Below are positions 1 through 64,000 of a stretch of DNA of 64,000 bases, in pieces (position 1 is the first letter of the stretch; every line of letters starts with the position of its first letter). The notes beneath the pieces are model-generated. The model searched no databases and was not told where the DNA came from. It saw nothing but the letters and a program-made list of their open reading frames with translations. The translations under genes were made by a program, and so were the position numbers. The DNA comes from Metallosphaera sedula DSM 5348 (lineage in GTDB: Archaea > Thermoproteota > Thermoprotei_A > Sulfolobales > Sulfolobaceae). Where the stretch lies: positions 1,315,789 through 1,379,788 of the forward strand of contig NC_009440.1 of assembly GCF_000016605.1 (NCBI RefSeq), written 5' to 3'.

Positions 1-54
1 GAGTCAGAGGATCAGGAACATGAAGATTCTGATAAAATTCCCCAAAAGAGCTAA
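1..54 (+). CDS. C-terminal end of an upstream gene (partial)
   Basis: Frame 1 is open from the first base and stops with TAA at 52-54, giving a short acidic, Glu/Asp-rich tail (ESEDQEHEDSDKIPQKS). The gene would start outside the window. The composition resembles a charged C-terminal tail, but 17 residues are too few to assign a family, and chance openness cannot be excluded. Confidence 0.35.
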   Translation, partial: ESEDQEHEDSDKIPQKS

Positions 55-106
55 GTAGTCTATAAGGAAAAATAAATATTGAAACTGAGAGTAGAAGAGA
101 TTAGCA

Positions 107-907
107 ATGAGAATCCCAGTACTGAGCGTTAAGGGAGGTATAGGAAAATCAACAATTTCCGTTCTATTGGCCAAAGAACTAGCCTTAAGGGGAGAAAAAG
201 TAATAATTCTAGACAGGGATCAGTTAGGATTTATATCCTCACTTGTAGGAATTGAAAGCAAAGGAATGATAGCAAGTGTAGTTGATGGAGAAAGTTGTGA
301 ATGTCATACCCATATCAAAATGGGAAAGGGTCAAGTTCACATCATAAAATTTTACGGTGATGGACCTAGACTAGAATCTGATCTGAATATCATAAAAAGC
401 GACGAGAAACTGACCCGCGAATTAACCGAAAGTTACACCTTGATGTTAAAGTCTATAGAGCATTCATACATGATTCTTGATAATCCAGCATTATCGCTCC
501 CTAACGAAATCGGCAACATGTTGGAGACAACTTCTTATCTTTCACTATATCCAGGTACCCGATCACTACGAGTCATGGTTTCGGATATCACTACACATCA
601 CTTTGAGAACACATTGAAATATATCGAAGCATTGAACTTGGGAAGTAGAGAGATACCTCTGGCAAACGTTGTAGGGCAATTCTTAGTAATTAACATGGCC
701 CCACCAGGATGGAATTATAGAGTTGAATTACCGAACCTCGTCACGGAGGTAAAACGAGGGAAATTTTTAGGCGCATATATATTACCTTTTTCTGACGATC
801 TTTTCCAGTTTTCCGGTCAAATTGATGATATGCCTAGAATAAAACAAGTTGAAATTTTGGCTAACCATGTTCTTAAAGATATCACTACAAAGGACGTCAT
901 AGAATGA
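107..907 (+). CDS. ParA/MinD-like P-loop ATPase, subfamily A (orphan)
   Basis: A 266-residue SIMIBI-class ATPase. The deviant Walker A KGGIGKST is at residues 9-16 with the signature lysine; a Walker A' stretch (IILDRD) lies near residue 40 and a Walker B-like LDNPA near 125-129. ParA/MinD proteins use ATP-driven dimerisation to position DNA or membrane cargo. No ParB-like gene or centromere repeat is next to it, so the cargo is unknown. It aligns almost end to end with the frameshifted copy at 2138-2918. An AT-rich TATA-like stretch at about 68-80 precedes the ATG. The stop overlaps an ATG in another frame (ATGA, 904-907). Family call firm, cellular role not. Confidence 0.8.
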   Translation: MRIPVLSVKGGIGKSTISVLLAKELALRGEKVIILDRDQLGFISSLVGIESKGMIASVVDGESCECHTHIKMGKGQVHIIKFYGDGPRLESDLNIIKSDEKLTRELTESYTLMLKSIEHSYMILDNPALSLPNEIGNMLETTSYLSLYPGTRSLRVMVSDITTHHFENTLKYIEALNLGSREIPLANVVGQFLVINMAPPGWNYRVELPNLVTEVKRGKFLGAYILPFSDDLFQFSGQIDDMPRIKQVEILANHVLKDITTKDVIE

Positions 908-1024
908 GTCGAGCTCTCCCTCAACGATCCTCCGATTATATATTTGAAACAGAACGTATCAGCTTTAGTTCAGGCACTACGACAAATGGGTATACACTAT
1001 GGACAAATAATAAATTCTCAATCA
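908..1024 (+). pseudogene. Protein-like open frame after the ParA-like stop (possible remnant)
   Basis: Directly behind the TGA of the ParA-like gene the same frame stays open for 39 codons and reads like genuine protein (for example LKQNVSALVQALRQMGIHYG). The frame that starts at the overlapping ATG (904) does not look protein-like. This could be the remnant of a small downstream gene whose start was lost by a frameshift, or chance. It runs into the poly-C tract at 1025. Confidence 0.2.
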
Positions 1025-1747
1025 CCCCCCCCCCCCCGTCACTATCTCCTCAACCACGGATATTAACTCGCTCATATCCGGAATAGTCGATATTCTATTA
1101 AATCCTTGAAACAGAAGATCCCTATAGAATGGTATTCCCACAACCCTAACCCCTGGAACTCTAAGTCTTATATTGTCAAGGACTTCTGATATATTTCCTC
1201 GTATCATGTTGATTATCAGTGCCGCAGTACGGAAATAGGTAATCCGAGGAACAAGATTCCTCATGGTTCTCCCTATGTCACCTAAATGATTGAGAGTTAG
1301 GTCCAAAGCTATCCCAGGAGCAGTTACGTAGAAACCATTACAGTGAACTTCACCTACTGCCTCATAGTATCCCTTAAACTCTAGCCCTGCGATATCATCT
1401 ATCCCAGGAGGATTATCCGTTATGACAACCTCCATTCCCTTTAATATCTCAGAGTAAACCCCTGCTAACTCTTTGACGGATGGAAGAGATGAGGGAAAAT
1501 AGGAGACCAGAGATAAGACCCTCAGATTACCCTCATCTGTTATGAACCTACCTTCAGCTCCGTCAGAAATAACGTTGATTAGACCGGTCTCTAGCCCAAA
1601 AATCTTACCTATAGTATTTGTATAGTCTCTATCAACAAGGAGTACGCGATACTTCTCCGACAGGTTCCTTGCTAGGAAATACGCAATAGTTGATTTCCCC
1701 ACACCTCCTTTGAAGCTAAAGATGGAGAACCTGACCTGTTTACTCAT
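1022..1747 (-). CDS. ParA/MinD-like P-loop ATPase, subfamily B (orphan)
   Basis: A 241-residue SIMIBI ATPase with deviant Walker A FKGGVGKST at residues 13-21, Walker A' LLVDRD followed by an unusual NTIG in place of the common PQG, and Walker B VVITDNPPG. It is a clear paralogue of 57662-58390, sharing KGGVGKST, VDRD-x-TNTIG, TDNPP and the GE-x-HCN segment, and differs from the neighbours at 107 and 2138. A TATA-like element lies at about 1762-1770 (minus strand), spaced for a leaderless message. The C-terminus ends inside a G13 tract and is about 14 residues shorter than the paralogue, so its true end may vary. Role unknown; no ParB nearby. Confidence 0.8.
   Translation of the reverse strand: MSKQVRFSIFSFKGGVGKSTIAYFLARNLSEKYRVLLVDRDYTNTIGKIFGLETGLINVISDGAEGRFITDEGNLRVLSLVSYFPSSLPSVKELAGVYSEILKGMEVVITDNPPGIDDIAGLEFKGYYEAVGEVHCNGFYVTAPGIALDLTLNHLGDIGRTMRNLVPRITYFRTAALIINMIRGNISEVLDNIRLRVPGVRVVGIPFYRDLLFQGFNRISTIPDMSELISVVEEIVTGGGG
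1025..1037. repeat. C13/G13 homopolymer tract
   Basis: Thirteen consecutive C on the + strand. On the minus strand it forms the last codons of the ParA-like gene (Thr-Gly4-stop), with the TGA immediately after the tract. Length change would alter the C-terminus: one G fewer gives Gly4-Asp-stop, one more removes this stop and adds about 28 residues. Such tracts slip in replication and are also a classic site of sequencing error. Confidence 0.9.
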
Positions 1748-1773
1748 CGAATATATATTAATAATATAAAGCC

Positions 1774-2031
1774 TTAAAAACTTTGAACGTACATGAATAA
1801 TATTATCTGTCTCGAATAGGAAAAATGATTTAGATGACGTTGAAGTAATGATGTAAAGAGATTCATCCTTTCTGGAATAGACTTCCTTTCTGGAATAGAC
1901 TTCCTTTCTGGAATAGACTTCATGACATGCCTTTCATACCTGACTCCGCAACCTGAAACCAGTATCATGACTTCATTTTTGACAAAGAGATAATCAATAA
2001 AGTGTATAGATTCCATGGCTTTGACATTCAA
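1774..2031 (-). CDS. Hypothetical 85-aa ORF with internal hexapeptide repeat
   Basis: The ORF contains three direct copies of SIPERK/SIPERM (residues 39-56) encoded by an 18-bp tandem repeat. No family is recognised. A weak TATA-like stretch (gattaaagat) at about 2043-2054 could serve it. Both flanking regions are intergenic to ParA-like genes. It may be a decaying gene or a non-coding spacer; the repeat keeping a multiple of three is the only mild support for coding. Confidence 0.25.
   Translation of the reverse strand: MNVKAMESIHFIDYLFVKNEVMILVSGCGVRYERHVMKSIPERKSIPERKSIPERMNLFTSLLQRHLNHFSYSRQIILFMYVQSF
1867..1920. repeat. Three perfect 18-bp tandem repeats
   Basis: The unit CCTTTCTGGAATAGACTT occurs three times in exact tandem, and a partial match to the unit precedes the first copy. 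It lies in the spacer between two ParA-like genes. Tandem repeats near partition ATPases can be binding sites (iterons or parS-like sites), but three units with no palindrome make this only a possibility. Confidence 0.9.
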
Positions 2032-2137
2032 CCTATTTAGGAGCGATTAAAGATAAATTCATTGTTTATATTATTGTTATGTAACTATGAATGCGTCCAA
2101 CAAGATTTTTATATTTAATCTTCTCCTCCAATATAAT

Positions 2138-2918
2138 ATGAGATTTTCAGTTATGAGTATAAAGGGTGGAGTTGGAAAATCTACAATCTCTATATTACTT
2201 TCCATAGAATTAAATAGGCTAGGGAAGAGACTTATCTTAGTGGACATGGACCTATCCGGCTATACATCGTTTCTCGCAGGAATAAGAGAGCCGGGGATTT
2301 TTTTCGTCCATCGTCGATGGAACGTTGAATAGGGTAGAGTCCTACCGAGACATTGAAAATATTCGAATAATCAAGCTTGCAGGAGATGGCCCAAGAACGA
2401 AACTTGACGTTTCTAAAATCCGCAGCAACTCAACTTTTCTTACCCAGTTTCAGAAGGCATATCTTTCCGCGATTTCAATTCCCCATGATTACAGTATAAT
2501 TGATAACTTTCCATTGTCCAGTTCCATGGATGAGGAGAGCCGTTTAGAAAGGGAAATTTATACAAATGTTCGTAATGATATATGTTACAGTATTCTAGTT
2601 ACAGATTCAAGCGATTTTGATTTAAATGAAACCTTGGTCTATTCAACTTATTTACGGAAAAACAATGATCCATGCGTGCCCTTTGCTCTAGTTACTAACA
2701 TGATACCTTCGTCTAGAAAGCAGGCACTTGAGAAAAGGATTATCGAATTAATGAACAGAATAAATACGCATATTGGAATTCTAATTCCATTTATTGATGA
2801 TCTTTTTGAATATAATGGCCCCATAAATGGGATGCCCAGACTAAGTCAATTGGCGGAACTTGCCAAAATAGTAGTCAACGAATCAGAGAGCAGAGAAAAT
2901 GTAATTTTGTCCTTCTAA
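2138..2918 (+). pseudogene. ParA/MinD-like ATPase, subfamily A, broken by a +1 frameshift
   Basis: The start ATG at 2138 follows a TATA-like element (ttttatattt, about 2107-2116) at leaderless spacing and gives MRFSVMSIKGGVGKST, matching the gene at 107. The frame breaks at a T7 run (2298-2304). Removing one T restores GIFSSIVDG, which aligns without gap to GMIASVVDG of the intact paralogue, and the rest reads to the stop at 2918. So this is one roughly 260-residue gene with a single-base insertion, not two genes. It may be a true pseudogene, a sequencing error, or a gene rescued by transcriptional slippage on the T run. Confidence 0.8.
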
Positions 2919-3075
2919 TATATAATAAACCCAACAGGACATCCGTATCATGAAATTGTAATTCTATGGCGCTATGAAACTGAGTCTACTATTGCCACGA
3001 ATTCTCTACCTACATAATCCTAATCAACATATGATAGGAAAAGAAGCTTATTATGACACCGGATTCTTACTGATT

Positions 3076-3477
3076 ATGACCCACGAATTCGTGTTTGAAG
3101 ACACTGTGAGAATATACGACACGGATGCCCAAGACATTGCACACTACGCGTCTTACTATCGCTTCTTCACCAATACTATTGAGAAATACATGAAGGATAA
3201 GGCCGGGATTCCCTACCCTAACGTGAGTGACGAGTTGTGGTTTGTTATGGTAGAGACTCACGCCGTTTACAGGAGGCCGGTAAGATTGGGAGACGAGTTG
3301 ACCGTGATCATCTCTCCCCAGGTTGTGTCCAAGAAGGTTATCAGATTTGATTTGAAGATTTTGGTCAAGGGCACGGTCACCACAGAGGGTTACGTAACCC
3401 AGGTAGCAATAAATCCAAAGGTCTGGAAGTCGGTGGAGATACCAGAGGATATTCTGAAGAGGATAGTTGAGGTTTAG
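3076..3477 (+). CDS. Hotdog-fold acyl-CoA thioesterase
   Basis: A 133-residue protein of the 4-hydroxybenzoyl-CoA/YbgC-type thioesterase family: the N-terminal VRIYDTDAQDIAHYASYYRF carries the conserved Tyr-x-Asp-x-Asp region containing the usual catalytic aspartate, followed by a long hydrophobic helix and the VETHAVYRRPVRLGDEL strand segment. It would hydrolyse an acyl-CoA thioester; substrate unknown. The start at 3076 is preferred over an upstream ATG at 2974 because the family begins here and a TATA-like sequence (gcttatta, about 3046) sits 26-30 bp upstream. It ends one base before the stop of the converging MFS gene. Confidence 0.82.
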   Translation: MTHEFVFEDTVRIYDTDAQDIAHYASYYRFFTNTIEKYMKDKAGIPYPNVSDELWFVMVETHAVYRRPVRLGDELTVIISPQVVSKKVIRFDLKILVKGTVTTEGYVTQVAINPKVWKSVEIPEDILKRIVEV

Positions 3478-4626
3478 TCACTTCATGTTTCCCTGATTGC
3501 CGTGCTGACCCATCACCCTTTGACCAGTTCTAATCCTAGGAATAACAGGAATCAAGGCAAGCACCCCCACAAGGCTTCCGAGAACTAAATAAATCTCAGA
3601 TGTGGTCACGTTTAACGTATAAAGATAGGCGAAAACGAAACTGCCCAGAACCCCACCAAGTGCCTTTCCCGTATACAGGATACCGCTATTAACCGTGGAG
3701 AACCTAGTACCAAAGATCTCTCCTGCAACGTTAAAGTACAAGGTGATCATGGACCCGCCAGCAAATCCCACCAGAACCGTCGTTGGGATCAATTGGCCGA
3801 CCAGGAGAGTCAAGGAGCCCACCAGCAGGATCGCGTTAAGTATAAGGGTAGTCCTCACTATTCCAACTTTGTCAGCTATCCTTCCCATGATTGGCCTCAT
3901 CCCACCACTGAGTAAGGGAAAAATCGAGATAAGGATCGTAAGTTCCTCCTGTGAGAGGTTTTTACCTAGAACAGCAAGTTGAGAGGAGATGGCAGTCAGT
4001 GGAATAACTGCGCCCACGAAGGAGACGTAGATTAGCCAGAACTTGGTAGTGAAGATCACCTGCCCTGGTGGTCTTCCTTTACTTGATGCGGGATAACTAA
4101 TAAGGGACATCAGGACCGTGACCACTACGAGTTCAGAGAGACCTATTGTTAGCGTGACTATCTTGTAATTATCCACGTGAAGTATTAGGGGGTTAGCCAC
4201 CACCGAGCCTAGTCCAAATCCCATGGATACGATACCCGTGGCAAAACCCATTCTGTCGATAAACCATTTCATGGCGAGGTTTGCTGCTATCCCGTAAAGT
4301 ATTCCCTCACCAATACTTCCAAGGGACCAGAATACGTAGAAGTAGAGAATGTTAGGCGAGAGGTAAGTTCCAAGAAACCCCAGTGAGGCCAGGACCGATG
4401 CCACGATGCCCACGTTCCTAGGACCATCCCTATCAGCGAAATGACCTCCCAGGGGCTGGAAGAAGGAGGAGAACACACTGAATAGGGTGAAGCCAAGGGC
4501 TATCTGCACCACGGAAACAGAGAAGCCTGTCCTCAGGAGAGGCTCCAGAGCATTCCATGAATACTGATATAAGGAGTTGAAGCACATCACAATGAAACCA
4601 ATTGCTAGGAAGGTCTCTCTTTTCAT
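3478..4626 (-). CDS. MFS transporter, oxalate/formate antiporter-like
   Basis: A 382-residue integral membrane protein with about twelve hydrophobic segments. The loop GGHFADRDGPRN between helices 2 and 3 is the MFS signature, repeated weakly as GRIADKVG in the second half. The overall pattern resembles the oxalate:formate antiporter (OFA) branch of monocarboxylate carriers. Substrate cannot be read from the sequence. A TATA-like run (ttttaaaaaga) sits about 25 bp before the ATG on the minus strand, suggesting its own promoter. Confidence 0.8.
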   Translation of the reverse strand: MKRETFLAIGFIVMCFNSLYQYSWNALEPLLRTGFSVSVVQIALGFTLFSVFSSFFQPLGGHFADRDGPRNVGIVASVLASLGFLGTYLSPNILYFYVFWSLGSIGEGILYGIAANLAMKWFIDRMGFATGIVSMGFGLGSVVANPLILHVDNYKIVTLTIGLSELVVVTVLMSLISYPASSKGRPPGQVIFTTKFWLIYVSFVGAVIPLTAISSQLAVLGKNLSQEELTILISIFPLLSGGMRPIMGRIADKVGIVRTTLILNAILLVGSLTLLVGQLIPTTVLVGFAGGSMITLYFNVAGEIFGTRFSTVNSGILYTGKALGGVLGSFVFAYLYTLNVTTSEIYLVLGSLVGVLALIPVIPRIRTGQRVMGQHGNQGNMK

Positions 4627-4730
4627 TGATTTATGAAACCTGTACGTTTTAAAAAGATTTCTTTCAATTAAGCTTAAATAACATAAACATTACTAAATTA
4701 TTGATATTAAAAATGATCAATAGGGTGATT

Positions 4731-4763
4731 GGATCCCCCAAGCTTGACAGAGATGTGGGATCC
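4731..4763. repeat. Inverted repeat GGATCCC/GGGATCC
   Basis: Perfect 7-bp arms (4731-4737 and 4757-4763) around a 19-base loop, in the spacer between the MFS promoter and the 3' end of the nucleotidyltransferase gene. It could fold as a hairpin in a transcript of either strand or be a protein site. There is no U-tract next to it, so it is not an obvious terminator. Confidence 0.5.
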
Positions 4764-4801
4764 ACGCGATAGATGGAATCACATACACTGTAGAGGTGAT
4801 A

Positions 4802-5227
4802 TTACTGAGTAGAAGTCCTTATCCATCCATCCCTAGTCTTCCTCAACCCATTGATCCTTCTTAGCACCATTTCCCGATACCGCGTAAATATCGAGAGGTT
4901 GTCGCACTGAACCACTCCCTCATAAAACGCATCTATCACCACCGTGTTAAATTCCTGGATTTCTCTTTCAACCGACTCCGCATCAACGAAGTGCAGATCG
5001 ATCTGCCCTGGTGGAGTGGTAGGTCTGTCTTTTCCCACAACAAGAAGGTCCCAGTCGCTGTAGATCTTGTGGTCACCACGGGCTCTTGAGCCGAAAAGAA
5101 TCACTGTGTATCCCCTTGTGCATAGGGAAGAGACGTATTCCCTGACCTCTTCCCTCTCCCTTGCGTATATCTCTAGCAAATCAGACGCTATTGAGTAGTC
5201 TTTCCATGCATTTGACACATCTCTCAC
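4802..5227 (-). CDS. MNT-type minimal nucleotidyltransferase (antitoxin of HEPN/MNT pair)
   Basis: A 141-residue protein with a DNA polymerase beta-like minimal nucleotidyltransferase core: GSRARGD at residues 46-52, the metal-binding pair D58-x-D60, and a third acidic residue near D78 (QIDLHF). In HEPN/MNT modules the MNT protein usually neutralises the HEPN RNase, in studied cases by AMPylating it. The catalytic residues are intact here, so enzymatic antitoxin activity is plausible. It lies downstream of the HEPN gene and overlaps its end by 47 bp, implying coupled translation. Confidence 0.85.
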   Translation of the reverse strand: MRDVSNAWKDYSIASDLLEIYAREREEVREYVSSLCTRGYTVILFGSRARGDHKIYSDWDLLVVGKDRPTTPPGQIDLHFVDAESVEREIQEFNTVVIDAFYEGVVQCDNLSIFTRYREMVLRRINGLRKTRDGWIRTSTQ

Positions 5228-5537
5228 CCTCCTGTCTGTCTAGGTCCACCAGACTCTCTTCCGGGTATCTGGATCCGGTATACAACATTGAGAGAAAGTT
5301 TGCACAATCCAGCAATTCCTCGCTCACTTTAACCTCGTTTAATTTCGCGATTTCCTGGAGTAATCTTTTCAGGGAATGAGTGTACATAACTGAACCCGTA
5401 CGTTGAAGAATGTATCCCTTGAGTTTCAGCTCCACAGCCATATGCGAATGAAAACACGCCTCAGGAAAATAACCCCTTTCCATCAAGAGAATAGCAACCT
5501 CTCTTTCCTTCTCGCTCCTTTCAAACCACTTTGCCAT
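5181..5537 (-). CDS. HEPN-domain protein (toxin of HEPN/MNT pair)
   Basis: A 118-residue all-helical protein with the HEPN pattern: an N-terminal helix with ACFHSHMAVELKLKGYIL, a Tyr/Thr-His-Ser-Leu segment (residues 53-56) and LYTGSRYPEE near residue 90. The canonical R-x4-6-H RNase motif is not clear; R46 and H54 are separated by seven residues. It is first in a two-gene minus-strand unit with the MNT partner. The pair is a probable type VII-like toxin-antitoxin module, though some such pairs act in housekeeping nucleotide transfer. Confidence 0.8.
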   Translation of the reverse strand: MAKWFERSEKEREVAILLMERGYFPEACFHSHMAVELKLKGYILQRTGSVMYTHSLKRLLQEIAKLNEVKVSEELLDCANFLSMLYTGSRYPEESLVDLDRQEGERCVKCMERLLNSV

Positions 5538-5584
5538 AAATGGTTTCCGTGAAACGCGTTATAAAGATTCCACGATGCAAGCGT

Positions 5585-6118
5585 TTAGGGAATTGGAAAT
5601 ACCATTTCCCTTTCAACGTGAATCGAGGACGGCATTGCAATCCCCTCTAGATTCACCATGCAGAATTCGGGAGATGGACCCAGCGCTAGCAACCTTCTCC
5701 AAAGGGATCCCTTAACTTGCAAAGAGGCATAAAACTTCTCATACGGGACTCCACGTGGCTTAGGAAACCAGGTTACAACATCTCGTCTCTGTTTGATGAA
5801 TTGACCTGCCTTCAGTGCGAGGAGGGTTCCCTTTCCCTCCAAGGAGAGGGAAGCCACCTCATCATGGACGGAGCGAGTATCCCTCTCAACCGCCTCTATT
5901 AACCTGTCTAGGGCTCCAGAATCCTCAATGAAGTACCAATCTTCATACACATCACCAGGAGGCATCCATGTAACTCCAGAGACCCTATAGCTAGTAGAGA
6001 AGAGAAACCCGTGAACCTTGACCCGATGAAAGCTCTCGTGGAACCTAACCAAGTACTTCTCGTACTCCTCCCTTTCCACTCGCGGATCCCTTCTATGCCA
6101 GAAGACGTAAGCCTCCAC
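5585..6118 (-). CDS. Unknown protein, possible dimeric alpha/beta-barrel (EthD-like) fold
   Basis: 177 residues with no motif I can assign securely. The opening YVFWHRR...EEYEKYLVRFH pattern and a second similar segment (VVTWFPKPRGVPYEKFY) suggest two repeats of a ferredoxin-like barrel as in EthD/NIPSNAP-type proteins; this is inference from pattern only. It is separated by one base from the upstream muconolactone isomerase-like gene, so the two are one transcription unit and may share an aromatic-ring or reactive-metabolite role. Confidence 0.55.
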   Translation of the reverse strand: MEAYVFWHRRDPRVEREEYEKYLVRFHESFHRVKVHGFLFSTSYRVSGVTWMPPGDVYEDWYFIEDSGALDRLIEAVERDTRSVHDEVASLSLEGKGTLLALKAGQFIKQRRDVVTWFPKPRGVPYEKFYASLQVKGSLWRRLLALGPSPEFCMVNLEGIAMPSSIHVEREMVFPIP

Positions 6119-6119
6119 G

Positions 6120-6431
6120 TTAAGTCGCCAACTTCTTTATGAGTTCGTAGAAGTTCTCATAGGGATGAATCGGGTAAACCTCTATCTCGACTCCGTACCC
6201 CATCTCCTTCATGATGGGAAGATTCTCCAGAATTTCGTCCAGTTGCTCGTGTGTATTCACGTCAAGGACCGCGACAACTTCTCTTTTTCCTGACACCTTC
6301 CATAACCCCTTGATCACACCTTGCTTCACCCCAGGTAGGGCTGCCTCTGCCTCCCTTTGCCAGATCTGCATTAGATGCCTCTGAGTGAGAGATTCGGGCT
6401 GACGAATCTTAAACCAAACTAGGTATAACAT
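6120..6431 (-). CDS. Muconolactone delta-isomerase-like small protein
   Basis: 103 residues matching the layout of the muconolactone isomerase domain: an opening hydrophobic strand MLYLVWFKI, a central GLWKVSGKREVVAVLDVNTHEQLDEIL and the closing NLPIMKEMGYGVEIEVYPIHP. Known members form a ferredoxin-like decamer that isomerises muconolactone in the beta-ketoadipate pathway. No other pathway gene is nearby, so the substrate here may differ. It leads a two-gene operon with 5585-6118. Confidence 0.65.
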   Translation of the reverse strand: MLYLVWFKIRQPESLTQRHLMQIWQREAEAALPGVKQGVIKGLWKVSGKREVVAVLDVNTHEQLDEILENLPIMKEMGYGVEIEVYPIHPYENFYELIKKLAT

Positions 6432-6572
6432 ATTGCAATTTCATTATCTAAGTAAATAAACATTCATTGTATTCCTCTGTGGGTGGATACGTGAGTTATT
6501 GCATTACTCCAGTTGCCAGGCTGTGAGGGAGCAGGTTAGGTAATTATTGAGCTTCCAGTGACGCCTCGACAG

Positions 6573-6585
6573 GTGACCTTGTCAC
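6573..6585. promoter_or_regulatory. Palindrome GTGAC-CTT-GTCAC upstream of tenA
   Basis: Perfect 5-bp arms around CTT, about 25 bp before the TATA-like sequence (cttatta, about 6611-6617) of the tenA gene. The position fits an operator for an activator or repressor of that promoter. No regulator is known for it here. Confidence 0.35.
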
Positions 6586-6638
6586 ATACTCTCTACCAAC
6601 GATAAATTACTTATTAACTGGGTAATCTAGTATCAGCC

Positions 6639-7319
6639 ATGGCTAGACACGAAAAGTTTTGGGCCTCAATTCACGACGTAATCCAGGAGATTGAGGAACA
6701 TCCCTTCATTAGAGGGCTTGTTGACGGGTCCCTCCCCATGGAGAGCTTCCAACACTACATAGTTCAGGATGCCCTATACCTCAAAGAGTTTGGGAAAGTG
6801 TTGCTCATGGCCTCCGTGAAGGCTGAGAACAACGAGCAGAGGGTTAATTTCCTCACTCACGTCCTCGATTCCATAAGGGTTGAGGAGGGACTTCACTCAT
6901 CCTTTCTTAGAAAGTGGGGCATAGACCTAGAGGCCCAGGAAATGTCTCCCGTGAACAGGGCATACACCTCTTTCCTTCTAAGTGTTGGCTACTCCTCCCC
7001 TTTTCCTGAAGTTCTAGCTGCAGTCCTACCGTGCTACTGGATATACATGCATGTGGGCAAGTCGCTGGTGAAGCTGGGATCTCCCGTGGAGGAGTACAGG
7101 AGATGGATAAATACGTATGGGGGCGAAGAGTATGAGAAGGGAGTTACGTGGGCTATTAGCCAACTTGATAAGCTTGATGTGGATGCGAGGACAGAAAAGC
7201 AAATGATGGAGAATTTCAGACTTGCGTCGATTTATGAATACATGTTCTGGGACTCTGCGTACAGAAAGGAACGTTTCCCATTTTCAGTCAGAAGAGATGG
7301 AAAAAATCTTATATCTTAA
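6639..7319 (+). CDS. tenA: TenA-family thiaminase II / aminopyrimidine aminohydrolase
   Basis: A 226-residue all-helical protein of the TenA_C class. The residues that line the active site in Bacillus TenA can be followed: D44 and Y47 in QDALYLKEF, a tyrosine at 109, the nucleophile C132 in LPCYWIY, and a late glutamate in SIYEYMFWD. The family hydrolyses 4-amino-5-aminomethyl-2-methylpyrimidine from degraded thiamine to the hydroxymethyl precursor for salvage. The start lies at leaderless distance from a TATA-like cttatta. Single gene, no thiamine-synthesis neighbours. Confidence 0.85.
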   Translation: MARHEKFWASIHDVIQEIEEHPFIRGLVDGSLPMESFQHYIVQDALYLKEFGKVLLMASVKAENNEQRVNFLTHVLDSIRVEEGLHSSFLRKWGIDLEAQEMSPVNRAYTSFLLSVGYSSPFPEVLAAVLPCYWIYMHVGKSLVKLGSPVEEYRRWINTYGGEEYEKGVTWAISQLDKLDVDARTEKQMMENFRLASIYEYMFWDSAYRKERFPFSVRRDGKNLIS

Positions 7320-7336
7320 CTAAACCCCATAGATCA

Positions 7337-7897
7337 TCAAGACATTGGGGCCCTTCCCAGAGGAGCTTTAGCGCCCAGTGCCTCAGCCACAACCTGAGCC
7401 AATCCCGTGTACCACGCAGCAATGGCCGTCAAAATACCTACATATCCTCCAGCATGAAATGCCCCCTCGTTCCCTGTCATGGCGCCTATTCCTAGGAGGA
7501 AGAAAGTTATCCATAACAACAGGAAAGTCGCAAATAATCCCATGTTCGATTTGAAGGTTCCTAACCACATTACAAAGGTGAATATGCCAAATGCTACCAG
7601 TACATATCCTATACCCACTGCAGTAACTCCTCCGTAAATTCCCAACGAGGTAAGGAAGAACCACTCCCAGAAAGCTCCGTATGTAAAGAAGGCCACATAA
7701 CCGAACGTATTCCCTGCTCTCCACTCCAGTATCCCTGCAAGGAGCTGGGCTAATCCTCCGTAAAAAGCTGCAAGCCCAAGAACGGCATTAACGCCGCTCG
7801 AAAGTAGCCCTGCATTATATGTACTTAAAACAAGGGTGGTTAAGGCGAAACCAGATAGACCTAGGGGTGCGGGGTTTGCTCTTTTTTGTTCTGTCAT
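7337..7897 (-). CDS. satP: Acetate permease of the GPR1/FUN34/YaaH (SatP) family
   Basis: 186 residues with six membrane segments. The N-terminal [14 protein letters not shown] is the family hallmark (NPAPLGL). Members carry acetate or succinate with protons across the cytoplasmic membrane. I start it at 7897 rather than the longer frame at 7963 because the upstream AT-rich stretch (7921-7935) is the likely TATA box and the family begins near MTEQ. It is divergent from the acetyl-CoA synthetase gene, so uptake and activation of acetate are likely regulated from one intergenic region. Confidence 0.88.
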
Positions 7898-7920
7898 GTG
7901 AATTCCCTCTTTCCTGTCTT

Positions 7921-7974
7921 TTATAAAATTTAAATCTTTTCTAAGACTACCATACTGCAACAAGTTTATAATAT
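7921..7974. promoter_or_regulatory. Divergent promoters of satP and acs
   Basis: Two TATA-like elements sit back to back: ttataaaatttaaat (7921-7935), spaced for the minus-strand satP start, and tttataatat (7965-7974), about 26 bp before the acs ATG. Both predict leaderless mRNAs. The 30 bp between them is the natural place for a shared regulator. Confidence 0.55.
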
Positions 7975-7994
7975 AAATTTCGAACTTTATTTGT

Positions 7995-9989
7995 ATGTCT
8001 CAACCAGAAAATGAATCAGGTCTACCTTTTCAAGAGAAAGTTGTACCTGAGTTACTCAAACACAGGTTAGTGACACCTGAGGAATACCTAAGAATTCACA
8101 AGAAGACCGTAGAGAACTACCAAGAGTACTGGGAATCCGTAGCTAAGGAACTGGACTGGTTCAAGCCATGGGAAAAGGCGCTTGACGATTCGCATCCTCC
8201 TTTCTATAAGTGGTTTGTTGGAGGAGAGCTGAACGCGTCTTATCTTGCAGTGGATAGGCACGCCAACTCATGGAGGAGAAATAAGGTAGCTATAATCTGG
8301 GAGGGAGAGCCGTGGGAAAACGGTCCCAAGGAAGTCAGGAAATTGACGTACCTTGACCTATACCGTGAGGTAAATAGGGCAGCCTATCTCCTCAAGGAAG
8401 TTTACGGCCTAAAGAAGGGCGATACCATAGGGATTTACCTTCCCATGATTCCAGAGCTTCCAATATTCATGCTTGCTGCCGCCAGACTAGGCGTAGCTTT
8501 CACTGTAGTCTTCTCGGGATTCAGTGCACAGGCGGTAGCTGATAGGATGAACGATGCCGACACCAAGTTGCTTATCACAGCTGATGGTGGTTGGAGAAGG
8601 GGGAAAGTGATACCCCTCAAGGAGATCGTGGATAAGGCGCTTGAGACAGCCACCACAGTGAAGAACGTGTTGGTGGTCAGGAGAACCGGAACAGAGATTA
8701 GCATGAAACCCGGAAGAGATGCCTACTTACACGACGTGATGAGTAAGGTTCCGATTAAGGCCTACGTGGAGCCGGAGAGGGTGAAAAGTGAGGATCCTCT
8801 TTACATTCTTTACACCTCTGGCACCACGGGGAAGCCTAAGGGCATAATTCACGACACAGGCGGATACATGACTCTCCTTCATAACACCATGAAACTTGTG
8901 TTTGACATTAGGGATACAGACGTTTTTTGGTGCACCGCAGACATAGGATGGGTAACTGGTCACTCCTACATCGTGTTCGGGCCCCTTCAGGAAGGAGCGA
9001 CTGAGGTCATGTACGAGGGAGCCTTGGACTTCCCTGAACCTGACAGGTGGGTCTCGATCATAGAGAGACATCAGGTCTCAATACTTTACACTTCACCCAC
9101 GGCGATAAGGACGTTCATGAAGCAGGGAGAGCAATGGATAAAGAAGCACGACGTTAGCAGCGTAAGGCTAATGCACTCAGTGGGAGAGCCAATTAACCCT
9201 GAGGCGTGGAGATGGTTCCACAAACTAGTGGGGAGAGGACAAGTTCCCTTTGGTAGCACTTGGTGGATGACTGAAACTGGTGGAATAATGATATCACACA
9301 TGCCTGGTGGATACCTAGTGCCCATGAAACCTGGAACCAATGGTCCTCCTCTTCTTGGCATAGAGACTAACGTATTTGACGAGGAAGGAAAACCCATGCC
9401 AGAGGAGCAGAAGGGTTACCTAGTGATTACCAAGCCGTGGCCTGGCATGCCACTCACTATCAACAAGGATCCAGAAAGGTACGTTAAGGTATACTGGAAC
9501 AAGTTTCCCAACGTTTTCTACGCCGGAGATTACGCGATCAAGGATAGGGATGGTTACTTCTGGATACTGGGGAGAGCCGACGAGGTAATGAAGATTGCCG
9601 GACACAGGATTGGAACGTATGAGCTGGAGTCGGCCCTCGTGCAACATCCAGCGATAGCCGAAGCAGCAGTAGTTGGTGTTCCAGATCCTGTCAGGGGAGA
9701 GGTGGCTGAGGCCTTCGTCATCCTCAGATCTGGAGTGGAGCCTAGCGCTAAGCTAAGGGAGGAGATTGTGAAGTTCGTGAGAGAAAACTTCGGTCCCATA
9801 GCGGTGTTCAGGGAAATCCACTTCGTCTCGAAGCTACCCAAGACCAGAAGCGGAAAGATCATGAGGAGGGTAATCAAGGCGGTTGCAACTAACTCTCCCG
9901 TGGGCGACGTCACCACGCTAGAGGATGAGGCCTCTGTGGAGGAGGTAAAGAAAGCCTTCCAGGAGCTCAAGGAACAGGTCGGGAAGTGA
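7995..9989 (+). CDS. acs: Acetyl-CoA synthetase, AMP-forming
   Basis: 664 residues, full length for ACS. The ATP-binding [11 protein letters not shown] is at 273-283, the [10 protein letters not shown] motif at 421-430, [15 protein letters not shown] marks the C-terminal hinge, and the catalytic lysine is K621 in SGKIMRR. It makes acetyl-CoA from acetate, ATP and CoA via acetyl-AMP. W423-W424 matter: Trp at this position closes the acyl pocket to short acids, whereas synthetases for 4-hydroxybutyrate in Metallosphaera have a smaller residue there (recalled from published work). Acetate or propionate is therefore the likely substrate, in keeping with the divergent permease. The last 23 bp overlap the converging helicase gene. 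Confidence 0.93.
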
Positions 9990-11949
9990 AATAAGAGAAA
10001 TAGATTTTGCCTGCAGTATTGCATATAGCTAAGACATTCTTTTTTAGGAAGTCCTTAACCTCTTTCTTTACTCCATAATACGCCAGGGTGATCTTAGGAT
10101 AGACAGTGATACCGTTTATTGACGCGTTTAACTGAACGTTGAAGCTGATGGAACTGTTCTTCTCATTTACGTTGCTCTGAAGGGAAATACCGAAACCTGG
10201 GTTCTCGAAAGTGATTTCCATTCTTTTCTCCACATCCGTCAGCTTGTCAGGTGGGAACAACACCATGAAGTACCTCAAAAGGTCCTTTCTAGTGAGCTTA
10301 TACTGTTTGCTTCTCCCAAGTACCATGATGTCCAGATCACATAAACCCTGGCACTGGGAACCATAACATAGTTGGCAATACTTGGAGAGCAATATCTTGG
10401 CAAACAGGTCTCCCATTCCCTCTACGTCATAGTAGTACATGAGATCTCCATCCATGATTGCCCTATCGACGAAGTCAGAATATGGAATATCCTGTTCCTT
10501 GGCGTTAAGGAACTGAGTGACGTTGGACTTTCCTCTTACCATTATGTAGTCCTTCAGGTCATATTCCATCTCCAGTAGCTTCATGAGGGGAACCTCCCCT
10601 CCCTTCTCCTTAACCTGATCCAGTATTCTAGATGTGGATCCCTTCCCCGACTTCCTCTCCACAATGTAACTCACGTCAACACCCTCCCTGTGAAGCGATC
10701 GCAAAGCCTCATCCAGATCATCGTACTCGGGAGTCTTGGGAGTTAAGGTCACGACCAGATACTTTACGCCCTTGGATTCGCTCTTCCTTATTAGTCTGCC
10801 GAGTCTCTGATAGAACCTGAGTGGACTCTTAGGTACATCTGTCATTATGAGGAGCCTAGCCTCGGGGATATCAATCCCCTCCTCACCCACGTGCGTAGAG
10901 ATGATCACGTCCACATTACCGCTCTTAGCCTCATTAACTATCTGAAGGCGTTCCTCCTTGTTTAACTCCCCGGTTAAAGTCTTAACTCGGTTCACCCCCA
11001 TGTTATGGAGTATTACCTCAAACTCGTGGGCCGTGGAACGCCTCGCAGTGAAAATCAAGACCGGCCGATGTTCCTCGACGTCGTAGGCCTCGAGTATCTC
11101 CTTAAGACTTCGAGCCTTATGTCCCATACCCTCTGAACTGCAGAGAGTCCTCAACGTAACGTTATCTGAAACCTTATCTCTCACGTTTTCCAGACTTTCG
11201 CAGAAGGCCGTCTTTCCGTGACTATACAGGGTAAACCTTAGAAAGCTTAACGTCCTCTCGTCCCCTGGAATCTTCCCCTTGAGGAGGGCATCGTACGCCA
11301 CGTTCTCAACACCGTCCATCTCCGCATCAAAAACATCCGCGATCGCCTTGGGTAAGGTAAAGGAAGGATCTATTTCGGAGAGCTTCTTGAAGTCATAGGC
11401 CAGAAGAGAGGGCACCCCAAAGGCCTCCACGAACCTCGAGTCCATGCTATACCTCTTGGAACTGGGTAGGAGGGCAGTGAAGCCTATCACTATCCTCGGC
11501 TTCATGGAAATTAGGCCGGACATGTACCTCGGATCTCCAAAGGCGTGGTGTACCTCGTCCACGATGACCGCATCAACCTTTGGCATACACTTGGAGGAGG
11601 TGAATGGAGTTGACACGATCACGCCCTTTCCTTCCTCGAAACTGGTGCAATTTCCCTCATACTCTTCCCCCACATCATCAAAGACTTTGACCCAAAAGTT
11701 ATGATACATTTGATCGCAGAGAAGTCTCGTGGGTTCCAGGACCAGGACTTTCATCCCCTTCCCTCTTAGGTAGTCAGCTAGGGCAAGCTCCACTAGGGTT
11801 TTACCCGATCCCGTGGGCATGGAAACCACAATGAAACGGCTCTTCCTCAAGTTGTCCAGAACGTCCTGCACGACCTTTTCCTGGTAGGGATAGGGCGCGA
11901 AACCAAGGGAATCTCTAAGTTTCTCGACGAAGGTCTCGGAAATACTCAC
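9967..11949 (-). CDS. SF2 DEVH-box helicase, Hef-like, with C-terminal cysteine cluster
   Basis: A 660-residue superfamily 2 helicase: Walker A MPTGSGKT near residue 44, DEVHHAF box near 131, motif V HVGEEGIDIP and motif VI QRLGRLIRK in the second RecA lobe. Layout resembles the helicase half of archaeal Hef/FANCM-type proteins, but no nuclease domain is visible. The C-terminal third carries C-x2-C-x5-C-x3-C (about residues 524-538), possibly a zinc or Fe-S site. Role in DNA repair or RNA remodelling is inferred only. Confidence 0.82.
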   Translation of the reverse strand: MSISETFVEKLRDSLGFAPYPYQEKVVQDVLDNLRKSRFIVVSMPTGSGKTLVELALADYLRGKGMKVLVLEPTRLLCDQMYHNFWVKVFDDVGEEYEGNCTSFEEGKGVIVSTPFTSSKCMPKVDAVIVDEVHHAFGDPRYMSGLISMKPRIVIGFTALLPSSKRYSMDSRFVEAFGVPSLLAYDFKKLSEIDPSFTLPKAIADVFDAEMDGVENVAYDALLKGKIPGDERTLSFLRFTLYSHGKTAFCESLENVRDKVSDNVTLRTLCSSEGMGHKARSLKEILEAYDVEEHRPVLIFTARRSTAHEFEVILHNMGVNRVKTLTGELNKEERLQIVNEAKSGNVDVIISTHVGEEGIDIPEARLLIMTDVPKSPLRFYQRLGRLIRKSESKGVKYLVVTLTPKTPEYDDLDEALRSLHREGVDVSYIVERKSGKGSTSRILDQVKEKGGEVPLMKLLEMEYDLKDYIMVRGKSNVTQFLNAKEQDIPYSDFVDRAIMDGDLMYYYDVEGMGDLFAKILLSKYCQLCYGSQCQGLCDLDIMVLGRSKQYKLTRKDLLRYFMVLFPPDKLTDVEKRMEITFENPGFGISLQSNVNEKNSSISFNVQLNASINGITVYPKITLAYYGVKKEVKDFLKKNVLAICNTAGKIYFSYFTSRPVP

Positions 11950-11988
11950 AAAAACTAAGCCAGCTGTAGGGTTAATATTATTGATCCG

Positions 11989-12174
11989 TTATACTAGAGG
12001 AGTACCACAGTAGAGGCAAGTAGATCTTCCAGCTGGATTCGACCTTGAACACTTGGGACATATCTTCACCTGAAGAGCGCCAAACCTATTGGGGAGAGTA
12101 GCACCACATCTCCTACAGTTGGTAAGAATGTCTGGGTTCATCTCTCCACAGTTGACACACTTAACTTTTCCCAT
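11989..12174 (-). CDS. Double zinc-ribbon protein
   Basis: 61 residues made of two zinc ribbons, each a pair of CxxC knuckles: C6/C9 with C19/C22, then C38/C41 with C53/C56 (approximate). Such small proteins occur widely in archaea; function unknown, possibly nucleic-acid or protein binding. The AT-rich run at about 12200-12212 is a plausible TATA box for leaderless expression. It sits immediately upstream of the helicase gene on the same strand (39-bp gap). Confidence 0.85.
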   Translation of the reverse strand: MGKVKCVNCGEMNPDILTNCRRCGATLPNRFGALQVKICPKCSRSNPAGRSTCLYCGTPLV

Positions 12175-12265
12175 TCGTATCTAATAAAATTCAAGAGAAC
12201 GGACTTTTAAATTTTTTTGTCATTAAACTATAGAATTTATATAAGACAGACCACCAATCACGAAA

Positions 12266-13393
12266 TTAGGATCTAACTTCCCTGAGCTTAAGGTACCAGA
12301 AGGAGGTTATCAGCCTTAAAACGGCCGAGGTTAGTAGAAGTGTCTTTATATCCACAACTAGTCCCAGGAAAGGTATGAGAAGGTTGAGAACAAAACTGGA
12401 TAACACGGCTCCAGCTAGAGCTCCCAAACCCTGAAGGACAGAGTAAAACCCTAGCGCTACCTTCATGTCCTCTTTGCTGGAGCTGTCGTATAAGTAACTT
12501 ATGTAAGCTGTGGAGCCTATCATGCTTGTGAACCCTGCGACCACCTCAGCAAGATAAATGAAGTAAACGCTTGGAGCTAAGGCGTACGACAATGGAAAAA
12601 CCGTGAGGAGTGCCCTTCCTAGGAACATGGCCATTCTCCTGTTTCTAGTTATTAGCCTAGCCACCCATCTTCTCATGACAAGGGAGGAGATGCCCGCGAC
12701 GACGGAGATTATTGCTATGTTTACGTAGTTCATGTGGAAAATGTATATCTGGGCCAGGGGAAAGAGAGGCCAGGCAAAGGACCAGAAGAAGGTAAAAACC
12801 GTGGTCAGGGAAAAGAAGCCCCATATCCCACGCGGTATGTGAAACTTCCTCGCGGGGTCCTCATAATCGACATCAGAGTATCTGAGGACAAGAATGGTGG
12901 ACAGGGTGATTATTCCGCTTAGGATAAAGGGCACCTTAATGAGCTGTGTCGAGGAACCTGCGAATAACCCAGCCCCAATAGTCGCAATTAACCCTCCAAC
13001 GTTCGCGTATGCCGTATACTGGGTTAGAATTTCTCCCCTTGATGTGGAGCTAAGCTTCTCCATCACCAGGTTCCATCCCATTAAGGACATCCCGAGACCC
13101 AGTTCCGCGATACAGTAGGTCAGGGTAATGTAGGGTCCAGTAAAGGGTAAGAGTGACATAACTATCCAAGCCATCCCCGAGACGAGGTTTCCCCACATCA
13201 GCATCATTAACGCTCTGACCCTGAACAGTGCAGTTATGAACTCGGACACGGAAGTTAACACTGTAGAGGCAGAACTTATGATACCTAGATACTCATTCAC
13301 AACTCCTGAGGACGCTGCAGTGAAGGTAATGAAGGGCTGTGATAGATCATTAGCTAGACTCTTTAGCACGGCGTACGTTCTCAATGGCTTCAA
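12266..13393 (-). CDS. MFS transporter of unknown substrate
   Basis: 375 residues with about eleven to twelve hydrophobic segments and short charged loops such as RVRALMM and RRWVARLITRNRRMAM, giving an MFS-like layout with a central cytoplasmic loop near residue 180. No substrate signature is recognisable. It has its own TATA-like element (gtattaatttt, about 13416-13427). Drug, sugar or peptide export are all possible. Confidence 0.75.
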   Translation of the reverse strand: MKPLRTYAVLKSLANDLSQPFITFTAASSGVVNEYLGIISSASTVLTSVSEFITALFRVRALMMLMWGNLVSGMAWIVMSLLPFTGPYITLTYCIAELGLGMSLMGWNLVMEKLSSTSRGEILTQYTAYANVGGLIATIGAGLFAGSSTQLIKVPFILSGIITLSTILVLRYSDVDYEDPARKFHIPRGIWGFFSLTTVFTFFWSFAWPLFPLAQIYIFHMNYVNIAIISVVAGISSLVMRRWVARLITRNRRMAMFLGRALLTVFPLSYALAPSVYFIYLAEVVAGFTSMIGSTAYISYLYDSSSKEDMKVALGFYSVLQGLGALAGAVLSSFVLNLLIPFLGLVVDIKTLLLTSAVLRLITSFWYLKLREVRS

Positions 13394-13455
13394 GGTTGGA
13401 TTCAGATTGGATACAAGGTATTAATTTTCTGTTCTACTTCTAAAGAATCTCAAGA

Positions 13456-13863
13456 TTACATGTAAGTGTGAGGTCTTCCCAGTTTCCACGATTGTATGAG
13501 CATTGCGTCCCGAGGATCCACGAGATTCAGGGACAGGTTGTGAGCGAAGCTGTTCTCCCCAAATTTTTCATTGACCATTTCGAGCGTGATCCTTCTGACC
13601 TCCCTCTCGTCTGCTATCCCTAGGAGATGGAGATACTCATGAAGAATGACAACATAGAAATATTCGGACAAATTCGATTGGGGCACTTGACTGAGAGGTA
13701 CCGTATTTACGTAGATCACGTCCTGACCTGCTCTGACAAAGCCTAGAATTGACGGGTTGAACGGTGCCAGCTCTATCTCGGCCTTAGCAGATTTTCCGCT
13801 TCTTCTAAGCACATCCCTCATAACCTCGTTTAGAACAGAATAGGGTGTTTCTAAGGTTGGCAT
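13456..13863 (-). CDS. Small HEXXH zinc metallopeptidase-like protein
   Basis: 135 residues. The helix VVILHEYLHLLGIADEREVR carries the HEXXH zinc motif (HEYLH, about residues 77-81) followed by acidic residues that could supply the third ligand. An upstream strand IYVNT and the compact length fit a minimal metzincin/gluzincin-like peptidase domain. No signal peptide, so it is probably cytoplasmic. Preceded by a TATA-like tttttata. Protein target unknown. Confidence 0.7.
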   Translation of the reverse strand: MPTLETPYSVLNEVMRDVLRRSGKSAKAEIELAPFNPSILGFVRAGQDVIYVNTVPLSQVPQSNLSEYFYVVILHEYLHLLGIADEREVRRITLEMVNEKFGENSFAHNLSLNLVDPRDAMLIQSWKLGRPHTYM

Positions 13864-14071
13864 AACTTACCTTTCTCATCTACCTTTTTATACCAATGTT
13901 AAGATGTAGATCCAGGATAGTTAATTTACTAAATATTGTAATATTTAAATCTTGGCCCATATATGTTCCAAATTAAACCCCGTCAAAATGAACTATAATT
14001 ATAGACCTAGGTACTACACTGATCATAATTTATTTTAGTTTTCTTTGTAACTTGAAATGTTTAATCACTAA

Positions 14072-14086
14072 TCTTATATATATGAT
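14072..14086 (+). promoter_or_regulatory. TATA box of the DUF2173 gene
   Basis: The sequence cttatatatatg lies about 26-36 bp before the ATG at 14111, the usual archaeal TATA position for a leaderless transcript. The rest of the 247-bp spacer from 13864 is AT-rich and shows no other feature. Confidence 0.5.
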
Positions 14087-14110
14087 TGATACAATATAAA
14101 GTAGATAAAC

Positions 14111-14452
14111 ATGTCAGAGTCGCAGAAACTGGAAAGACTCATGAAACTAAAGGGAGCAGTGGCAGCAGGTAAGTATACCATGGATGGGAAACTCGCAGAG
14201 TATAAGGGGAATCTGCCCAAGGAGATGGCCGAGATGGTAGCCATGATGTGCGCTGCGAACACAATGATGGGGAGGATGCAGGCCGAGGGATTCAGTAAGT
14301 TCTCTGGGATGAAGTGGTCCCCGTTCCACGGCTGGGCGGTAGCTGCTGGAGATTATGCCGTATGCGTAATGGGACAGTACGGAGTTTTCGTGGAGATGGC
14401 CAAGGCAGACTTCAACGAGATATTCAAGACCCTAATGGAAGTGGCCAAGTAA
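14111..14452 (+). CDS. DUF2173 family protein (roadblock/profilin-like)
   Basis: A 113-residue protein matching the DUF2173 pattern throughout: LMKLKGAVAAGKYTMDGKL at the start, EMAEMVAMMCAANTMMGRMQ in the middle, and WSPFHGWAVAAGDYAVCVMGQYGVFVE near the end. The family is found in acidophilic archaea and sulfur-oxidising bacteria and is thought to have a roadblock-like fold; function unknown. It has a strong TATA box, suggesting good expression, and a T7 run just downstream. Confidence 0.85.
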   Translation: MSESQKLERLMKLKGAVAAGKYTMDGKLAEYKGNLPKEMAEMVAMMCAANTMMGRMQAEGFSKFSGMKWSPFHGWAVAAGDYAVCVMGQYGVFVEMAKADFNEIFKTLMEVAK

Positions 14453-14475
14453 CCTTTCACTTGGTTCAAGTAAGG

Positions 14476-14482
14476 TTTTTTT
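14476..14482 (+). terminator. T7 tract, likely terminator of the DUF2173 gene
   Basis: Seven T in a row 23 bp after the stop of the DUF2173 gene and 22 bp before the next ATG. Archaeal RNA polymerase commonly terminates at such T-runs. Confidence 0.45.
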
Positions 14483-14504
14483 CCTTCCCCTTGTAAGAGC
14501 GTAT

Positions 14505-15413
14505 ATGAGGCTCTTTACCTTCCTAAAATTCGGTGAAACTAGGGTTGGCCTGGAGAGGGATTCCAGGAGACTCGACCTATACGAGGCCTATAGGCTGGTG
14601 TATGGGACCAGGGAAGCTCCGGGTTTTCTTCTAGACATGAAGAAGTTGATAATGTTGGGCAAGCCAGTGATGGACGTACTACACGAACTGGAGAGAGAGT
14701 GGCCTAGGGAGGCCGAACTTTCAGGTCAACTGGAGTGGTCTCCCCCTGTACCCTTCCCTGAGAAGATCCTCTGCCCCGCAGTTAACTATAAGGCGCACGG
14801 CCAGGAGGCTGGAACTCCGCCTCCACCTAAACCCTACTTTTTCACCAAGTTTGCAAGCTCCCTTGTGGGCCACGAAATGCCAGTTGTTAAACCCAAGGTT
14901 ACTGAGAAGCTAGATTGGGAAGTTGAGCTGGGGATAGTCATAGGGAAACCTGGGAAGTACGTGGAGCCTGAACGTGCCCTGGATCACGTTTTCGGGTTTA
15001 CAGTGTTTAACGACGTGTCTGTTAGGGATTGGCAATTCCCTGAGGGATGGCCAAAGATCTTGAACCCATATGGCCAAAACTGGGTTTGGGGAAAGGCAAT
15101 GGATAGGACTACGCCAGTGGGACCTGTAATTGTGACTAGAGATGAGATAAGAGACCCCAACTCCCTCTCCATGATCCTCAAGGTAAATGGCAACGTGGAG
15201 CAGAACGGAAACACTAGGGATCTCATCTTTAATGTCCAGGAACTTGTGAGTTGGGCGTCAAGGGGCATAACCCTTTCCCCTGGTGACATAATCTCCACGG
15301 GAACCCCACCAGGAGTCGGTTTTGCAAAGGGGAAGTACCTCAAGCCTGGGGATGTGATGGAGGCGACCATAGAGGGTATTGGAACACTAAGAAATAAAGT
15401 GGAACAGGAATAG
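14505..15413 (+). CDS. Fumarylacetoacetate hydrolase (FAH)-family enzyme
   Basis: 302 residues. The FAH domain occupies about residues 90-300: the metal-binding acidic residues are in LDWEVELGIVIG, followed by FGFTVFNDVSVRDWQ and the closing GDIISTGTPPGVGF loop. Members cleave or hydrate 2-oxo acids and diketones with Mg2+; relatives in Sulfolobus include dehydratases of 2-keto-3-deoxy sugar acids. Exact substrate not determinable. The MFS gene begins 5 bases after the stop, so the pair likely imports and processes one compound. Confidence 0.82.
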   Translation: MRLFTFLKFGETRVGLERDSRRLDLYEAYRLVYGTREAPGFLLDMKKLIMLGKPVMDVLHELEREWPREAELSGQLEWSPPVPFPEKILCPAVNYKAHGQEAGTPPPPKPYFFTKFASSLVGHEMPVVKPKVTEKLDWEVELGIVIGKPGKYVEPERALDHVFGFTVFNDVSVRDWQFPEGWPKILNPYGQNWVWGKAMDRTTPVGPVIVTRDEIRDPNSLSMILKVNGNVEQNGNTRDLIFNVQELVSWASRGITLSPGDIISTGTPPGVGFAKGKYLKPGDVMEATIEGIGTLRNKVEQE

Positions 15414-15418
15414 AATAC

Positions 15419-16612
15419 TTGGTGGATTTTTTGGACTCGTTCAACTGGCTACTTCTTTCTAGAGCTCTTAGAAGCATAGGCATAATGTTCGTGACCATAT
15501 CGAGTTCCCTTTACCTTTCCACGCTCGGTCTCTCACCCGTGATAATAGGGTTGGTATTCCTGGGAATGACCGGCTATATAGCGGGGTTCTCCCTTTCCCT
15601 GGGCATGTTAGGGGACAGGGTAGGTTACAAGAAGTCCCTCATTCTAGGAGACCTAATTCCAGCGATTGCCCTAATACTCCTTATCTCCACCAGGAATCCC
15701 CTCGTGGTAATTCCGTCAGCGATAATCACAGGTTTAGGCGGAACCGCAGGGGGAGCTAGGGGGGCCTTCTCCCCTGGATTAACTGCCCTAGTGGCGAGGA
15801 ACTGGAAGGAAGACCAAGAAAGGGTAAGGAGATTGGGAAAGCTAACCTCAATCTCCGCTTTAGCTGGAGCAGGTGGTGGTATACTGCTGAGCTTTCACGA
15901 TTACCTGCCCTTCGGAAACGTGAATGACTTTCGATTCCTCTTTGGGGTAGCTTCTGGTCTTCTTTTCGCCTCTGCCTTATGTATTCTTAAGGTAGAGGAA
16001 AGGAGAGGAGAGAAGAAGAGTACAAAGTTCATGAGAAAGGGAAGTCTGAGGTACATCTCTAAGGTAATAGTCTCTAACACCTTATCAGGTGCAGGTGTTG
16101 GATTGGCTATTCCCCTTCTTCCTCTCTGGTTCAATCTACGCTTTCATGCATCTCCCTTGATAATAGGGGTTATCTTCACGGGGGCGTCCTTGAGCACCTC
16201 CTTAGGGTCCTATATTGCCACTCGTATCTCGAGAAATCCCCTTAGGTTGGCATCCCTAACCAGGATAATGAACGGTGGATTTCTCCTGGCCATGGCAATC
16301 TCCCCGTTCCTTCCCCTGGCGGGAGCGCTTTACGTAGTGAGGGGGTTTAACGCTGGTGTAGGTATGCCCAATAGGACCGCAATAAACGTAAGAGGGGTCT
16401 CAGAGGACGATTTCGGTACCGCGTCAAGTCTTCAAGGAGTCGCCACACGTCTGTCGCAAATGAGTTCAGGATTAAGTGGATACCTTCTTGAGGAAAGCTT
16501 TGCATTACCGCTTGAGGTTGGAGGAGTGATGCAAGCTCTAGGTGGGATTTTATACTACACATTGTTAAGGGGAAAGGAGGAGAGAAGGGAGGAGAAACCT
16601 AAGACCGTTTAG
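15419..16612 (+). CDS. MFS transporter coupled to the FAH-family gene
   Basis: 397 residues, about twelve membrane segments, with the MFS loop LGDRVGYKKS between helices 2 and 3. The frame begins TTG-GTG right after the FAH stop; either TTG (15419) or GTG (15422) may start it. Tight spacing implies co-transcription. The substrate could be an organic acid or sugar acid used by the upstream hydrolase, which is inference from position. Confidence 0.78.
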   Translation: MVDFLDSFNWLLLSRALRSIGIMFVTISSSLYLSTLGLSPVIIGLVFLGMTGYIAGFSLSLGMLGDRVGYKKSLILGDLIPAIALILLISTRNPLVVIPSAIITGLGGTAGGARGAFSPGLTALVARNWKEDQERVRRLGKLTSISALAGAGGGILLSFHDYLPFGNVNDFRFLFGVASGLLFASALCILKVEERRGEKKSTKFMRKGSLRYISKVIVSNTLSGAGVGLAIPLLPLWFNLRFHASPLIIGVIFTGASLSTSLGSYIATRISRNPLRLASLTRIMNGGFLLAMAISPFLPLAGALYVVRGFNAGVGMPNRTAINVRGVSEDDFGTASSLQGVATRLSQMSSGLSGYLLEESFALPLEVGGVMQALGGILYYTLLRGKEERREEKPKTV

Positions 16613-16655
16613 TTTCCTATTGAAAGGCTTTAACCAGTCTCCTTAACATACTATC

Positions 16656-17375
16656 ATGGAAAGGATATGGATAGTTAGCTATGCCTATCTAGTGTACCTT
16701 TTCCTAGCCACGCTTCCTCAACTAACGAATCTTCCAGGATTCAATCTGGGCATACCCATCCTGGTTCTGATTGCGACCTACTTCTATCATTCCTACGTGA
16801 AACTGGGGAGAAGATCGGTCATCTTCTTCGTGATAGGATTCTCCATTGGTTTCCTCTTCGAGTTCTTAGGGGTACATACTGGATTTCCCTTCGGGAGATA
16901 TTACTATACCTCAGGGCTAGGGTATGAGGTGTTGGGAGTTCCAATCATTATTCCCTTCCTCTGGGCAACCTTGGCTTACTTCTCATTTCTCCCTTCAGGG
17001 AATCCCTTCATCTCCTCATGGATAATGGTAATAATAGACTTAACGGTGGATCCCCTGTTCTCCAAGTTTGACTGGCACTGGATAACTCCTGGACAATATT
17101 TTGGCGTACCCATCTCAAACTTCGTCTCCTGGTATTTCATTTCCCTCCTGATCTACGTAACGTGGAGCAGGAGGGTGACGCTAATATACGACCCCAAGGC
17201 ATCACTCTTCGCGTACGGACTGATCCTAGATCTAGCTCTTCAGGATTATTTCGCAGGACTTGGACTACCAGCATTAATCTCCTTCGGGGTGGCCTCATTC
17301 TCTTTTCTGACTTTACATGTACTTGCTCGTAGGTTGAGGTACACCAAATCTGTCGGCGAACATAAAAATAACTAG
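16656..17375 (+). CDS. Carotenoid biosynthesis membrane protein (CruF-like)
   Basis: 239 residues, about seven membrane segments. The family signatures are present: EFLGVHTGFPFGRYYYTSGLG (about residues 68-88), GVPIIIPFLWA and DPLFSKFDWHWITPGQYFGVPISNFVSWY. CruF proteins hydrate the psi end group of C40/C50 carotenoids (bacterioruberin type in haloarchaea). Here the substrate is unknown. A TATA-like ctttaacc gives leaderless spacing. The last 63 bp overlap antisense with the DUF2299 gene; a CrtI-like oxidoreductase lies 0.9 kb on. Confidence 0.8.
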   Translation: MERIWIVSYAYLVYLFLATLPQLTNLPGFNLGIPILVLIATYFYHSYVKLGRRSVIFFVIGFSIGFLFEFLGVHTGFPFGRYYYTSGLGYEVLGVPIIIPFLWATLAYFSFLPSGNPFISSWIMVIIDLTVDPLFSKFDWHWITPGQYFGVPISNFVSWYFISLLIYVTWSRRVTLIYDPKASLFAYGLILDLALQDYFAGLGLPALISFGVASFSFLTLHVLARRLRYTKSVGEHKNN

Positions 17376-17771
17376 AGTCCCCGCATTTCTGACCTTATAC
17401 ATGACATTCATCACGTCATTCTCGGTGAGATCCTCGTCGAGCATTACCCTGCTCACAAACACAAGTTGAGGAACTTCATCGTCAGGAGGAGTGAATCCCA
17501 CATCTATCTTCATCCTAAGTAATCTGTACCTCATGCTAGTGAGGAACTCCTTTCTTTCGTTAGGAGGAAGGGACTTCAACTGGGATTGATGATACTGATG
17601 AATTCCCACGGCCATACCCAGTACGTAGACCTTCGAGTCCTTCTCTGGTTTCACTAGCTCCAGTTGGGGTCCACCCTGCTGAGGGGATATTGCCAGGTGT
17701 AGAAACTCCTTGGCCTGGGGGACCTCTCTTACGTTCAATCCCAGGGATTTAAACACCTTAACTGGGTCCAT
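17313..17771 (-). CDS. DUF2299 family protein, copy 1
   Basis: 152 residues from ATG 17771. I prefer this start to 17822 because the longer frame overlaps the upstream gene by 47 bp, whereas 17771 follows that gene's stop and has a GGGTGA ribosome site. Conserved features shared with copy 2: EFLHLAISPQQGGPQLELVKP, VLGMAVGIHQYHQ and VRNAGTLVIFMF. DUF2299 is an archaeal family of unknown function, apparently common in Sulfolobales. It is the second gene of a tandem pair. Confidence 0.8.
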   Translation of the reverse strand: MDPVKVFKSLGLNVREVPQAKEFLHLAISPQQGGPQLELVKPEKDSKVYVLGMAVGIHQYHQSQLKSLPPNERKEFLTSMRYRLLRMKIDVGFTPPDDEVPQLVFVSRVMLDEDLTENDVMNVMYKVRNAGTLVIFMFADRFGVPQPTSKYM

Positions 17772-17775
17772 GATC

Positions 17776-18246
17776 TCACCCATACATTGTGCTGGGTCTA
17801 TTTTCCCCAGCTCCAAATGCATCCAAGAATCTCATAATCACGTAGGTTCCTGCGTTCCTCACTGAGTAGAAAGTATCGAGGAAGTCGTTTGCCCTAAGAC
17901 CGTCCTGATAAACCACCTTGCTCACGTTTATTAGCTGTGGAATCTCTTGACCTGGCGGAAGGAAGGCCACGTCAACCTCCATCTCCATGAGGTAATACTT
18001 TATCTCGTCAATGAAAGCTTTCCTGCTCGACGTGCTCATTTTCCTGAGCGTGTCCTGGTGAGCCTGATGTACTGCTATGCCCATTCCCACAATGTAGAAC
18101 GGTGTCATGTTAGTTGGACGAACCACGTCGACCACAGGGGCTCCCTGAGGAGGTGAAGCGCTTACATGAAAGTATTCCTTAGCTCCATCTGGGGTCCAAA
18201 CCTTCATTCCAAGCGAGGTCAGCCACTCCTTAATCTTGTTCTCCAT
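17776..18246 (-). CDS. DUF2299 family protein, copy 2
   Basis: 156 residues, clear paralogue of the following gene (same order of blocks: YFHVSASPPQGAPVVDVVRP, VGMGIAVHQAHQ, MEVDVAFLPPGQEIPQLI, SVRNAGTYVIMRF). No catalytic motif is evident; the fold may be adaptor- or chaperone-like (speculative). It lies between the CrtI-like gene (upstream, 21-bp gap) and copy 1, so all three may be one operon. Confidence 0.8.
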   Translation of the reverse strand: MENKIKEWLTSLGMKVWTPDGAKEYFHVSASPPQGAPVVDVVRPTNMTPFYIVGMGIAVHQAHQDTLRKMSTSSRKAFIDEIKYYLMEMEVDVAFLPPGQEIPQLINVSKVVYQDGLRANDFLDTFYSVRNAGTYVIMRFLDAFGAGENRPSTMYG

Positions 18247-18267
18247 AGGGGAAGATAAATCCAGGAA

Positions 18268-19530
18268 TTAAAAACCCTGTTGAAGATCCTCTTCCACAGC
18301 CAAGGCCACATTGTAACCTGGTATTCCTGTAACTTGTCCTCCGGGGTAGGTTCCTGCCCCTGAGAGGTATAATCCCTTAACTGGCGTCCTATAACCCCAT
18401 CCCTTTACGGGTCTACCATCAAAGAGGTAGGGATACCTCATGGGCAGATGATTGAGGTTCCCACCCGGTGCATGATAGTACCTCAACGCATAGTCTGCAG
18501 TTATCTTCTCCTCATACAGGATCTCCCCGCTAAACATGGACAAGACCTCCTCCCTATCTCCCATGAACTCTAGGACTGGGGCTCCTCTCGTCTCATCTAA
18601 GACTGAGGGCATTATAATTTCGCCCACCTCTAGGTCAATTATACCCTGCAAGTATGGCTTGAGATCGTCCCTAACCTTGACTCCATCCCTAAATACCACG
18701 TTGTACTTGACCCATCCTCCTTTCCCCGGATCCAGTTTCAGGTCCATCAACGGCTCTGTCATCGAGAAAGTAGCAACGGGGCTAATTGCAGACACGACCA
18801 AGTCTGCCTTCAATTCCCTATCTCCAACTTTCACTCCTGTTACCTTGCCGTTCCTAATCACGATTTGATCCACCTTGCTCCTAGTCTTGATCTCCACACC
18901 CAGGGATCTAGCTTTCTTCTCTATGAGGCTTGGAATTGTGCCCATTCCGCTTGGAACAAGGGACCACTCGTTATAGAAGTAAGCCACCATATAGGCTGGG
19001 GCGTCCTCCATGGAAGGGTATATGAAGTACCTGTGCACCTCCCTTGGGAGATATTCTTTCAGAAAGTGAGCTGAGGTGTCCTTAACCATTTCTGGTACGC
19101 CCTCCCTCTCTGCTACCTCGAGAATTTTTTCCCTTGAAGGAGGGCTTGAGGTAAAGGTAAACCATGACATAATCTCTTTCATCTTGAAGAGTTTATCCTC
19201 AAACTCGGAGAACTTAGGAAAATATTTACCAAGAACCTCTCTTCTCCTCCTTGGCTCACGATAAAACGGTATGAGTTCTCCGTCATATTCAATGGTCTGA
19301 AAGATCTCGCTCTCAATTATGGGTATCTCAAATTCCCTTCGTAGAGACTCAGGCATAATCCCTAGGACGTATGAGGCCCTACTTATCACAGCCTTGGCCT
19401 CTACCGCGCTCTCAGTCATTCCACCGATCCTGTGAGATGCCTCAAGAACCGTTACGTCTAGACCTAGTTTTCTGAGGTAATAAGAGGCTATCAGTCCGTT
19501 ATGTCCAGCCCCTATCACTAGAGCTTTCAT
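18268..19530 (-). CDS. Phytoene dehydrogenase-like FAD oxidoreductase (CrtI family)
   Basis: 420 residues. The N-terminal dinucleotide-binding motif VIGAGHNGLIASYYLRKLG (4-22) with the ADP-ribose glutamate in VLEASHRIGGMTES is typical of CrtI/COG1233 flavoproteins, and the C-terminal GLYLSGAGTYPGGQVTGIPG closes the FAD site. Members desaturate or isomerise carotenoids and other polyprenoids. Proximity to a CruF-like gene supports a carotenoid role; absence of crtB leaves it uncertain. It heads a minus-strand run with two DUF2299 genes. Confidence 0.8.
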   Translation of the reverse strand: MKALVIGAGHNGLIASYYLRKLGLDVTVLEASHRIGGMTESAVEAKAVISRASYVLGIMPESLRREFEIPIIESEIFQTIEYDGELIPFYREPRRRREVLGKYFPKFSEFEDKLFKMKEIMSWFTFTSSPPSREKILEVAEREGVPEMVKDTSAHFLKEYLPREVHRYFIYPSMEDAPAYMVAYFYNEWSLVPSGMGTIPSLIEKKARSLGVEIKTRSKVDQIVIRNGKVTGVKVGDRELKADLVVSAISPVATFSMTEPLMDLKLDPGKGGWVKYNVVFRDGVKVRDDLKPYLQGIIDLEVGEIIMPSVLDETRGAPVLEFMGDREEVLSMFSGEILYEEKITADYALRYYHAPGGNLNHLPMRYPYLFDGRPVKGWGYRTPVKGLYLSGAGTYPGGQVTGIPGYNVALAVEEDLQQGF

Positions 19531-19620
19531 TTGAACCCAATACTAGGGTAAAGTAAAATCGCTTTTGGAGAAGAATCAGGAAGGGTATGAGCTTAAAATC
19601 CCTTAATCTTCTGGTAAAAT

Positions 19621-20190
19621 GTGAAGATAGGACTCATCTACTTCGGTGGTCAATACAACCACCTCATCCTGAAAAACGTGAAGTATCTAGGGGGAAACAT
19701 TGAAACCATTGATCCCTCCCTACCCCTGGAGAAGGTTAAGGAGTATGATTGTCTCATCTTCAGTGGGGGTCCCCAATCCGTGAAGGAGGAGCTACACAGG
19801 ATGGGAAATTCACCCCTGTTCGTCAGAGAGGTAAGCGTTCCGAAGCTGGGTATTTGCCTGGGACATCAACTTATAGCCCATGTACTAGGTGGCGTGGTAG
19901 ACAAGGCAAGTACCCCTGAGTTTGGACTCGTGAGAATTAAGGTAGAGGATCACGACACAATCCTGAATGGGGTACCCTCCGAGTTTAACGCGTGGGAGAG
20001 TCACAACGATGAAGTTAAGACCCCACCTCCGGGGTTCAGGGTACTCGCAAGCAGTGAGACCACGAGGATACAATCCATGGTGAACTCCGATAACTCCATC
20101 TTCACAGTTCAGTTCCATCCTGAGGTAAAACACACGGAGCACGGAATACAGGTACTTAAAAACTTCCTTGAAGTATGTAAAGGTAGATGA
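19621..20190 (+). CDS. guaAA: GMP synthase glutamine amidotransferase subunit
   Basis: 189 residues, the separate class I glutaminase subunit of archaeal GMP synthase. The catalytic triad is C79 (GICLGHQL), H166 and E168 (QFHPEVK). It hydrolyses glutamine and feeds ammonia to the ATP pyrophosphatase subunit, which is not in this window. GTG start; the TATA-like gcttaaaat lies about 25 bp upstream. It begins a plus-strand run with the phosphatase and endonuclease V genes. Confidence 0.9.
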
Positions 20191-20218
20191 AGAACAGCGG
20201 ATCACCTGAGGTGAAAGA

Positions 20219-20662
20219 TTGTACTGGGTGAGGAGAAACAGAATTGGCGGATCCCATATGCCCTCTCACCTGGAGGAGATTCGTGATTGGAAAAGGAAGG
20301 GCGTGAGGAAAATACTTGTCCTGGCAGAGGACTGGGAAATAGAGGAAGCATGGGGAAACCCGGAGTACTATTTCTCTCAACTTAGGGAGGAGGGGTTCCA
20401 GTTCCTACATGTTCCAGTTCCAGACGGATATGCACCAACCATGGAGCAGTTTCAGGAAATAATGAAATGGTTAGACACGGGAAGTAACGTGGTTCATTGC
20501 GTTGCGGGCATGGGAAGAACAGGTACCGTTCTCGCAGGCTACCTGGTCCTGAGAGAGGCGATGAGCCCTGATCAGGCAGTGGAGGAGGTCAGGAGGTACA
20601 GGCCAGGAGCCGTCCAAACAATGCAACAGTTCATGTTTCTTCATGAGTTGACCAAGTCTTGA
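20219..20662 (+). CDS. Protein tyrosine / dual-specificity phosphatase
   Basis: 147 residues, closely resembling the small Sulfolobus tyrosine phosphatase (MYWVRR start, EDWEIEEAWG, PVPDG). The CX5R loop is H93-C94-VAGMG-R100-T, and D69 in PVPDG is the general acid. It removes phosphate from tyrosine and possibly serine on proteins. TTG start with a strong GAGGTGA ribosome site (20208-20214). The stop overlaps the next TTG start, so translation is coupled to endonuclease V. Confidence 0.9.
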   Translation: MYWVRRNRIGGSHMPSHLEEIRDWKRKGVRKILVLAEDWEIEEAWGNPEYYFSQLREEGFQFLHVPVPDGYAPTMEQFQEIMKWLDTGSNVVHCVAGMGRTGTVLAGYLVLREAMSPDQAVEEVRRYRPGAVQTMQQFMFLHELTKS

Positions 20663-21261
20663 AACTGGAACAGGATTACCTGGTGAATTTTCTCTACCTG
20701 GTTCAGAACGTAATAGCGAGACAGGTTAACCTAGCGAAGCTGGAGGGAGAACCAAGAGAGATATGCGGTGTCGATGTGGCATACAAGGGGGAGGTGGGGG
20801 TTGCAGTGGTCGTGTGTGATGGCGAAAACCAGCTAGTAAAGAAGGCTACAGGGAGGGTAGGTTTCCCCTACATTCCAGGTTTACTCTTCATGAGAGAGGC
20901 TCCCCTCATGATAAGGGCACTACAAGACCTTAAACCAGACCTCCTTCTCGTGGACGGACACGGGATAGCTCATCCCAGGAGGAGCGGTATTGCCACGGTA
21001 CTTGGGGTTCTCCTGAACATCCCCACGATAGGTGTTGCGAAGTCGAGACTTGTGGGAGAGGTTATAGAGGAGAATGGGATTAACTACGTTGTCCTCAACG
21101 GCGAGAAGGTGGGGGTCAAGGTAGGGAAATACTACTATAGTCCAGGCAACCTGGTTAGCCTAGATGACGTAATCAACTTGAGCAGGATGGGTTATCCCAG
21201 AGTGCTTAGGGAGGCTGACAGGCTCTCTAAGGTCTATAGAAATGACCTTAAACTCAGCTAA
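20659..21261 (+). CDS. nfi: Endonuclease V
   Basis: 200 residues with the endonuclease V blocks: the first catalytic aspartate in CGVDVAYKG, the conserved PYIPGLLFMREAP, LLLVDGHGIAHPRRSGIATVLG with the second aspartate and HPR motif, and IGVAKSRLVG. It nicks DNA near deoxyinosine to start repair of deaminated adenine, important at high temperature. TTG start overlapping the phosphatase stop by four bases. Confidence 0.92.
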   Translation: MKLEQDYLVNFLYLVQNVIARQVNLAKLEGEPREICGVDVAYKGEVGVAVVVCDGENQLVKKATGRVGFPYIPGLLFMREAPLMIRALQDLKPDLLLVDGHGIAHPRRSGIATVLGVLLNIPTIGVAKSRLVGEVIEENGINYVVLNGEKVGVKVGKYYYSPGNLVSLDDVINLSRMGYPRVLREADRLSKVYRNDLKLS

Positions 21262-21337
21262 ACCCTCGTCGTCACCGATCGGTCGGGCAAGTTTTCATCC
21301 CAAAAGGATTAAAGTGTCTGGACTTTAATTGTTAGTC

Positions 21338-21697
21338 ATGAAACGAGTCCTCAGAATACCTAGATTTAACAAGGAGGGAAAGCCTAAGACGCTAGAACTA
21401 CTGGTGGATTCCCCGATAATGAATGATAAGGGGTTTCCGCAAGAGGGTAAACTGCTTCTGGTGATAGATGACGGTAAGAATAGGGTTGGCTTTCAACTGA
21501 GTACCGCAGAGGCTGCCCTGCTCTATCAAAGGTTAAGCTACGTGCTTAATGAGTCCGCTAAGGAATACATCCAGATAGAGGAAAAAAGTAAGAGGAACTA
21601 CCAGTCGTCTAAAAAGGGGAGGGATGTGGAAGAAGAGCAAAGCGAGGAAGTTCCGCCAGAATACTTCGATGATATGCCACCAGATGATCTACAGTAA
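21338..21697 (+). CDS. Conserved-looking hypothetical protein with acidic tail
   Basis: 119 residues from ATG 21338 (a TTG at 21329 is possible). The first about 75 residues look like a beta-rich domain with LLVIDDGKNRVGFQLSTAEAALLYQRLSYVL. The tail is first basic, then strongly acidic (EEEQSEE...DDMPPDDL), reminiscent of the acidic tails of single-stranded DNA-binding proteins; this is analogy only. It follows endonuclease V. Its last 89 bp overlap antisense with the PNGase-like gene. Confidence 0.65.
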   Translation: MKRVLRIPRFNKEGKPKTLELLVDSPIMNDKGFPQEGKLLLVIDDGKNRVGFQLSTAEAALLYQRLSYVLNESAKEYIQIEEKSKRNYQSSKKGRDVEEEQSEEVPPEYFDDMPPDDLQ

Positions 21698-23480
21698 GAT
21701 GATCTTCAGTGAAGCTTACAACTTCCTGGTAGGCAGGGTCAGTTAGTGGTGTAAAACTCCTCTGTATTTTCAGGTAGTAGCCCGTAGCATTCACGGAGCT
21801 GTTCTGTCCGGCCATGGCGAAGAAGTTTTCCCTGAACTCGGTTACACCCGGTTCCTGATAGATGAAGGTGAGGTACTTTTGAGTTAGGGCGTTATTGGAC
21901 GTGAGCTTAACGAGAACGGCTCCGCCATAACTATTGATCACCTCAATTATCCCAGAGAAACCTCCCTGAGCGGTCAAGTTCTCTTGAAGGGATTGCCTCG
22001 TGACGTAACCGTTAAGGCTAAATGAGTACAGGTAATTCGCACCCAGTTGAATGGATCCGTTCTGCGCATATGACAGATTGAAGGGTATCACGTTAGGTGA
22101 GGTTATTGGAGTGGCAAACGCTGAAATCTGCAGTGTCACGGGGTAGTTGCCCGCCAGATACATGGAGGAGGAGTAGAACCCGGTCTCATTTGCAATTTCC
22201 TTGAAGGTTTCGTCCAGATATGCGAATTGATAGATGTTGTTGAAGGTCTGGGAGGCGTAGAATCTTCCTGTCTGGGAGACTGTTGCCATCTCGGTACCGT
22301 GAAGGAACCTTAGAATTGAGGAGTAAGTGAGGGTGTAGCTACCTCCCTCCTGATAATGAACCCCTGAGAAACCGCCAACAAAGATGGGCGAGGAGTCAAT
22401 AAACCTAGTATAGGCCTTCACTACCTGCCCAGAGATTAGAGGATTGCTCTGATTTACCCACAGAGCCAGGAACCCTGATAGGTCCCAGTCGAAGGAGGAA
22501 CTACCCGTTAGTTCCTTCGCAGTTCCTAAGTTAGAGACTGTCACTGTGACGTTAGCATTAGATCCCAGCGCCAGAAGAGGAGTAAGATCCACCTGATAGG
22601 GCGTGTGAAATGCCAGCGTGTTAATGCTGGAAAGTGGCTTCCACCAGAACAGATCAATACCACCAGTGTATATTGTTTCGTAAGGAGGAACTACTCCTCC
22701 GAGGAGACCGTCATAGTAGAGCAGGATGTCCCTGGTGGCCGGCTCGTTACTGTACCAGAACTCGTCTAGTCCTCCGCCTTCCTCGTAAAGGAAAGCTGAC
22801 ATCCTATACGTGCCGTTAGGTAACTTAACCGAAGAAGTAATAGTGTCCTGATTAGGGTTAAGAATGACGTACGAGTAGTTGTAGTTGAAAGTCCCATTCA
22901 CGAAGAGAGGTATGAACTCGTTGGGCAAGTTACTCGGGGCCTGTCCTGGGTAGAGGGACAGAGTTATGTTGACTAGATAGATCCCTGTTATGTTCACCTT
23001 TGCGTCGTAGAAATTCACGAGGACAGGTTCAAAGGTTACGTTTCCGTGTAGGAGGTTTTCAAACATGGTTAGGTCTACAGAGGCACTCGAGTTCTGAATC
23101 TCCTGTGTAGATCCCCAGAACACCGGTATGCCGTTCACGAAAATGTAGAAGGGGCGATCAAACTGGGTTCCATTCTCTTCCTTCACGCTAACGTTCATGA
23201 GGATGAAGCTGTAGGATCCATTGGGAATGTGAACGTTCAAGTAGTAGGGTTTCCACGCCGTATCGTTGAATATTAGGTTCTTGGCTACCGTGACAGTGAC
23301 AGGAGTCTCGTTGGGTGGGAGATACCCTACAGCCTCGAAGGAGTAGTACTTCGGATCTAGACCCTGCATCGCCGTTATGTTGTATAGGGTGAAGTTGTGA
23401 GGCATGGTTGGTGAAGAAAAAGCCCCTACACCTGGGAGTAACCCCAAGACCAGAACAATCAGGAGAATCCAGGACTTCAT
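21609..23480 (-). CDS. Secreted PNGase A-like peptide-N-glycosidase
   Basis: 623 residues starting with a signal peptide (about 1-20, ending GVGA). The body matches plant-type peptide-N4-(N-acetyl-beta-glucosaminyl)asparagine amidase A: FYIFVNGIPVFWGSTQE, then DILLYYDGLLGGVVPPYETIYTGGIDLFWW and a DLTPLL strand, two jelly-roll-like halves. Such enzymes release N-glycans from glycoproteins and work in acid. The protein has many Asn-x-Ser/Thr sites itself, fitting an extracellular location. It overlaps the S53 protease stop by four bases, so both are made together to deglycosylate and digest external proteins. Confidence 0.8.
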   Translation of the reverse strand: MKSWILLIVLVLGLLPGVGAFSSPTMPHNFTLYNITAMQGLDPKYYSFEAVGYLPPNETPVTVTVAKNLIFNDTAWKPYYLNVHIPNGSYSFILMNVSVKEENGTQFDRPFYIFVNGIPVFWGSTQEIQNSSASVDLTMFENLLHGNVTFEPVLVNFYDAKVNITGIYLVNITLSLYPGQAPSNLPNEFIPLFVNGTFNYNYSYVILNPNQDTITSSVKLPNGTYRMSAFLYEEGGGLDEFWYSNEPATRDILLYYDGLLGGVVPPYETIYTGGIDLFWWKPLSSINTLAFHTPYQVDLTPLLALGSNANVTVTVSNLGTAKELTGSSSFDWDLSGFLALWVNQSNPLISGQVVKAYTRFIDSSPIFVGGFSGVHYQEGGSYTLTYSSILRFLHGTEMATVSQTGRFYASQTFNNIYQFAYLDETFKEIANETGFYSSSMYLAGNYPVTLQISAFATPITSPNVIPFNLSYAQNGSIQLGANYLYSFSLNGYVTRQSLQENLTAQGGFSGIIEVINSYGGAVLVKLTSNNALTQKYLTFIYQEPGVTEFRENFFAMAGQNSSVNATGYYLKIQRSFTPLTDPAYQEVVSFTEDHLTVDHLVAYHRSILAELPRFALLPHPSPF

Positions 23481-26400
23481 TTTCTCACCCTCAGAACAAG
23501 GATCAACAGGATAACCACCACGATAGCCAGGGCTATTATGCCCACTTCCAGGTAAGTTATTTCCTGATGAAGTACGGCCTCCGGATAAAGATTGTTCACG
23601 GTAAAGGAGACGTTGTACTCGAGTCCATTCTTCAGGACTGCTACGTAATGGTAGATTCCGGCGGGCAGAGAGGAGGCATGGAATGGAATATGCAGTGTTA
23701 AGGAATTATTGCTCTCGGAGTAGGTAAAGTTCTGAGCCTGTCCGTTCAAGTACACTGAGATTGGCTTAAGGGTAGGCGAGATTGTAACATTCACTACCTC
23801 GAAAGACGACGTGACGTTGCTTGTTAGCTCTACAATCCTTGGTGGAGAGCTAGTCGAGAGGTGGGACGAGACTATGGTTGAGCCCTGTAAAACCACATTT
23901 CCACCTGTCACGTTGAAGGCGTAGGTCGAGTTAACTAAAGACGAGATCAGGTTCACGTCAGAATTTATCAAGGTAAGGGCAACGTTAGGGTTCCTGACGC
24001 TAGAGCTCACAATGGTCAAGGTGGAGTTAATCGCGTATATCTGTCCTATCTCAGATGACGACACCGTGACGTTGGAGTTTATCACCCTCAGCTCACTCAC
24101 GGTCGATCCCACTATGTTAACCGAGGTTCCGTAAACTGTGAGGTTTGGCGAATACACCTGGTAAAGGGAGTAGGTGTTTCCGTCCTGTACTGCGTAAGGT
24201 AATGACGAGTTTCCTCGGATAGTCATTGGTCCCATATAGGTTTGGTCGGTGACGTATAGGTTCTCTGTCGAGAAAGTTGGAGAGCCTAGGGCAGAGCTTC
24301 CCTGAACTACCGCAACCCAAGGACCCTGGATGACCCCTGGCTGGCTCCCCCTGAATTGGGCACTGCCTGAGAAGTAGGGAACAGTGAAGTTCCCAACCCA
24401 CTCACCCAGACTCGCGTTATACTGCAGAGGTACCTCGTAGTTCACCTCATTCAGAAGAGATTCGAACGTGGTCCCAGAGGGCATTAGGGTCAGGGTAAAC
24501 ATTCCTTGGGTGACGGGAGTCCCATTCTGGTAGGTTATCTTGACCTTAATGGGCACGTTTTCACCCTGATATAGGTAAGTTGGCATCAGGATGGTGGATT
24601 TAACGGAAGGTGATACGTAAAACCAGGTAGTGAAGTTCCCATCCTCTAGACCCACGGATGTGTTAACCACAGCATGATATACGACCTTGTACACTCCAGG
24701 CGTGAAATTGCTAGGTATCGTGAAGTTAGCCTCCTTTAACCCGAAAAGTATGAACACACCATATTGTGCCGTATCAGGGGCAGAGATCATGGGAACTTGA
24801 GCAACTAACCTATTCCCTTGGTACACGTATGCCGTTACGTTTGAGGAGAATAGACCTAGCCCGAAGCTACTTATGGTCTCAGCGAAGAAAGTCACGTTCT
24901 CGCCAGGGGATACACCTGGCATTCCTGAGATTGTCGATGGATATACTGTCCCGTAAACTGCGTCCCCAAAGTAAAGGTATGTATAAGTTGACCCGCCCGT
25001 GGTATTGACCACTAAGAGATATATCCCCTGAGGCATGTTAGGAAGTAGGGAGAACTGACCGTTATAGATGCCAGGCATTTGCGATTGTAGTAGGGTGAAG
25101 TTAAGCAGAGCCTTCCCGTTCTTTATGAGATAACCTGTTACGGACATATTCGAAAGCGGTGTCCCATTAGGTGCCGTTACCTGAACCTGGACAGGTACAG
25201 GTTCGTTGGGAGGTATGGGGAGGGAGTAGGGGAAGGGAATCGGTTGCGAGATAACCACTGAATCACCCACGTCTACATCGGTTTGTGCTACGCCTGAAAT
25301 ACCGTTAGACGACCCCTTAACCACAATGGACCAGATGTTGGGTGGACCTCCTTGCACCTCAAACATACCGTTCCAGTAAGTCCCGTTAAACTGCAGGGGA
25401 ACTTTCATGAGTAGGCCATTAGTCGTATAGATGTAGGCAGTAAAGTTTCCGGAGTTCACAATGTCACCGCTCTCATTGGTGATGTATGAAACTATCCTCA
25501 CTGTGGAATTATAGGGATACCATGGGTAGGTTTGATTGGTAGAGAAGGTGGATACTGAGATCTTGAGCTGTGGCTGTTTCAGATATTCCTTGACAGCTTT
25601 GAGAAGTCCCGGATAGTTGGGGGTACCAAGACCTGTCACCATGTTATAACCTGAGGTTGCGGTGTAAATTCCGTTGAAGCCCACCGTCACCTGATGGAAG
25701 GCCTGGGAATACAGAGTTGAAGTTGAATTGGAATATATCCAGTATAGTATGGGGTTGAGAAGACCGAGGGACTCATTAAGTTGAGAATCTAGGTCTGCTG
25801 TCACGCCAGCCCAGAGAGGAGAGGCTAAGCTTGTTCCACCAATAACCTCCTCGACACCCTCAGCGTAAATCACCAATCCAGTGTAGGGATTTGCATCTGC
25901 ACTCACGTCAGGGACCTCCCTATAGGAGGCGTTTAGATACTGATTCTGATACCAAGGTGCTGGGAAAAGGGTACTCATCCCCCCTCCTGATGAAACGCTG
26001 GTTACTCCTGGCTCAAAGTACTGTGGAAGGACTCCCCAGGCAGTTTCAAATCCATAGGTCACATTCGCATCCTTGTTTTCTAAGGAACCGGACGTGGAGT
26101 TAACGTAAAGTGATGTACCTCCCACCGCAGTGACAAAGGGTGAAGATGCTGGAAAGTTAACTCCACCGTAACTTGTTAAGGTTCCGCCATAGGCCCCATT
26201 ATCACCGGAAGAGGCGAAGAACGAAATCCCCTCTGCAGTCCCAAGTGCGAAGTAGTAGTCTAGGTAAGGATAATTGGGAGTACTACCCTGAAAATACGCG
26301 TAAAATCCTGATGCGCCGATCAGGTTCTCGGGGAGACCCCAGCTCATGGATACCACCTGGGCAAGGTCCTGAGACACCACAAGATCTACAGCCTCAAACA

Positions 26401-27292
26401 GGGCTGACCCAGAGTTGGATGCTACCACTGCTATCACATGGGCGTAAGGAGCCATCGCGTGAACTGCCTCCACATCGAGAGCCGTCTCGACATCCCAGGA
26501 GGTGAAAATTCCATAGATAGGGTGATATGGACCCACAGGCAGTATCGTGAGATTTATGGGGGGAAGACCATTCTGCATATCGAATGCCTTAAGGTCCTGA
26601 GTTAACTCGGGATCTCCATAGGCATCAATGACAGCTACAGTTACGTTCTTACCTCCTGGCATTGCTCCATAGGCCTGTGAGATCTCCCTTCCCGTATAAT
26701 ATGTCGCGGAGAACTGGAACCCATAGTAGCCTGAAGGTGAGGATAGCCTAAGTCCTCCATTGCTTATGTTTCCCAGGACTACCAGGTCTGGCTTTATCAA
26801 GGTGTAATTGGTGAGTCCCATTATGAGAGAGTTACTAAGAGCTCCGGGAATCACTGGCGACGTAGCTGGCCTGTAATAAAGGAGACCTCCAGTTTTATAG
26901 ATCGAGAGAGAGGTACCGAAGACCCTTTCCACGTTAGATGCGTTAGAGACTGCCATTACAGAGAATGGACTGCTGTACACGACCTGGAAGCCGTGAGCTT
27001 CCAGATAGCTCATGATCTGTTTCTCCTTTTGAACGTTACCGAACATGGATATGATCCCTGACCTGTTTAAAGGATGTATCTGATGATTACCTATCTCCTG
27101 CACCAGTAGGTACAGGTAGTTCATGTTCTTTGGAGGTATGAAAATAGAAATGCAGACTTGAGCTGTTGAGGGTAACTGTCCTTGAAGGATACCCTGATAC
27201 TGGGGTCCGTAATATGTAGCATATGATTTCGCTTGAATGGGAACTAATTGGGCAAGAACAATCACGAGCACCAACAATAACGCAAGTTTCAT
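23477..27292 (-). CDS. S53 sedolisin/kumamolisin-type acid protease, membrane-anchored
   Basis: 1271 residues: signal peptide (1-21), pro-kumamolisin domain (about 25-165), S53 catalytic domain (about 195-590), some 650 residues of beta-sandwich-like repeats, and a C-terminal membrane anchor (about 1245-1267). Catalytic residues visible: E269 and D273 (VETALDVEA), D364 in SSGDNG as oxyanion residue, and S488 in GGTSLASP; a calcium loop follows in GYNMVTGLGTPN. S53 serine-carboxyl peptidases work at low pH. Dense N-glycosylation sequons support exposure outside the cell. First gene of the operon with the PNGase A-like amidase. Confidence 0.9.
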   Translation of the reverse strand: MKLALLLVLVIVLAQLVPIQAKSYATYYGPQYQGILQGQLPSTAQVCISIFIPPKNMNYLYLLVQEIGNHQIHPLNRSGIISMFGNVQKEKQIMSYLEAHGFQVVYSSPFSVMAVSNASNVERVFGTSLSIYKTGGLLYYRPATSPVIPGALSNSLIMGLTNYTLIKPDLVVLGNISNGGLRLSSPSGYYGFQFSATYYTGREISQAYGAMPGGKNVTVAVIDAYGDPELTQDLKAFDMQNGLPPINLTILPVGPYHPIYGIFTSWDVETALDVEAVHAMAPYAHVIAVVASNSGSALFEAVDLVVSQDLAQVVSMSWGLPENLIGASGFYAYFQGSTPNYPYLDYYFALGTAEGISFFASSGDNGAYGGTLTSYGGVNFPASSPFVTAVGGTSLYVNSTSGSLENKDANVTYGFETAWGVLPQYFEPGVTSVSSGGGMSTLFPAPWYQNQYLNASYREVPDVSADANPYTGLVIYAEGVEEVIGGTSLASPLWAGVTADLDSQLNESLGLLNPILYWIYSNSTSTLYSQAFHQVTVGFNGIYTATSGYNMVTGLGTPNYPGLLKAVKEYLKQPQLKISVSTFSTNQTYPWYPYNSTVRIVSYITNESGDIVNSGNFTAYIYTTNGLLMKVPLQFNGTYWNGMFEVQGGPPNIWSIVVKGSSNGISGVAQTDVDVGDSVVISQPIPFPYSLPIPPNEPVPVQVQVTAPNGTPLSNMSVTGYLIKNGKALLNFTLLQSQMPGIYNGQFSLLPNMPQGIYLLVVNTTGGSTYTYLYFGDAVYGTVYPSTISGMPGVSPGENVTFFAETISSFGLGLFSSNVTAYVYQGNRLVAQVPMISAPDTAQYGVFILFGLKEANFTIPSNFTPGVYKVVYHAVVNTSVGLEDGNFTTWFYVSPSVKSTILMPTYLYQGENVPIKVKITYQNGTPVTQGMFTLTLMPSGTTFESLLNEVNYEVPLQYNASLGEWVGNFTVPYFSGSAQFRGSQPGVIQGPWVAVVQGSSALGSPTFSTENLYVTDQTYMGPMTIRGNSSLPYAVQDGNTYSLYQVYSPNLTVYGTSVNIVGSTVSELRVINSNVTVSSSEIGQIYAINSTLTIVSSSVRNPNVALTLINSDVNLISSLVNSTYAFNVTGGNVVLQGSTIVSSHLSTSSPPRIVELTSNVTSSFEVVNVTISPTLKPISVYLNGQAQNFTYSESNNSLTLHIPFHASSLPAGIYHYVAVLKNGLEYNVSFTVNNLYPEAVLHQEITYLEVGIIALAIVVVILLILVLRVRK

Positions 27293-27397
27293 GCGTTAAA
27301 TAAGTTAAGGACAATATATTAACTTTTTGAAAATATCAACTCAATTCTTGATTTAGGCCCAATAAAGGGTTAAAATCAAACAAGTTCTTCAAAAAAA

Positions 27398-28546
27398 TTA
27401 CAGTTGACTTAGAAGGCTCTGTAGGTAGGAGAGAAGTAGGGATTGACTGGCAACGTGAGCGTAATTGGTTTCCATCACCAGGTACTGTCCTGACACTGAC
27501 TCTAATACCAAGGTATTATTGTTGATTGGATTTGGGTTCGCGATAAAGTATGGTGCTCCGTTAAGGTTACCTTGAGCTATCACCGAGTTCATTCCGGTGT
27601 ATTCCTTAAGGTTTTCATAGAAAGTGAGAGATTCGTTGTATTGTGCCTGTGCCTGAGAGGGGGTATTGAATTGGGTTACCTGGACAGCCAAGACTGAGGA
27701 ACTATTGGCGTAGATAGCCAAATAACCAGTGCTAACGTTAAGTTTCCATTGCTTGAACATCTGATACTTTGACTGAACGTTACTCATGTTGAAGTTTCCA
27801 AACTTGGTCTGGAATTTACCCAGGAATCCACTACCCGCTCCATTGGAAAGATTAAGGGAATCCAATGCCGTATAGTTAACGTAAGACCAGTAGGCCAACT
27901 TCATCCCGTTTACGCTTCCAAATATAGATGGTGGCTGTACAAGGGCGGATTGCGAGTTCTGAATGTCTTGGTACTGGTTCATGAACAGGTTGAGGGATGC
28001 TGAAGAGGGATCATTCACGCCTGTTACAATCACGCCCACTAGATGTTGTCCGTCATAGCCTAGTGCAATGCCATAACTGGAAATGTTACCGTATACGTAC
28101 TCCAGGTTCCCGCTCTTATTAACGTTGAAGTTATACCCAGCAACTAGAATGAGAGCAAGTTTCCTGAAGTCCTGGGTGATGTTCGGCGAATTTACCTTAG
28201 ACACGAAGGTTATGGCAGTAGAAGTACTATTGTGTACCAAGACTTCCGCGAAAGTAGTTCCTACCATCTGGGAGAAATTGCCAAGGTATTGGGAAGTTAA
28301 GGTATTCATAGGGGCTAATCCCGATAGATTATTCAGTTCCATCCACGCTCCCACAGTGTACCCAGAGATTCCTGTTGATGCCTGAGCCTGAACTGGGGAA
28401 AGTAGAATAGTGCTACTGGGTGCACTCGCTAGATTCACCTTAGCTTGCTGAACCGCTGAATGCTGTGATGTCATCTGCAGAAAACCTACTACTGCGACCG
28501 CTATTACAAGGATCGCTATTACTCCTGTCACTAAAGCTTTGTTCAT
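27398..28546 (-). CDS. Surface-exposed protein with N-terminal membrane anchor, unknown function
   Basis: 382 residues from ATG 28546, chosen over 28585 because the TATA-like TTTTTAAA (minus strand, about 28569-28576) lies at leaderless distance. A hydrophobic segment (about 4-23) is followed by a Ser/Thr/Asn/Gln-rich ectodomain with many N-glycosylation sequons, no cysteines and no motif I recognise. It could be a secreted substrate-binding or envelope protein. It precedes the protease/PNGase operon on the same strand by about 105 bp, which suggests but does not prove a link. Confidence 0.7.
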   Translation of the reverse strand: MNKALVTGVIAILVIAVAVVGFLQMTSQHSAVQQAKVNLASAPSSTILLSPVQAQASTGISGYTVGAWMELNNLSGLAPMNTLTSQYLGNFSQMVGTTFAEVLVHNSTSTAITFVSKVNSPNITQDFRKLALILVAGYNFNVNKSGNLEYVYGNISSYGIALGYDGQHLVGVIVTGVNDPSSASLNLFMNQYQDIQNSQSALVQPPSIFGSVNGMKLAYWSYVNYTALDSLNLSNGAGSGFLGKFQTKFGNFNMSNVQSKYQMFKQWKLNVSTGYLAIYANSSSVLAVQVTQFNTPSQAQAQYNESLTFYENLKEYTGMNSVIAQGNLNGAPYFIANPNPINNNTLVLESVSGQYLVMETNYAHVASQSLLLSYLQSLLSQL

Positions 28547-28723
28547 GATAGAGATGTCCTTAGGGTTGTTTAAAAAGATTGTCAAAATAGGTTAGAATTT
28601 ACGTCCTAGTAAACAGCCGAGTTGTTGTCTCAATTTCACTAAACAATATTCAATCTAAGCTTTGAATAATCATTCTATCCCTTTAATTTCTCAAAGTTCT
28701 CTCGTGATGGTCAGAGCCAAAAA

Positions 28724-28752
28724 GATTTATATCTGTAATCCGATATCGATAT
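28724..28752 (+). promoter_or_regulatory. padR promoter with palindromic operator candidate
   Basis: A TATA-like gatttatatc (28724-28733) is followed by the perfect palindrome ATATCGATAT (28743-28752), 11 bp before the padR ATG. A palindrome between TATA box and transcription start is where a repressor would block polymerase, so autoregulation by the PadR protein is likely. Confidence 0.45.
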
Positions 28753-28763
28753 TTAGATAGGAA

Positions 28764-29219
28764 ATGTTTCACCACGGATTTGGTCATAGGGGTCATAGGA
28801 GAGGACTGAGATTCGTGATCCTATTCTCCCTGAACGAGTCACCCAAGAACGGAATAGAGATAATGAAAGAAATTGAAAGCATGACGAAGGGATGGTGGAG
28901 ACCCTCGCCCGGCTCCCTGTATCCCATGCTCGCAAAAATGTCCCAAGAGGGGTTCATAAGGAGGAGAGAGGACGGAAAATACGAGTTAACTGAAATAGGT
29001 AAGGAGGAAATAGAGATAATTAGACAGAGAATGGCCATGATGTCCAGTTTCAAGGAAAGCATGAGACATGAGGCCTCATCTCCCGAGGAAATTCTAGAGG
29101 AGATGGAATTTTATGTGGATTATCTGGAGGATCTAAAGAAGAACGACCCAACCAAGATCAGCAACCTGACAGATAGAATTAAAAGACTTAGCGAGAGATT
29201 AATGAAGGTGGTATCATGA
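28764..29219 (+). CDS. PadR-family transcriptional regulator
   Basis: 151 residues. The winged-helix domain (about 12-85) shows the PadR pattern ILFSLNESPKNGIEIMKEIE, WWRPSPGSLYPMLAKMSQEGFIRRRED and YELTEIGKEE, followed by a long helical C-terminal region for dimerisation. The N-terminus is His/Gly-rich (HHGFGHRGHRRG), which might bind metal. It overlaps the NifX-like gene by four bases (ATGA), so it probably controls its own small operon. Confidence 0.88.
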   Translation: MFHHGFGHRGHRRGLRFVILFSLNESPKNGIEIMKEIESMTKGWWRPSPGSLYPMLAKMSQEGFIRRREDGKYELTEIGKEEIEIIRQRMAMMSSFKESMRHEASSPEEILEEMEFYVDYLEDLKKNDPTKISNLTDRIKRLSERLMKVVS

Positions 29220-29572
29220 AGGTAGCAATTCCTGTGACAAATGGAATGGTTGACGGACCTGGAGAGGGCCTCAAGGTAAGAATTTACGAGGTGGATAAGG
29301 AGGTCAAGCTGTTAGAGGAGTACGATAACCCTGCACTTACGGCAATGGCTGCTAGGGGGATATACATGCTTAGGTCTGCTCTGGATAAGGGAGTGACTGC
29401 CTTTATCGTCGCCGAGATTGGCCCACCAGGGGTTAGGTTTCTGGAGGGAAAAGCCAAGATATACCTGGCAGAGGGCAAAGTCGAGGGTGTCCTCAACAAA
29501 TTAATCAAGGGAGAACTAAAGGAAACGCATGAGCCTACACATGGGGAACACCACAGTCACGGACATCACTAA
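29216..29572 (+). CDS. NifX/NafY-type iron-molybdenum cofactor-binding-like protein, His-rich tail
   Basis: 118 residues with the dinitrogenase Fe-Mo cofactor-binding fold: KVAIPVTNGMVDGPGEGLKVRIYEV at the start and VTAFIVAEIGPPGVRFLEGKAKIYLAEG in the middle. The final residues are rich in His (THGEHHSHGHH). There is no nitrogenase nearby; archaeal relatives are small metal- or cluster-carrier proteins of unknown role. Translationally coupled to padR, so metal or redox sensing is a reasonable guess. Confidence 0.78.
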   Translation: MKVAIPVTNGMVDGPGEGLKVRIYEVDKEVKLLEEYDNPALTAMAARGIYMLRSALDKGVTAFIVAEIGPPGVRFLEGKAKIYLAEGKVEGVLNKLIKGELKETHEPTHGEHHSHGHH

Positions 29573-31027
29573 CTAGGTTACCTCCTCGCCGTCCGACCTT
29601 TTCACCCTGATTTTTCCATTGACCTGCTGCTTTTCATGATGATTGGCTTGGTCATGACTCCCCTGTTGATTTGCCTGTGAATTCCTCTCTGGATAGTCCT
29701 CTTCCTTTCCTGATTCGCTCATTTCTATTATTTCAGCAGCTAGGAATCCTAGGATAATGGTTCCCATAAAGAAGTAGACTATCACTGGTGACGAGGTCCT
29801 TATTGACTGAAGTAGTTCGTATGATGAGAACGCTATACCTCCCAATGAAAGCACTAACCAGCTTATTCTTTTGTTTATTTTAGAAAGTGAGATCTTGAAG
29901 AGAGAGAAATCTGAGGCCAAGTGAACAAATATGTTTGCCAGTAGTGAGACTAAACCAGTTATTGAAAAGGCAAGGAAGGCATTAAAACCCGTAATCAGAA
30001 TTCCGCCTAGAACTATGATCACGAAACTTACCACAGTGACTATGACCGCATAAAGCGGACCTCTTCCCGTTTCAAGTCTTCCAAGTATCTCTGGTAAAAA
30101 TCCTCCCCTAGACATAGCGAAAATGGTTCTAGAGGTTGCCATAATATACGTTAAAGTGGCTAGTATACCGTCGTTGGCAGCTGCGAACAGGACAAACGCG
30201 AGAGTCAATAGACCGAATCTGTCCTCAATAAGCTGAATTAAATTCAATTGATTAGCCACTAAATGGAAATAGATCACGTGATCCGTTATTCCATAAATGT
30301 CAAATGCGGCCAGTAGCCCGCCTAACAATATGACAGTTATTATAGCCCTTGGAACACTCTTTTCTGGATTCTTAACTTCCCCTGATAAGGGAGTTATGGA
30401 ACCGTAACCTGTGGGAATAGAAGAGCCGAAAAGAATTGCCAAGGCAAGAGTGGACAGATTAATGTTGGACGGAATTGGGTTGTAAAGGTAGAAATGCGTG
30501 GAGGCCATAAATAGCACAGCTAGGGCAGCCATCATACCTATCTCTATCAGGCTTGCAACTATGGCGTACTTGGCTGTGGGTTTTATTCCCAAAATTGCAA
30601 ATATGCTGGAAATAGTGAGGATTATTGCTGCAACCGCGATGGCAGGAACAGGGATTATTGTGGAAAGAATGTAGGAGGCGCCTAATACGTATGCCGAACC
30701 GTACATGGAGGAGTAGAGGAGATACAGCCAGCCTGTCTCAAAGCCAAGCCTCTTCGTTAGGGAATAATATGCGTAGGTGTAATACCCTCCAGTTTTAGTA
30801 AATTTCCTAGATAAGATATAAACTGACATTCCGTTAACTAGAACCAGGATAGTACCTAGTATAATGGCCAGTGACGCTCCCGTACCCGCGAGAAGGTACG
30901 CCTCTACACCGTAGGTTAACACACTGAGGAAAGGCGATTGTCCACCCAAGGAGATAAATATTAAGTCAAGGATTCCTATGACCCGTTTAGGCTCTTCATT
31001 TCGCTGCTCTTGAGATCCCTTTGACAT
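29573..31027 (-). CDS. APC-superfamily amino-acid permease
   Basis: 484 residues, about twelve membrane segments. The N-terminal [18 protein letters not shown] and [18 protein letters not shown] segments fit the unwound helix 1 and helix 2 of APC transporters. The last about 40 residues form a hydrophilic, Gln/His/Lys-rich cytoplasmic tail, longer than usual. Likely a proton-coupled amino-acid or polyamine carrier; substrate not readable. Confidence 0.82.
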
Positions 31028-31051
31028 TCAGGAAGAAAGATACTATCGTTT

Positions 31052-31065
31052 AGATTTTAAAATCT
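31052..31065. promoter_or_regulatory. 14-bp palindrome AGATTTTAAAATCT
   Basis: A perfect 14-bp palindrome 25 bp upstream of the permease start (minus strand). Its centre TTTTAAAA could be the TATA box itself, so the palindrome may simply be a symmetrical TATA region or an operator overlapping it. Confidence 0.35.
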
Positions 31066-31190
31066 TCTTGTAATACACAAATAAAATTGGTGTAACGATA
31101 CTATAACAGATTATCTCACAAATACTCCTACATTTTTAAGGAAAACCGTCTTTTGATGCCTTTTTAATTAGTGGAAACGAGTTTTCTTCT

Positions 31191-33293
31191 ATGAAAATAA
31201 TCAGCGTCGAAGACCTACCCATGGATGCTAAGGTGAAGGAGGTCCTGAAAAGAAGAGGGATAGTTACCTTAAATCCTGTGCAATCTGAGGCAGTGGAAAA
31301 GGGGCTACTGGAGGGAAGAAGATTACTTCTGACCTCTCCCACGGGCTCTGGAAAAACGCTCATAGCAGAGCTAGGAATGATATCTCATCTTCTCCGTGGA
31401 GGTAAGAGAGCAATTTACGTTACTCCCTTGAGAGCACTCACTTCTGAAAAATATGTTACCTTCAAGGATTGGGAGATCTTAGGTTACAAGGTAGGGATGA
31501 CTTCCGGGGATTACGATACAGATGACGCGTTTCTGAGCAGGTATGACATTGTGGTCACGACTTATGAGAAGCTGGATTCCCTGTGGAGACATAACCCCTC
31601 TTGGTTGAAGGAATCGGACTACTTCATCCTTGACGAATTTCACTATCTAAATGATGGAAAGAGGGGTCCGGTGGTGGAAAGCGTGGCCGTGAGATCCAAG
31701 AGGAGGAACTTACTGGGGCTTAGCGCAACTGTAAGCAACGCCGACGCCATTGCGGAGTGGTTAAACGCCACACCCGTGAAAACTAACTGGAGACCTGTCC
31801 CCCTCAAGGAAGGTATACTTGTAAATGACAGAAAGATAGTCCTAACCTACACTGACGGGGTAAGCATACAGCTCAAGGGAAATGACGGTATCCTAGCATA
31901 CACCAAGAAGATTGTGGAGGAGGGTGGTCAGGTTCTAGTATTCAGGAACTCTAGGAAGATGGCTGAGACAACTGCAAGGAAGATAGCGGAGCTGAATTTC
32001 CCCCTGAAGAAAAAGGAGGTTGAGGATATAGTCTCTAGGCTCAGAGAAGTTGAGGACGCTGGATCTGAGGAGAGGAACACCCTAGCTGAGCTAATGAGTA
32101 GGGGGGTTGCCTTCCATCACGCTGGTCTATCTAAGGGATTGAGAGACTTGATTGAGGAGGGGTTCAGGAGGAGAGTGATCAAGGTGATAACGGCAACTCC
32201 TACGCTGGCTGCTGGCGTAAACTTACCAGCAAGGGCAGTTGTGGTAGGGGATATTTACAGGTTCAACAGGAAGATCCTAGGTTTTCAAGAGGAAATCTCT
32301 GTGATGGAGTACAAGCAAATGAGTGGAAGGGCAGGAAGACCGGGTTATGATAGTGAAGGCGAGGCAGTCATAGTTGTGAGGAACAGGAAGGACTCCGAGA
32401 GGATAGCGAAGAAGTACATTCTTTCCCCACCTGAACCACTTGAATCCAGGCTAGGTAACGAGTCCGCGTTTTACTCCTTTCTGCTGGGGTTAGCGTCAGA
32501 GGACGGAGCAAACGAGGAGTTCGTAAGAACTATGGCTCAAGAGACCTTTCTAGATCACGAGCTCGTGAAGACATACCTTGAGACGGGGCTGAACTGGTTG
32601 AGAGAGAACGAGTTCCTCAGCGATGGCGTCAAACTGACCAAGTTCGGAAGAAGGGTTGCAGATCTTTACATCAATCCATTCACAGCGAAGTTAATCAAGG
32701 ATACCCTATCCATGAGTGAGGCCGAAAACTGCGACATTCCATACCTTCACATGTTAGCATTAACGCCCGATGGACCCATAGCTAACGTGAGTAAACCTGA
32801 GGAGGATGATCTCTTGGAGTGGGCGCCTTGTCCTCCCTTCACGGATGTGCCAGATGACGAGGATGAAGCCTTTCAATATTTCTCCGCCCTTAAGATCGCG
32901 CTCATAGTTCACGACTGGATAGAGGAAGTGGATGAGGATGCGATTCTATCAAAGTACGGAATTGGGTCTGGTGACCTCAGGTCCATAGTCGAAACCATGG
33001 AGTGGCTAACCTACTCGGGATATCAAGTGAGCAAGGCCCTAGAGTGGGAGTCGCATGCTGATATCATGTTCCTGCTCAACAGGAGAGTATCAGACGGCGT
33101 TAAGGAGGATCTGCTAGACCTAGTGAGAGTTCCTGGAATTGGAAGGAAGAGGGGAAGGTTACTGTATCAGAACGGCTTAACTAAGCCGGAGGACCTAGTC
33201 ATGAACCCGGAGAAAGTTAAGGCACTCATAGGAGAGAAGGTAGGTGAGAAGGTTGTCAAGGACGCTGCAAGAGTTATTGGAGGAGTTCTTTAG
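31191..33293 (+). CDS. hel308: Ski2-family DNA helicase Hel308 (Hjm)
   Basis: 700 residues, full-length Hel308: Q-motif region [11 protein letters not shown], Walker [13 protein letters not shown] box, SAT motif LSATVSN, motif [12 protein letters not shown], motif [14 protein letters not shown], then the winged-helix and ratchet domains and a C-terminal helix-hairpin-helix ([18 protein letters not shown]). It unwinds forked DNA at stalled replication forks. The TATA-like tttttaatta (31161-31170) is at leaderless distance. A small gene overlaps its end. Confidence 0.93.
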
Positions 33294-33429
33294 GGCTAAG
33301 GACGGAGAGGAACTTGTGTTTGAGGGAGATCAGGATACCCTGAAAAAGCTGGAGCTGGTGTTAAGGGTCTTAGCCCAAGAAACTAGAATTGAGGGAAATA
33401 GGCTCTTGGTAAAGAAAAGAAGGCCTTAG
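33253..33429 (+). CDS. Small protein overlapping the hel308 3' end
   Basis: 58 residues from TTG 33253, preferred over GTG 33244 because a GGTGA ribosome site (33243-33247) stands five bases before it. It overlaps the end of hel308 by 41 bp in another frame and reads [21 protein letters not shown]...[21 protein letters not shown], a plausible small alpha/beta protein. No family recognised. Its stop overlaps that of the converging carboxyltransferase gene by four bases. The overlap suggests co-expression with hel308. Confidence 0.6.
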
Positions 33430-35000
33430 AGGGGTATATTTCCATGCTTCTTGGGGTACCTGAACTCCCTCTTGTTCTTTAACATCTTCAAGGCTGACGC
33501 TATTACCTTCCTCGTATCCTTGGGCTCTATTACGTCGTCAATCAATCCCTTCTCAGCTGCCCAATAGGGGTTGGCGAACAACTTCTTGTACTCAGCTATT
33601 CTCTCCTTGATGAGATCGTCAGGAGACTTGCTGTTCTGAATTTCTCTCCTGTACAGGATCCTCACGGCCCCCTCAGGCCCAGTCACCGCTATCTCTGCAG
33701 AGGGCCAAGCATATATGAGATCCGCTCCAAGGCTCTTTATGCTCATGGCGATGTGAGCGCCACCGTAGGACCTTCTAACCACCACAGTGACCTTGGGAAC
33801 TGTTGCCTCAGCAAAGGCGTACAACATCTTTGCTCCGTGCCTAATGATGCCCTTATATTCCTGGTCTGTTCCCGGCATGTAACCAGGAGTGTCCACCAAG
33901 CTAATCAAGGGAATATTAAAAGCGTCACAGAACCTTATGAACCTGGCCGCCTTGTCTGAGGCGTCTATATCTATGGCTGCCCCCAGATGGGCGGAGTTAT
34001 TTGCTACTATACCTACCACGTTCCCGGCTACCCTTCCAAATCCAACCACCATGTTCTGAGCCCAATGCTTCTGCACCTCCATGAACTCGCCGTTGTCCAC
34101 AGTCCTGTATATTACCTCTCTCATATCAAAGGGCTTGACGGTGTCAGTTGGAACAACGCTCTCCACGTCCTTCATTTCCCTGTCCGCAGGGTCTCCCGTG
34201 TCCATGAAGGGTGGCTCCTCCATGTTGTTAGAGGGTAGGTAAGAGAGCAACCTCTTGGTTATGTTAATGGAATCTTGTTCGTTCTCCGCAATGAAGTGAA
34301 CCACGCCTGATTTAGTTGCGTGAATTACGGCTCCACCTAGGTCTTGGAATGAAACGTCCTCACCCAACACCACCTTTGTGATCTCTGGACCGGTCACAAA
34401 CATGTAGTAGGCGTCGCCCTTTATCATGATTATGAAGTCAGTGAGGGCTGGTGAGTAAACTGCACCTCCCGCAGCTGGACCAGCCATTATGGTTATCTGG
34501 GGAACTACGCCAGATGCCATCACGTTGGCCTTAAAGACCGTACCGTAACCCTCTAGTGCGACTGCGCCCTCTTGTATTCTGGCTCCTCCAGAATCATTTA
34601 TCCCAACTACAGGTGCTCCAACCTTTAATGCGAGCTCATAAACCTTAGCTATTTTAGACGCGTGAGTCTCCCCTAGCGTGCCTCCTATAGACGTGAAGTC
34701 CTGGGCAAATGCAAATACAGTCCTTCCCTCGACCTGTCCCCATCCAGTTACTACGCCGTCTCCGTAGACCTTGCTTTTATCCAATCCAAACTCAGTAGCC
34801 TTTGTCGTGGCAAAGGTCATGACCTCGTTAAAGGTCCCCTCATCGAATAGGAGATTTAACCTCTCCCTCGCTGTCAGCTTGCCCTTAGCATGTTGAGCCT
34901 GTACTCTCTCCTCTCCTCCACCCATGTAAGCCTTGGCCTTTAGGGCTCTCAATTCCTCAACTAGTTTTGACATATCCGGTTTTTCAAAAGTTGCAGTCAT
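33426..35000 (-). CDS. pccB: Acetyl-/propionyl-CoA carboxylase, carboxyltransferase subunit
   Basis: 524 residues, full-length biotin-dependent carboxyltransferase. Acyl-CoA and biotin-binding motifs: GINDSGGARIQEG, AGPAAGGAVYSPALTDF, DTPGYMPGTDQEYKGIIRHGAKMLYAFAEATVPK. In Sulfolobales this subunit joins a biotin carboxylase and a biotin carrier (accC/accB, not in this window) to carboxylate acetyl-CoA and propionyl-CoA, the CO2-fixing steps of the 3-hydroxypropionate/4-hydroxybutyrate cycle. A TATA-like ttaaaatttt lies about 30-40 bp before the ATG. Confidence 0.93.
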   Translation of the reverse strand: MTATFEKPDMSKLVEELRALKAKAYMGGGEERVQAQHAKGKLTARERLNLLFDEGTFNEVMTFATTKATEFGLDKSKVYGDGVVTGWGQVEGRTVFAFAQDFTSIGGTLGETHASKIAKVYELALKVGAPVVGINDSGGARIQEGAVALEGYGTVFKANVMASGVVPQITIMAGPAAGGAVYSPALTDFIIMIKGDAYYMFVTGPEITKVVLGEDVSFQDLGGAVIHATKSGVVHFIAENEQDSINITKRLLSYLPSNNMEEPPFMDTGDPADREMKDVESVVPTDTVKPFDMREVIYRTVDNGEFMEVQKHWAQNMVVGFGRVAGNVVGIVANNSAHLGAAIDIDASDKAARFIRFCDAFNIPLISLVDTPGYMPGTDQEYKGIIRHGAKMLYAFAEATVPKVTVVVRRSYGGAHIAMSIKSLGADLIYAWPSAEIAVTGPEGAVRILYRREIQNSKSPDDLIKERIAEYKKLFANPYWAAEKGLIDDVIEPKDTRKVIASALKMLKNKREFRYPKKHGNIPL

Positions 35001-35105
35001 GTCTAATCAAGACCTATTGTAAGTTCTCTCTTAAAATTTTTATCATTTAAACTTTAGTTAATATTGACATACTGATATTTTATAATTATAACGGACTTTT
35101 TACTA

Positions 35106-35166
35106 CACCCTCAGAGTTCGCGTATGGGCCCTCACAGATCGGATCCCGGATTCCTCATCACTGGTG
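35106..35166 (-). ncRNA. Candidate C/D box sRNA
   Basis: On the minus strand a C box GTGATGA (35161-35155) and a D box CTGA (35114-35111) are 51 nt apart end to end, the usual archaeal size. A 12-nt guide leads to a D'-like CCGA (35142-35139), followed by a C'-like TGTGAGG. Flanks CACC and GGTG can pair as a terminal stem. A TATA-like cttttaac about 26 nt upstream would start transcription at the stem. It occupies the spacer between the ABC permease and pccB. The guided nucleotide in rRNA or tRNA was not identified. Confidence 0.5.
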
Positions 35167-35215
35167 AGAACAAGATGTAAAGTAGCGTTAAAAGTGTGAG
35201 CCTTGGCATGAAGGG

Positions 35216-36832
35216 TTAGGCAGCGTATATCCCTTCCTCAGCCACGTATTTCTGTCTAGCTAGATCCATGAGCTTCCTAGTGAAGAAGAGGGAGTATATA
35301 ACCACAACAATGGCGAAAAGGATTGAAAGCCAACCCACTAGAGCAAGTTTGCCCTGACTATCTGCTAGTGCCAGCTCCCTCATTAGTCCCTGATGTACCT
35401 CGAGGGTTCTCCCGTCATATATATCTGGCCAGTACTCTCCTATGGCCAGGCCTCCCCATGCACTGTTCACCGTACTCGTTAACCCTGCCACTATGTATGG
35501 CATGGCTGAGGGGATTACCACCCTTCTCAACCTTTGCCAAAAGGTTAAGTTCAAGTTATCCATCACTTCCCAGTACTCCTTGGGCATGTTCTTTATCCCC
35601 ATCCAGTAACTATAAAAGACGTAATAGAAGGTGGAGATGAAGCCCAGCAGGAGGACGTAAAACTCGCTGGTGAAACCGCCTAAAACCGGTCTCAGGATTG
35701 GGTATGTTGCCCCGTATAGAAGAGGGAAATATGCTGGTGCCGGGAAGGAGGCCACGGTCTGAATCATTGGGATGACCACTCTCTCGGTTCTCTCGTGGAC
35801 AGAGAGCCAGTATCCCACAAAGATGGCGATCAACAAGGAAACGACAGATATTACCCCGACTCTCATGTAATCTATTCCTATTAGGACTAGGTCGTACGGA
35901 GTTGAAGAAATTAAGAAGCTCCAGGTTTGAGGAGATACGCTTCGTATCACTGTGAACACGGAGTATGATATTCCTAGGAGGAAGAGAGCCGCAATCACTA
36001 TCCCGATCTTTCCCCATTGGCGTACTTTCTCCTCCTCTTCATCTACATCTACAGGAACTGTTTTGCTCCTTGTTACATATCTAGCTAATTTGCTTACAGG
36101 GGCTATGGCATTGCTTACCTTCGCAGAATATCTAATCCTAAACCTCCCTCTCCTCAAGGCCTTGTTGGAGGATTCCGTATCAAGGCCATATCTTTGAACC
36201 GAGAAGGAGGCAAATTCCCTAAGGCCAAAGGTAATGAAAACTACAACCACCGCTAGAATTCCCAGGGCGTAAAGGGCCTGGTTGTAGAGTCCAAGCGTGG
36301 TTAGCCTAGAGATCAGGGACCCAATACCGAATACTGCGTAATTACTATTGCCTACACTGAAGACCTCACTCACGGTTATGTAGAACATTGCGTCCGCAAA
36401 ACTGGGGATCAGGTTAGCTGCAATCCTAGGAATCGAGAAGGGGATGTATAGTTTGGACATCTTGCCAAGAAACCCAAGCCTTAAGTTCTCAGCTACCTCG
36501 TTCAGGTTCTCAGGAACGGTCTTGAAGGCTTGATAAATTCCCATCCATATGTTCCAGACTACGGCAGTGAATACGAGGAATATTACAGCTAGTTGAGTAC
36601 CGAGAAACCCTCCTATATCCGAGACAAAGAAGATGAGTACAACGGGGAAGAAGGAGATAACGGGGACTGACTCCAGGACCTCTGACAGGGAAATATACAC
36701 GTTCTCGAAGGCCCTATTCTTTAAGGCCAGATAACCTAGGAGCCATCCAGTTACAATGGAGAGAATGATCGTGATAAATACTCTCCCCACCGTAACTCCA
36801 ACGGCGAGTAATGCTAGAAGCGGAAAAATCAA
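35216..36832 (-). CDS. ABC importer permease, two fused membrane domains (NitT/TauT type)
   Basis: 538 residues with two copies of the BPD_transp_1 permease fold: residues about 1-210 and 300-530, each with an EAA-type loop (LNEVAENLRLGFLGKMSKLYIPFSIPRIA and YWEVMDNLNLTFWQRLRRVVIPSAMPYI). Between them lies a charged linker. Fused permeases of the nitrate/sulfonate/taurine class are seen in Sulfolobales. No substrate-binding protein is adjacent, so the substrate is unknown. Its start overlaps the ATPase stop by four bases. Confidence 0.85.
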   Translation of the reverse strand: MIFPLLALLAVGVTVGRVFITIILSIVTGWLLGYLALKNRAFENVYISLSEVLESVPVISFFPVVLIFFVSDIGGFLGTQLAVIFLVFTAVVWNIWMGIYQAFKTVPENLNEVAENLRLGFLGKMSKLYIPFSIPRIAANLIPSFADAMFYITVSEVFSVGNSNYAVFGIGSLISRLTTLGLYNQALYALGILAVVVVFITFGLREFASFSVQRYGLDTESSNKALRRGRFRIRYSAKVSNAIAPVSKLARYVTRSKTVPVDVDEEEEKVRQWGKIGIVIAALFLLGISYSVFTVIRSVSPQTWSFLISSTPYDLVLIGIDYMRVGVISVVSLLIAIFVGYWLSVHERTERVVIPMIQTVASFPAPAYFPLLYGATYPILRPVLGGFTSEFYVLLLGFISTFYYVFYSYWMGIKNMPKEYWEVMDNLNLTFWQRLRRVVIPSAMPYIVAGLTSTVNSAWGGLAIGEYWPDIYDGRTLEVHQGLMRELALADSQGKLALVGWLSILFAIVVVIYSLFFTRKLMDLARQKYVAEEGIYAA

Positions 36833-37629
36833 CTCTCCTTCACCCTTTTCTTAACGGGGGTGAGAAGTTTATACAACGTGTCCAGATATTCCTGGAATCT
36901 CGGATCCTTAGGGTTTCTAGGCCTCTCCAGGTCTATGATCACCTCTCCCACGACTGTAGCTGGGCTTCCATTCAATACGTAAACCTTGTCTGATAGCTCC
37001 ACAACCTCATTCATGTTGTGGGAAACCATGACAGCGGTCTTGAGAGAGGTGTCCTCACTGAATATGGTGGAGTAAATCTCCTGCCTCAGACCTTCGGCAG
37101 TCAATTCGTCCAAATGAGCAAAGGGCTCATCCATGAGAAGAACATAGGGATCGGCTGCCAGGGCCCTAGCTATGGCTACCCTCTGCCTCATTCCTCCACT
37201 CATCTGCTTAGGGTAAAAGTCCTCAAATCCCTGAAGCCCAACGAGCTCAAGCATCTTTCTGGCTATCTTCTCTTCCTCCTCCTTCGGAAGTTTCCTGTAC
37301 TTCAGACCAAGCTTAACGTTTTCCAAAGCGGTTAACCAGGGGAAGGTTGCTATGGACTGGTGAATGAGGGCTATCCTGGGGGTAGGATGTAGAACCTTCT
37401 TTCCCATTAGCCTTACTTCCCCTTCGGAGGGTCTTATGAACCCACCTAGTATCCTAAGCAGAGTCGATTTTCCCACTCCAGACGGTCCAACTATGGCGGT
37501 AAGTTGATTCTCCTCCGTCCTAATAGAGACGTTCTCAAAGACCCTGTAATTGTTGGGATACTGAAATGCTAAATTGATTCCCTCTAGGATTGTTCCATCT
37601 GACCATCCCCGATCAACGTTAAATTCAAT
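36829..37629 (-). CDS. ABC importer ATPase (NitT/TauT type), probable ATT start codon
   Basis: About 266 residues when started at ATT 37629. Walker A GPSGVGKST, LSGG-type signature QMSGGMRQRVAIARAL, Walker B VLLMDEPFAHLD and the H-loop VSHNMNE are all intact. The frame is open and homologous to the family well upstream of Walker A, back to a TAG at 37645, yet contains no ATG, GTG or TTG before the GTG inside Walker A itself. A TATA-like aaaatatta (minus, about 37660-37668) predicts transcription start just before the ATT. So either ATT initiates or a start codon is lost. Energises the fused permease. Confidence 0.8.
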   Translation of the reverse strand: MEFNVDRGWSDGTILEGINLAFQYPNNYRVFENVSIRTEENQLTAIVGPSGVGKSTLLRILGGFIRPSEGEVRLMGKKVLHPTPRIALIHQSIATFPWLTALENVKLGLKYRKLPKEEEEKIARKMLELVGLQGFEDFYPKQMSGGMRQRVAIARALAADPYVLLMDEPFAHLDELTAEGLRQEIYSTIFSEDTSLKTAVMVSHNMNEVVELSDKVYVLNGSPATVVGEVIIDLERPRNPKDPRFQEYLDTLYKLLTPVKKRVKES

Positions 37630-37681
37630 TCTTAAAAGCTTATTCTATCATAAAGTAATATTTTGTGCTCGAGAGTTTGAC

Positions 37682-39655
37682 TTATCCCGTGGTGTCACGT
37701 TCCAGATCTCGTATTATGTACTTATCCCCTCTCTTCCTTAGAACTCGCAACCTCACCATCTCTCTCAGAACATCCTCTCCAAACTTGGAGGATACCTCCC
37801 TGAGACTAAATTCCCTTTGCCGAAATTCCTGTATTGCCCTCCTAACATCAAAGGTTAGGGGGTCTTGGGAGTAGACGCTCCTGCATAGCACCTCGATCTG
37901 AACATTGGACCTTCTCAGTTCGTCCCTGAGCTCCCTGTAACCTACCTTCATGCACAGTTCCCTCAGATCCTTGACGTCCAGGGAGATCAAGCTCATCACG
38001 GCATCTCTAGGTAAACCTGATCTAGCCAGTTTCACGCCCTCCGAGGGCACTCCGTACTTGAGGCTGTCGTGAATTTCCAGAGCCTTGCGATACCTGTCAT
38101 CCCCTAGAGCCCTCAAAACACGAAACAGGGCAAAGGAAATCCATTTGGCATTGGAGATCACCTCCATGAGATCCTTCGACGTCAGTTTCTCGCAAATTCC
38201 ATCTAGACTATTTCCATTCATCCATCTGTTGAGAAGCTCCCTTCCCTCTTTGCATCCCCTCAAGGCCTGTGCAACCGCAGGGGAACCTGCTATCACGGAC
38301 ACTAGGTCGGCGTCCTTGTTATCTATGGGAAAGCCTGACAGGGCCTTTACATCAATGTAGCTCACTGCTACTGCCCTTCCCAAAGGCGTTACTGTAACTC
38401 CTCGGTCCGTCATGACCAGCTTCATATCCCTTAGTCTCGAGATCGAGGACTCGACGAGAGTGTACCCTACCCCCCTGAAGTTGAAGGTAGAGTTTATTGA
38501 TCTTCCAAGTTCATCCATTTCAACGCCGTCATTCCAGGACACAAAGGCCAAGGAAAGAGTGTCCAGATCCGGTTTCACTCCCTCACCCCTAGTACTCCCA
38601 CGGTAGTACCTCTCCTCTAGTTGGGTCGCAAACTTATCGGAGTTGGCTATGATGATAACCATTCCCTCCTTGTCATACCTGGGCCTCCCTGCCCTTCCAG
38701 CCATCTGCCTGAACTCGGATGGGGAAATGTCTTTCCAGCCCTTGAATTCTCCCCTCTCATCAACGTTTGGCAACTTTAGCTCGTAAAAGACGACGGCATA
38801 AACTGGGAGATTGACCCCCTGACCCAGAGCGGTGGTGGATACCACGACGTTGAGGTTTCCCTCCAATAACATGTCGAGAACCTTCTTTCTGTCCTCGTGA
38901 GGCATTCCGCTATGGTAGTGATGAGCCCTGAAGTCCCTCCTCTGAAGCTCCTGTGCCAGGGTTTCTGCAGACCTCCTGCTCTTCACGAAGACCAGAGCAT
39001 TCTTTCCCATGGAGACTATCCTCTGGAGAACTAACACCAACAACTCAAATCTGGGACGAGTGAGCCTGGACGGTTTCAGGTTCTCCTGCCAATTACCGCA
39101 CTTGAGAACGTAGGGATAGGCCACGCACTCGTGGAGGGGAACTACCCTCTTCTCGTGCGAAATTAGCTTTGCATTTAACCAAGTCACGTATCTCTCAGGG
39201 TCGCTAAGGGTCGCGCTCAGGGCAATCACGGGGACTCTCCTGGACTTGGCCCAGAGGACAAGGTTCTCAAGTGCCAGCCCCCTGTCGGTCTCGACGTTAT
39301 GAACCTCATCTATGACGATTCTCGAGACGTCGTTGAGCCAGGTGTAGTTATGGCGTATTGCACTGTCAAACTTTTCATAGGTAGCGAGGAGGACGTCTCC
39401 CTTCATCTTTCTTAGGTCGTCCTCATAAACGTCCGAGTCAGCCATCACGGCGTTGGTTCTGTCCCTAACTGAGAGATATACCTCCCTGGACAAGGCCTTC
39501 AAGGGAGAGACGTAAACAGATATTCCCTCGTCTTCGACTAGAACCCTCTTGGCAATGTGAGTCTTCCCACTACCGGTGGGCGCGGAAATCAGGTAATTGA
39601 TATCCCTGTTGCTCTCGTACTCCCTGAAGAACCTCTCGGCCAGTGGAAAGTCCAT
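37682..39655 (-). CDS. Second Ski2-like DEVH-box helicase
   Basis: 657 residues: Walker A APTGSGKT (about 25-32), DEVH box, SATLSDPERY, motif V LGQGVNLPVYAVV and motif VI QMAGRAGRPRYD as in Hel308, followed by a winged-helix-like and helical region but no recognisable helix-hairpin-helix. It is shorter and divergent from 31191-33293, so probably a separate crenarchaeal Hel308-related or RNA-acting Ski2 branch. It is followed upstream, after 53 bp, by the degenerate Opp/Dpp operon on the same strand. Confidence 0.85.
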   Translation of the reverse strand: MDFPLAERFFREYESNRDINYLISAPTGSGKTHIAKRVLVEDEGISVYVSPLKALSREVYLSVRDRTNAVMADSDVYEDDLRKMKGDVLLATYEKFDSAIRHNYTWLNDVSRIVIDEVHNVETDRGLALENLVLWAKSRRVPVIALSATLSDPERYVTWLNAKLISHEKRVVPLHECVAYPYVLKCGNWQENLKPSRLTRPRFELLVLVLQRIVSMGKNALVFVKSRRSAETLAQELQRRDFRAHHYHSGMPHEDRKKVLDMLLEGNLNVVVSTTALGQGVNLPVYAVVFYELKLPNVDERGEFKGWKDISPSEFRQMAGRAGRPRYDKEGMVIIIANSDKFATQLEERYYRGSTRGEGVKPDLDTLSLAFVSWNDGVEMDELGRSINSTFNFRGVGYTLVESSISRLRDMKLVMTDRGVTVTPLGRAVAVSYIDVKALSGFPIDNKDADLVSVIAGSPAVAQALRGCKEGRELLNRWMNGNSLDGICEKLTSKDLMEVISNAKWISFALFRVLRALGDDRYRKALEIHDSLKYGVPSEGVKLARSGLPRDAVMSLISLDVKDLRELCMKVGYRELRDELRRSNVQIEVLCRSVYSQDPLTFDVRRAIQEFRQREFSLREVSSKFGEDVLREMVRLRVLRKRGDKYIIRDLERDTTG

Positions 39656-39708
39656 TCACAGGAGTTGAACCAGACTAAAAATAACGTTTTCCTTAACTAT
39701 TACCTCTC

Positions 39709-40512
39709 CTAGTTTCTCTTAACGTAGTCCCAACACTTCACCTGCGCGTCTTCTACCTGGACCATGGGAGGCTTCTGTAATCTGCATAGCCTCTGCAATT
39801 CCTTTTTCCTTCTCATTACCTCACAGTAATCGTGGAATCTGCACCCGCTGAGGCTCCCTCGTCCAACTTCACTCACCCCAACCTTTTCGCCCCTTTTACC
39901 AAGGCGTATTGCGGAGTTTGCTAGGACCATTGAGTAGGGATGAATTAGACGAGCCCCCGTCTCAACTACTTCATCCTCATACATCACTGTGACGGAGGTG
40001 CAAGGTGATATCAGGTCCACCGAACTTACGAAGAACAATGAGTCTAGTCTTCTGGACCTGATGATCTTGGCTAGGAGCCTCTCCACCTTGAGCCTCCCTT
40101 GCTCCTCAACTTCCTGGAAGAAGTCCTCAACTATTACGAATCTTGTCTTCTCCATGAAGAGAGGAGCAAGGTAAACCTTAACCAGGTTCAGGTCGCTCAG
40201 GTTATCCAGAAAATCGTCCGAAATTCCTAGGAGGAACATGATCTCCTGTGCTCTCTTGCTCGTCTTCAGCCATGCAGAAAGTAGATCCTTTACCCTTACC
40301 CTTCCCCTTTCGAGGTGACTGGGGATGAGATAGGTGGATCTCAATCCGTCCTTCTTTGACATGTACTCGCCGGTGAACGGGTCGATGTACTGGGCTTCAA
40401 TGTCGCCCCTTTTCAGGACTTGGGAGAATCCTCTCTTGTAATCGTCCCATTCTCCCAGAATACAGGTAATATCTCTTATCACGGGTATTGGGCCATCCTT
40501 CAGGACTATCAT
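39709..40512 (-). CDS. Degenerate OppF/DppF-like ABC subunit (pseudo-ATPase)
   Basis: 267 residues that can be laid on an oligopeptide ABC ATPase although the catalytic motifs are gone. The Walker A place reads CILGEWDDYKRGF (17-29), the signature place LSDLN (105-109), Walker B FVIVED (125-130) lacks the DE pair, and the H-loop is VSSVD. The family's C-terminal part survives: HPYS (191-194) and cysteines C224, C230, C243, C260 in the GCRF...CEV...C...CWDY pattern that in DppD/F-type proteins can hold an Fe-S cluster. It ends a four-gene operon and probably serves a structural or regulatory role. Confidence 0.7.
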   Translation of the reverse strand: MIVLKDGPIPVIRDITCILGEWDDYKRGFSQVLKRGDIEAQYIDPFTGEYMSKKDGLRSTYLIPSHLERGRVRVKDLLSAWLKTSKRAQEIMFLLGISDDFLDNLSDLNLVKVYLAPLFMEKTRFVIVEDFFQEVEEQGRLKVERLLAKIIRSRRLDSLFFVSSVDLISPCTSVTVMYEDEVVETGARLIHPYSMVLANSAIRLGKRGEKVGVSEVGRGSLSGCRFHDYCEVMRRKKELQRLCRLQKPPMVQVEDAQVKCWDYVKRN

Positions 40513-40536
40513 TATGCCACCTCGATGTCGTGAAGG

Positions 40537-41391
40537 TCATATCCCACAGGCATAGGCAATGCACCTTACCCTATGATTCCCCATGGAGACCCAGTTCACG
40601 TTTTCGAAGCACTTGGGAGTGGAGTGCTTACATATTCCCGAGTAGACGCAACCCTTCCCCTCTACTTTCTCCTCCTGGATCTCCCCGTTAATTAGATCTA
40701 TAGTGTAAGGATGTAAGGGAGACTGAAGGACGTCTTGACCCTCCTCAACGGTCTCGCCACGGTACAGCACAAGGACATAGTCGGCCAACCTGGAGAGAAT
40801 CCCAGGATTATTTTCGAGAAACATGAAAGAGCTCCTGACCGAACCCATGAGATCTATTATTGAGTTCATGACCGAGGCACGTCCTATATCTCCCAATCCA
40901 AACTCTAGGTCATCGAAAATTACGTATTCTGGTTCCAGAAACACGGCGAGCGCTATGGCTACCTTCTTCAGTTGAAGTGGGGTTAGTTGATATGGTAATC
41001 TCTCCATTACGTCAGCGCTGAGCCCCAGAAGCTTCAGATACTCAAGCCCTACTTCGACGCCGTACTCCGCATTTCCGATTTCATGTGAGACCACAATCTC
41101 AGCGAAGTGGGATCCGATCGTGTATAGCGGATTAAACATTGTTGAAGGATCATAAAATACTGCAGATATCTTCTCCCATCTAACCTTATGTAGAAGGTCC
41201 CTGGACTTTACCAAGTCTACGCCATCAAGGAGAATAGAACCAGATACGTTGTTCAGAAGTCCCAAGGTTGCAGGAATTATTGCCTCTTTTCCGCTATCCT
41301 TTTCGCCCAGAATTCCCACGGACTTCTTGTCCAATCTTACGCTAAAACAGTTAAGTGACCCCTTCACTGTGACACAGTTATACTCGAGCAC
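40537..41391 (-). CDS. Degenerate OppD/DppD-like ABC subunit (pseudo-ATPase)
   Basis: 284 residues, recognisable as OppD/DppD-like but catalytically altered: the P-loop is G29-EKDS-G34-K35-E36, with Glu in place of the phosphate-binding Ser/Thr; the Q-loop has Tyr80 (FYDPSTMFNPLYTIG); the signature is LTPLQ (136-140) in place of LSGGQ; Walker B ends D160-D161 instead of DE; the D-loop is GLGD; the H-loop has FLENN. The C-terminal HPYT and cysteines C248, C254, C261, C277 remain. It directly follows the DppC-like permease. It may bind nucleotide weakly at most. Confidence 0.72.
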   Translation of the reverse strand: MLEYNCVTVKGSLNCFSVRLDKKSVGILGEKDSGKEAIIPATLGLLNNVSGSILLDGVDLVKSRDLLHKVRWEKISAVFYDPSTMFNPLYTIGSHFAEIVVSHEIGNAEYGVEVGLEYLKLLGLSADVMERLPYQLTPLQLKKVAIALAVFLEPEYVIFDDLEFGLGDIGRASVMNSIIDLMGSVRSSFMFLENNPGILSRLADYVLVLYRGETVEEGQDVLQSPLHPYTIDLINGEIQEEKVEGKGCVYSGICKHSTPKCFENVNWVSMGNHRVRCIAYACGI

Positions 41392-42141
41392 CTATCTCAC
41401 CACCGTATCGGAGACCAGGAAGATTAAGACGAGAAGAATTGCCCTGAAACCAGCTGGGGGCAGAAACAGCCACCAGAAGTCAAATAGACGAGAGCTATTA
41501 AGAAGGGTCGTCAGGGTCGGGAAGTTGGGATCTCCTACCCCAGCTATTACGCCTAGCGCCGTGTAAACTGCTATCCCGTCAACCACGGAGGGCAAGAAGA
41601 AGCGCTTGGATAAGGCTTTAGCTATTTCCGAGGAACTTCTTACCCTTTGGGTGAGAGATATCTCGGGGATCCTGGACAGTGGATTCCCCTTACATACTGC
41701 CTCCGAAACCTGTCTTGAGATCACAGACCATCCAGTTAAACCCACAACTAGGGCAGTGAGGAAGAAGTTGGCCTTAACGAAGGTGACCTCTGGCGTCGCA
41801 AATAGGATGATAATGGCCATGAGGATAGGGACCCTCGGAAGTGAGGTTATGCCGTCAGAAATCCTCATCATTATGGACCTCACAGTACCGCAAGAACTCC
41901 CAGCTAACATACCGTATGAAACACCTAGGCCTACCTCTATGAGTGAGACCATTATCCCGAAAAGGAGGGTGTCCACAACTGCCCTAGCGTTTACGTTAAT
42001 CATGTTGGCACCATTCACGTAGGTTCCCAAGGGATACTCATGAGAGGGAGGGAGAAGTGGCGAACCTCCAGGTAGCTGAAGGAAGGTGAAGAGCAGAGCC
42101 CACCCAAAATAGGCGAGAAACGCAATCAAGGCCCATTTCAT
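41392..42141 (-). CDS. DppC-like ABC permease of the degenerate operon
   Basis: 249 residues, five to six membrane segments. The N-terminal PPSHEYPLGTYVNGANMINV corresponds to the HPLGTDxxGRD motif of DppC/OppC, and GLGVSYGMLAGSSCG to the following helix. The EAA loop is poorly conserved (SRIPEISLTQRVRSSSEIAKAL region). It overlaps the upstream permease by four bases and abuts the first degenerate ATPase-like gene, confirming one operon. Confidence 0.72.
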   Translation of the reverse strand: MKWALIAFLAYFGWALLFTFLQLPGGSPLLPPSHEYPLGTYVNGANMINVNARAVVDTLLFGIMVSLIEVGLGVSYGMLAGSSCGTVRSIMMRISDGITSLPRVPILMAIIILFATPEVTFVKANFFLTALVVGLTGWSVISRQVSEAVCKGNPLSRIPEISLTQRVRSSSEIAKALSKRFFLPSVVDGIAVYTALGVIAGVGDPNFPTLTTLLNSSRLFDFWWLFLPPAGFRAILLVLIFLVSDTVVR

Positions 42142-43358
42142 CTTCTCACCCTTGGATCAACGTAACCGTAGAAGATGTCTCCCACAAGCCCTGAGAGGAG
42201 GACAATCGTGGAGTAGAATATCAGGACCCCCTCAACCACCTTAAAGTCTCCATAAACTGCCCCCTCCCTCAGAAGGAATCCCAAGCCTGGCCAATAAAAT
42301 ATTGACTCCACCAGGAACTCCGCGACCAACATATCTACGAAGGCTGCTGAAATAGTGGACAGCGCCACTACGGAAGCGCTTCCCAACATGTGTCTGTAGA
42401 CTAATACTGCCCTTGAAAGCCCCTTAGCCTTGAAAGCGTCATTAACTCCATAGGGTAGAATTAGCCTGTTGGCGTAGGTTCCAATGAAGGGAAAGAAGAG
42501 CGCGACTACTGGGAAAACTATGTTGACGCCGCTCTCGACTTTTAGGTGAAAGGCGTAAATTAGAGACAACGCAATAACCCAGGAAGCCAATGCATTCCCT
42601 ATGTATTTCCACCTCCTCACAATCTTGGTTAGCAGACCTTCCTGCGCAACGCTCCTCACAGCCATGAAGGAGCCAAGGTAAATGGACAGCGAGAAGGATA
42701 TCCCGGACAGTAGGCTGGTGTAGGGTAGTGCAGACATCAGCAGAGAGTCCACGTCAAGACCGTAATGCTGGCTCAATCCAAAATTAAAGGTTAAAAGTTC
42801 AAGGATAACCCTGAATAGGTTCTCCCCATGAAGCATCTCTAGAATAGCCGTAATGACTGAAATGATAAGGATTGAAACAAGGAATGACAGAAACCTCTTT
42901 ATCACGTACCCGGAGAGCGATCCAGTCCCCCTGGAACTGGCTAAATCTCCTATGGCCCTTTCCTGAACCAGGAGAACTGTCCCCCTGAATCCCATTGCAG
43001 AACCCACAAATACCAGGAGAATTCCTGGCAAAGATAGGGGGGCCAGTTCCTCAACGTAACCGTGAATTACGTAAACATAAAACGAGGTAGAGTTGAGGGA
43101 CACATTTTCCACTTGCCTTAGAATCAACGTCTTACTCCCATTCAGTATCACAGTAGCTACGGGAGGCCCCTTATTCATTACAGACCAGTATTGGCTCTGC
43201 CAGTCACTTGGTGGCACTGCACAGTTACCCTGTCCATAGGACACCAGAGAGATGTACTGACTTTCTGTGGCCAAGAAGGAGAGATATATCCCAGCTACGA
43301 TTAATATCAATGATATTATTACTAGTGCTCTCGCTCTCATTTTGGAATGGTAGGCCAA
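42138..43358 (-). CDS. DppB-like ABC permease with extra N-terminal extracytoplasmic domain
   Basis: 406 residues. From about residue 150 it follows DppB/OppB (GYVIKRFLSFLVSILI, the EAA region NDAFKAKGLSRAVLVYRHMLGSA, YWPGLG and the closing GYVDPRVRR). The first about 125 residues are extra: a membrane segment (11-30), an exposed 31-107 part with glycosylation sequons, and a second segment (108-125). The extra part might take the place of a binding protein, as none is encoded nearby. First gene of the operon; a TATA-like ttttaaataaa lies about 25 bp upstream. Confidence 0.75.
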   Translation of the reverse strand: MAYHSKMRARALVIISLILIVAGIYLSFLATESQYISLVSYGQGNCAVPPSDWQSQYWSVMNKGPPVATVILNGSKTLILRQVENVSLNSTSFYVYVIHGYVEELAPLSLPGILLVFVGSAMGFRGTVLLVQERAIGDLASSRGTGSLSGYVIKRFLSFLVSILIISVITAILEMLHGENLFRVILELLTFNFGLSQHYGLDVDSLLMSALPYTSLLSGISFSLSIYLGSFMAVRSVAQEGLLTKIVRRWKYIGNALASWVIALSLIYAFHLKVESGVNIVFPVVALFFPFIGTYANRLILPYGVNDAFKAKGLSRAVLVYRHMLGSASVVALSTISAAFVDMLVAEFLVESIFYWPGLGFLLREGAVYGDFKVVEGVLIFYSTIVLLSGLVGDIFYGYVDPRVRR

Positions 43359-43395
43359 TCAACTTAAAAGACTTTCTCTTTATTTAAAATTTTCT

Positions 43396-43406
43396 AAAAA
43401 AAAAAA
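43396..43406. repeat. A11 homopolymer in the divergent spacer
   Basis: Eleven consecutive A between the Opp/Dpp-like operon start and the vWA gene. It lies just upstream of the operon's likely TATA box (about 43380-43391) and may stiffen or open promoter DNA, or vary in length. Confidence 0.6.
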
Positions 43407-43529
43407 CTACTTTTTGATTTGACTGATATGTAGAGTTGGTTGAGAACTTGAGAGGGATAGACTTCATCTTATTGCAAGAATTGGAAATAATATGGCAAAG
43501 TTTAAACGTCGCGATAACTATTTTGTTCC

Positions 43530-44684
43530 ATGGGACTTTCAGTACTTTTCAACGTCAGCCATAGCAAGAGCTTTACCCAGGAAATTAGAGCAATGTTCAG
43601 AATTGTCCTTGTTCCTGAATCGAAATTTGAAGCTAAGAACCTCCACTATGTGATCCTGATTGATAGGAGTTACTCCATGAAGGGTGAGAAGCTGGAGATG
43701 GCCAAGGAGGGAGCTAGGTTACTTGTTGATAACCTGCCCAAGGATAGTCGTTTCTCCTTACTGGCCTTCAACGAAAAGGTGTCGATAATCAAGGAGCATG
43801 AACATCCTTCAGAGATGGGGAAGGAACTTGAGAGCCTTAAAGTTGGAAGCGGTACCGCAATGTATAAGGCATTACAGGAGGCATTTAACCTAGCTAGAAA
43901 GTACGGCGAACCAACATACGTTATATTGCTCACTGATGGGGTTCCCTCAGACATGGGATGTATGCCTGGGCTATCTAGGAAATTTGACCTAAACAGATGT
44001 CTTCCCGTATATCAGGGATTGTCAGTACCTGAGAACGTACAGATCATATCCTTTGGAATTGGAGATGACTACAGCGAAGAAATACTCACTGAGGTTTCAG
44101 AAAAGGGAAGAGGCTTCTTTTATCATGTTACTGACCCTGCTCAAATCCCTGAGAAGATGCCCAAGCTGGTAAAATCTGAGGTTGCTGCTAGTGACGTAAC
44201 GGTGGATCTAGTGTCCGAGTCCCCTGTGAAATTACTGAACTATGATTCCCTGCCTGTAAGGATAAACGCTGTTGAAGGCGTGGTAAAAATTTTTGGAGAA
44301 ACGGTAATTCCCAAGGAGTATACGGGAAAGTTTATGACGCTTAAGGTGAAGTACAGGGATGAGAAGGGGATTCGGGATAGGACACAGGAGTTCTTCCTGA
44401 CCCGCGCACAGAACCAGCAGGACTTCATCTCAGCGATCGACAGAGACGTCATCATGGAGTATGAATATCTGCAAACGCTTCAGAACTACTCCAGGGATCT
44501 AGAGGCTAGAAACCTGGTTGAGGCCACGAAGAAGTTGGATAGGCTAAGGGAGATAGCGGAGCAGACCAGGAGACAGGACCTTCAGGAGGTGGCGGAGGAA
44601 CTCACGAGAAAAATGACAAGCGGAGAGGGTAACCCGAAGGAAATTGCGAGCGAGGTTACAAGGAAGATGAGGGGTGCGGAGTAG
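43530..44684 (+). CDS. von Willebrand factor A (MIDAS) domain protein
   Basis: 384 residues. The vWA domain (about 37-215) has a complete metal-ion-dependent adhesion site: D45-x-S47-x-S49, T109 in KVGSGTAM and D136 in LLTDGVPSD. A beta-rich domain follows (about 215-290) and a helical, charged C-terminus (about 300-384). No signal peptide or membrane segment, so it acts in the cytoplasm, probably as a protein-interaction platform. TATA-like tttaaa at about 43500 gives a leaderless start. Divergent from the degenerate ABC operon. Confidence 0.85.
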   Translation: MGLSVLFNVSHSKSFTQEIRAMFRIVLVPESKFEAKNLHYVILIDRSYSMKGEKLEMAKEGARLLVDNLPKDSRFSLLAFNEKVSIIKEHEHPSEMGKELESLKVGSGTAMYKALQEAFNLARKYGEPTYVILLTDGVPSDMGCMPGLSRKFDLNRCLPVYQGLSVPENVQIISFGIGDDYSEEILTEVSEKGRGFFYHVTDPAQIPEKMPKLVKSEVAASDVTVDLVSESPVKLLNYDSLPVRINAVEGVVKIFGETVIPKEYTGKFMTLKVKYRDEKGIRDRTQEFFLTRAQNQQDFISAIDRDVIMEYEYLQTLQNYSRDLEARNLVEATKKLDRLREIAEQTRRQDLQEVAEELTRKMTSGEGNPKEIASEVTRKMRGAE

Positions 44685-44716
44685 AGCTATTTATACTGCG
44701 AGGAGAGTTCTCTATT

Positions 44717-45130
44717 ATGATAGAGTTTGAGGTTACGAAGGGGTTTCCACCAGGCCTTCGTGAGAGGGTTTGGGAGATAGTCAAGGACGTTAACTCGATG
44801 CCCAACTACTGGAAGGGCATAAGGGAGCTTCACGTAAACAGGGTGTCAGAGAACGTGTTTGAGGGCGAGGTTAGGTTTGCGTTTCCTTCCACATCTAGGG
44901 TGAGGATAGAGGTTCTCGATCACGCAGTGGTTCTCCATTTTCTGAGCGGTATCCTCAAGGGAACAAACAGGATTGAGGTTAGGGACTCAGCCATAATCTC
45001 GACGTGGAAAGTCGAGATGCCCCTTTACATGAAACCCTTTGAGGGAAGGAACAAGGATCACTTCTCCCAGGGGACCGAGCACGCACTTGAGAGGATAATC
45101 GAGGCCGTGAAGTTACCCTCGGTCTCGTAA
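44717..45130 (+). CDS. SRPBCC (START-like) domain protein
   Basis: 137 residues with the ligand-binding helix-grip pattern: VWEIVKDVNSMPNYWKGIRELHV, then strands NVFEGEVRFAFP and VRIEVLDHAVVLHFL, and a long C-terminal helix (HALERIIEAVKL). Such proteins bind lipids or small hydrophobic ligands or act as cyclases. It has its own TATA-like tatttatac at 44688-44697, so it is expressed separately from the vWA gene. Confidence 0.72.
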   Translation: MIEFEVTKGFPPGLRERVWEIVKDVNSMPNYWKGIRELHVNRVSENVFEGEVRFAFPSTSRVRIEVLDHAVVLHFLSGILKGTNRIEVRDSAIISTWKVEMPLYMKPFEGRNKDHFSQGTEHALERIIEAVKLPSVS

Positions 45131-45189
45131 TAATAAGGCTTGAGTAACGGAGAGATGGCTAATCCCTACTTGGGGACAAGTTACCCCGG

Positions 45190-45612
45190 CTATTCCAGTA
45201 GGTTTACCTCGACACCCTGCCTTGATAGGAAAGCCTTGGCCCTGAGAAACTCCCTGTCAGCTGTCACAAGTTCACTTGCCCCCAGAAGAACGGCATAGCT
45301 AACGTGGAGAAGATCAAGCGTCCTCAATTTCACCTCCTCCGCTATCCTCAACGCGAAATGAACCACCTCCGTCGTCTCCCCCATGGGCGAGGACCTAATC
45401 TTAGGGAGACTCCTCACTGATATGTTGAACCTATTAATGATGCTCACGGCGTTGGGCAAAGGGTCTGTCATATTCCTAGAAAGGTAGCTAACTAGTTCCA
45501 CGAAACCCAACTCTGACGTGATTCCGCCCTTCTCTAACTCCATTATGGCCCTTTCTCTTCTAGGATCGTTAAGGATGGACAGAAGAATAACGCTAGTGTC
45601 GAAATATTTCAA
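45190..45612 (-). CDS. vapC: VapC-type PIN-domain toxin
   Basis: 140 residues of PIN fold with the acidic residues in place: D5 in MKYFDTSV, E39 in FVELVSYL, D100 in TLDLLHVSYA and D119 in TADREF. VapC toxins cleave tRNA or rRNA with Mg2+. The start overlaps the antitoxin stop by four bases, the usual VapBC arrangement. Confidence 0.88.
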   Translation of the reverse strand: MKYFDTSVILLSILNDPRRERAIMELEKGGITSELGFVELVSYLSRNMTDPLPNAVSIINRFNISVRSLPKIRSSPMGETTEVVHFALRIAEEVKLRTLDLLHVSYAVLLGASELVTADREFLRAKAFLSRQGVEVNLLE

Positions 45613-45839
45613 TACCTATCCCTTTCGCTCAGGAAGTCCTCTAATGGCTTGTCCAGGAGGGGAACGCCCACCTTCTTAGACCTATCTAGGACCCGCCTCC
45701 ACTCCTCAGCCTCCTTGAGCCCCTCAGAGATGATGAAGCTCAGCGCCTCATTCCTCGAGCTAAACAACCCTAGGGATACAAGTTCGTCTATCTCCCTGAT
45801 TACCTCCCTCTTCAGCCTCACAGAGACTACTTCACTCAT
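45609..45839 (-). CDS. vapB: VapB-type ribbon-helix-helix antitoxin
   Basis: 76 residues: an N-terminal ribbon-helix-helix (VVSVRLKREVIREIDELVSLGLFSSRNEALSFIISEGL) for DNA binding and an acidic C-terminal tail for toxin binding. It neutralises the PIN toxin and should repress the operon through the palindromes at its start. A TATA-like element falls in the spacer after 45840. Confidence 0.88.
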   Translation of the reverse strand: MSEVVSVRLKREVIREIDELVSLGLFSSRNEALSFIISEGLKEAEEWRRVLDRSKKVGVPLLDKPLEDFLSERDRY

Positions 45840-45860
45840 AGTATACTAGACGTAGTACAC
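45839..45860. promoter_or_regulatory. VapB operator candidate
   Basis: A perfect 10-bp palindrome TAGTATACTA (45839-45848) is followed after four bases by a related GTAGTACAC half. It overlaps the antitoxin start region, as expected for autorepression by a ribbon-helix-helix dimer pair. Confidence 0.45.
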
Positions 45861-45971
45861 GATTAAAACCCTTTCGTACATGGCCTCTCCAAACTTGGCT
45901 CGTAAAAGAGTATCTCCAACTTGTTAGGCTCACGTTTATATTTTCGGAATGTCAATCTATTTGTGGTACTT

Positions 45972-46547
45972 ATGGACGTTCTCATCTTCTCATCCAGCCG
46001 TGAGGCCGAAATGGAGGAGCCAGTATTCTGTGACAGGGACACAGTGAAGGTCGACGAGAGCAAGTGCAAGGGGAAATCCCTGGGCGTGGCACCGACAGTT
46101 TCCAGGATGTTGAAGATGCTTGGATATAAGGTCGTTATAGTGGATCCCTTTGCCGAGGATGGAGACTATGAGGCCGACCAAGTGATTAGGGGTAACACTT
46201 TTCAGATTCCCGACGAACTAGTGAAGGACAAATACGTTCTGGTCGCGACAAAACATGTTTACGACACGTGGGCTTTGATGAAGGCAATCCTTGGTGGTGC
46301 CAAGGAAGTTGCAGCAGTCATGAGCGTAAGGAGAGCAAAAGTAATCCTAAAGAGGTTACTGCAGGCTGGGATTCCAAAGGAAAAACTGCTCTCCCTTAGG
46401 ATACCTGCGGGACTAGATCTAAATGGGGATCAGGAGAACGAGATTGCGCTAAGTATAGTTGCGGAAATAGTTGCAGTCTCAAGGGGAGGGACAGGGATAC
46501 CACTTAGGGATAAAAAGGGACTTGCCAAAGTAGTGGAGGAACTTTGA
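45972..46547 (+). CDS. XdhC/CoxI-family protein
   Basis: 191 residues from ATG 45972; the longer frame from 45921 is rejected because the TATA-like tttatatttt (45934-45943) lies inside it. The second half has the XdhC Rossmann features: KYVLVATKHVYDTWALMKAIL, and the terminal LRIPAGLDLNGDQENEIALSIVAEIVAVSRGGTGIPL. XdhC-type proteins help insert sulfurated molybdenum cofactor into hydroxylases. No molybdo-enzyme is next to it. It overlaps the TrmO-like gene by four bases. Confidence 0.8.
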   Translation: MDVLIFSSSREAEMEEPVFCDRDTVKVDESKCKGKSLGVAPTVSRMLKMLGYKVVIVDPFAEDGDYEADQVIRGNTFQIPDELVKDKYVLVATKHVYDTWALMKAILGGAKEVAAVMSVRRAKVILKRLLQAGIPKEKLLSLRIPAGLDLNGDQENEIALSIVAEIVAVSRGGTGIPLRDKKGLAKVVEEL

Positions 46548-46945
46548 TAACTTACGAACCCATAGGTTTTATTGAAGTAGAGGGTGAACCGTCCAGGCAG
46601 AAGGAGTCCTTTGTGGTTGTAAGACCAGATCTAGCGGAAGGTTTGTTGGGACTAAATGAGTTTTCTCATGGGATAGTTATTTATCACCTTCATCTTGCCA
46701 GTTTTAACGGTCCAATTAAGGTTAGGTCAGGTGAGAGGGTGGGCATATTTGCCACTAGAAGCCCCAATAGGCCCAATCCCATAGGTATATCGGTAGTAGA
46801 GATTCTAGAGGTTGAGAGAAACAGGGTTAAGGTTAGAGGATTGAATGCATTCAACGGAACTCCAGTCCTAGATATCAAGCCGTACGACAAGTGGGACTCT
46901 GTGGCTAATCCGAGGGTGCCTAGGTGGCACCAGGTCCAACATTAG
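46544..46945 (+). CDS. TrmO/TsaA-like tRNA methyltransferase
   Basis: 133 residues of the UPF0066/TsaA fold: EPIGFIEVEG start, GIFATRSPNRPNPIGISVVEI (the SAM-binding block, about residues 66-86) and VLDIKPYDKWDS. In bacteria TrmO methylates N6-threonylcarbamoyl-adenosine at tRNA position 37. TTG start overlapping the XdhC-like stop by four bases, so the two are co-translated. Confidence 0.82.
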   Translation: MITYEPIGFIEVEGEPSRQKESFVVVRPDLAEGLLGLNEFSHGIVIYHLHLASFNGPIKVRSGERVGIFATRSPNRPNPIGISVVEILEVERNRVKVRGLNAFNGTPVLDIKPYDKWDSVANPRVPRWHQVQH

Positions 46946-47958
46946 AAGAGTAACCTGGCAGTCAACCTCACAAATGGTGCTAGGGCTCCGTGATCCTCAT
47001 CTAGGTAAACGAACCTTGTATCTGACGTTATTGCATCCAACGTACTAAGTTCTGAAAGGGGAATAGCGATCTCCCTGACCAGTACTTCCCCACCCCCTAA
47101 CTGAACCACCTTCCTAGGCTTTATCCTCACACTTTTTTTCACAATTTCTGACCTAGTTGCCCCAAGTACCACAAAGGCATTCCTCGACTCTTCCATTAGT
47201 TCCCTGAACTTCCAGTCACCAGGTTTGAGGACAGCATTGAAGAAATCGGGTTGCGGATACATCCCTCTACCGTTACCGGGAGAACCCGTGTAAAGGGTCC
47301 CCAGGTAATTTAGTATCTCTCCATTTCCAATGAGTTCCTTCCTTTCCGTCTTCACTCCCTCATCGTCAAAAGTATAATATACGTGTGAATAGGGGATGAG
47401 AGGATCATCGTAAACCGTTATGTCAGGAAGGCCTCTCTCATCCTTGTTTAGAAGGGGTGAATTTGCCCTCAACATGGACATGAGGGCCTGCAAGAGGTGA
47501 GAAGTAGCTTCAGGGTCTAGGATCATTCTTCCCTTCTCCACGAAGGTTGGAGTTGGCTTAAATCCTGTCTCCTCCTTAAGAAACTCTAAGACGCTAGGGA
47601 TATCCATTGGGTCTCCCGTGAAGGCGAACTCTCTATCCTCTGACTTGACAAAGTTCACGATCTTCTCCTCTAGACAGGAGTAATCATCCCACATGATCTC
47701 CCTCCTCACTTTCCTGATCTCTATCCGATCGCCCGACTGAATTCTCTCGAGAATTTCCCTTGCCCTCTCCCACTTAGCGAGAGAGGGGTGAGTGAAGGAA
47801 CTGCAAAGAGGCTCAGGTTTTTGATCTTTCCCTGAACTGCTCCATCCAGAGTCCGTCAAATATCTGGTAACACTCCACTCGATACTCTTGGTATATATCA
47901 ACGAGTTGCTCCCCTTCCTCTCCTTTATTATGGACTCCTGACGGACGCTTATCTTCAT
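46942..47958 (-). CDS. Short, divergent TldD/PmbA-family protein
   Basis: 338 residues. The segment DDPLIPYSHVYYTFDDEGVKTERKELIGNGEIL (about 180-212) matches the TldD/PmbA core (DDP...FDDEG...L..NG.L). The family (peptidase U62) is normally 430-480 residues and TldD works with PmbA to degrade unfolded peptides. This copy is short, stands alone, and I do not see the TldD HExxxH zinc motif, so it is PmbA-like or a regulator. Converges with the TrmO-like gene with a four-base overlap. Confidence 0.62.
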   Translation of the reverse strand: MKISVRQESIIKERKGSNSLIYTKSIEWSVTRYLTDSGWSSSGKDQKPEPLCSSFTHPSLAKWERAREILERIQSGDRIEIRKVRREIMWDDYSCLEEKIVNFVKSEDREFAFTGDPMDIPSVLEFLKEETGFKPTPTFVEKGRMILDPEATSHLLQALMSMLRANSPLLNKDERGLPDITVYDDPLIPYSHVYYTFDDEGVKTERKELIGNGEILNYLGTLYTGSPGNGRGMYPQPDFFNAVLKPGDWKFRELMEESRNAFVVLGATRSEIVKKSVRIKPRKVVQLGGGEVLVREIAIPLSELSTLDAITSDTRFVYLDEDHGALAPFVRLTARLLF

Positions 47959-48070
47959 GGGTCATATTTAGACGGCTCAATTGAAAAAGGTTCCCTACGC
48001 TTGAGGAATTGATGATGTTGAAGAATGTACTATCCCTTAATGTTTAAACCTAGGAAATCCTGTTATACTT

Positions 48071-48970
48071 ATGATAGTAGTTGGAGTTGACGGTGGAGGA
48101 ACCAAGACAAAGGCAATAGCCGTAGAGTGTACCAACGGGATAGGAAAAATAATTTCGGAACATGAGACTGGTGGATCGAATTTTCACAATGTGGGAATAA
48201 AGAAGGCAGCTCAGAGGATAAGGGAGGCAGTTATGGAGAGCACAAGGGGAGTCATCCCTGACCTGTTGGTGATGGGTCTAGCTGGTTTGGACTCGAGGTA
48301 TGATTACGAAGTTCTCTGGGAAAACCTTCACGAACTGGGTAAACAGGTAATCATGGATAATGACTCCTTCTTTCTTCTGTACAGCGAAACTAGGGGAGGA
48401 AAGGGAGTCATAGTGATCTCGGGGACGGGTAGCGTAATCCTAGGTTTAGACGGGAGCAGGAAAGTTAGGGCAGAGGGAGCAGGATGGTTCCTCTCTGACA
48501 CGGGTTCCGCATACTGGATTGGAAGGGAGGCACTAAGATATCTCACGAAGGTTCTTCAAGGAGTAGAGAAGGAGACAGAGATGACGAAAGTCCTCATGAA
48601 ATCGCTCAGGATAAGGGATATTGACGACCTAATATACTGGGTCTATCATAAAGGCCATAAAGTGGAAAGGGTGGCCTCTGTGTCCAAGATAGTAGACAAG
48701 GCATCAAGGAAGCGAGATGATGTGGCCACCTCGATTCTGAGTAGGGCAGCAAATGAATTGGGCGAGATAGCATCACGTGTTGCCAGAGAAGTTAGGTCCG
48801 ACTCCGTTTATGTTGTGGGAGGAATGTTTAGGTCTAGGACCTACTCGAGGGAGTTCGAGAAGGTCATGTCGAAGTGGAAAATTAAGGTGCTAAGAATAGA
48901 CAAGGATCCCACAATGGGTCCTCTTATGTATGCCCTCGACAAAATCAACTGTAAGTTGTCTGTGAGTTGA
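48071..48970 (+). CDS. ATP-dependent hexokinase of the BadF/N-acetylglucosamine kinase type
   Basis: 299 residues with the ASKHA-fold phosphate loops: VVGVDGGGTKTKAIAV (3-18), VMGLAGLDSRYDYE, and VISGTGSVILGLDG. Blocks match the Sulfolobus tokodaii hexokinase as I remember it (SDTGSAYWIGREALR, VYVVGGMFRS). That enzyme phosphorylates glucose, glucosamine and N-acetylglucosamine. A TATA-like gtttaaac (about 48040) sits at leaderless distance. Confidence 0.85.
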   Translation: MIVVGVDGGGTKTKAIAVECTNGIGKIISEHETGGSNFHNVGIKKAAQRIREAVMESTRGVIPDLLVMGLAGLDSRYDYEVLWENLHELGKQVIMDNDSFFLLYSETRGGKGVIVISGTGSVILGLDGSRKVRAEGAGWFLSDTGSAYWIGREALRYLTKVLQGVEKETEMTKVLMKSLRIRDIDDLIYWVYHKGHKVERVASVSKIVDKASRKRDDVATSILSRAANELGEIASRVAREVRSDSVYVVGGMFRSRTYSREFEKVMSKWKIKVLRIDKDPTMGPLMYALDKINCKLSVS

Positions 48971-49010
48971 AGTCTCTCAAGAAAGTTTAAGTCCTATAAA
49001 GCTAGAGTTT

Positions 49011-49490
49011 TTAGATGAGCCTTCCGCCCTGATATTTTCCTTGATACACCTTTTCCGTGGGTGAGTCAAGCCTCGAGAATATGAGATGGATGACTCCCAT
49101 TCCCTTCTTCAGTTTTCCTCCCCTCAAGGTACTTATGGAGATGATAATCTTTCCATGATAACCTGCATCTATCACTGTCGGAGGTGCGATAAATCCATTC
49201 CTAGCTAGTGTACTCCTCAAGGTCATAATGGCAATGGTATCTGCAGGCATATTTACCTCTTCACAGCTCTCAAACAGGTAAGTATTTCCAGGTTCTAGGC
49301 TAGCATAATCTGAAAAACTTAGCTCTTCCAGTTCAGATTTGACTTCAGGTAACTGAGAGTCCCCCTTAACCCTCCAGTACTTTTCACCACAGATTCTGAG
49401 ATCGTATCCATTTTCCTTAACGTTTTCCCTAGAATAGTTTAATATCATGCTTCCCAGGGACTTGACAATTGATTGATGAGCGTAAATCAT
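49011..49490 (-). CDS. dCTP deaminase/dUTPase-family enzyme
   Basis: 159 residues of the trimeric Dcd/Dut fold: [55 protein letters not shown] (substrate-binding block) and the closing [12 protein letters not shown] typical of dCTP deaminases. It would lower dUTP/dCTP levels or supply dUMP. The spacing of blocks favours the deaminase branch, but deaminase and dUTPase activities cannot be told apart with certainty. Confidence 0.8.
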
Positions 49491-49530
49491 AGAGTTCTCA
49501 TTGTTATCTAGAATTTTTAAGGAATCCCGC

Positions 49531-50073
49531 TTACTCCCCGTTTGAATTAATCTTCCTTATTCTTGCCTTCAGCATCTCCACGCTAAACCTCAAGTTATCC
49601 ACTGCCTTTCCTAGATCTCCCAAGTCTGTGAGAAAGGGAATTGCCTTAAGGAAGAGGCTTTCAATCCCCTCCATCAAGTCCAGAGCTGAGGACTTAAGGT
49701 CAATATCTAGGTTAACCCTCTCCCTCCTAATGATGGAGAGAACGTACGCGACGGTTATTGTCTTAAACATCTCTTCCAACCTGTTTATCTCCTTCAAAGA
49801 CTCCAAGATCTGGGATACCTGCTCGACTAGTTCTAGATTTCCTGCTTTCATGTATTCATGTAACTTAGCTGTCAACATCTCACTTAACTCTGACCTAGCA
49901 AGTTCACTCGCCTTGATTATATCCTCCGCCTCAGGAATCTTAAGATAAATTACCGTGCCGAAAACATCGTCGCATGTGTTAAGCGGTATATCCTCGAGGT
50001 ACTCCCTAGAACCTAAGTAGTGCTCAGCCCTTCTTTTGTACATAGATAGATCCTTGAAAGCCGCTATACTCAT
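49531..50073 (-). CDS. Unknown helical protein
   Basis: 180 residues, predicted almost wholly alpha-helical with heptad-like stretches ([39 protein letters not shown]). No cysteines apart from one, no membrane segment and no motif that I recognise. It resembles in layout small archaeal DNA-replication or complex-scaffold proteins, but this is not evidence of function. It is separated by 40 bp from the Dcd-family gene on the same strand. Confidence 0.6.
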
Positions 50074-50150
50074 TAATAATCATTTATGAAATTCTTACTT
50101 ATAAAGATGATTAGTGAGTCCTTTTTTGTAAAATGAACAAGCGCTAGAAA

Positions 50151-51242
50151 CTAGATTCTTTTAAACTTGGTAGTCAAGGTTGATGGATCTGGAATCAGTG
50201 CCCCCTCCCTAGTATCCCCAGTGTAACCGGCGAGTTTAGCATGTCTAAAGAATTCTTCATCGAGCCTGTCGCTAGGGGTAGAATCCAATTCCCGCAAAGC
50301 CTCAACAAGACTTTTCCTCAAAACTTCAAGGTACTGGGGGTCAAGGGGAGTTGGAACGTCTGCATCCGAGTGGTAGACTGTGGTCATGTCATCATTATAG
50401 AGCACGAGACCGGGGATCCCCCTCTGTACGAAGGGATAGTGATCAGAGAACGGTGTAGGCATTTCCACTCGCTTCAAGGGAAAATGTTTAGACAGGAACC
50501 ATAGGTCAGGGGTTCCTGAGAATACAACCCTAGATGGATAGATAGCGTCTAGGGATATCACCGCAAATGCGTCCTTTACAGGAAACTGTGATGAACCTGT
50601 ACAGCATCTTGGCCCTTCCTCTGAGGAGAAGAAAACCAGCTTGACCCCATGCCTTAGGTTAGATCTTTCCAGGTCTTTCTTCATGTCCACCAAGAGTTGA
50701 ACGGATAAGATATTGTCGTGAAAACCAGATAACCAGTGATCCACGTGAGCGCCAAGCAGAATGTAGGAGTCTCCCTCCCTTAAGGTGATCTCCAGGTTTC
50801 TGGAGTTCGCCTCAACAAGCCTTGTATCAGAGCAAAGCTCGACATAACCGTCTACATTCCTAGACGCAAAGAACGTAGGAGGTGAGCCTTGCGGAAGAGT
50901 TATTCTTCTCAGCTTTCCCTCCTCCACAATTATCACTCCCTCATACTGGGAAAGCGGTAAGTTCTTGAGATCAAAAGGATGGGAAGGCATTGGAAACAAA
51001 CCTATCTCTCTTCCCACTCTACCCTTAACACAGCCTGAGGTGTAGGGCATTGCTACCGAGGGTATGTTTTGACCATTAGCTAGGATCTCAGAGAATCTGA
51101 CATCCCAGAACTTTGTATTGACGGGGATTGATTCGTAGTCTGGAAATAACTCCTCAAGTTTTTCGAGAATCTTCAATTCCTCAGGCCCGCCATGGATCGC
51201 TTCACCTAAGTTGAATAGTTGTCTGGCCAATTCCATGAACAT
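50151..51242 (-). CDS. M28-family metallo-aminopeptidase-like protein
   Basis: 363 residues with the M28 di-zinc site in order: LLGAHVDHW with H and the bridging D, GFHDNILSV, the catalytic glutamates in FFSSEEGP, VISLDAIYP and the last ligand in VYHSDADVP. No signal peptide, so it is cytoplasmic, probably an aminopeptidase in peptide turnover. It lies 5 bp after the MNT-like gene, forming a two-gene unit. Confidence 0.83.
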   Translation of the reverse strand: MFMELARQLFNLGEAIHGGPEELKILEKLEELFPDYESIPVNTKFWDVRFSEILANGQNIPSVAMPYTSGCVKGRVGREIGLFPMPSHPFDLKNLPLSQYEGVIIVEEGKLRRITLPQGSPPTFFASRNVDGYVELCSDTRLVEANSRNLEITLREGDSYILLGAHVDHWLSGFHDNILSVQLLVDMKKDLERSNLRHGVKLVFFSSEEGPRCCTGSSQFPVKDAFAVISLDAIYPSRVVFSGTPDLWFLSKHFPLKRVEMPTPFSDHYPFVQRGIPGLVLYNDDMTTVYHSDADVPTPLDPQYLEVLRKSLVEALRELDSTPSDRLDEEFFRHAKLAGYTGDTREGALIPDPSTLTTKFKRI

Positions 51243-51247
51243 CTCCT

Positions 51248-51871
51248 CTACAACGATGAATCCTTGTCTTCTACCTCCATTATCTTCACGAACCTTCTAA
51301 TTGTCCAATATGTAACAGGTTCCCTATTTCTCCTTAACTCCCTAACCTTACTGAAAAGTTCACAAATTTCATCATTCCCTATACCCTTACAGCACGCGAT
51401 CACCTCTTCGTCAGATAATGGGATTTTACCTTTGGTACAACACTTGGACCTTATGAACGACCTTATACCCCTGTACAAGTTATTGACTGAGGATATTTCG
51501 TCTCTTCTCGCTATTCCTTCAAGACTCATTTTCGCCTGGGTTCTAGAGTAACGGAGGAGCTTACTGCACGTCTTATCGGTGAAAATAAATGTAAAATTGG
51601 GCAGTGATCCACATATGAGTTTGGAGTCATTTAGAACGTAATAACATAGGGGATCTCCGTCTTGACATAACTTGTTTAAGGTTTCTTCATCGATCACGAC
51701 AGGAGAGAGATCCATTGAGGCCAAGTCCATGAGAACGCTCTTGTCGTTGGTAATTGCAATCACGTTAATATCTGAAATTCCATCTACGTAATCCTCCCTA
51801 GTATAGGAGCCAAAGTACAGGAGAGCCTTAACCTTACCGCAAACATCTTTGAATTGCGAGTCAGATATCAC
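51248..51871 (-). CDS. Degenerate nucleotidyltransferase with HEPN-like C-terminus
   Basis: 207 residues. The N-terminal part is MNT-like: G21-S22-Y-T with S-D34-I-N36 in place of the usual D-x-D, so one metal-binding aspartate is lost; a later D61 remains. The C-terminal half is helical with five clustered cysteines (CCTKG, ACCKG) and a YRGIRSFIRS segment that may be HEPN-like. It could be an inactive regulator of the downstream peptidase gene or a stand-alone fused toxin/antitoxin. Confidence 0.6.
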   Translation of the reverse strand: MISDSQFKDVCGKVKALLYFGSYTREDYVDGISDINVIAITNDKSVLMDLASMDLSPVVIDEETLNKLCQDGDPLCYYVLNDSKLICGSLPNFTFIFTDKTCSKLLRYSRTQAKMSLEGIARRDEISSVNNLYRGIRSFIRSKCCTKGKIPLSDEEVIACCKGIGNDEICELFSKVRELRRNREPVTYWTIRRFVKIMEVEDKDSSL

Positions 51872-52002
51872 AGAAATACTTAGCGGGAAAAGATATTTGT
51901 GCTCTCCTACAGGGTAAGCAACGAAGAGTTTTAGTCATACGTGATTGAACGTCTAGGGAACGACCCGCTGAACTAAGATGAGTTGAATATATGATTACGA
52001 AA

Positions 52003-52317
52003 TCACTTAAAATAAACTAATAGTGAATCCTGATCCAATTTGTGACTAAACAGCACATTCACGCTGGCACTAGGGAATATACTCTTTGTAGACTCCACAA
52101 AACTTTTTTCAGAACCTAGGTAATCCTTTGATACGACTATTACAATTTTCTCTACATTTTTAGGTAAAATAAGGGAAAGCATCTTCCCAAGATTTGAGAC
52201 AGCTTTCATGGGGATCTTCTTGGGGGTAGAATTAACTCTGAACGATGATATTAACACCTCTAACAGCTCCGGCTCTATCTGCTCATTTCCCCCTCTCGCC
52301 ATGATATCAGCCATCAT
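52003..52317 (-). CDS. Hypothetical protein, 104 residues
   Basis: No family recognised. The sequence alternates helix and strand (EKIVIVVSKDYLGSEKSFVESTKSIFPSASVNVLFSH), suggesting a small alpha/beta domain. The likely TATA (aaaatttta region, about 52385-52395) is farther upstream than usual, so a leader of some 30 bases is possible; a CTTCAC/GTGAAG hairpin (52322-52338) would lie within it. Confidence 0.5.
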   Translation of the reverse strand: MMADIMARGGNEQIEPELLEVLISSFRVNSTPKKIPMKAVSNLGKMLSLILPKNVEKIVIVVSKDYLGSEKSFVESTKSIFPSASVNVLFSHKLDQDSLLVYFK

Positions 52318-52321
52318 TACT

Positions 52322-52338
52322 CTTCACCACGAGTGAAG
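52322..52338. promoter_or_regulatory. Small hairpin CTTCAC-CACGA-GTGAAG before the hypothetical gene
   Basis: A perfect 6-bp stem with a 5-base loop ends five bases before the ATG at 52317 (minus strand). It could limit ribosome access or be an operator. The remaining spacer up to 52566 shows only AT-rich promoter-like sequence and no gene. Confidence 0.35.
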
Positions 52339-52566
52339 GAATCGACATGTGTGCTGAAAGAACCCCCACTTAACACCTTATTTGTAAAATAAAATTTTAA
52401 AGATTATGCTCATGTTCAATCTCAAGACAGGGAAGAATCGCCGTCAGTATTAAATTCCAATGTTCCAGCAGATGGCCAAATTAACTTAAGGATGATTGCT
52501 TGTCACGCTCTTACTTATGCTACCTCTATTTGTATGACTTATATCTCGATATTACGTAAAAAATGA

Positions 52567-52869
52567 CTAACCCTTCACTAGACCAATTACCAACCCTATA
52601 ATGAACGCAATGGAGTTGTAGGGGAGTAAGTCCAAATAGGCGGACACCTTAGACTCTGCTTGAGTTGCAGTCTGCCCCAAGCTCATCAATGCGTGTTCCA
52701 CAGAAGTAGGAGTTATTGCACCTACAGCAATTAAAATAATCACTATGGCTAGAATAATTATCCCAACCTTAATCACATTCTTTATAAGGAACCCTATAAG
52801 TAACCCTAAAACAAAGGCCACTATCAACGACACGACAGAAGTTTCAGTAATTCCAGGAATTGATGTCAT
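52567..52869 (-). CDS. Small membrane protein, FUN14-like
   Basis: 100 residues with two adjacent membrane segments (about 10-30 and 34-52) and a C-terminal hydrophobic stretch (about 82-98). The GLLIGFLIKNVIKVGIIILA pattern recalls archaeal FUN14-family proteins. Function unknown. It is divergent from the Lys/Glu-rich protein gene, and the two promoters lie within 52 bp. Confidence 0.65.
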   Translation of the reverse strand: MTSIPGITETSVVSLIVAFVLGLLIGFLIKNVIKVGIIILAIVIILIAVGAITPTSVEHALMSLGQTATQAESKVSAYLDLLPYNSIAFIIGLVIGLVKG

Positions 52870-52921
52870 AATACCTGTGAGAAAAGGTGACTTTTAATGT
52901 TTGTGACAATAAACTGAATCC

Positions 52922-53263
52922 ATGAAAGTCGTAAAATATGAGCTAGAGGGAAAACTTGAGATTAATGGGAAGATAACTACATTTAAACGAAAATATAGAC
53001 ATCTTAAGTTCGCCAAGGACTATATCAGGTCGCTGACTGGTGCCGAGGTTAAATGGAGCGAAGATAAAGATAAGATCACGGCGGAGTACAAGAGTCAGGG
53101 AATTTCCTATCAATTTGAAATAAGGAGAAATAGGATAGTAAAGCCTAAGAAAGAAAGTCAAGAAAAGAAGGAAGAGAAACAAGCTAAACAAGAAAGCAAG
53201 GAAGGGAAGGCTGAGGAAAAGAGCTCAGAAACTAAATCTCAGGCTGGTACCACTGCTAGCTGA
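52922..53263 (+). CDS. Hypothetical protein with Lys/Glu-rich disordered tail
   Basis: 113 residues. A small beta-rich N-terminal domain (about 1-72: VKYELEGKLEINGKITTF, AEVKWSEDKDKITAEY, QFEIRRNRI) is followed by a low-complexity tail of Lys, Glu, Gln and Ser (73-113). The composition suggests nucleic-acid or ribosome association, which is a guess. TATA-like cttttaatg at 52891-52899. Its end overlaps the Lrs14-type regulator by 25 bp, tail to tail. Confidence 0.65.
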   Translation: MKVVKYELEGKLEINGKITTFKRKYRHLKFAKDYIRSLTGAEVKWSEDKDKITAEYKSQGISYQFEIRRNRIVKPKKESQEKKEEKQAKQESKEGKAEEKSSETKSQAGTTAS

Positions 53264-53655
53264 ACGTGTGCCTTAAAGTCGTTTTTCATCGTGTTTGCTA
53301 GGCTTATCATGTCAGCAATTACCCTTTCATATAATTCTTCCTTGTTGACCCAGTACACGTATGCTGGCCTTCCCTTTCTCTTCTCGTCTTCTGTAACTTT
53401 CTCCCTGTTTATCAATCCCTTGTAAAGCAAATTATTGATTGACTTGCTTATGGAGGCCTTAGTTACCTTTAAAGCCTCAGCCAAATCCTCAGTGGACATT
53501 TTCTCTCCTTTGCAAGTCAGGACATGCAATACTTCAACGTCACTCCTTGAAAGACCGTAGAGGAATCCTATGACGTCCTGTATATCAACTTCCCTTCCAT
53601 CAGGGAATCTTATCTTATTTGTCATCTTGTTCATTTCTTTCTCACTAAACTCCAT
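53239..53655 (-). CDS. Lrs14-type winged-helix regulator
   Basis: 138 residues. The wHTH core GLSRSDVEVLHVLTCKGEKMSTEDLAEALKVTKASISKSINNLLYKGLINREK and the wing KRKGRPAYVYWVN match the Sulfolobales Lrs14/AbfR family, dimeric regulators of biofilm, motility and stress genes. Archaeal TATA (atatatac, about 53677-53686) gives a leaderless mRNA. Members often bind their own promoter; the palindrome at 53692-53702 is a candidate site. Confidence 0.85.
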   Translation of the reverse strand: MEFSEKEMNKMTNKIRFPDGREVDIQDVIGFLYGLSRSDVEVLHVLTCKGEKMSTEDLAEALKVTKASISKSINNLLYKGLINREKVTEDEKRKGRPAYVYWVNKEELYERVIADMISLANTMKNDFKAHVQLAVVPA

Positions 53656-53691
53656 ATGGGATAACTTGATTAAAAAATGTATATATGTTAA

Positions 53692-53702
53692 TGTTCAGAA
53701 CA
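53692..53702. promoter_or_regulatory. Palindrome TGTTC-A-GAACA upstream of the Lrs14-type gene
   Basis: Perfect 5-bp arms around an A, just upstream of the regulator's TATA box and 20 bp before the TATA-like atatataaaa of the divergent small gene. A looser copy (GAACTCCTGAACA) follows at about 53746-53758. The pair could let the regulator control both directions. Confidence 0.45.
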
Positions 53703-53762
53703 ATATGAAAGTATACACTTATATATAAAAATGTACATCTTTGTTTGAACTCCTGAACAAAA

Positions 53763-53912
53763 GTGGTAAAGGTTGTTAAAGTCGAGCTAGATAGAGGAAA
53801 GGGAAGGCCTAGTTTTGTCATTGTTTTAGGATTTCTTTTTGCATATTGTGCTGGTACGCAACTAGGATTTTCCTATTTGGCACGTGTCGAATCATATATT
53901 TTCAGGATATGA
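53763..53912 (+). CDS. 49-residue single-pass membrane protein
   Basis: Reads from GTG 53763 to TGA 53912: a basic N-terminus (MVKVVKVELDRGKGRPS), a membrane segment (about 18-40, FVIVLGFLFAYCAGTQLGFSYL) and a short tail. An in-frame stop at 53754 fixes the start after it, and a strong TATA-like sequence (atatataaaa, 53721-53730) is about 35-40 bp upstream. Divergent from the Lrs14-type gene. No family recognised. The rest of the 340-bp spacer 53656-53995 holds these promoters and the TATA of the next gene. Confidence 0.5.
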   Translation: MVKVVKVELDRGKGRPSFVIVLGFLFAYCAGTQLGFSYLARVESYIFRI

Positions 53913-53995
53913 GAAGGGATATTTAACAGGGTTAATATAACGAATCTGGGTATCATATACCAAATGTATAACTCCCCTGAAAGAGATTTGATATT

Positions 53996-54316
53996 ATGAA
54001 ATGGGAAACCCCGTGCGAGCAAGCGTTTAACACTGTGGTCCCGTACCTCAGAGTTGCTATTATGAGGAGATTGGTTGAAAGGAAGGTTCCTGTGAAAAGG
54101 GCTGCTAAGCTCATAGGCTTATCTGCAACCTCATATGAGAAAAGGGTGAAGGATGAATCCAAGCTCAAATCCCTCCTAGGCAACCCTGACATCTCGGACA
54201 TGATAGATGGGGTTGTGAGCAGAATCATTTCAGGCGAGAGGGTAGAAGAGACCACCTTCTGTCTCCTCTGTTCCAAGTCTAGGGAGGTTTTCGGGTTACC
54301 TCCCTGTATGATCTAA
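53996..54316 (+). CDS. HTH regulator with C-terminal cysteines (COG2522-like), copy 1
   Basis: 106 residues: conserved MKWETPCEQAFNTVVPYLRVAIMRRLVERKV start, HTH KRAAKLIGLSATSYEKRVK (about 34-52), and a cysteine pattern C8...FCLLC (89-92)...C104 that could hold a metal or Fe-S cluster. It is paralogous to 62315-62665. Predicted to sense redox or metals and bind DNA; targets unknown. TATA-like tgtataact (about 53964-53972). The stop meets the ACD gene stop. Confidence 0.75.
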   Translation: MKWETPCEQAFNTVVPYLRVAIMRRLVERKVPVKRAAKLIGLSATSYEKRVKDESKLKSLLGNPDISDMIDGVVSRIISGERVEETTFCLLCSKSREVFGLPPCMI

Positions 54317-56299
54317 CTAAAACGTTACCCTAACGTCAACCGCAAAGGCTCCCTTCTCATTGACCATTAGAGGATTTATGTCCATCTCCTTCACATTTAG
54401 ATCCAAGATGAGCCTCGATATATTGGAGACCGTTCTTATCACAGAACCCTCGTCATAGCCCCTCTTTCTTGCCCTAATCATGTCCAGGAGCTTGCTTTCC
54501 CTTAACATTTCCAGAGCTTCATCCTCGTACACTGGGGCGATACCATAGCTAACACTTTTCAGGACCTCTACATATATTCCTCCCACGCCGATCAGGACTG
54601 TGTGACCAAACACCGGATCCCTGATTCCACCCACATAGGCCTCTAGACCTGTTAGCTGTTCCTGAATCATTACCCTCTTGGAAATCTTGGAGAGAAGATC
54701 AAACTTCTCCTTAACCATGTCTCTTTCCACGTTCATGTAAACCCCCTTGAGCTCGGTCTTGTGTACCGGCTGATCTGTGGAGATTTTCATGACCACAGGG
54801 TAACCAATAGAATCCGCTAGCCTCTGCGCCTCCTCCAGCGTGTTAGCAATCCCCCATCTTGGCGTCCTTATTCCATAGAGTTCCATGAGCTTAAGCCCCT
54901 CATAATCTGCCAAGAAACTTTTACCCTTGCTTAGTTCCCGTGCGCTGTCAATGGGTTGGGTAACCCTAACCTTTCTTCTTGGTGAAGGTCTCTTCACTAG
55001 CTTACTTATCGCGTTCACGGCCTCCTCCGGGAACGTGAAAACGGGGATTGAGGCTGACTCAAGAATTCTCGAGGCTGAATCTTCGTCATATCCCATTGTT
55101 ACGCCTATGATTCCCTTTCCTTTGAAGTTGAGCAGGACCTTTGCCACCTCCGTACAGCTTATAAATGGCAAGGACTCCACAATTACTAGTTTGGTGCAAT
55201 CTAGGTCTGATACTATCTTGAGCGAATTTAGATACCTGTCTCTTCCTGCATCTCCGGATAGGTCAAGGGGATTCTTCGGTATGCTTTGGGGTGGAAGGAC
55301 CTTTCTGAGTTCCATGTTTAGCCTTTCAGGAATTTTTACGAGGGATAGTCCAGCCCTACTTATGGCATCTGAAGTCAGTACACCGTGACCTCCTGAGTTG
55401 GTCACCACCAGGATCTCTTCCCTGATAGGTTCCGAGGAGTTAACAAGTTTTGATAGGTTTAAGAAATCCTTAAGGTTCTCAACAAATATCCCTCCCACTG
55501 TCTTTATGGCTGCCTTAAAAACCTCATAAGATCCTGCTAGACTCCCAGTGTGGGTCTTTACGGCCTCTGCGCTCTGGGCCGAGGCACCCCCTTTGATGAA
55601 GATGACCGGTTTCCTGGATGTGGCCTCTGGAACCACGTTGAGAAACTTCTCTCCGTCAGATACTCCCTCAATGTACACAAAGATTGCCTTAGTTTCAGGG
55701 TCCTTCGCTAAATAATCTATAACCTCGTACTCCTTCACGTCAGTCTGGTTTCCTAGACTAACGAGAAAACTTACACCTGTCCTAGATTTCTGAGCCCAGT
55801 TAAGCATGTAAGCACCTATTCCACCGCTCTGTACCACGAGGGCAATTTCTCCACGTTTAACGTCTGCGAAGGCGAAGGTACCGTTATAATCAGGAGTTAG
55901 AAGACCCATGGTATTTGGCCCAAGAAACCTTATCCCATACTTGTTAGCAATTGATGCGACTTCCCTCTCTAGCTTTTCTCCTTCCTCTCCTACTTCCCTA
56001 AAGCCGGAGGTGATAACTATGGCCGACCTTACGCCTTTCTCACCAGCCTCTTCCATAACCCCTGGAACTGACTCCCTTGGCACAGAAATGATGGCAAGAT
56101 CAACGTCGTCTTGTATATCCTTCAAGGACTTATAAGATTGGACACCCTCGATGGTTTCTGATTTATTGTTGACAGGATAAACCTTACCGCGAAAAGTAGA
56201 TGCGACGTTTCTAAAAATCACGTTTCCAACTTTCTCCCTGTTGCGTGAAGCTCCTACGACCGCTATGGTTCTAGGCCTAAAGAGGTAATCTAGCGACAT
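54317..56299 (-). CDS. ADP-forming acyl-CoA synthetase, fused alpha-beta
   Basis: 660 residues: CoA-binding Rossmann domain (about 8-130, IAVVGASRNREKVGN), succinyl-CoA synthetase-like domain with the phospho-histidine in VTNSGGHGVLTSDA (about 300-313), and a C-terminal ATP-grasp domain (about 440-660; KISTDQPVHKTELKGVYM, GVGGIYVEVLKSVSYGIAPV). It interconverts acyl-CoA + ADP + Pi with acid + ATP + CoA. Acetate, branched acids or hydroxyacids (as in thaumarchaeal carbon fixation) are possible substrates. Confidence 0.9.
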   Translation of the reverse strand: MSLDYLFRPRTIAVVGASRNREKVGNVIFRNVASTFRGKVYPVNNKSETIEGVQSYKSLKDIQDDVDLAIISVPRESVPGVMEEAGEKGVRSAIVITSGFREVGEEGEKLEREVASIANKYGIRFLGPNTMGLLTPDYNGTFAFADVKRGEIALVVQSGGIGAYMLNWAQKSRTGVSFLVSLGNQTDVKEYEVIDYLAKDPETKAIFVYIEGVSDGEKFLNVVPEATSRKPVIFIKGGASAQSAEAVKTHTGSLAGSYEVFKAAIKTVGGIFVENLKDFLNLSKLVNSSEPIREEILVVTNSGGHGVLTSDAISRAGLSLVKIPERLNMELRKVLPPQSIPKNPLDLSGDAGRDRYLNSLKIVSDLDCTKLVIVESLPFISCTEVAKVLLNFKGKGIIGVTMGYDEDSASRILESASIPVFTFPEEAVNAISKLVKRPSPRRKVRVTQPIDSARELSKGKSFLADYEGLKLMELYGIRTPRWGIANTLEEAQRLADSIGYPVVMKISTDQPVHKTELKGVYMNVERDMVKEKFDLLSKISKRVMIQEQLTGLEAYVGGIRDPVFGHTVLIGVGGIYVEVLKSVSYGIAPVYEDEALEMLRESKLLDMIRARKRGYDEGSVIRTVSNISRLILDLNVKEMDINPLMVNEKGAFAVDVRVTF

Positions 56300-56368
56300 A
56301 CCAGAAATTGAGCCTCATGGTTAATAATAGAAATGGTGATCGTATCATCTTATTAGAAGTCAGTGAAC

Positions 56369-56414
56369 TACTCCGCCCTTACAGACGGAGTATCCCTACC
56401 CTCGCGGATAGGGA
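56369..56414. repeat. Two abutting hairpins
   Basis: Hairpin 1 has arms TACTCCG and CGGAGTA (56369-56392). Hairpin 2 begins at the very next base with arms TCCCTA and TAGGGA (56393-56414). They lie between the divergent ACD and threonine synthase-like genes, upstream of the latter's TATA (ttaaaa, 56441-56446). The GC-rich pair stands out from the AT-rich spacer. It might be a relic of an IS200/IS605-type end or a structured RNA; neither is shown. Confidence 0.55.
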
Positions 56415-56468
56415 GTTCCGCCCCCTAACCCCCATGAAGGTTAAAACACAGGAGTTCAACATCACCTC

Positions 56469-57473
56469 ATGAGGGTTAAATGCATAAAATGTGGAAGGGA
56501 GAGGGAAGGCGTAGAGGTTAGGTGCAAATGCGGTGGAGTCTTCAAGGTAGAGGTGGACGTCCCATTTTCTAAAAATCTTAGGGAAAACTTCCCTTACGTT
56601 AAGAGATGGATTTCCCTAGGTGAATGGAACACCCCGTCCATTAGGGTTGAAGGCTTTACATATAAGCTGGATTTCCTTAATCCCACCGGTTCATACAAGG
56701 ATAGAGGATCGGTAACCCTAATTTCTCACCTTTCTCAGCTTGGGATAAGGGAGATCTCTGAGGACTCATCTGGTAATGCAGGCGCCTCTATAGCTGCCTA
56801 CGGAGCTATGGCTGGGATGAAGGTGAAGGTCTTTGTTCCCTCAACTGCAAGGGGAGGGAAACTGAAACAAATTGAATCTTACGGGGCTGAAGTAGTCAGG
56901 GTGGAAGGCACAAGAGATGACGTATCACGGGCTGCAGAGAACTCTGGAGCCTATTATGCGTCCCACGTCCTTCAACCTGAGTTTAGGGACGGAATAAGGT
57001 CCTTAGCCTACGAGATAGCGAGGGATCATGGATGGAAATCCCCAGGAGAAGTATTTTTGCCCACGTCAGCAGGTACTCTACTCCTAGGAGTTTATGAAGG
57101 GTTTAGACACATGGTCAGCGAGGGAGTCCTAGATAGGATGCCCAAGTTAGTTGCAGTTCAAACGGAACAAGTGAGTCCAGTATGCTCCAAGTTCCGTGGA
57201 ATAGAATATAGACCGCCAAGCAGGGTCACCTCCATAGCTGATGCCCTTGTTTCAACGAATCCCGTACTCATGGATGAAATGATTAGGGTTCTTCAAGAGA
57301 CGGGTGACTGCGTAGTTGTTAGTGAAAATGAGATCATGGACTCTTGGAAATACCTTTCCAGGAAAGGGATACTTGCCGAGTATAGCTCTGCGGTGGCACT
57401 AGCCGGAGGAAGGAAATATGAGGTGTCAGACCCTGTCATAGTGCTAACAGGCAATGGACTTAAGACTTTATAG
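56469..57473 (+). CDS. Threonine synthase-like PLP enzyme
   Basis: 334 residues. An N-terminal zinc ribbon (CIKC...CKC, about 5-21), then the fold-type II PLP domain with the Schiff-base lysine in TGSYKDRG (about residue 77), [13 protein letters not shown], and [10 protein letters not shown] phosphate-binding loop. It would convert phosphohomoserine to threonine or act as a related beta-replacement/elimination enzyme; it is shorter than many threonine synthases and no thrA/thrB is near. Leaderless TATA at 56441. Confidence 0.82.
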
Positions 57474-57517
57474 AAATAATCATGAAGATGATATAACAAC
57501 ATGATATAACTGACTTT

Positions 57518-57535
57518 ATTTTATTTAAATAAAAT
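57518..57535. terminator. 18-bp AT palindrome ATTTTATTTAAATAAAAT
   Basis: A perfect 18-bp palindrome 45 bp after the stop of the threonine synthase-like gene. On the plus strand it includes T-rich halves that could terminate transcription; as it is all A/T it could also be a DNA-binding site. The spacer to 57661 is otherwise AT-rich with no gene seen. Confidence 0.35.
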
Positions 57536-57661
57536 TCTAAGATATGATCTATACCTCCTTTATATTCTTTACAGAACATTCAACCCCGTTAATTATAATA
57601 TGATCTTTTAAACTAGGAAAATTAACATAGTAAGATAGAATAAAGATCTTGGCTGATTTAA

Positions 57662-58390
57662 ATGATTAGATTTTCGGTTTTGGGATTCAAGGGAGGAGTT
57701 GGTAAGTCCACCATTTCGCTCCTCCTTGCAAAGAAGCTAGCTGAAACTTATAGGGTTACCCTAGTTGACAGGGACAACACAAATACAATTGGCAGGCTTT
57801 ATGGACTTAATAATGGTCTGATTAACGCTTTAAGTGAGGGTAAAGAGGATAACTTCCTTACTAGAGATGGAAACTTGCAAGTTGTAAGTATGGTGAGATT
57901 CTTCCCAAGAAGAATACCTTCTCCCGAAGAATTAGCACCCATATACAGGGATATCCTGAAAGACAGTGACGTTCTCATAACGGACAACCCTCCTAACCTT
58001 GATGAGCTATGCGAGATCGAATACAAAGCTTACAGACTTGCTACTGGAGAGGCCCATTGTAACAGTATTTTCGTTACAACTCCAGGAGTCGCCCTTAGAC
58101 TTACTCTCAAACATATGAACGAAGTTCCTGGTCTATTGAGAGAATGGGTTCCAGATACTCGTTACTTCAGGTTGACCGCTCTTGTCATAAACATGGTCAA
58201 GGGAGAGGTCGAGGATGTACCAGTTGAGAGAAAAGTAGTAATCCCGTTCCATAGGGAGATGTTTTACAGTGGACTCCAGGTTGACTCGTACCTTCCAGGC
58301 ATTGAAAACCTAGTCGAACTTACTAAAAATACAATTCAACTTGAACTAGTTAATGAGGAGGAGAGGACACAGCTTAGTAGAAAGGCTTAA
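57662..58390 (+). CDS. ParA/MinD-like P-loop ATPase, subfamily B, second copy
   Basis: 242 residues, paralogue of 1022-1747: Walker A FKGGVGKST (9-17), VDRDNTNTIGRLYGL, Walker B VLITDNPPN and the GEAHCN segment. The C-terminus is complete here and about 14 residues longer than in the copy at 1022. No ParB or centromere-like repeats nearby. The conserved Asn/Thr run after Walker A' sets this subfamily apart from plasmid ParA. A small gene follows after 39 bp on the same strand. Confidence 0.82.
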   Translation: MIRFSVLGFKGGVGKSTISLLLAKKLAETYRVTLVDRDNTNTIGRLYGLNNGLINALSEGKEDNFLTRDGNLQVVSMVRFFPRRIPSPEELAPIYRDILKDSDVLITDNPPNLDELCEIEYKAYRLATGEAHCNSIFVTTPGVALRLTLKHMNEVPGLLREWVPDTRYFRLTALVINMVKGEVEDVPVERKVVIPFHREMFYSGLQVDSYLPGIENLVELTKNTIQLELVNEEERTQLSRKA

Positions 58391-58429
58391 AATGGTCTAA
58401 TTGACACTATATGTTTTAAGTGATAGCAA

Positions 58430-58609
58430 ATGCTATACAGAAAAGTCTTTGAAGGCATAGCCTACTCCATAGTGGAGGACGATGAGGCATCGATAGTGTT
58501 CTTGGAGGGTAAGCCCGTAGCGGGCTCCTGCATAGAACACGGGAATCATGAACTATTTGACGTCAATTGTCCCCACATGGAACAGCTACTAAAGAAAGTT
58601 TTTTCCTAA
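58430..58609 (+). CDS. Small 59-residue protein downstream of the ParA-like gene
   Basis: Reads MLYRKVFEGIAYSIVEDDEA..., with two histidines and two cysteines in the second half (SCIEHGNHELFDVNCPHMEQLL), a compact alpha/beta-like protein. The start follows the ParA-like stop by 39 bp and the stop overlaps that of ridA by four bases, a pattern common for real genes here. No family recognised; the Cys/His residues might bind metal. It may be a partner of the ATPase. Confidence 0.6.
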   Translation: MLYRKVFEGIAYSIVEDDEASIVFLEGKPVAGSCIEHGNHELFDVNCPHMEQLLKKVFS

Positions 58610-58986
58610 AACTTGTAAGCTATAACCGCTATTTCTACCAAAGATCCTCTTGGTAAATCTCCCACCTGCACTGTTACCCTTGCGGGAGGTTTTTCCTTGA
58701 AGTATTTAGCGTAGACCTCATTGAACTTGGGAAAGTCCTGGAGGTTCTTGAGGTAAACGAAGCTCATGGTTACATTATCTAGGGTCATCCCAGTAGACGA
58801 GAGGATTCCCTTAAGGTTTTCCATTACCTGTTTAGTCTGCTCCTCTATTCCCCCCTTCACCAACTCATTAGTCTTTGGATCTAGTGGTATTTGACCGGAC
58901 ACGAAAAGTATCCTATCAACTAACACGGCCTGGGAATAGGGACCTATGGGCTTGGGAGAGTTTTCCGAGTAGATTATTTCCTTCAT
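58606..58986 (-). CDS. ridA: RidA-family imine/enamine deaminase
   Basis: 126 residues, full-length RidA/YjgF: PKPIGPYSQAVLVDRILFVSGQIPLDPKT at the start, the catalytic arginine in PPARVTVQVGDLPRG (about residue 102), and LVEIAVIAYK at the end. It hydrolyses reactive 2-aminoacrylate-type enamines made by PLP enzymes such as threonine dehydratase. A trimeric cytoplasmic protein. Confidence 0.92.
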   Translation of the reverse strand: MKEIIYSENSPKPIGPYSQAVLVDRILFVSGQIPLDPKTNELVKGGIEEQTKQVMENLKGILSSTGMTLDNVTMSFVYLKNLQDFPKFNEVYAKYFKEKPPARVTVQVGDLPRGSLVEIAVIAYKF

Positions 58987-59050
58987 GGGGTATGATCTAC
59001 GCTGGAATTAAAATGGCTTCCCTCTCACTTCCCCAATCTATAACTTAAAA

Positions 59051-59674
59051 ATGGCTTCCAAATCATACCATGTGCAATTGAAAATATCATGGGCTGATCT
59101 TCCCTCTGACGCCATTCCCCATTCAAACAAGGATAGTGATGGAGATCTAGATGTTATATCCTCGGCTTTGGCTGAGACTCTTGTTCAGAACATGCCAAGT
59201 GAAATAGTTGAGCTAGACCCAGGGAAGATAATGATGGCCTCCCTACTCTCTAGTAAACTCGTGACGGGGATCTTGGGACACTTGGATGAGCAAAGATGGG
59301 GTGGAAAATACTACTCCGGTGACATATCAGCATCGTTGGGAGAAACCATGGCATACGCTCTCCTAGAGAAGAAATTTGAGGTAAAGTTTCTTGATATTAT
59401 TCCACTGAGACAGGTCAAATACCTAGGATTTTCTCCCGATGCAGTGATAGACGTGAGCAGGTATCCGAAACTCATTTCGTTCCTAGGCGGAAAAGGATTA
59501 CTCTTCCTTAATGCTAGGGGGTCATATAGATGGTCCCAGGCATGGCTCCACAGAAATCTAAGGAGAGATATAGTGCAGGTGGAGAAGGTGAGATATCCGG
59601 ATAATTTCGCCATACTCACCTACCTGTATAGAGATCAGGAATGGAAAATGATGGCTGTGGTGATAAGACCTTGA
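59051..59674 (+). CDS. Unknown protein, 207 residues
   Basis: No motif recognised. The middle is conserved-looking (WGGKYYSGDISASLGETMAYALLEKKFEV) followed by strands LLFLNARGS and FAILTYLYRD. It has a nuclease-like alternation of helix and strand, with acidic D and E residues (SGD...GE) that might be catalytic; speculative. It overlaps the next gene by four bases, so both form an operon. Confidence 0.6.
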   Translation: MASKSYHVQLKISWADLPSDAIPHSNKDSDGDLDVISSALAETLVQNMPSEIVELDPGKIMMASLLSSKLVTGILGHLDEQRWGGKYYSGDISASLGETMAYALLEKKFEVKFLDIIPLRQVKYLGFSPDAVIDVSRYPKLISFLGGKGLLFLNARGSYRWSQAWLHRNLRRDIVQVEKVRYPDNFAILTYLYRDQEWKMMAVVIRP

Positions 59675-60138
59675 ATTGCATAGAGGAGATTGGAAAAGCA
59701 TATTTCCTTTCCTGGATTGGGGACAAGGAGTTCGTAGACAAGGTAAAGAGGGAGTGCCTTAAGCAATTTGAGGAACCAGGACTGAAGGAGGAGCTAGCTA
59801 AGATAAGCGAGATGACGAGGCGAGACTGGGAGCTACCAGCACTCCTTAGGGATCACGGAGTCGATAGTGACAGGCTGGTCAGGGCGACAATACATGAGTT
59901 CTTAGAAAGGCTTAGTTACACCACAGAGCCAAGGGAGATTGAAACTCTTGGGAAAGTTAGGTTTAGCGTGAGCAATCTCGAGTTCGTAAAGGTGGTAAGG
60001 GGTTATTGCGAAAACTGTGTTGGATACAAGTTTGAGATGGACGCATACGGATTTGGGATTAGGTATGAGAAACTAATATACATAGAGACAAGGGGAGACG
60101 CCAAGGAGATGATACGAAAGTTAGTTGAAAGCCCGTAG
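59671..60138 (+). CDS. Unknown protein, coupled to the preceding gene
   Basis: 155 residues from TTG 59671, favoured over ATG 59641 since it has a GGTGA site (59659-59663) and a TTGA overlap with the upstream stop. Mostly helical first half (EEIGKAYFLSWIGDKEFVDKVKRECLKQFEEPG), then strands and a CENC pair (about residue 113). No family recognised. Co-translated with 59051-59674. Confidence 0.58.
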   Translation: MNCIEEIGKAYFLSWIGDKEFVDKVKRECLKQFEEPGLKEELAKISEMTRRDWELPALLRDHGVDSDRLVRATIHEFLERLSYTTEPREIETLGKVRFSVSNLEFVKVVRGYCENCVGYKFEMDAYGFGIRYEKLIYIETRGDAKEMIRKLVESP

Positions 60139-60142
60139 GGAC

Positions 60143-60253
60143 TCATACTTTGACTAGACAGGTAAGCGTGTAAAACATCTCAGCTCTTGCAACCTGAACA
60201 TCACCGTTCACTGAGCCTGGAAGCTCATCATCATTCACGATAGTGATAATCAA
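60143..60253 (-). CDS. Possible 36-residue small ORF, or C/D-like RNA
   Basis: On the minus strand a frame from TTG 60253 to TGA 60143 reads IITIVNDDELPGSVNGDVQVARAEMFYTLTCLVKV, unusually protein-like, with a GAGGT-like site upstream. The same stretch contains C-box-like ATGATGA (60231-60225), C'-like GTGATGT (60204-60198) and D box CTGA (60183-60180), 52 nt in all, but no clear terminal stem. I cannot decide between the two. Confidence 0.3.
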   Translation of the reverse strand: MIITIVNDDELPGSVNGDVQVARAEMFYTLTCLVKV

Positions 60254-60280
60254 ATATTTCTCTTTACCTCATATGGATCC

Positions 60281-60961
60281 ATGAGGATCCTGGAACTTAC
60301 AAAGGATGAGCTTTCCTCGCCCATAGGGGTGATTCCTGTGGGAAGTATAGAGCAACACGGCCCACATCTCCCCTTGGGTACGGACTCCATGATAGCTGAG
60401 GCCGTTGCGGAGAAGGTGGCTCAGATCGAGGGGCTCCTACTCTTTCCTACAGTGTATTATGGTTGTTCCGTGGAACATGGGGACCTACCACAGGTGTCCA
60501 TTGGGGACGTAAATTTTCTGAACATGATGGGAGATATCCTTGAATCGTCTGTAAAACTCAACATAAAGGGTCTCGTCCTCGTTAATGGTCATGGGGGAAA
60601 CACTGACCTCCTGAAGGTTGTCACAAGAAGAGTTAACTTCACGAGGCCTAGGCCCAAGGTCATGTTAGTTGATCTTCATGAAATAGGGATCTTCTCCCAA
60701 TATAGGGACCTTCATGCTGGGACCGTTGAAACTTCCCTTCTCTTGTATCTAAGACCGGAACTGGTGAGATTGGACAGGATACCGTCCAACATTAGTTTCT
60801 CTCCGTTCACCTTCACTCTCATCACCTCTGAGAAGGGAGGGAGTAACGGAGTTGTTGCGGAGAAGGTTGAGCCGAGCAAGGAACTGGGTGAAAGGGTATT
60901 CAAGGAGATGATTAACTTCGTCATGAACAGGGTTAAGGAATTTAGATCTGTGATAACCTAG
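60281..60961 (+). CDS. Creatininase-family amidohydrolase
   Basis: 226 residues with the metal-binding blocks of the family: GSIEQHGPHLPLGTDS (about 22-37), VEHGDLPQVSIG, NGHGGNTD and HAGTVETSLLLYL. In archaea members include the deformylase ArfB of riboflavin/F420 synthesis as well as uncharacterised amidases; the exact role is uncertain. A TATA-like aaatattt (60252-60259) is at leaderless distance. Ends with a four-base overlap with the converging gene. Confidence 0.82.
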   Translation: MRILELTKDELSSPIGVIPVGSIEQHGPHLPLGTDSMIAEAVAEKVAQIEGLLLFPTVYYGCSVEHGDLPQVSIGDVNFLNMMGDILESSVKLNIKGLVLVNGHGGNTDLLKVVTRRVNFTRPRPKVMLVDLHEIGIFSQYRDLHAGTVETSLLLYLRPELVRLDRIPSNISFSPFTFTLITSEKGGSNGVVAEKVEPSKELGERVFKEMINFVMNRVKEFRSVIT

Positions 60962-61257
60962 GGTGTCTCTCTTCCCACGAGGATCTTGGAACAGTCCCTA
61001 ACCCTAGGCCTGAGCTGAAGGGAAAGGATCCCTTCATAACTCGCCTCTAGAATCGTCCCCTTAGTTATCTTTATTCTGCCAATTCCATCTGGACTTCTAA
61101 ATCTAAATTCTATATCCGTGACAATTCCAGGATTAACCCTTAGAATTCCAGATAACATGATAGCATCTCTAAGCTTAAAGGTCCACTCTAAGTCAGTTAC
61201 TCTTCTGATTTCTACAACCTTTCCCATGCACCTCAAAAAATCCTCAATATCTATCAT
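60958..61257 (-). CDS. Unknown protein, third gene of a three-gene operon
   Basis: 99 residues, beta-rich (WTFKLRDAIMLSGILRVNPG, IEFRFRSPDGIGRIKITKGTILEASYEG), like a small oligomeric or OB/barrel domain. No family recognised. The start overlaps the preceding gene by four bases (ATGA). With 61254-61562 and a membrane protein it forms one unit. Confidence 0.55.
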   Translation of the reverse strand: MIDIEDFLRCMGKVVEIRRVTDLEWTFKLRDAIMLSGILRVNPGIVTDIEFRFRSPDGIGRIKITKGTILEASYEGILSLQLRPRVRDCSKILVGRETP

Positions 61258-61562
61258 AACATAACCACCACGTCCTTACAGTCATACTTTCGTTGAATCA
61301 AAGGCCTTAACTTGGTCTGAAGAGTATTAGCAATACACTCAAGGTACTTTGTGTTCTCCTCATCAACCTGGCCAATTCTATACGAATATCTAAAGATGGA
61401 CAACTGTGACGGGGGTTTGTATCTTCCCAGTTGATCCCTCCACGCATCAACCACGAAAACCTTGGTAGGATTTTCCAGAATTACTATCACATCCCTCCAG
61501 TAAATGTAAGGAGCGGTGAGAGATGACACGGAGGCCCACTGTATGGAAGGTTTAATGATCAT
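61254..61562 (-). CDS. Unknown protein, second gene of the operon
   Basis: 102 residues. Strand-rich N-terminus (VIVILENPTKVFVVDAW) then a helix (NTKYLECIANTLQTKLRPLIQRK) and a hydrophobic end (KDVVVML). No motif recognised. Overlaps both neighbours by four bases, indicating tight co-translation; probably a cytoplasmic partner of the upstream membrane protein. Confidence 0.55.
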   Translation of the reverse strand: MIIKPSIQWASVSSLTAPYIYWRDVIVILENPTKVFVVDAWRDQLGRYKPPSQLSIFRYSYRIGQVDEENTKYLECIANTLQTKLRPLIQRKYDCKDVVVML

Positions 61563-62032
61563 CCATACATCTTCCTCTCTATACTTCTCATTCCTAAAGA
61601 CGTGACTATTGCAACTCCATTGAAAACCATCGCAACTACACCACTTCCCACGAAAGGTATCTCTGTTGCGGCGTCGAAGGGATTAGCCGGCTTATGCCCT
61701 AGGACCGAACCAAATATTATTCCCATGAGAACAATAACCAAAACCGACTTAACAACGTTCATCACGTAAATCCTGTTGAGCATGAGTTGAATTCCTAGTA
61801 TCACTACGGCGTCAAACATCACCGAAAATATGGTAGTCCCTACCTCCAATGCAAGCAGTACAATATTTGGTACCTCAAAGGAGCCAGAAACGTCATATAC
61901 ATAGGCTGCCTCGAATGTAGAACGGATTATTGCCAATGTCATGAAAACGACTGCAGCCACAGACGAGAAGAAGTATGATACAATTGTCGCATATCTAAAA
62001 TAATTAAATCTAGGATCTGGATTTTGAGCCAT
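61559..62032 (-). CDS. Four-helix membrane protein, first gene of the operon
   Basis: 157 residues with four membrane segments (about 13-33, 55-78, 85-105, 125-145) and short loops. No transporter or enzyme motif. It heads a three-gene operon of unknown proteins with ATGA overlaps; its promoter lies in the AT-rich spacer 62033-62090. The order membrane protein plus two small soluble proteins suggests a membrane-bound complex. Confidence 0.6.
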   Translation of the reverse strand: MAQNPDPRFNYFRYATIVSYFFSSVAAVVFMTLAIIRSTFEAAYVYDVSGSFEVPNIVLLALEVGTTIFSVMFDAVVILGIQLMLNRIYVMNVVKSVLVIVLMGIIFGSVLGHKPANPFDAATEIPFVGSGVVAMVFNGVAIVTSLGMRSIERKMYG

Positions 62033-62167
62033 ATGTATCGTGTATAATCCTTTAAAAATCTATAAAAATTTTTCCTTCAAATCAAAAGATATTTCGTTCT
62101 TCTCTTTCAAGAGATAAATTCCTTTTAAATATGTAGGTTCAATAATTATAAGGATTATAGATCAAGT

Positions 62168-62183
62168 ATTTAGATCTCTAAAT
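62168..62183. promoter_or_regulatory. Inverted repeat ATTTAGA-TC-TCTAAAT
   Basis: Perfect 7-bp arms with a 2-base centre in the 282-bp divergent spacer between the membrane operon and the HTH regulator. It is not at a TATA position for either, so an operator or a chance AT palindrome is possible. The remainder of the spacer shows no gene. Confidence 0.35.
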
Positions 62184-62314
62184 CTAGGGAAGATCGCTCC
62201 GCAGTCAGCATTTTATCATGTCATCCTCTTTCTTCCCATAACTCAGGAATTATGTCTCTCCTAGGAATTTCTAGTTGCTCTAAACTTTAAAGTGTGTTAA
62301 AGGGATTATTATTT

Positions 62315-62665
62315 ATGGAAAATGAGTCAAGAAAACTTATGATTCCCTGTGAAACGGCTATGAGAGAAGTGATACCAGCAATAAAAGCGCTTCTAGTAAA
62401 GGAGTTAGTTAAGCAGGGAGAATCTCAATCACATACTGCTTCCCTTTTAGGTCTCACTCCGGCTGAGGTAAGCTATTATCTAAAGGGGAAAAGGGCCGAG
62501 GGAGAGTACAAGACAATCCTCGAGAATGACGAGGAATTCATGGAAATGATAAGGCATTACACAAGCAGGCTTCATGAGGCAGACCGGGTAAATATTTGCC
62601 CCCTGTGTAGCTTAGCCAGGAAGAAGTTGGGAATTATGGATTACTCCTGCCCCTATGACTGGTAA
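62315..62665 (+). CDS. HTH regulator with C-terminal cysteines (COG2522-like), copy 2
   Basis: 116 residues from ATG 62315, chosen over 62294 because a TATA-like actttaaag lies about 25 bp before it. Conserved IPCETAMREVIPAIKALLVKELVKQGESQSHTASLLGLTPAEVSYYLKGKR includes the HTH (about 40-60). The end CPLCSLARKKLG...CPYDW holds three cysteines. Paralogue of 53996-54316 and closer to the family norm. Probably a metal- or redox-responsive repressor. Confidence 0.8.
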   Translation: MENESRKLMIPCETAMREVIPAIKALLVKELVKQGESQSHTASLLGLTPAEVSYYLKGKRAEGEYKTILENDEEFMEMIRHYTSRLHEADRVNICPLCSLARKKLGIMDYSCPYDW

Positions 62666-62697
62666 ACCTGGCAGGGCTAAGACTTAAAAGGACTGGT

Positions 62698-63159
62698 TTA
62701 AGACCCTTGACCTAGTTCTAAGACCCCCTTGACCTGATCTTCATCGTACTCCAGCTTAAATCCTAGTTTCTTGCCTATCCTTATCATCGGGTAATTCTCT
62801 GGAAGGGTGTAGAACTTGACCTTACTTATGCCCATCTTTTTCGCCCTCCTTATGAGTTCTGCAACCAATTCAGTTCCTATTCCTCCTCTCCTCTGATTGG
62901 GTTTCACCGCAACTGAGAACTCACCATCATCGTAGAGAGTGGCCTCGCCGACTATTTCCCCATCAATCTCTGCCAGCAAGGTGATGTGATCCTGTCTACT
63001 GAAGAGTTGCTCTATCTCCTCGTGGGATACCCTATGGAACGAGAAAAAGCGCATATAGAGATCCTCAGGAGTCAACGACTGGTATAACCTGTACACCCCC
63101 TCTATATCGCCTCTAGTGGCCTCCCTGATGGTCAAGGGCAAGCTTATACTCTCCGACAT
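62698..63159 (-). CDS. GNAT acetyltransferase, Pat-like (Alba acetyltransferase type)
   Basis: 153 residues of GNAT fold. The acetyl-CoA loop is in VAVKPNQRRGGIGTELVAELIRRAKK, and blocks LTPEDLYMRFFSFHRVSHEE and VKFYTLPENYPMIRIGKKLGFK match my memory of Sulfolobus Pat, which acetylates the chromatin protein Alba. A role in protein acetylation is therefore likely. Single gene, divergent from the HTH regulator's end. Confidence 0.82.
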   Translation of the reverse strand: MSESISLPLTIREATRGDIEGVYRLYQSLTPEDLYMRFFSFHRVSHEEIEQLFSRQDHITLLAEIDGEIVGEATLYDDGEFSVAVKPNQRRGGIGTELVAELIRRAKKMGISKVKFYTLPENYPMIRIGKKLGFKLEYDEDQVKGVLELGQGS

Positions 63160-63212
63160 AAGTTTATGTTTCTATTCTAGAATTTAAACCCTTGCCATTT
63201 TCCTCATAGGCA

Positions 63213-64000
63213 TTAGTCGATTGAGTGAAGCTTCAGCAGGTTGGTCCTACCTGACTCCATCTTAGGATCCCCTGCTACAATGACCACATTACCCTTAACT
63301 CCCAGTTCCCTACATTTTCTTTCGAGGATAGACACTAGATCATTGAGGTCACTGGCACCCTCCTCTAGGGATATGGGAGTAACTCCCCAACATATCTTGA
63401 GCCTTCTGGCTACCTTGATATCTGGAGTGAAGGCTAGAATCATGGCCTTAGGCCTAAGCCTTGAAACCCTTATGGCTGAGAGGCCACTCCTGCTATGAAC
63501 AACTATTACGTGGGACTTGGAGAGCTCTGATAGCGACGAGGAAGCATAGGCAACTGCGTCGTCTGGACTCCTCATGGGTGAGGGACTTAGGGGTTTAACC
63601 TTGTCCTCTGATGAGGAAATTATCTGATCTAGGTATTGGACTGCCTCAACGGGATACTTGCCTACTGCGGTTTCGTCGCTAAGCATTATGGCGTCCACAC
63701 CCTGGTACACCGAGTTGGCGATGTCAATTACTTCTGCCCTGGAGGGTAATGGGTTGCTTACCATGGACTCTAGTACCTGGGTGGCAAGAATGACCGGTTT
63801 TCCCAGTTGTTTTGATATCCTGATGATCTTGCGTTGAACATATGGCAGATTTTCCAAACCAATCTCGACCCCTAGATCCCCTCGAGCCACCATAACTCCA
63901 TCGCTTTCCTCCACAATCCTGAAGAGCCTCTGTACAGCTTGACCTTTCTCGATTTTAGAGATAATCCACGCTCTTCCCTGTATCTTTTCCTTGGCCTTCA
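63213..64000 (-). CDS. pyk: Pyruvate kinase, C-terminal part (cut by window end)
   Basis: About 262 residues of the C-terminal half; the gene runs off the end. Upstream of the internal Val the frame continues KIQGRAWIISKIEKGQAVQRLFRIVEES, the pyruvate-kinase barrel with the catalytic KIE motif. Further blocks: DGVMVARGDLGVEIG, KPVILATQVLESM, SRAEVIDIANSVYQGVDAIMLSDETAVGKYP. It makes pyruvate and ATP from phosphoenolpyruvate in glycolysis. The C-terminal domain after about residue 110 is the regulatory-type domain. Confidence 0.93.
   Translation of the reverse strand, partial: KAKEKIQGRAWIISKIEKGQAVQRLFRIVEESDGVMVARGDLGVEIGLENLPYVQRKIIRISKQLGKPVILATQVLESMVSNPLPSRAEVIDIANSVYQGVDAIMLSDETAVGKYPVEAVQYLDQIISSSEDKVKPLSPSPMRSPDDAVAYASSSLSELSKSHVIVVHSRSGLSAIRVSRLRPKAMILAFTPDIKVARRLKICWGVTPISLEEGASDLNDLVSILERKCRELGVKGNVVIVAGDPKMESGRTNLLKLHSID

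Follow-up and report, generated by a model that had tools for sequence, protein, structure and literature searches.

The genes Msed_1379 to Msed_1382 of Metallosphaera sedula encode homologs of DppB, DppC, DppD, and DppF (here B, C, D, and F), and they raise the question of what an importer-type complex might do when neither of its ATPase subunits has retained the catalytic motifs. The operon lies within the window, i.e., the 64,000-nucleotide stretch of DNA that was analyzed. A sequence-only reading of this locus had suggested that the membrane complex encoded here is no longer an ATP-driven importer and that its genes are not in decay. This view is supported by the motif losses, the deletion of the scoop that docks the binding protein, the altered coupling loops, and the presence of an ectodomain. 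The operon is very likely a conserved one that encodes something other than an ATP-driven importer dependent on a binding protein.

Gene order, distribution, and neighbors

The four genes are coupled on the minus strand in the order B-C-D-F, as the sequence-only reading had described. The DppB-like permease B (42138..43358) comprises 406 residues when counted from a TTG at position 43358. However, the ATG at 43340, which gives a protein of 400 residues, lines up with the starts of the orthologs and is the likelier start. The DppC-like permease C (41392..42141, minus strand; 249 residues) overlaps B by 4 nucleotides. The DppD-like nucleotide-binding domain (NBD) protein D (40537..41391, minus strand; 284 residues; catalytically dead) has a GTG start directly behind the stop codon of C, and the DppF-like NBD protein F (39709..40512, minus strand; 267 residues; no P-loop) starts 24 nucleotides past D, with GAGGTGG in front. 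A TATA-like element predicted from the sequence, TTTTAAATA (43381..43389, minus strand), is located about 45 nucleotides before the ATG of B and is conserved only in part within the genus. A ChIP peak of AbfR1 has been published for the intergenic region upstream of B, and the same work lists msed_1382 and STK_16490 just as binding-protein-dependent or peptide ABC permeases (PMC12529230). Beyond the table of AbfR1 ChIP results, a literature search on the locus tags returned just one paper, on Msed_1375 in carbon fixation.

The B-C-D-F set is found in 17 of the 31 Sulfolobaceae genomes, representing 5 of 11 genera, and the altered motifs recur in each of these copies. A separate scan of genome contigs picked up just 3 Sulfolobaceae loci and does not measure the distribution. 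A profile of C scores the carriers at 245 to 410 bits and anything else across the 229 genomes of the class at no more than 75 bits. Each subunit forms a monophyletic clade, including those of D (pD) and F (pF). Motif loss within a duplicated transporter family might indicate an operon in decay; this explanation is refuted and retains next to no probability. All frames are open in the 17 genomes and free of frameshifts at D identities of 25 to 91%, the cysteines discussed below are invariant, and the copies share a common origin. The dN/dS values range from 0.03 to 0.28 across all four genes, far below 1 (one pair has a dN of 0 in D), pointing to strong selection for their retention, and those of the closest pair that includes the window (0.03 to 0.08) are similar to the values of ordinary genes nearby. 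No ortholog with intact motifs was found among the 17 copies or in the searches of Sulfolobaceae and class genomes.

No neighboring gene is common to all genera of carriers. In Metallosphaera and Aramenus, the operon is found next to a Hel308-like helicase gene and an ABC pair, with a P-type ATPase gene upstream in Aramenus. An M32 carboxypeptidase is encoded upstream of B in genus g4 and an Lrp-type regulator in genus g10; both genera have an MFS gene nearby. A link to lithotrophy was considered and rejected: of the 31 genomes, 30 encode DoxD, and NiFe hydrogenase is present in 9 of the 17 carriers compared to 4 of the 14 others, so that neither tracks the operon. The absence of a binding-protein gene at this locus, seen earlier, extends to the other copies. 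None was found among the adjoining genes, although not every distal neighbor is annotated and a binding protein might be encoded elsewhere. The upstream genes for the P-type ATPase, the M32 peptidase, and a glycosyltransferase were checked and do not encode binding proteins.

The NBD proteins and their Fe-S domains

Profile searches match D to the OppD/DppD structures (E value of 3e-54) and to the Pfam family PF00005 (2e-8). Its P-loop, GEKDSGKE (residues 29 to 36; 41284..41307, minus strand), has lost the fourth Gly and the Ser/Thr residue, the latter position being occupied by Glu36, and has kept the Lys. With K35 found in all 17 copies and E36 and S33 in 16 each, this P-loop is, judging by its residues, dead yet constrained; in the copy from G002 it is gone altogether. 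The Q-loop Gln is replaced by Tyr80 and LSGGQ by LTPLQ. In the Walker B/catalytic pair, D160-D161 (40909..40914, minus strand), the catalytic Glu has become Asp, with D161 invariant in the 17 copies, and the H-loop His is Asn194 (40810..40812, minus strand), conserved as Asn in 16 copies and replaced by Ser in one.

In F, the P-loop site is vestigial (CILGEWDDYKRGF; residues 17 to 29; 40426..40464, minus strand), and there is no conserved GK[ST] among the 17 copies. LSGGQ is changed to LSDLN, ED replaces DE, and the H-loop His is lost. The best match to F by sequence in the PDB is 4fwi_B (profile E value of 1e-17). Its AlphaFold2 model (pLDDT of 89.5 and pTM of 0.87) shows a complete NBD fold, for which Foldseek returns E. 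coli DppF (8z1y_D; E value of 1.6e-12 and TM score of 0.74) as the best match.

Thus, the motif changes that the sequence-only reading had listed for D and F hold in M. sedula, and the loss of Walker A, Walker B, LSGGQ, and the Q- and H-loop residues extends to all 17 copies of D and all 17 copies of F. The three canonical dpp operons that this genome also carries have these motifs intact, so the losses are a trait neither of this genome nor of the way it was read; their recurrence in all orthologous copies rules out chance. The conserved dead P-loop of D, with its Walker A Lys and the Asp at the catalytic position kept in every copy, might still point to an ATP-energized complex, in which D binds nucleotide in a noncanonical way or NBDs are borrowed from the intact Dpp systems or from the neighboring ABC pair at 35216-37476, as intact ATPases do exist in this genome. 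This possibility appears highly improbable. Both composite sites lack the Walker A Ser/Thr, the signature, and the residues of the Q- and H-loops, F is devoid of a P-loop, and D can lose its own, as in G002. Borrowed NBDs would make D and F needless, whereas their genes are retained in every copy; the complex also lacks the scoop, an adjoining binding-protein gene, and coupling loops that are intact.

The C-terminal cysteines show the opposite pattern: C248, C254, C261, and C277 of D (40561..40650, minus strand) and C224, C230, C243, and C260 of F (39733..39843, minus strand), already recognized together with HPY in the initial reading, are invariant in all 17 copies (8 of 8 positions). HPY is likewise kept in both proteins, with a single Tyr-to-Phe replacement in D. 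D and F can therefore be considered NBD proteins with oligo_HPY Fe-S domains, which score under the Pfam cutoff for oligo_HPY in both. In E. coli, the DppBCDF complex depends on these clusters for its cohesion and breaks apart when either one is lost or upon oxidation (PMC12136057). By analogy, retention of the cysteines suggests that assembly matters, and the invariant ligands suggest that D and F carry clusters on which BCDF assembly may depend. Since the E. coli clusters hold the complex together, a redox carrier appears to be the weakest of the three roles proposed earlier, the others being a sensor and a passive channel.

The permeases

B belongs to the DppB-type permeases (PF00528, E value of 3e-18; OppB in the PDB profile search, 2e-23 over profile positions 174 to 408), and its best Foldseek match is OppB (8z21_A). 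C has no match in Pfam and is recognized by the NCBIfam model Opp4C (2e-12). The two permeases are thus homologs of DppB and DppC, and they deviate from canonical importers at the sites of docking and coupling. The scoop, residues 32 to 62 of E. coli DppB, docks the binding protein (PMC12136057). In B, the segment from TM1 to TM2 (residues 155 to 194; 42777..42896, minus strand) is reduced to 39 residues (40 in G002) in all 17 copies, compared to 70 to 78 in 10 canonical DppB proteins, with about 31 residues, corresponding to the scoop, missing. The EAA coupling loop of B (residues 293 to 313; 42420..42482, minus strand) is shortened to 19 to 25 residues versus 26 in all 10 canonical proteins, retaining KG or RG in 16 of the 17 copies. 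Alignment with canonical DppC shows that the coupling motif of C is replaced and that the 12 residues after it are missing.

B also contains a new β-domain of about 70 residues (residues 34 to 102; 43053..43259, minus strand; AlphaFold2 pLDDT of about 87 to 93), flanked by two added TM helices (residues 2 to 31 and 106 to 140), a topology that predicts its location on the outer face of the membrane. This domain is missing from the 10 canonical DppB proteins, and its full-length matches occur in all 17 carriers and nowhere else among the 229 genomes of the class. No solid match was found in Pfam or the PDB. One weak hit elsewhere in the phylum, to G495 (23 bits across 45 residues), was judged to be due to chance. 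Pseudoenzymes frequently turn into scaffolds, and an outward-facing domain unique to this family could serve as a chaperone or docking site if the complex is a scaffold or assembly factor on which some other protein, envelope or respiratory, is held or matured. Such a role seems quite unlikely, given the inconsistent neighbors across genera and a distribution that follows neither DoxD nor NiFe hydrogenase.

Conservation in the TM core of B equals or exceeds that of the ectodomain, with mean top-residue frequencies of 0.75 to 0.78 for residues 321 to 360 and 0.48 to 0.67 across the ectodomain. In C, 33 of the 58 invariant residues fall within 64 outer-side residues (P = 4e-9, for outer segments picked by hand), an enrichment that is merely suggestive because canonical DppC is conserved in the same outer loops. 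The retained DppB-type fold and the position of these best-conserved parts would suit an ATP-independent transporter or channel, with B and C moving a solute passively or at the expense of the large proton gradient that an acidophile maintains, the ectodomain acting as a gate or filter, and D and F as an immobile plug or support on the cytoplasmic side. This alternative is doubtful: a pore without an ATP-driven gate risks proton leakage at pH 2, the coupling region of C is replaced, and an unsystematic look identified no conserved in-membrane charged residue for proton coupling.

Possible function and comparison with known systems

The favored reading, with a probability of roughly 0.55, is that the operon encodes a descendant of an Opp/Dpp importer that is stapled by Fe-S clusters, works without ATP, and uses the domain built into B to sense or handle an external ligand. 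It would be a four-subunit membrane complex of DppBCDF-type ancestry, now using neither ATP nor a binding protein. D and F would be pseudo-ATPases, whose NBD folds and [4Fe-4S] C-terminal domains would provide a platform on the cytoplasmic side that keeps B and C joined, and the outer-face domain of B would stand in for the scoop as well as for the carrier protein that docked there. This ectodomain and the outer loops of C, which are strongly conserved, might bind an external ligand or partner; the conformation of B and C might then be relayed to D and F, and the assembly of this pair may hinge on the redox state of its clusters. A receptor or sensor as the specific function of BCDF is only a tentative assignment. 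The full scheme, in which an ABC importer became an ATP-free transmembrane receptor, with the ectodomain replacing the carrier and the cluster state of the stapled pseudo-NBD pair gating assembly or output, is more speculative. The variation of neighbors between genera leaves this receptor with no downstream signaling partner, and a translocation pathway would likewise account for the conservation of the B core. The database naming of the complex as a peptide transporter is probably wrong, and so would be any uptake predictions derived from the permease annotation of msed_1382/STK_16490 (PMC12529230).

A literature search for ABC complexes in which neither site is functional yielded partial cases only, and no description was found in it of a conserved importer-type complex that lacks a recognizable intact nucleotide site and the scoop and has gained an ectodomain. 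The closest relatives, the peptide importers (cluster C) DppBCDF and OppBCDF of E. coli (8z1v and 8z21) and M. tuberculosis (8wd9 and 8j5q), share with the M. sedula complex the B-C-D-F order, the subunit folds, the permease core, and the HPY and four-cysteine Fe-S domain in both NBD proteins. In contrast to them, the latter has no usable ATP site, adjoining binding-protein gene, or scoop, and it combines altered coupling loops with the B ectodomain and two extra TM helices. The DppD NBD of T. tengcongensis (4fwi) has an Fe-S domain like that of F but an intact P-loop. TAP, TmrAB, and ABCB11, exporters with one degenerate site, also have an NBD pair that lacks catalytic residues and is kept by selection; however, they retain at least one hydrolyzing site, whereas this importer-type complex has lost both. 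SUR1/2 and CFTR similarly use the ABC architecture for regulation or gating but still bind ATP, unlike D and F, which have no recognizable intact nucleotide site. ABC proteins in which a single site is dead, or which bind ATP without pumping, are already known. The M. sedula complex would show the structural role of the Fe-S NBD domains apart from ATP hydrolysis and offer a natural experiment on what the subunits of DppBCDF can do without ATP.

The gene block and its surroundings

The open reading frames bear out the coordinates claimed for four minus-strand genes at 39709 to 43358 (within C1:1315789-1379788 of the 2,191,517-bp genome), coding for DppB-, DppC-, DppD-, and DppF-like proteins, here B, C, D, and F. 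The B frame runs from TTG at 43358, with an ATG at 43340 that agrees with the starts of its orthologues. The frames of B and C share 4 nt, that of D opens directly at the C stop, and F begins 24 nt past D, preceded by GAGGTGG. B fits msed_1382, a binding-protein-dependent transport membrane component (STK_16490 in S. tokodaii) adjoining the von Willebrand factor A (VWA) gene msed_1383 (PMC12529230), which fits the divergent VWA gene in the window; extrapolated from this listing, F, D, and C would be Msed_1379 to Msed_1381.

In M. sedula, one of the 20 strongest AbfR1 ChIP peaks (3.8-fold) falls in the region between the operon and the VWA gene (ArnB-like, with an ArnB_C domain), at 43359 to 43529. 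Since AbfR1 is described as a nucleoid-organizing protein that prefers AT-rich intergenic DNA (PMC12529230), this peak says little about operon function. A Hel308-like helicase gene (37682 to 39655, minus strand), 54 nt downstream of F, adjoins the block in Metallosphaera and Aramenus, not in other genera. An intact ABC permease/ATPase pair is encoded nearby (35216 to 37476, minus strand). Its 215-aa ATPase ORF begins within the P-loop and the frame stays open further upstream through GPSGVGKST; the true start must therefore lie upstream, at something other than an ATG, GTG, or TTG recognizable as an ORF start.

The block is found in 17 of the 31 Sulfolobaceae genomes: six of genus g1 (including M. 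sedula itself), two of g5 (G009 and G018), four of g4, two of g10, and three of g3; record names link G004 to Metallosphaera javensis and G018 to “Candidatus Aramenus sulfurataquae”. A profile of C scores 245 to 410 bits in the carriers versus at most 75 elsewhere among the 229 genomes of the class. The B-C-D-F order is kept, with F inverted relative to the other three genes in genome G001 (L072:10253-11050), where it therefore needs its own promoter. Immediately upstream of B, the g4 genomes have an M32 carboxypeptidase gene (L075:5959-7431), which overlaps B by 4 nt in genome G017. The most diverged copy (G002, L087:7808-11400; identity 25% for D and 20% for F) adjoins a glycosyltransferase gene.

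Degenerate ATPase subunits

Alignment with the canonical dpp operons that M. sedula also carries, three in number and all with intact motifs, supports the motif losses described from the sequence alone. In D, the P-loop reads GEKDSGKE, LSGGQ has become LTPLQ, the Q-loop Gln is Tyr, the catalytic Glu is Asp, and the H-loop His is Asn. F has no P-loop, its signature is LSDLN, and the H-loop His is gone. An ABC site combines the Walker A motif of one subunit with the signature of the other, so that both ATP sites of the D/F pair are lost.

Intact motifs occur in none of the 17 copies; in G002, the P-loop of D is gone altogether. The dead pocket of D is nevertheless constrained: K35 and D161 are present in 17/17 copies, E36 and N194 in 16/17. 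Values of dN/dS across all genes and usable pairs are 0.03 to 0.28, not near 1, with dS near 2 close to saturation and the top value dependent on few changes; for the window's closest pair, they are comparable to those of ordinary neighboring genes. A tree that includes canonical DppD and DppF sequences groups all D copies together and likewise all F copies; its branches are long, and where the most diverged copies belong is unsure.

The cysteines and HPY motif seen in D and F likewise persist: all eight Fe-S cysteines are present in 17/17 copies, as is HPY, save one Tyr-to-Phe change in D. The F model has a complete nucleotide-binding fold (pLDDT, 89.5; pTM, 0.87); its top PDB matches are E. 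coli DppF by structure (8z1y_D; E value, 1.6e-12; TM score, 0.74) and T. tengcongensis DppD by sequence (E value, 1e-17). Two extra cysteines of D, C6 and C15 (41347 to 41376), conserved in 16/17 proteins, are predicted to lie opposite one another in the first β-hairpin, near the lost A-loop, and might form a disulfide or metal site.

Remodeled permeases

The genes next to the copies include none recognized as encoding a binding protein, in agreement with the sequence-only reading; most canonical operons compared directly adjoin a large unmatched ORF about as long as a binding-protein gene. In E. coli DppB, a scoop (residues 32 to 62) reaches into DppA, and uptake suffers when it is deleted (PMC12136057). 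The stretch of B that would hold it has 39 residues (40 in G002) in 17/17 copies versus 70 to 78 in ten canonical archaeal DppB proteins, and the coupling loop has 19 to 25 versus 26. Aligned with canonical DppC, C has its EAA-type motif replaced and lacks the 12 residues past it.

B has also gained about 145 N-terminal residues, modeled as a transmembrane helix, a β-domain (residues 34 to 102), and a second transmembrane helix. Full-length matches to this module within the class are confined to the 17 carriers; a search of 398 genomes of the phylum also gave a weak match in one other member (23 bits over 45 residues), judged to be chance, and the module has no solid match in Pfam or PDB. From the topology of the permease that it precedes, the β-domain would face outside. 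In C, 33 of the 58 invariant residues fall within 64 residues assigned to outer loops. Together, these outer loops and the B ectodomain point to the outer face as the putative working surface.

Possible function

Judged by sequence comparison and single-chain models, what binding-protein-dependent, ATP-driven import requires is lost or altered as a set, from the ATP sites and coupling loops to the scoop and an adjoining binding-protein gene, and what assembly requires, the Fe-S cysteines, is retained; in E. coli, DppBCDF falls apart when either cluster is mutated or oxidized (PMC12136057). The complex therefore reads as an assembled, ATP-free derivative of a Dpp-type importer. Our best guess, with a probability of about 0.4, is a receptor. 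An ATP-free transporter or channel, ranked second, seems rather unlikely, and a scaffold, ranked third, more doubtful still. The complex might be under redox control through its putative clusters, the sole precedent being E. coli DppBCDF.
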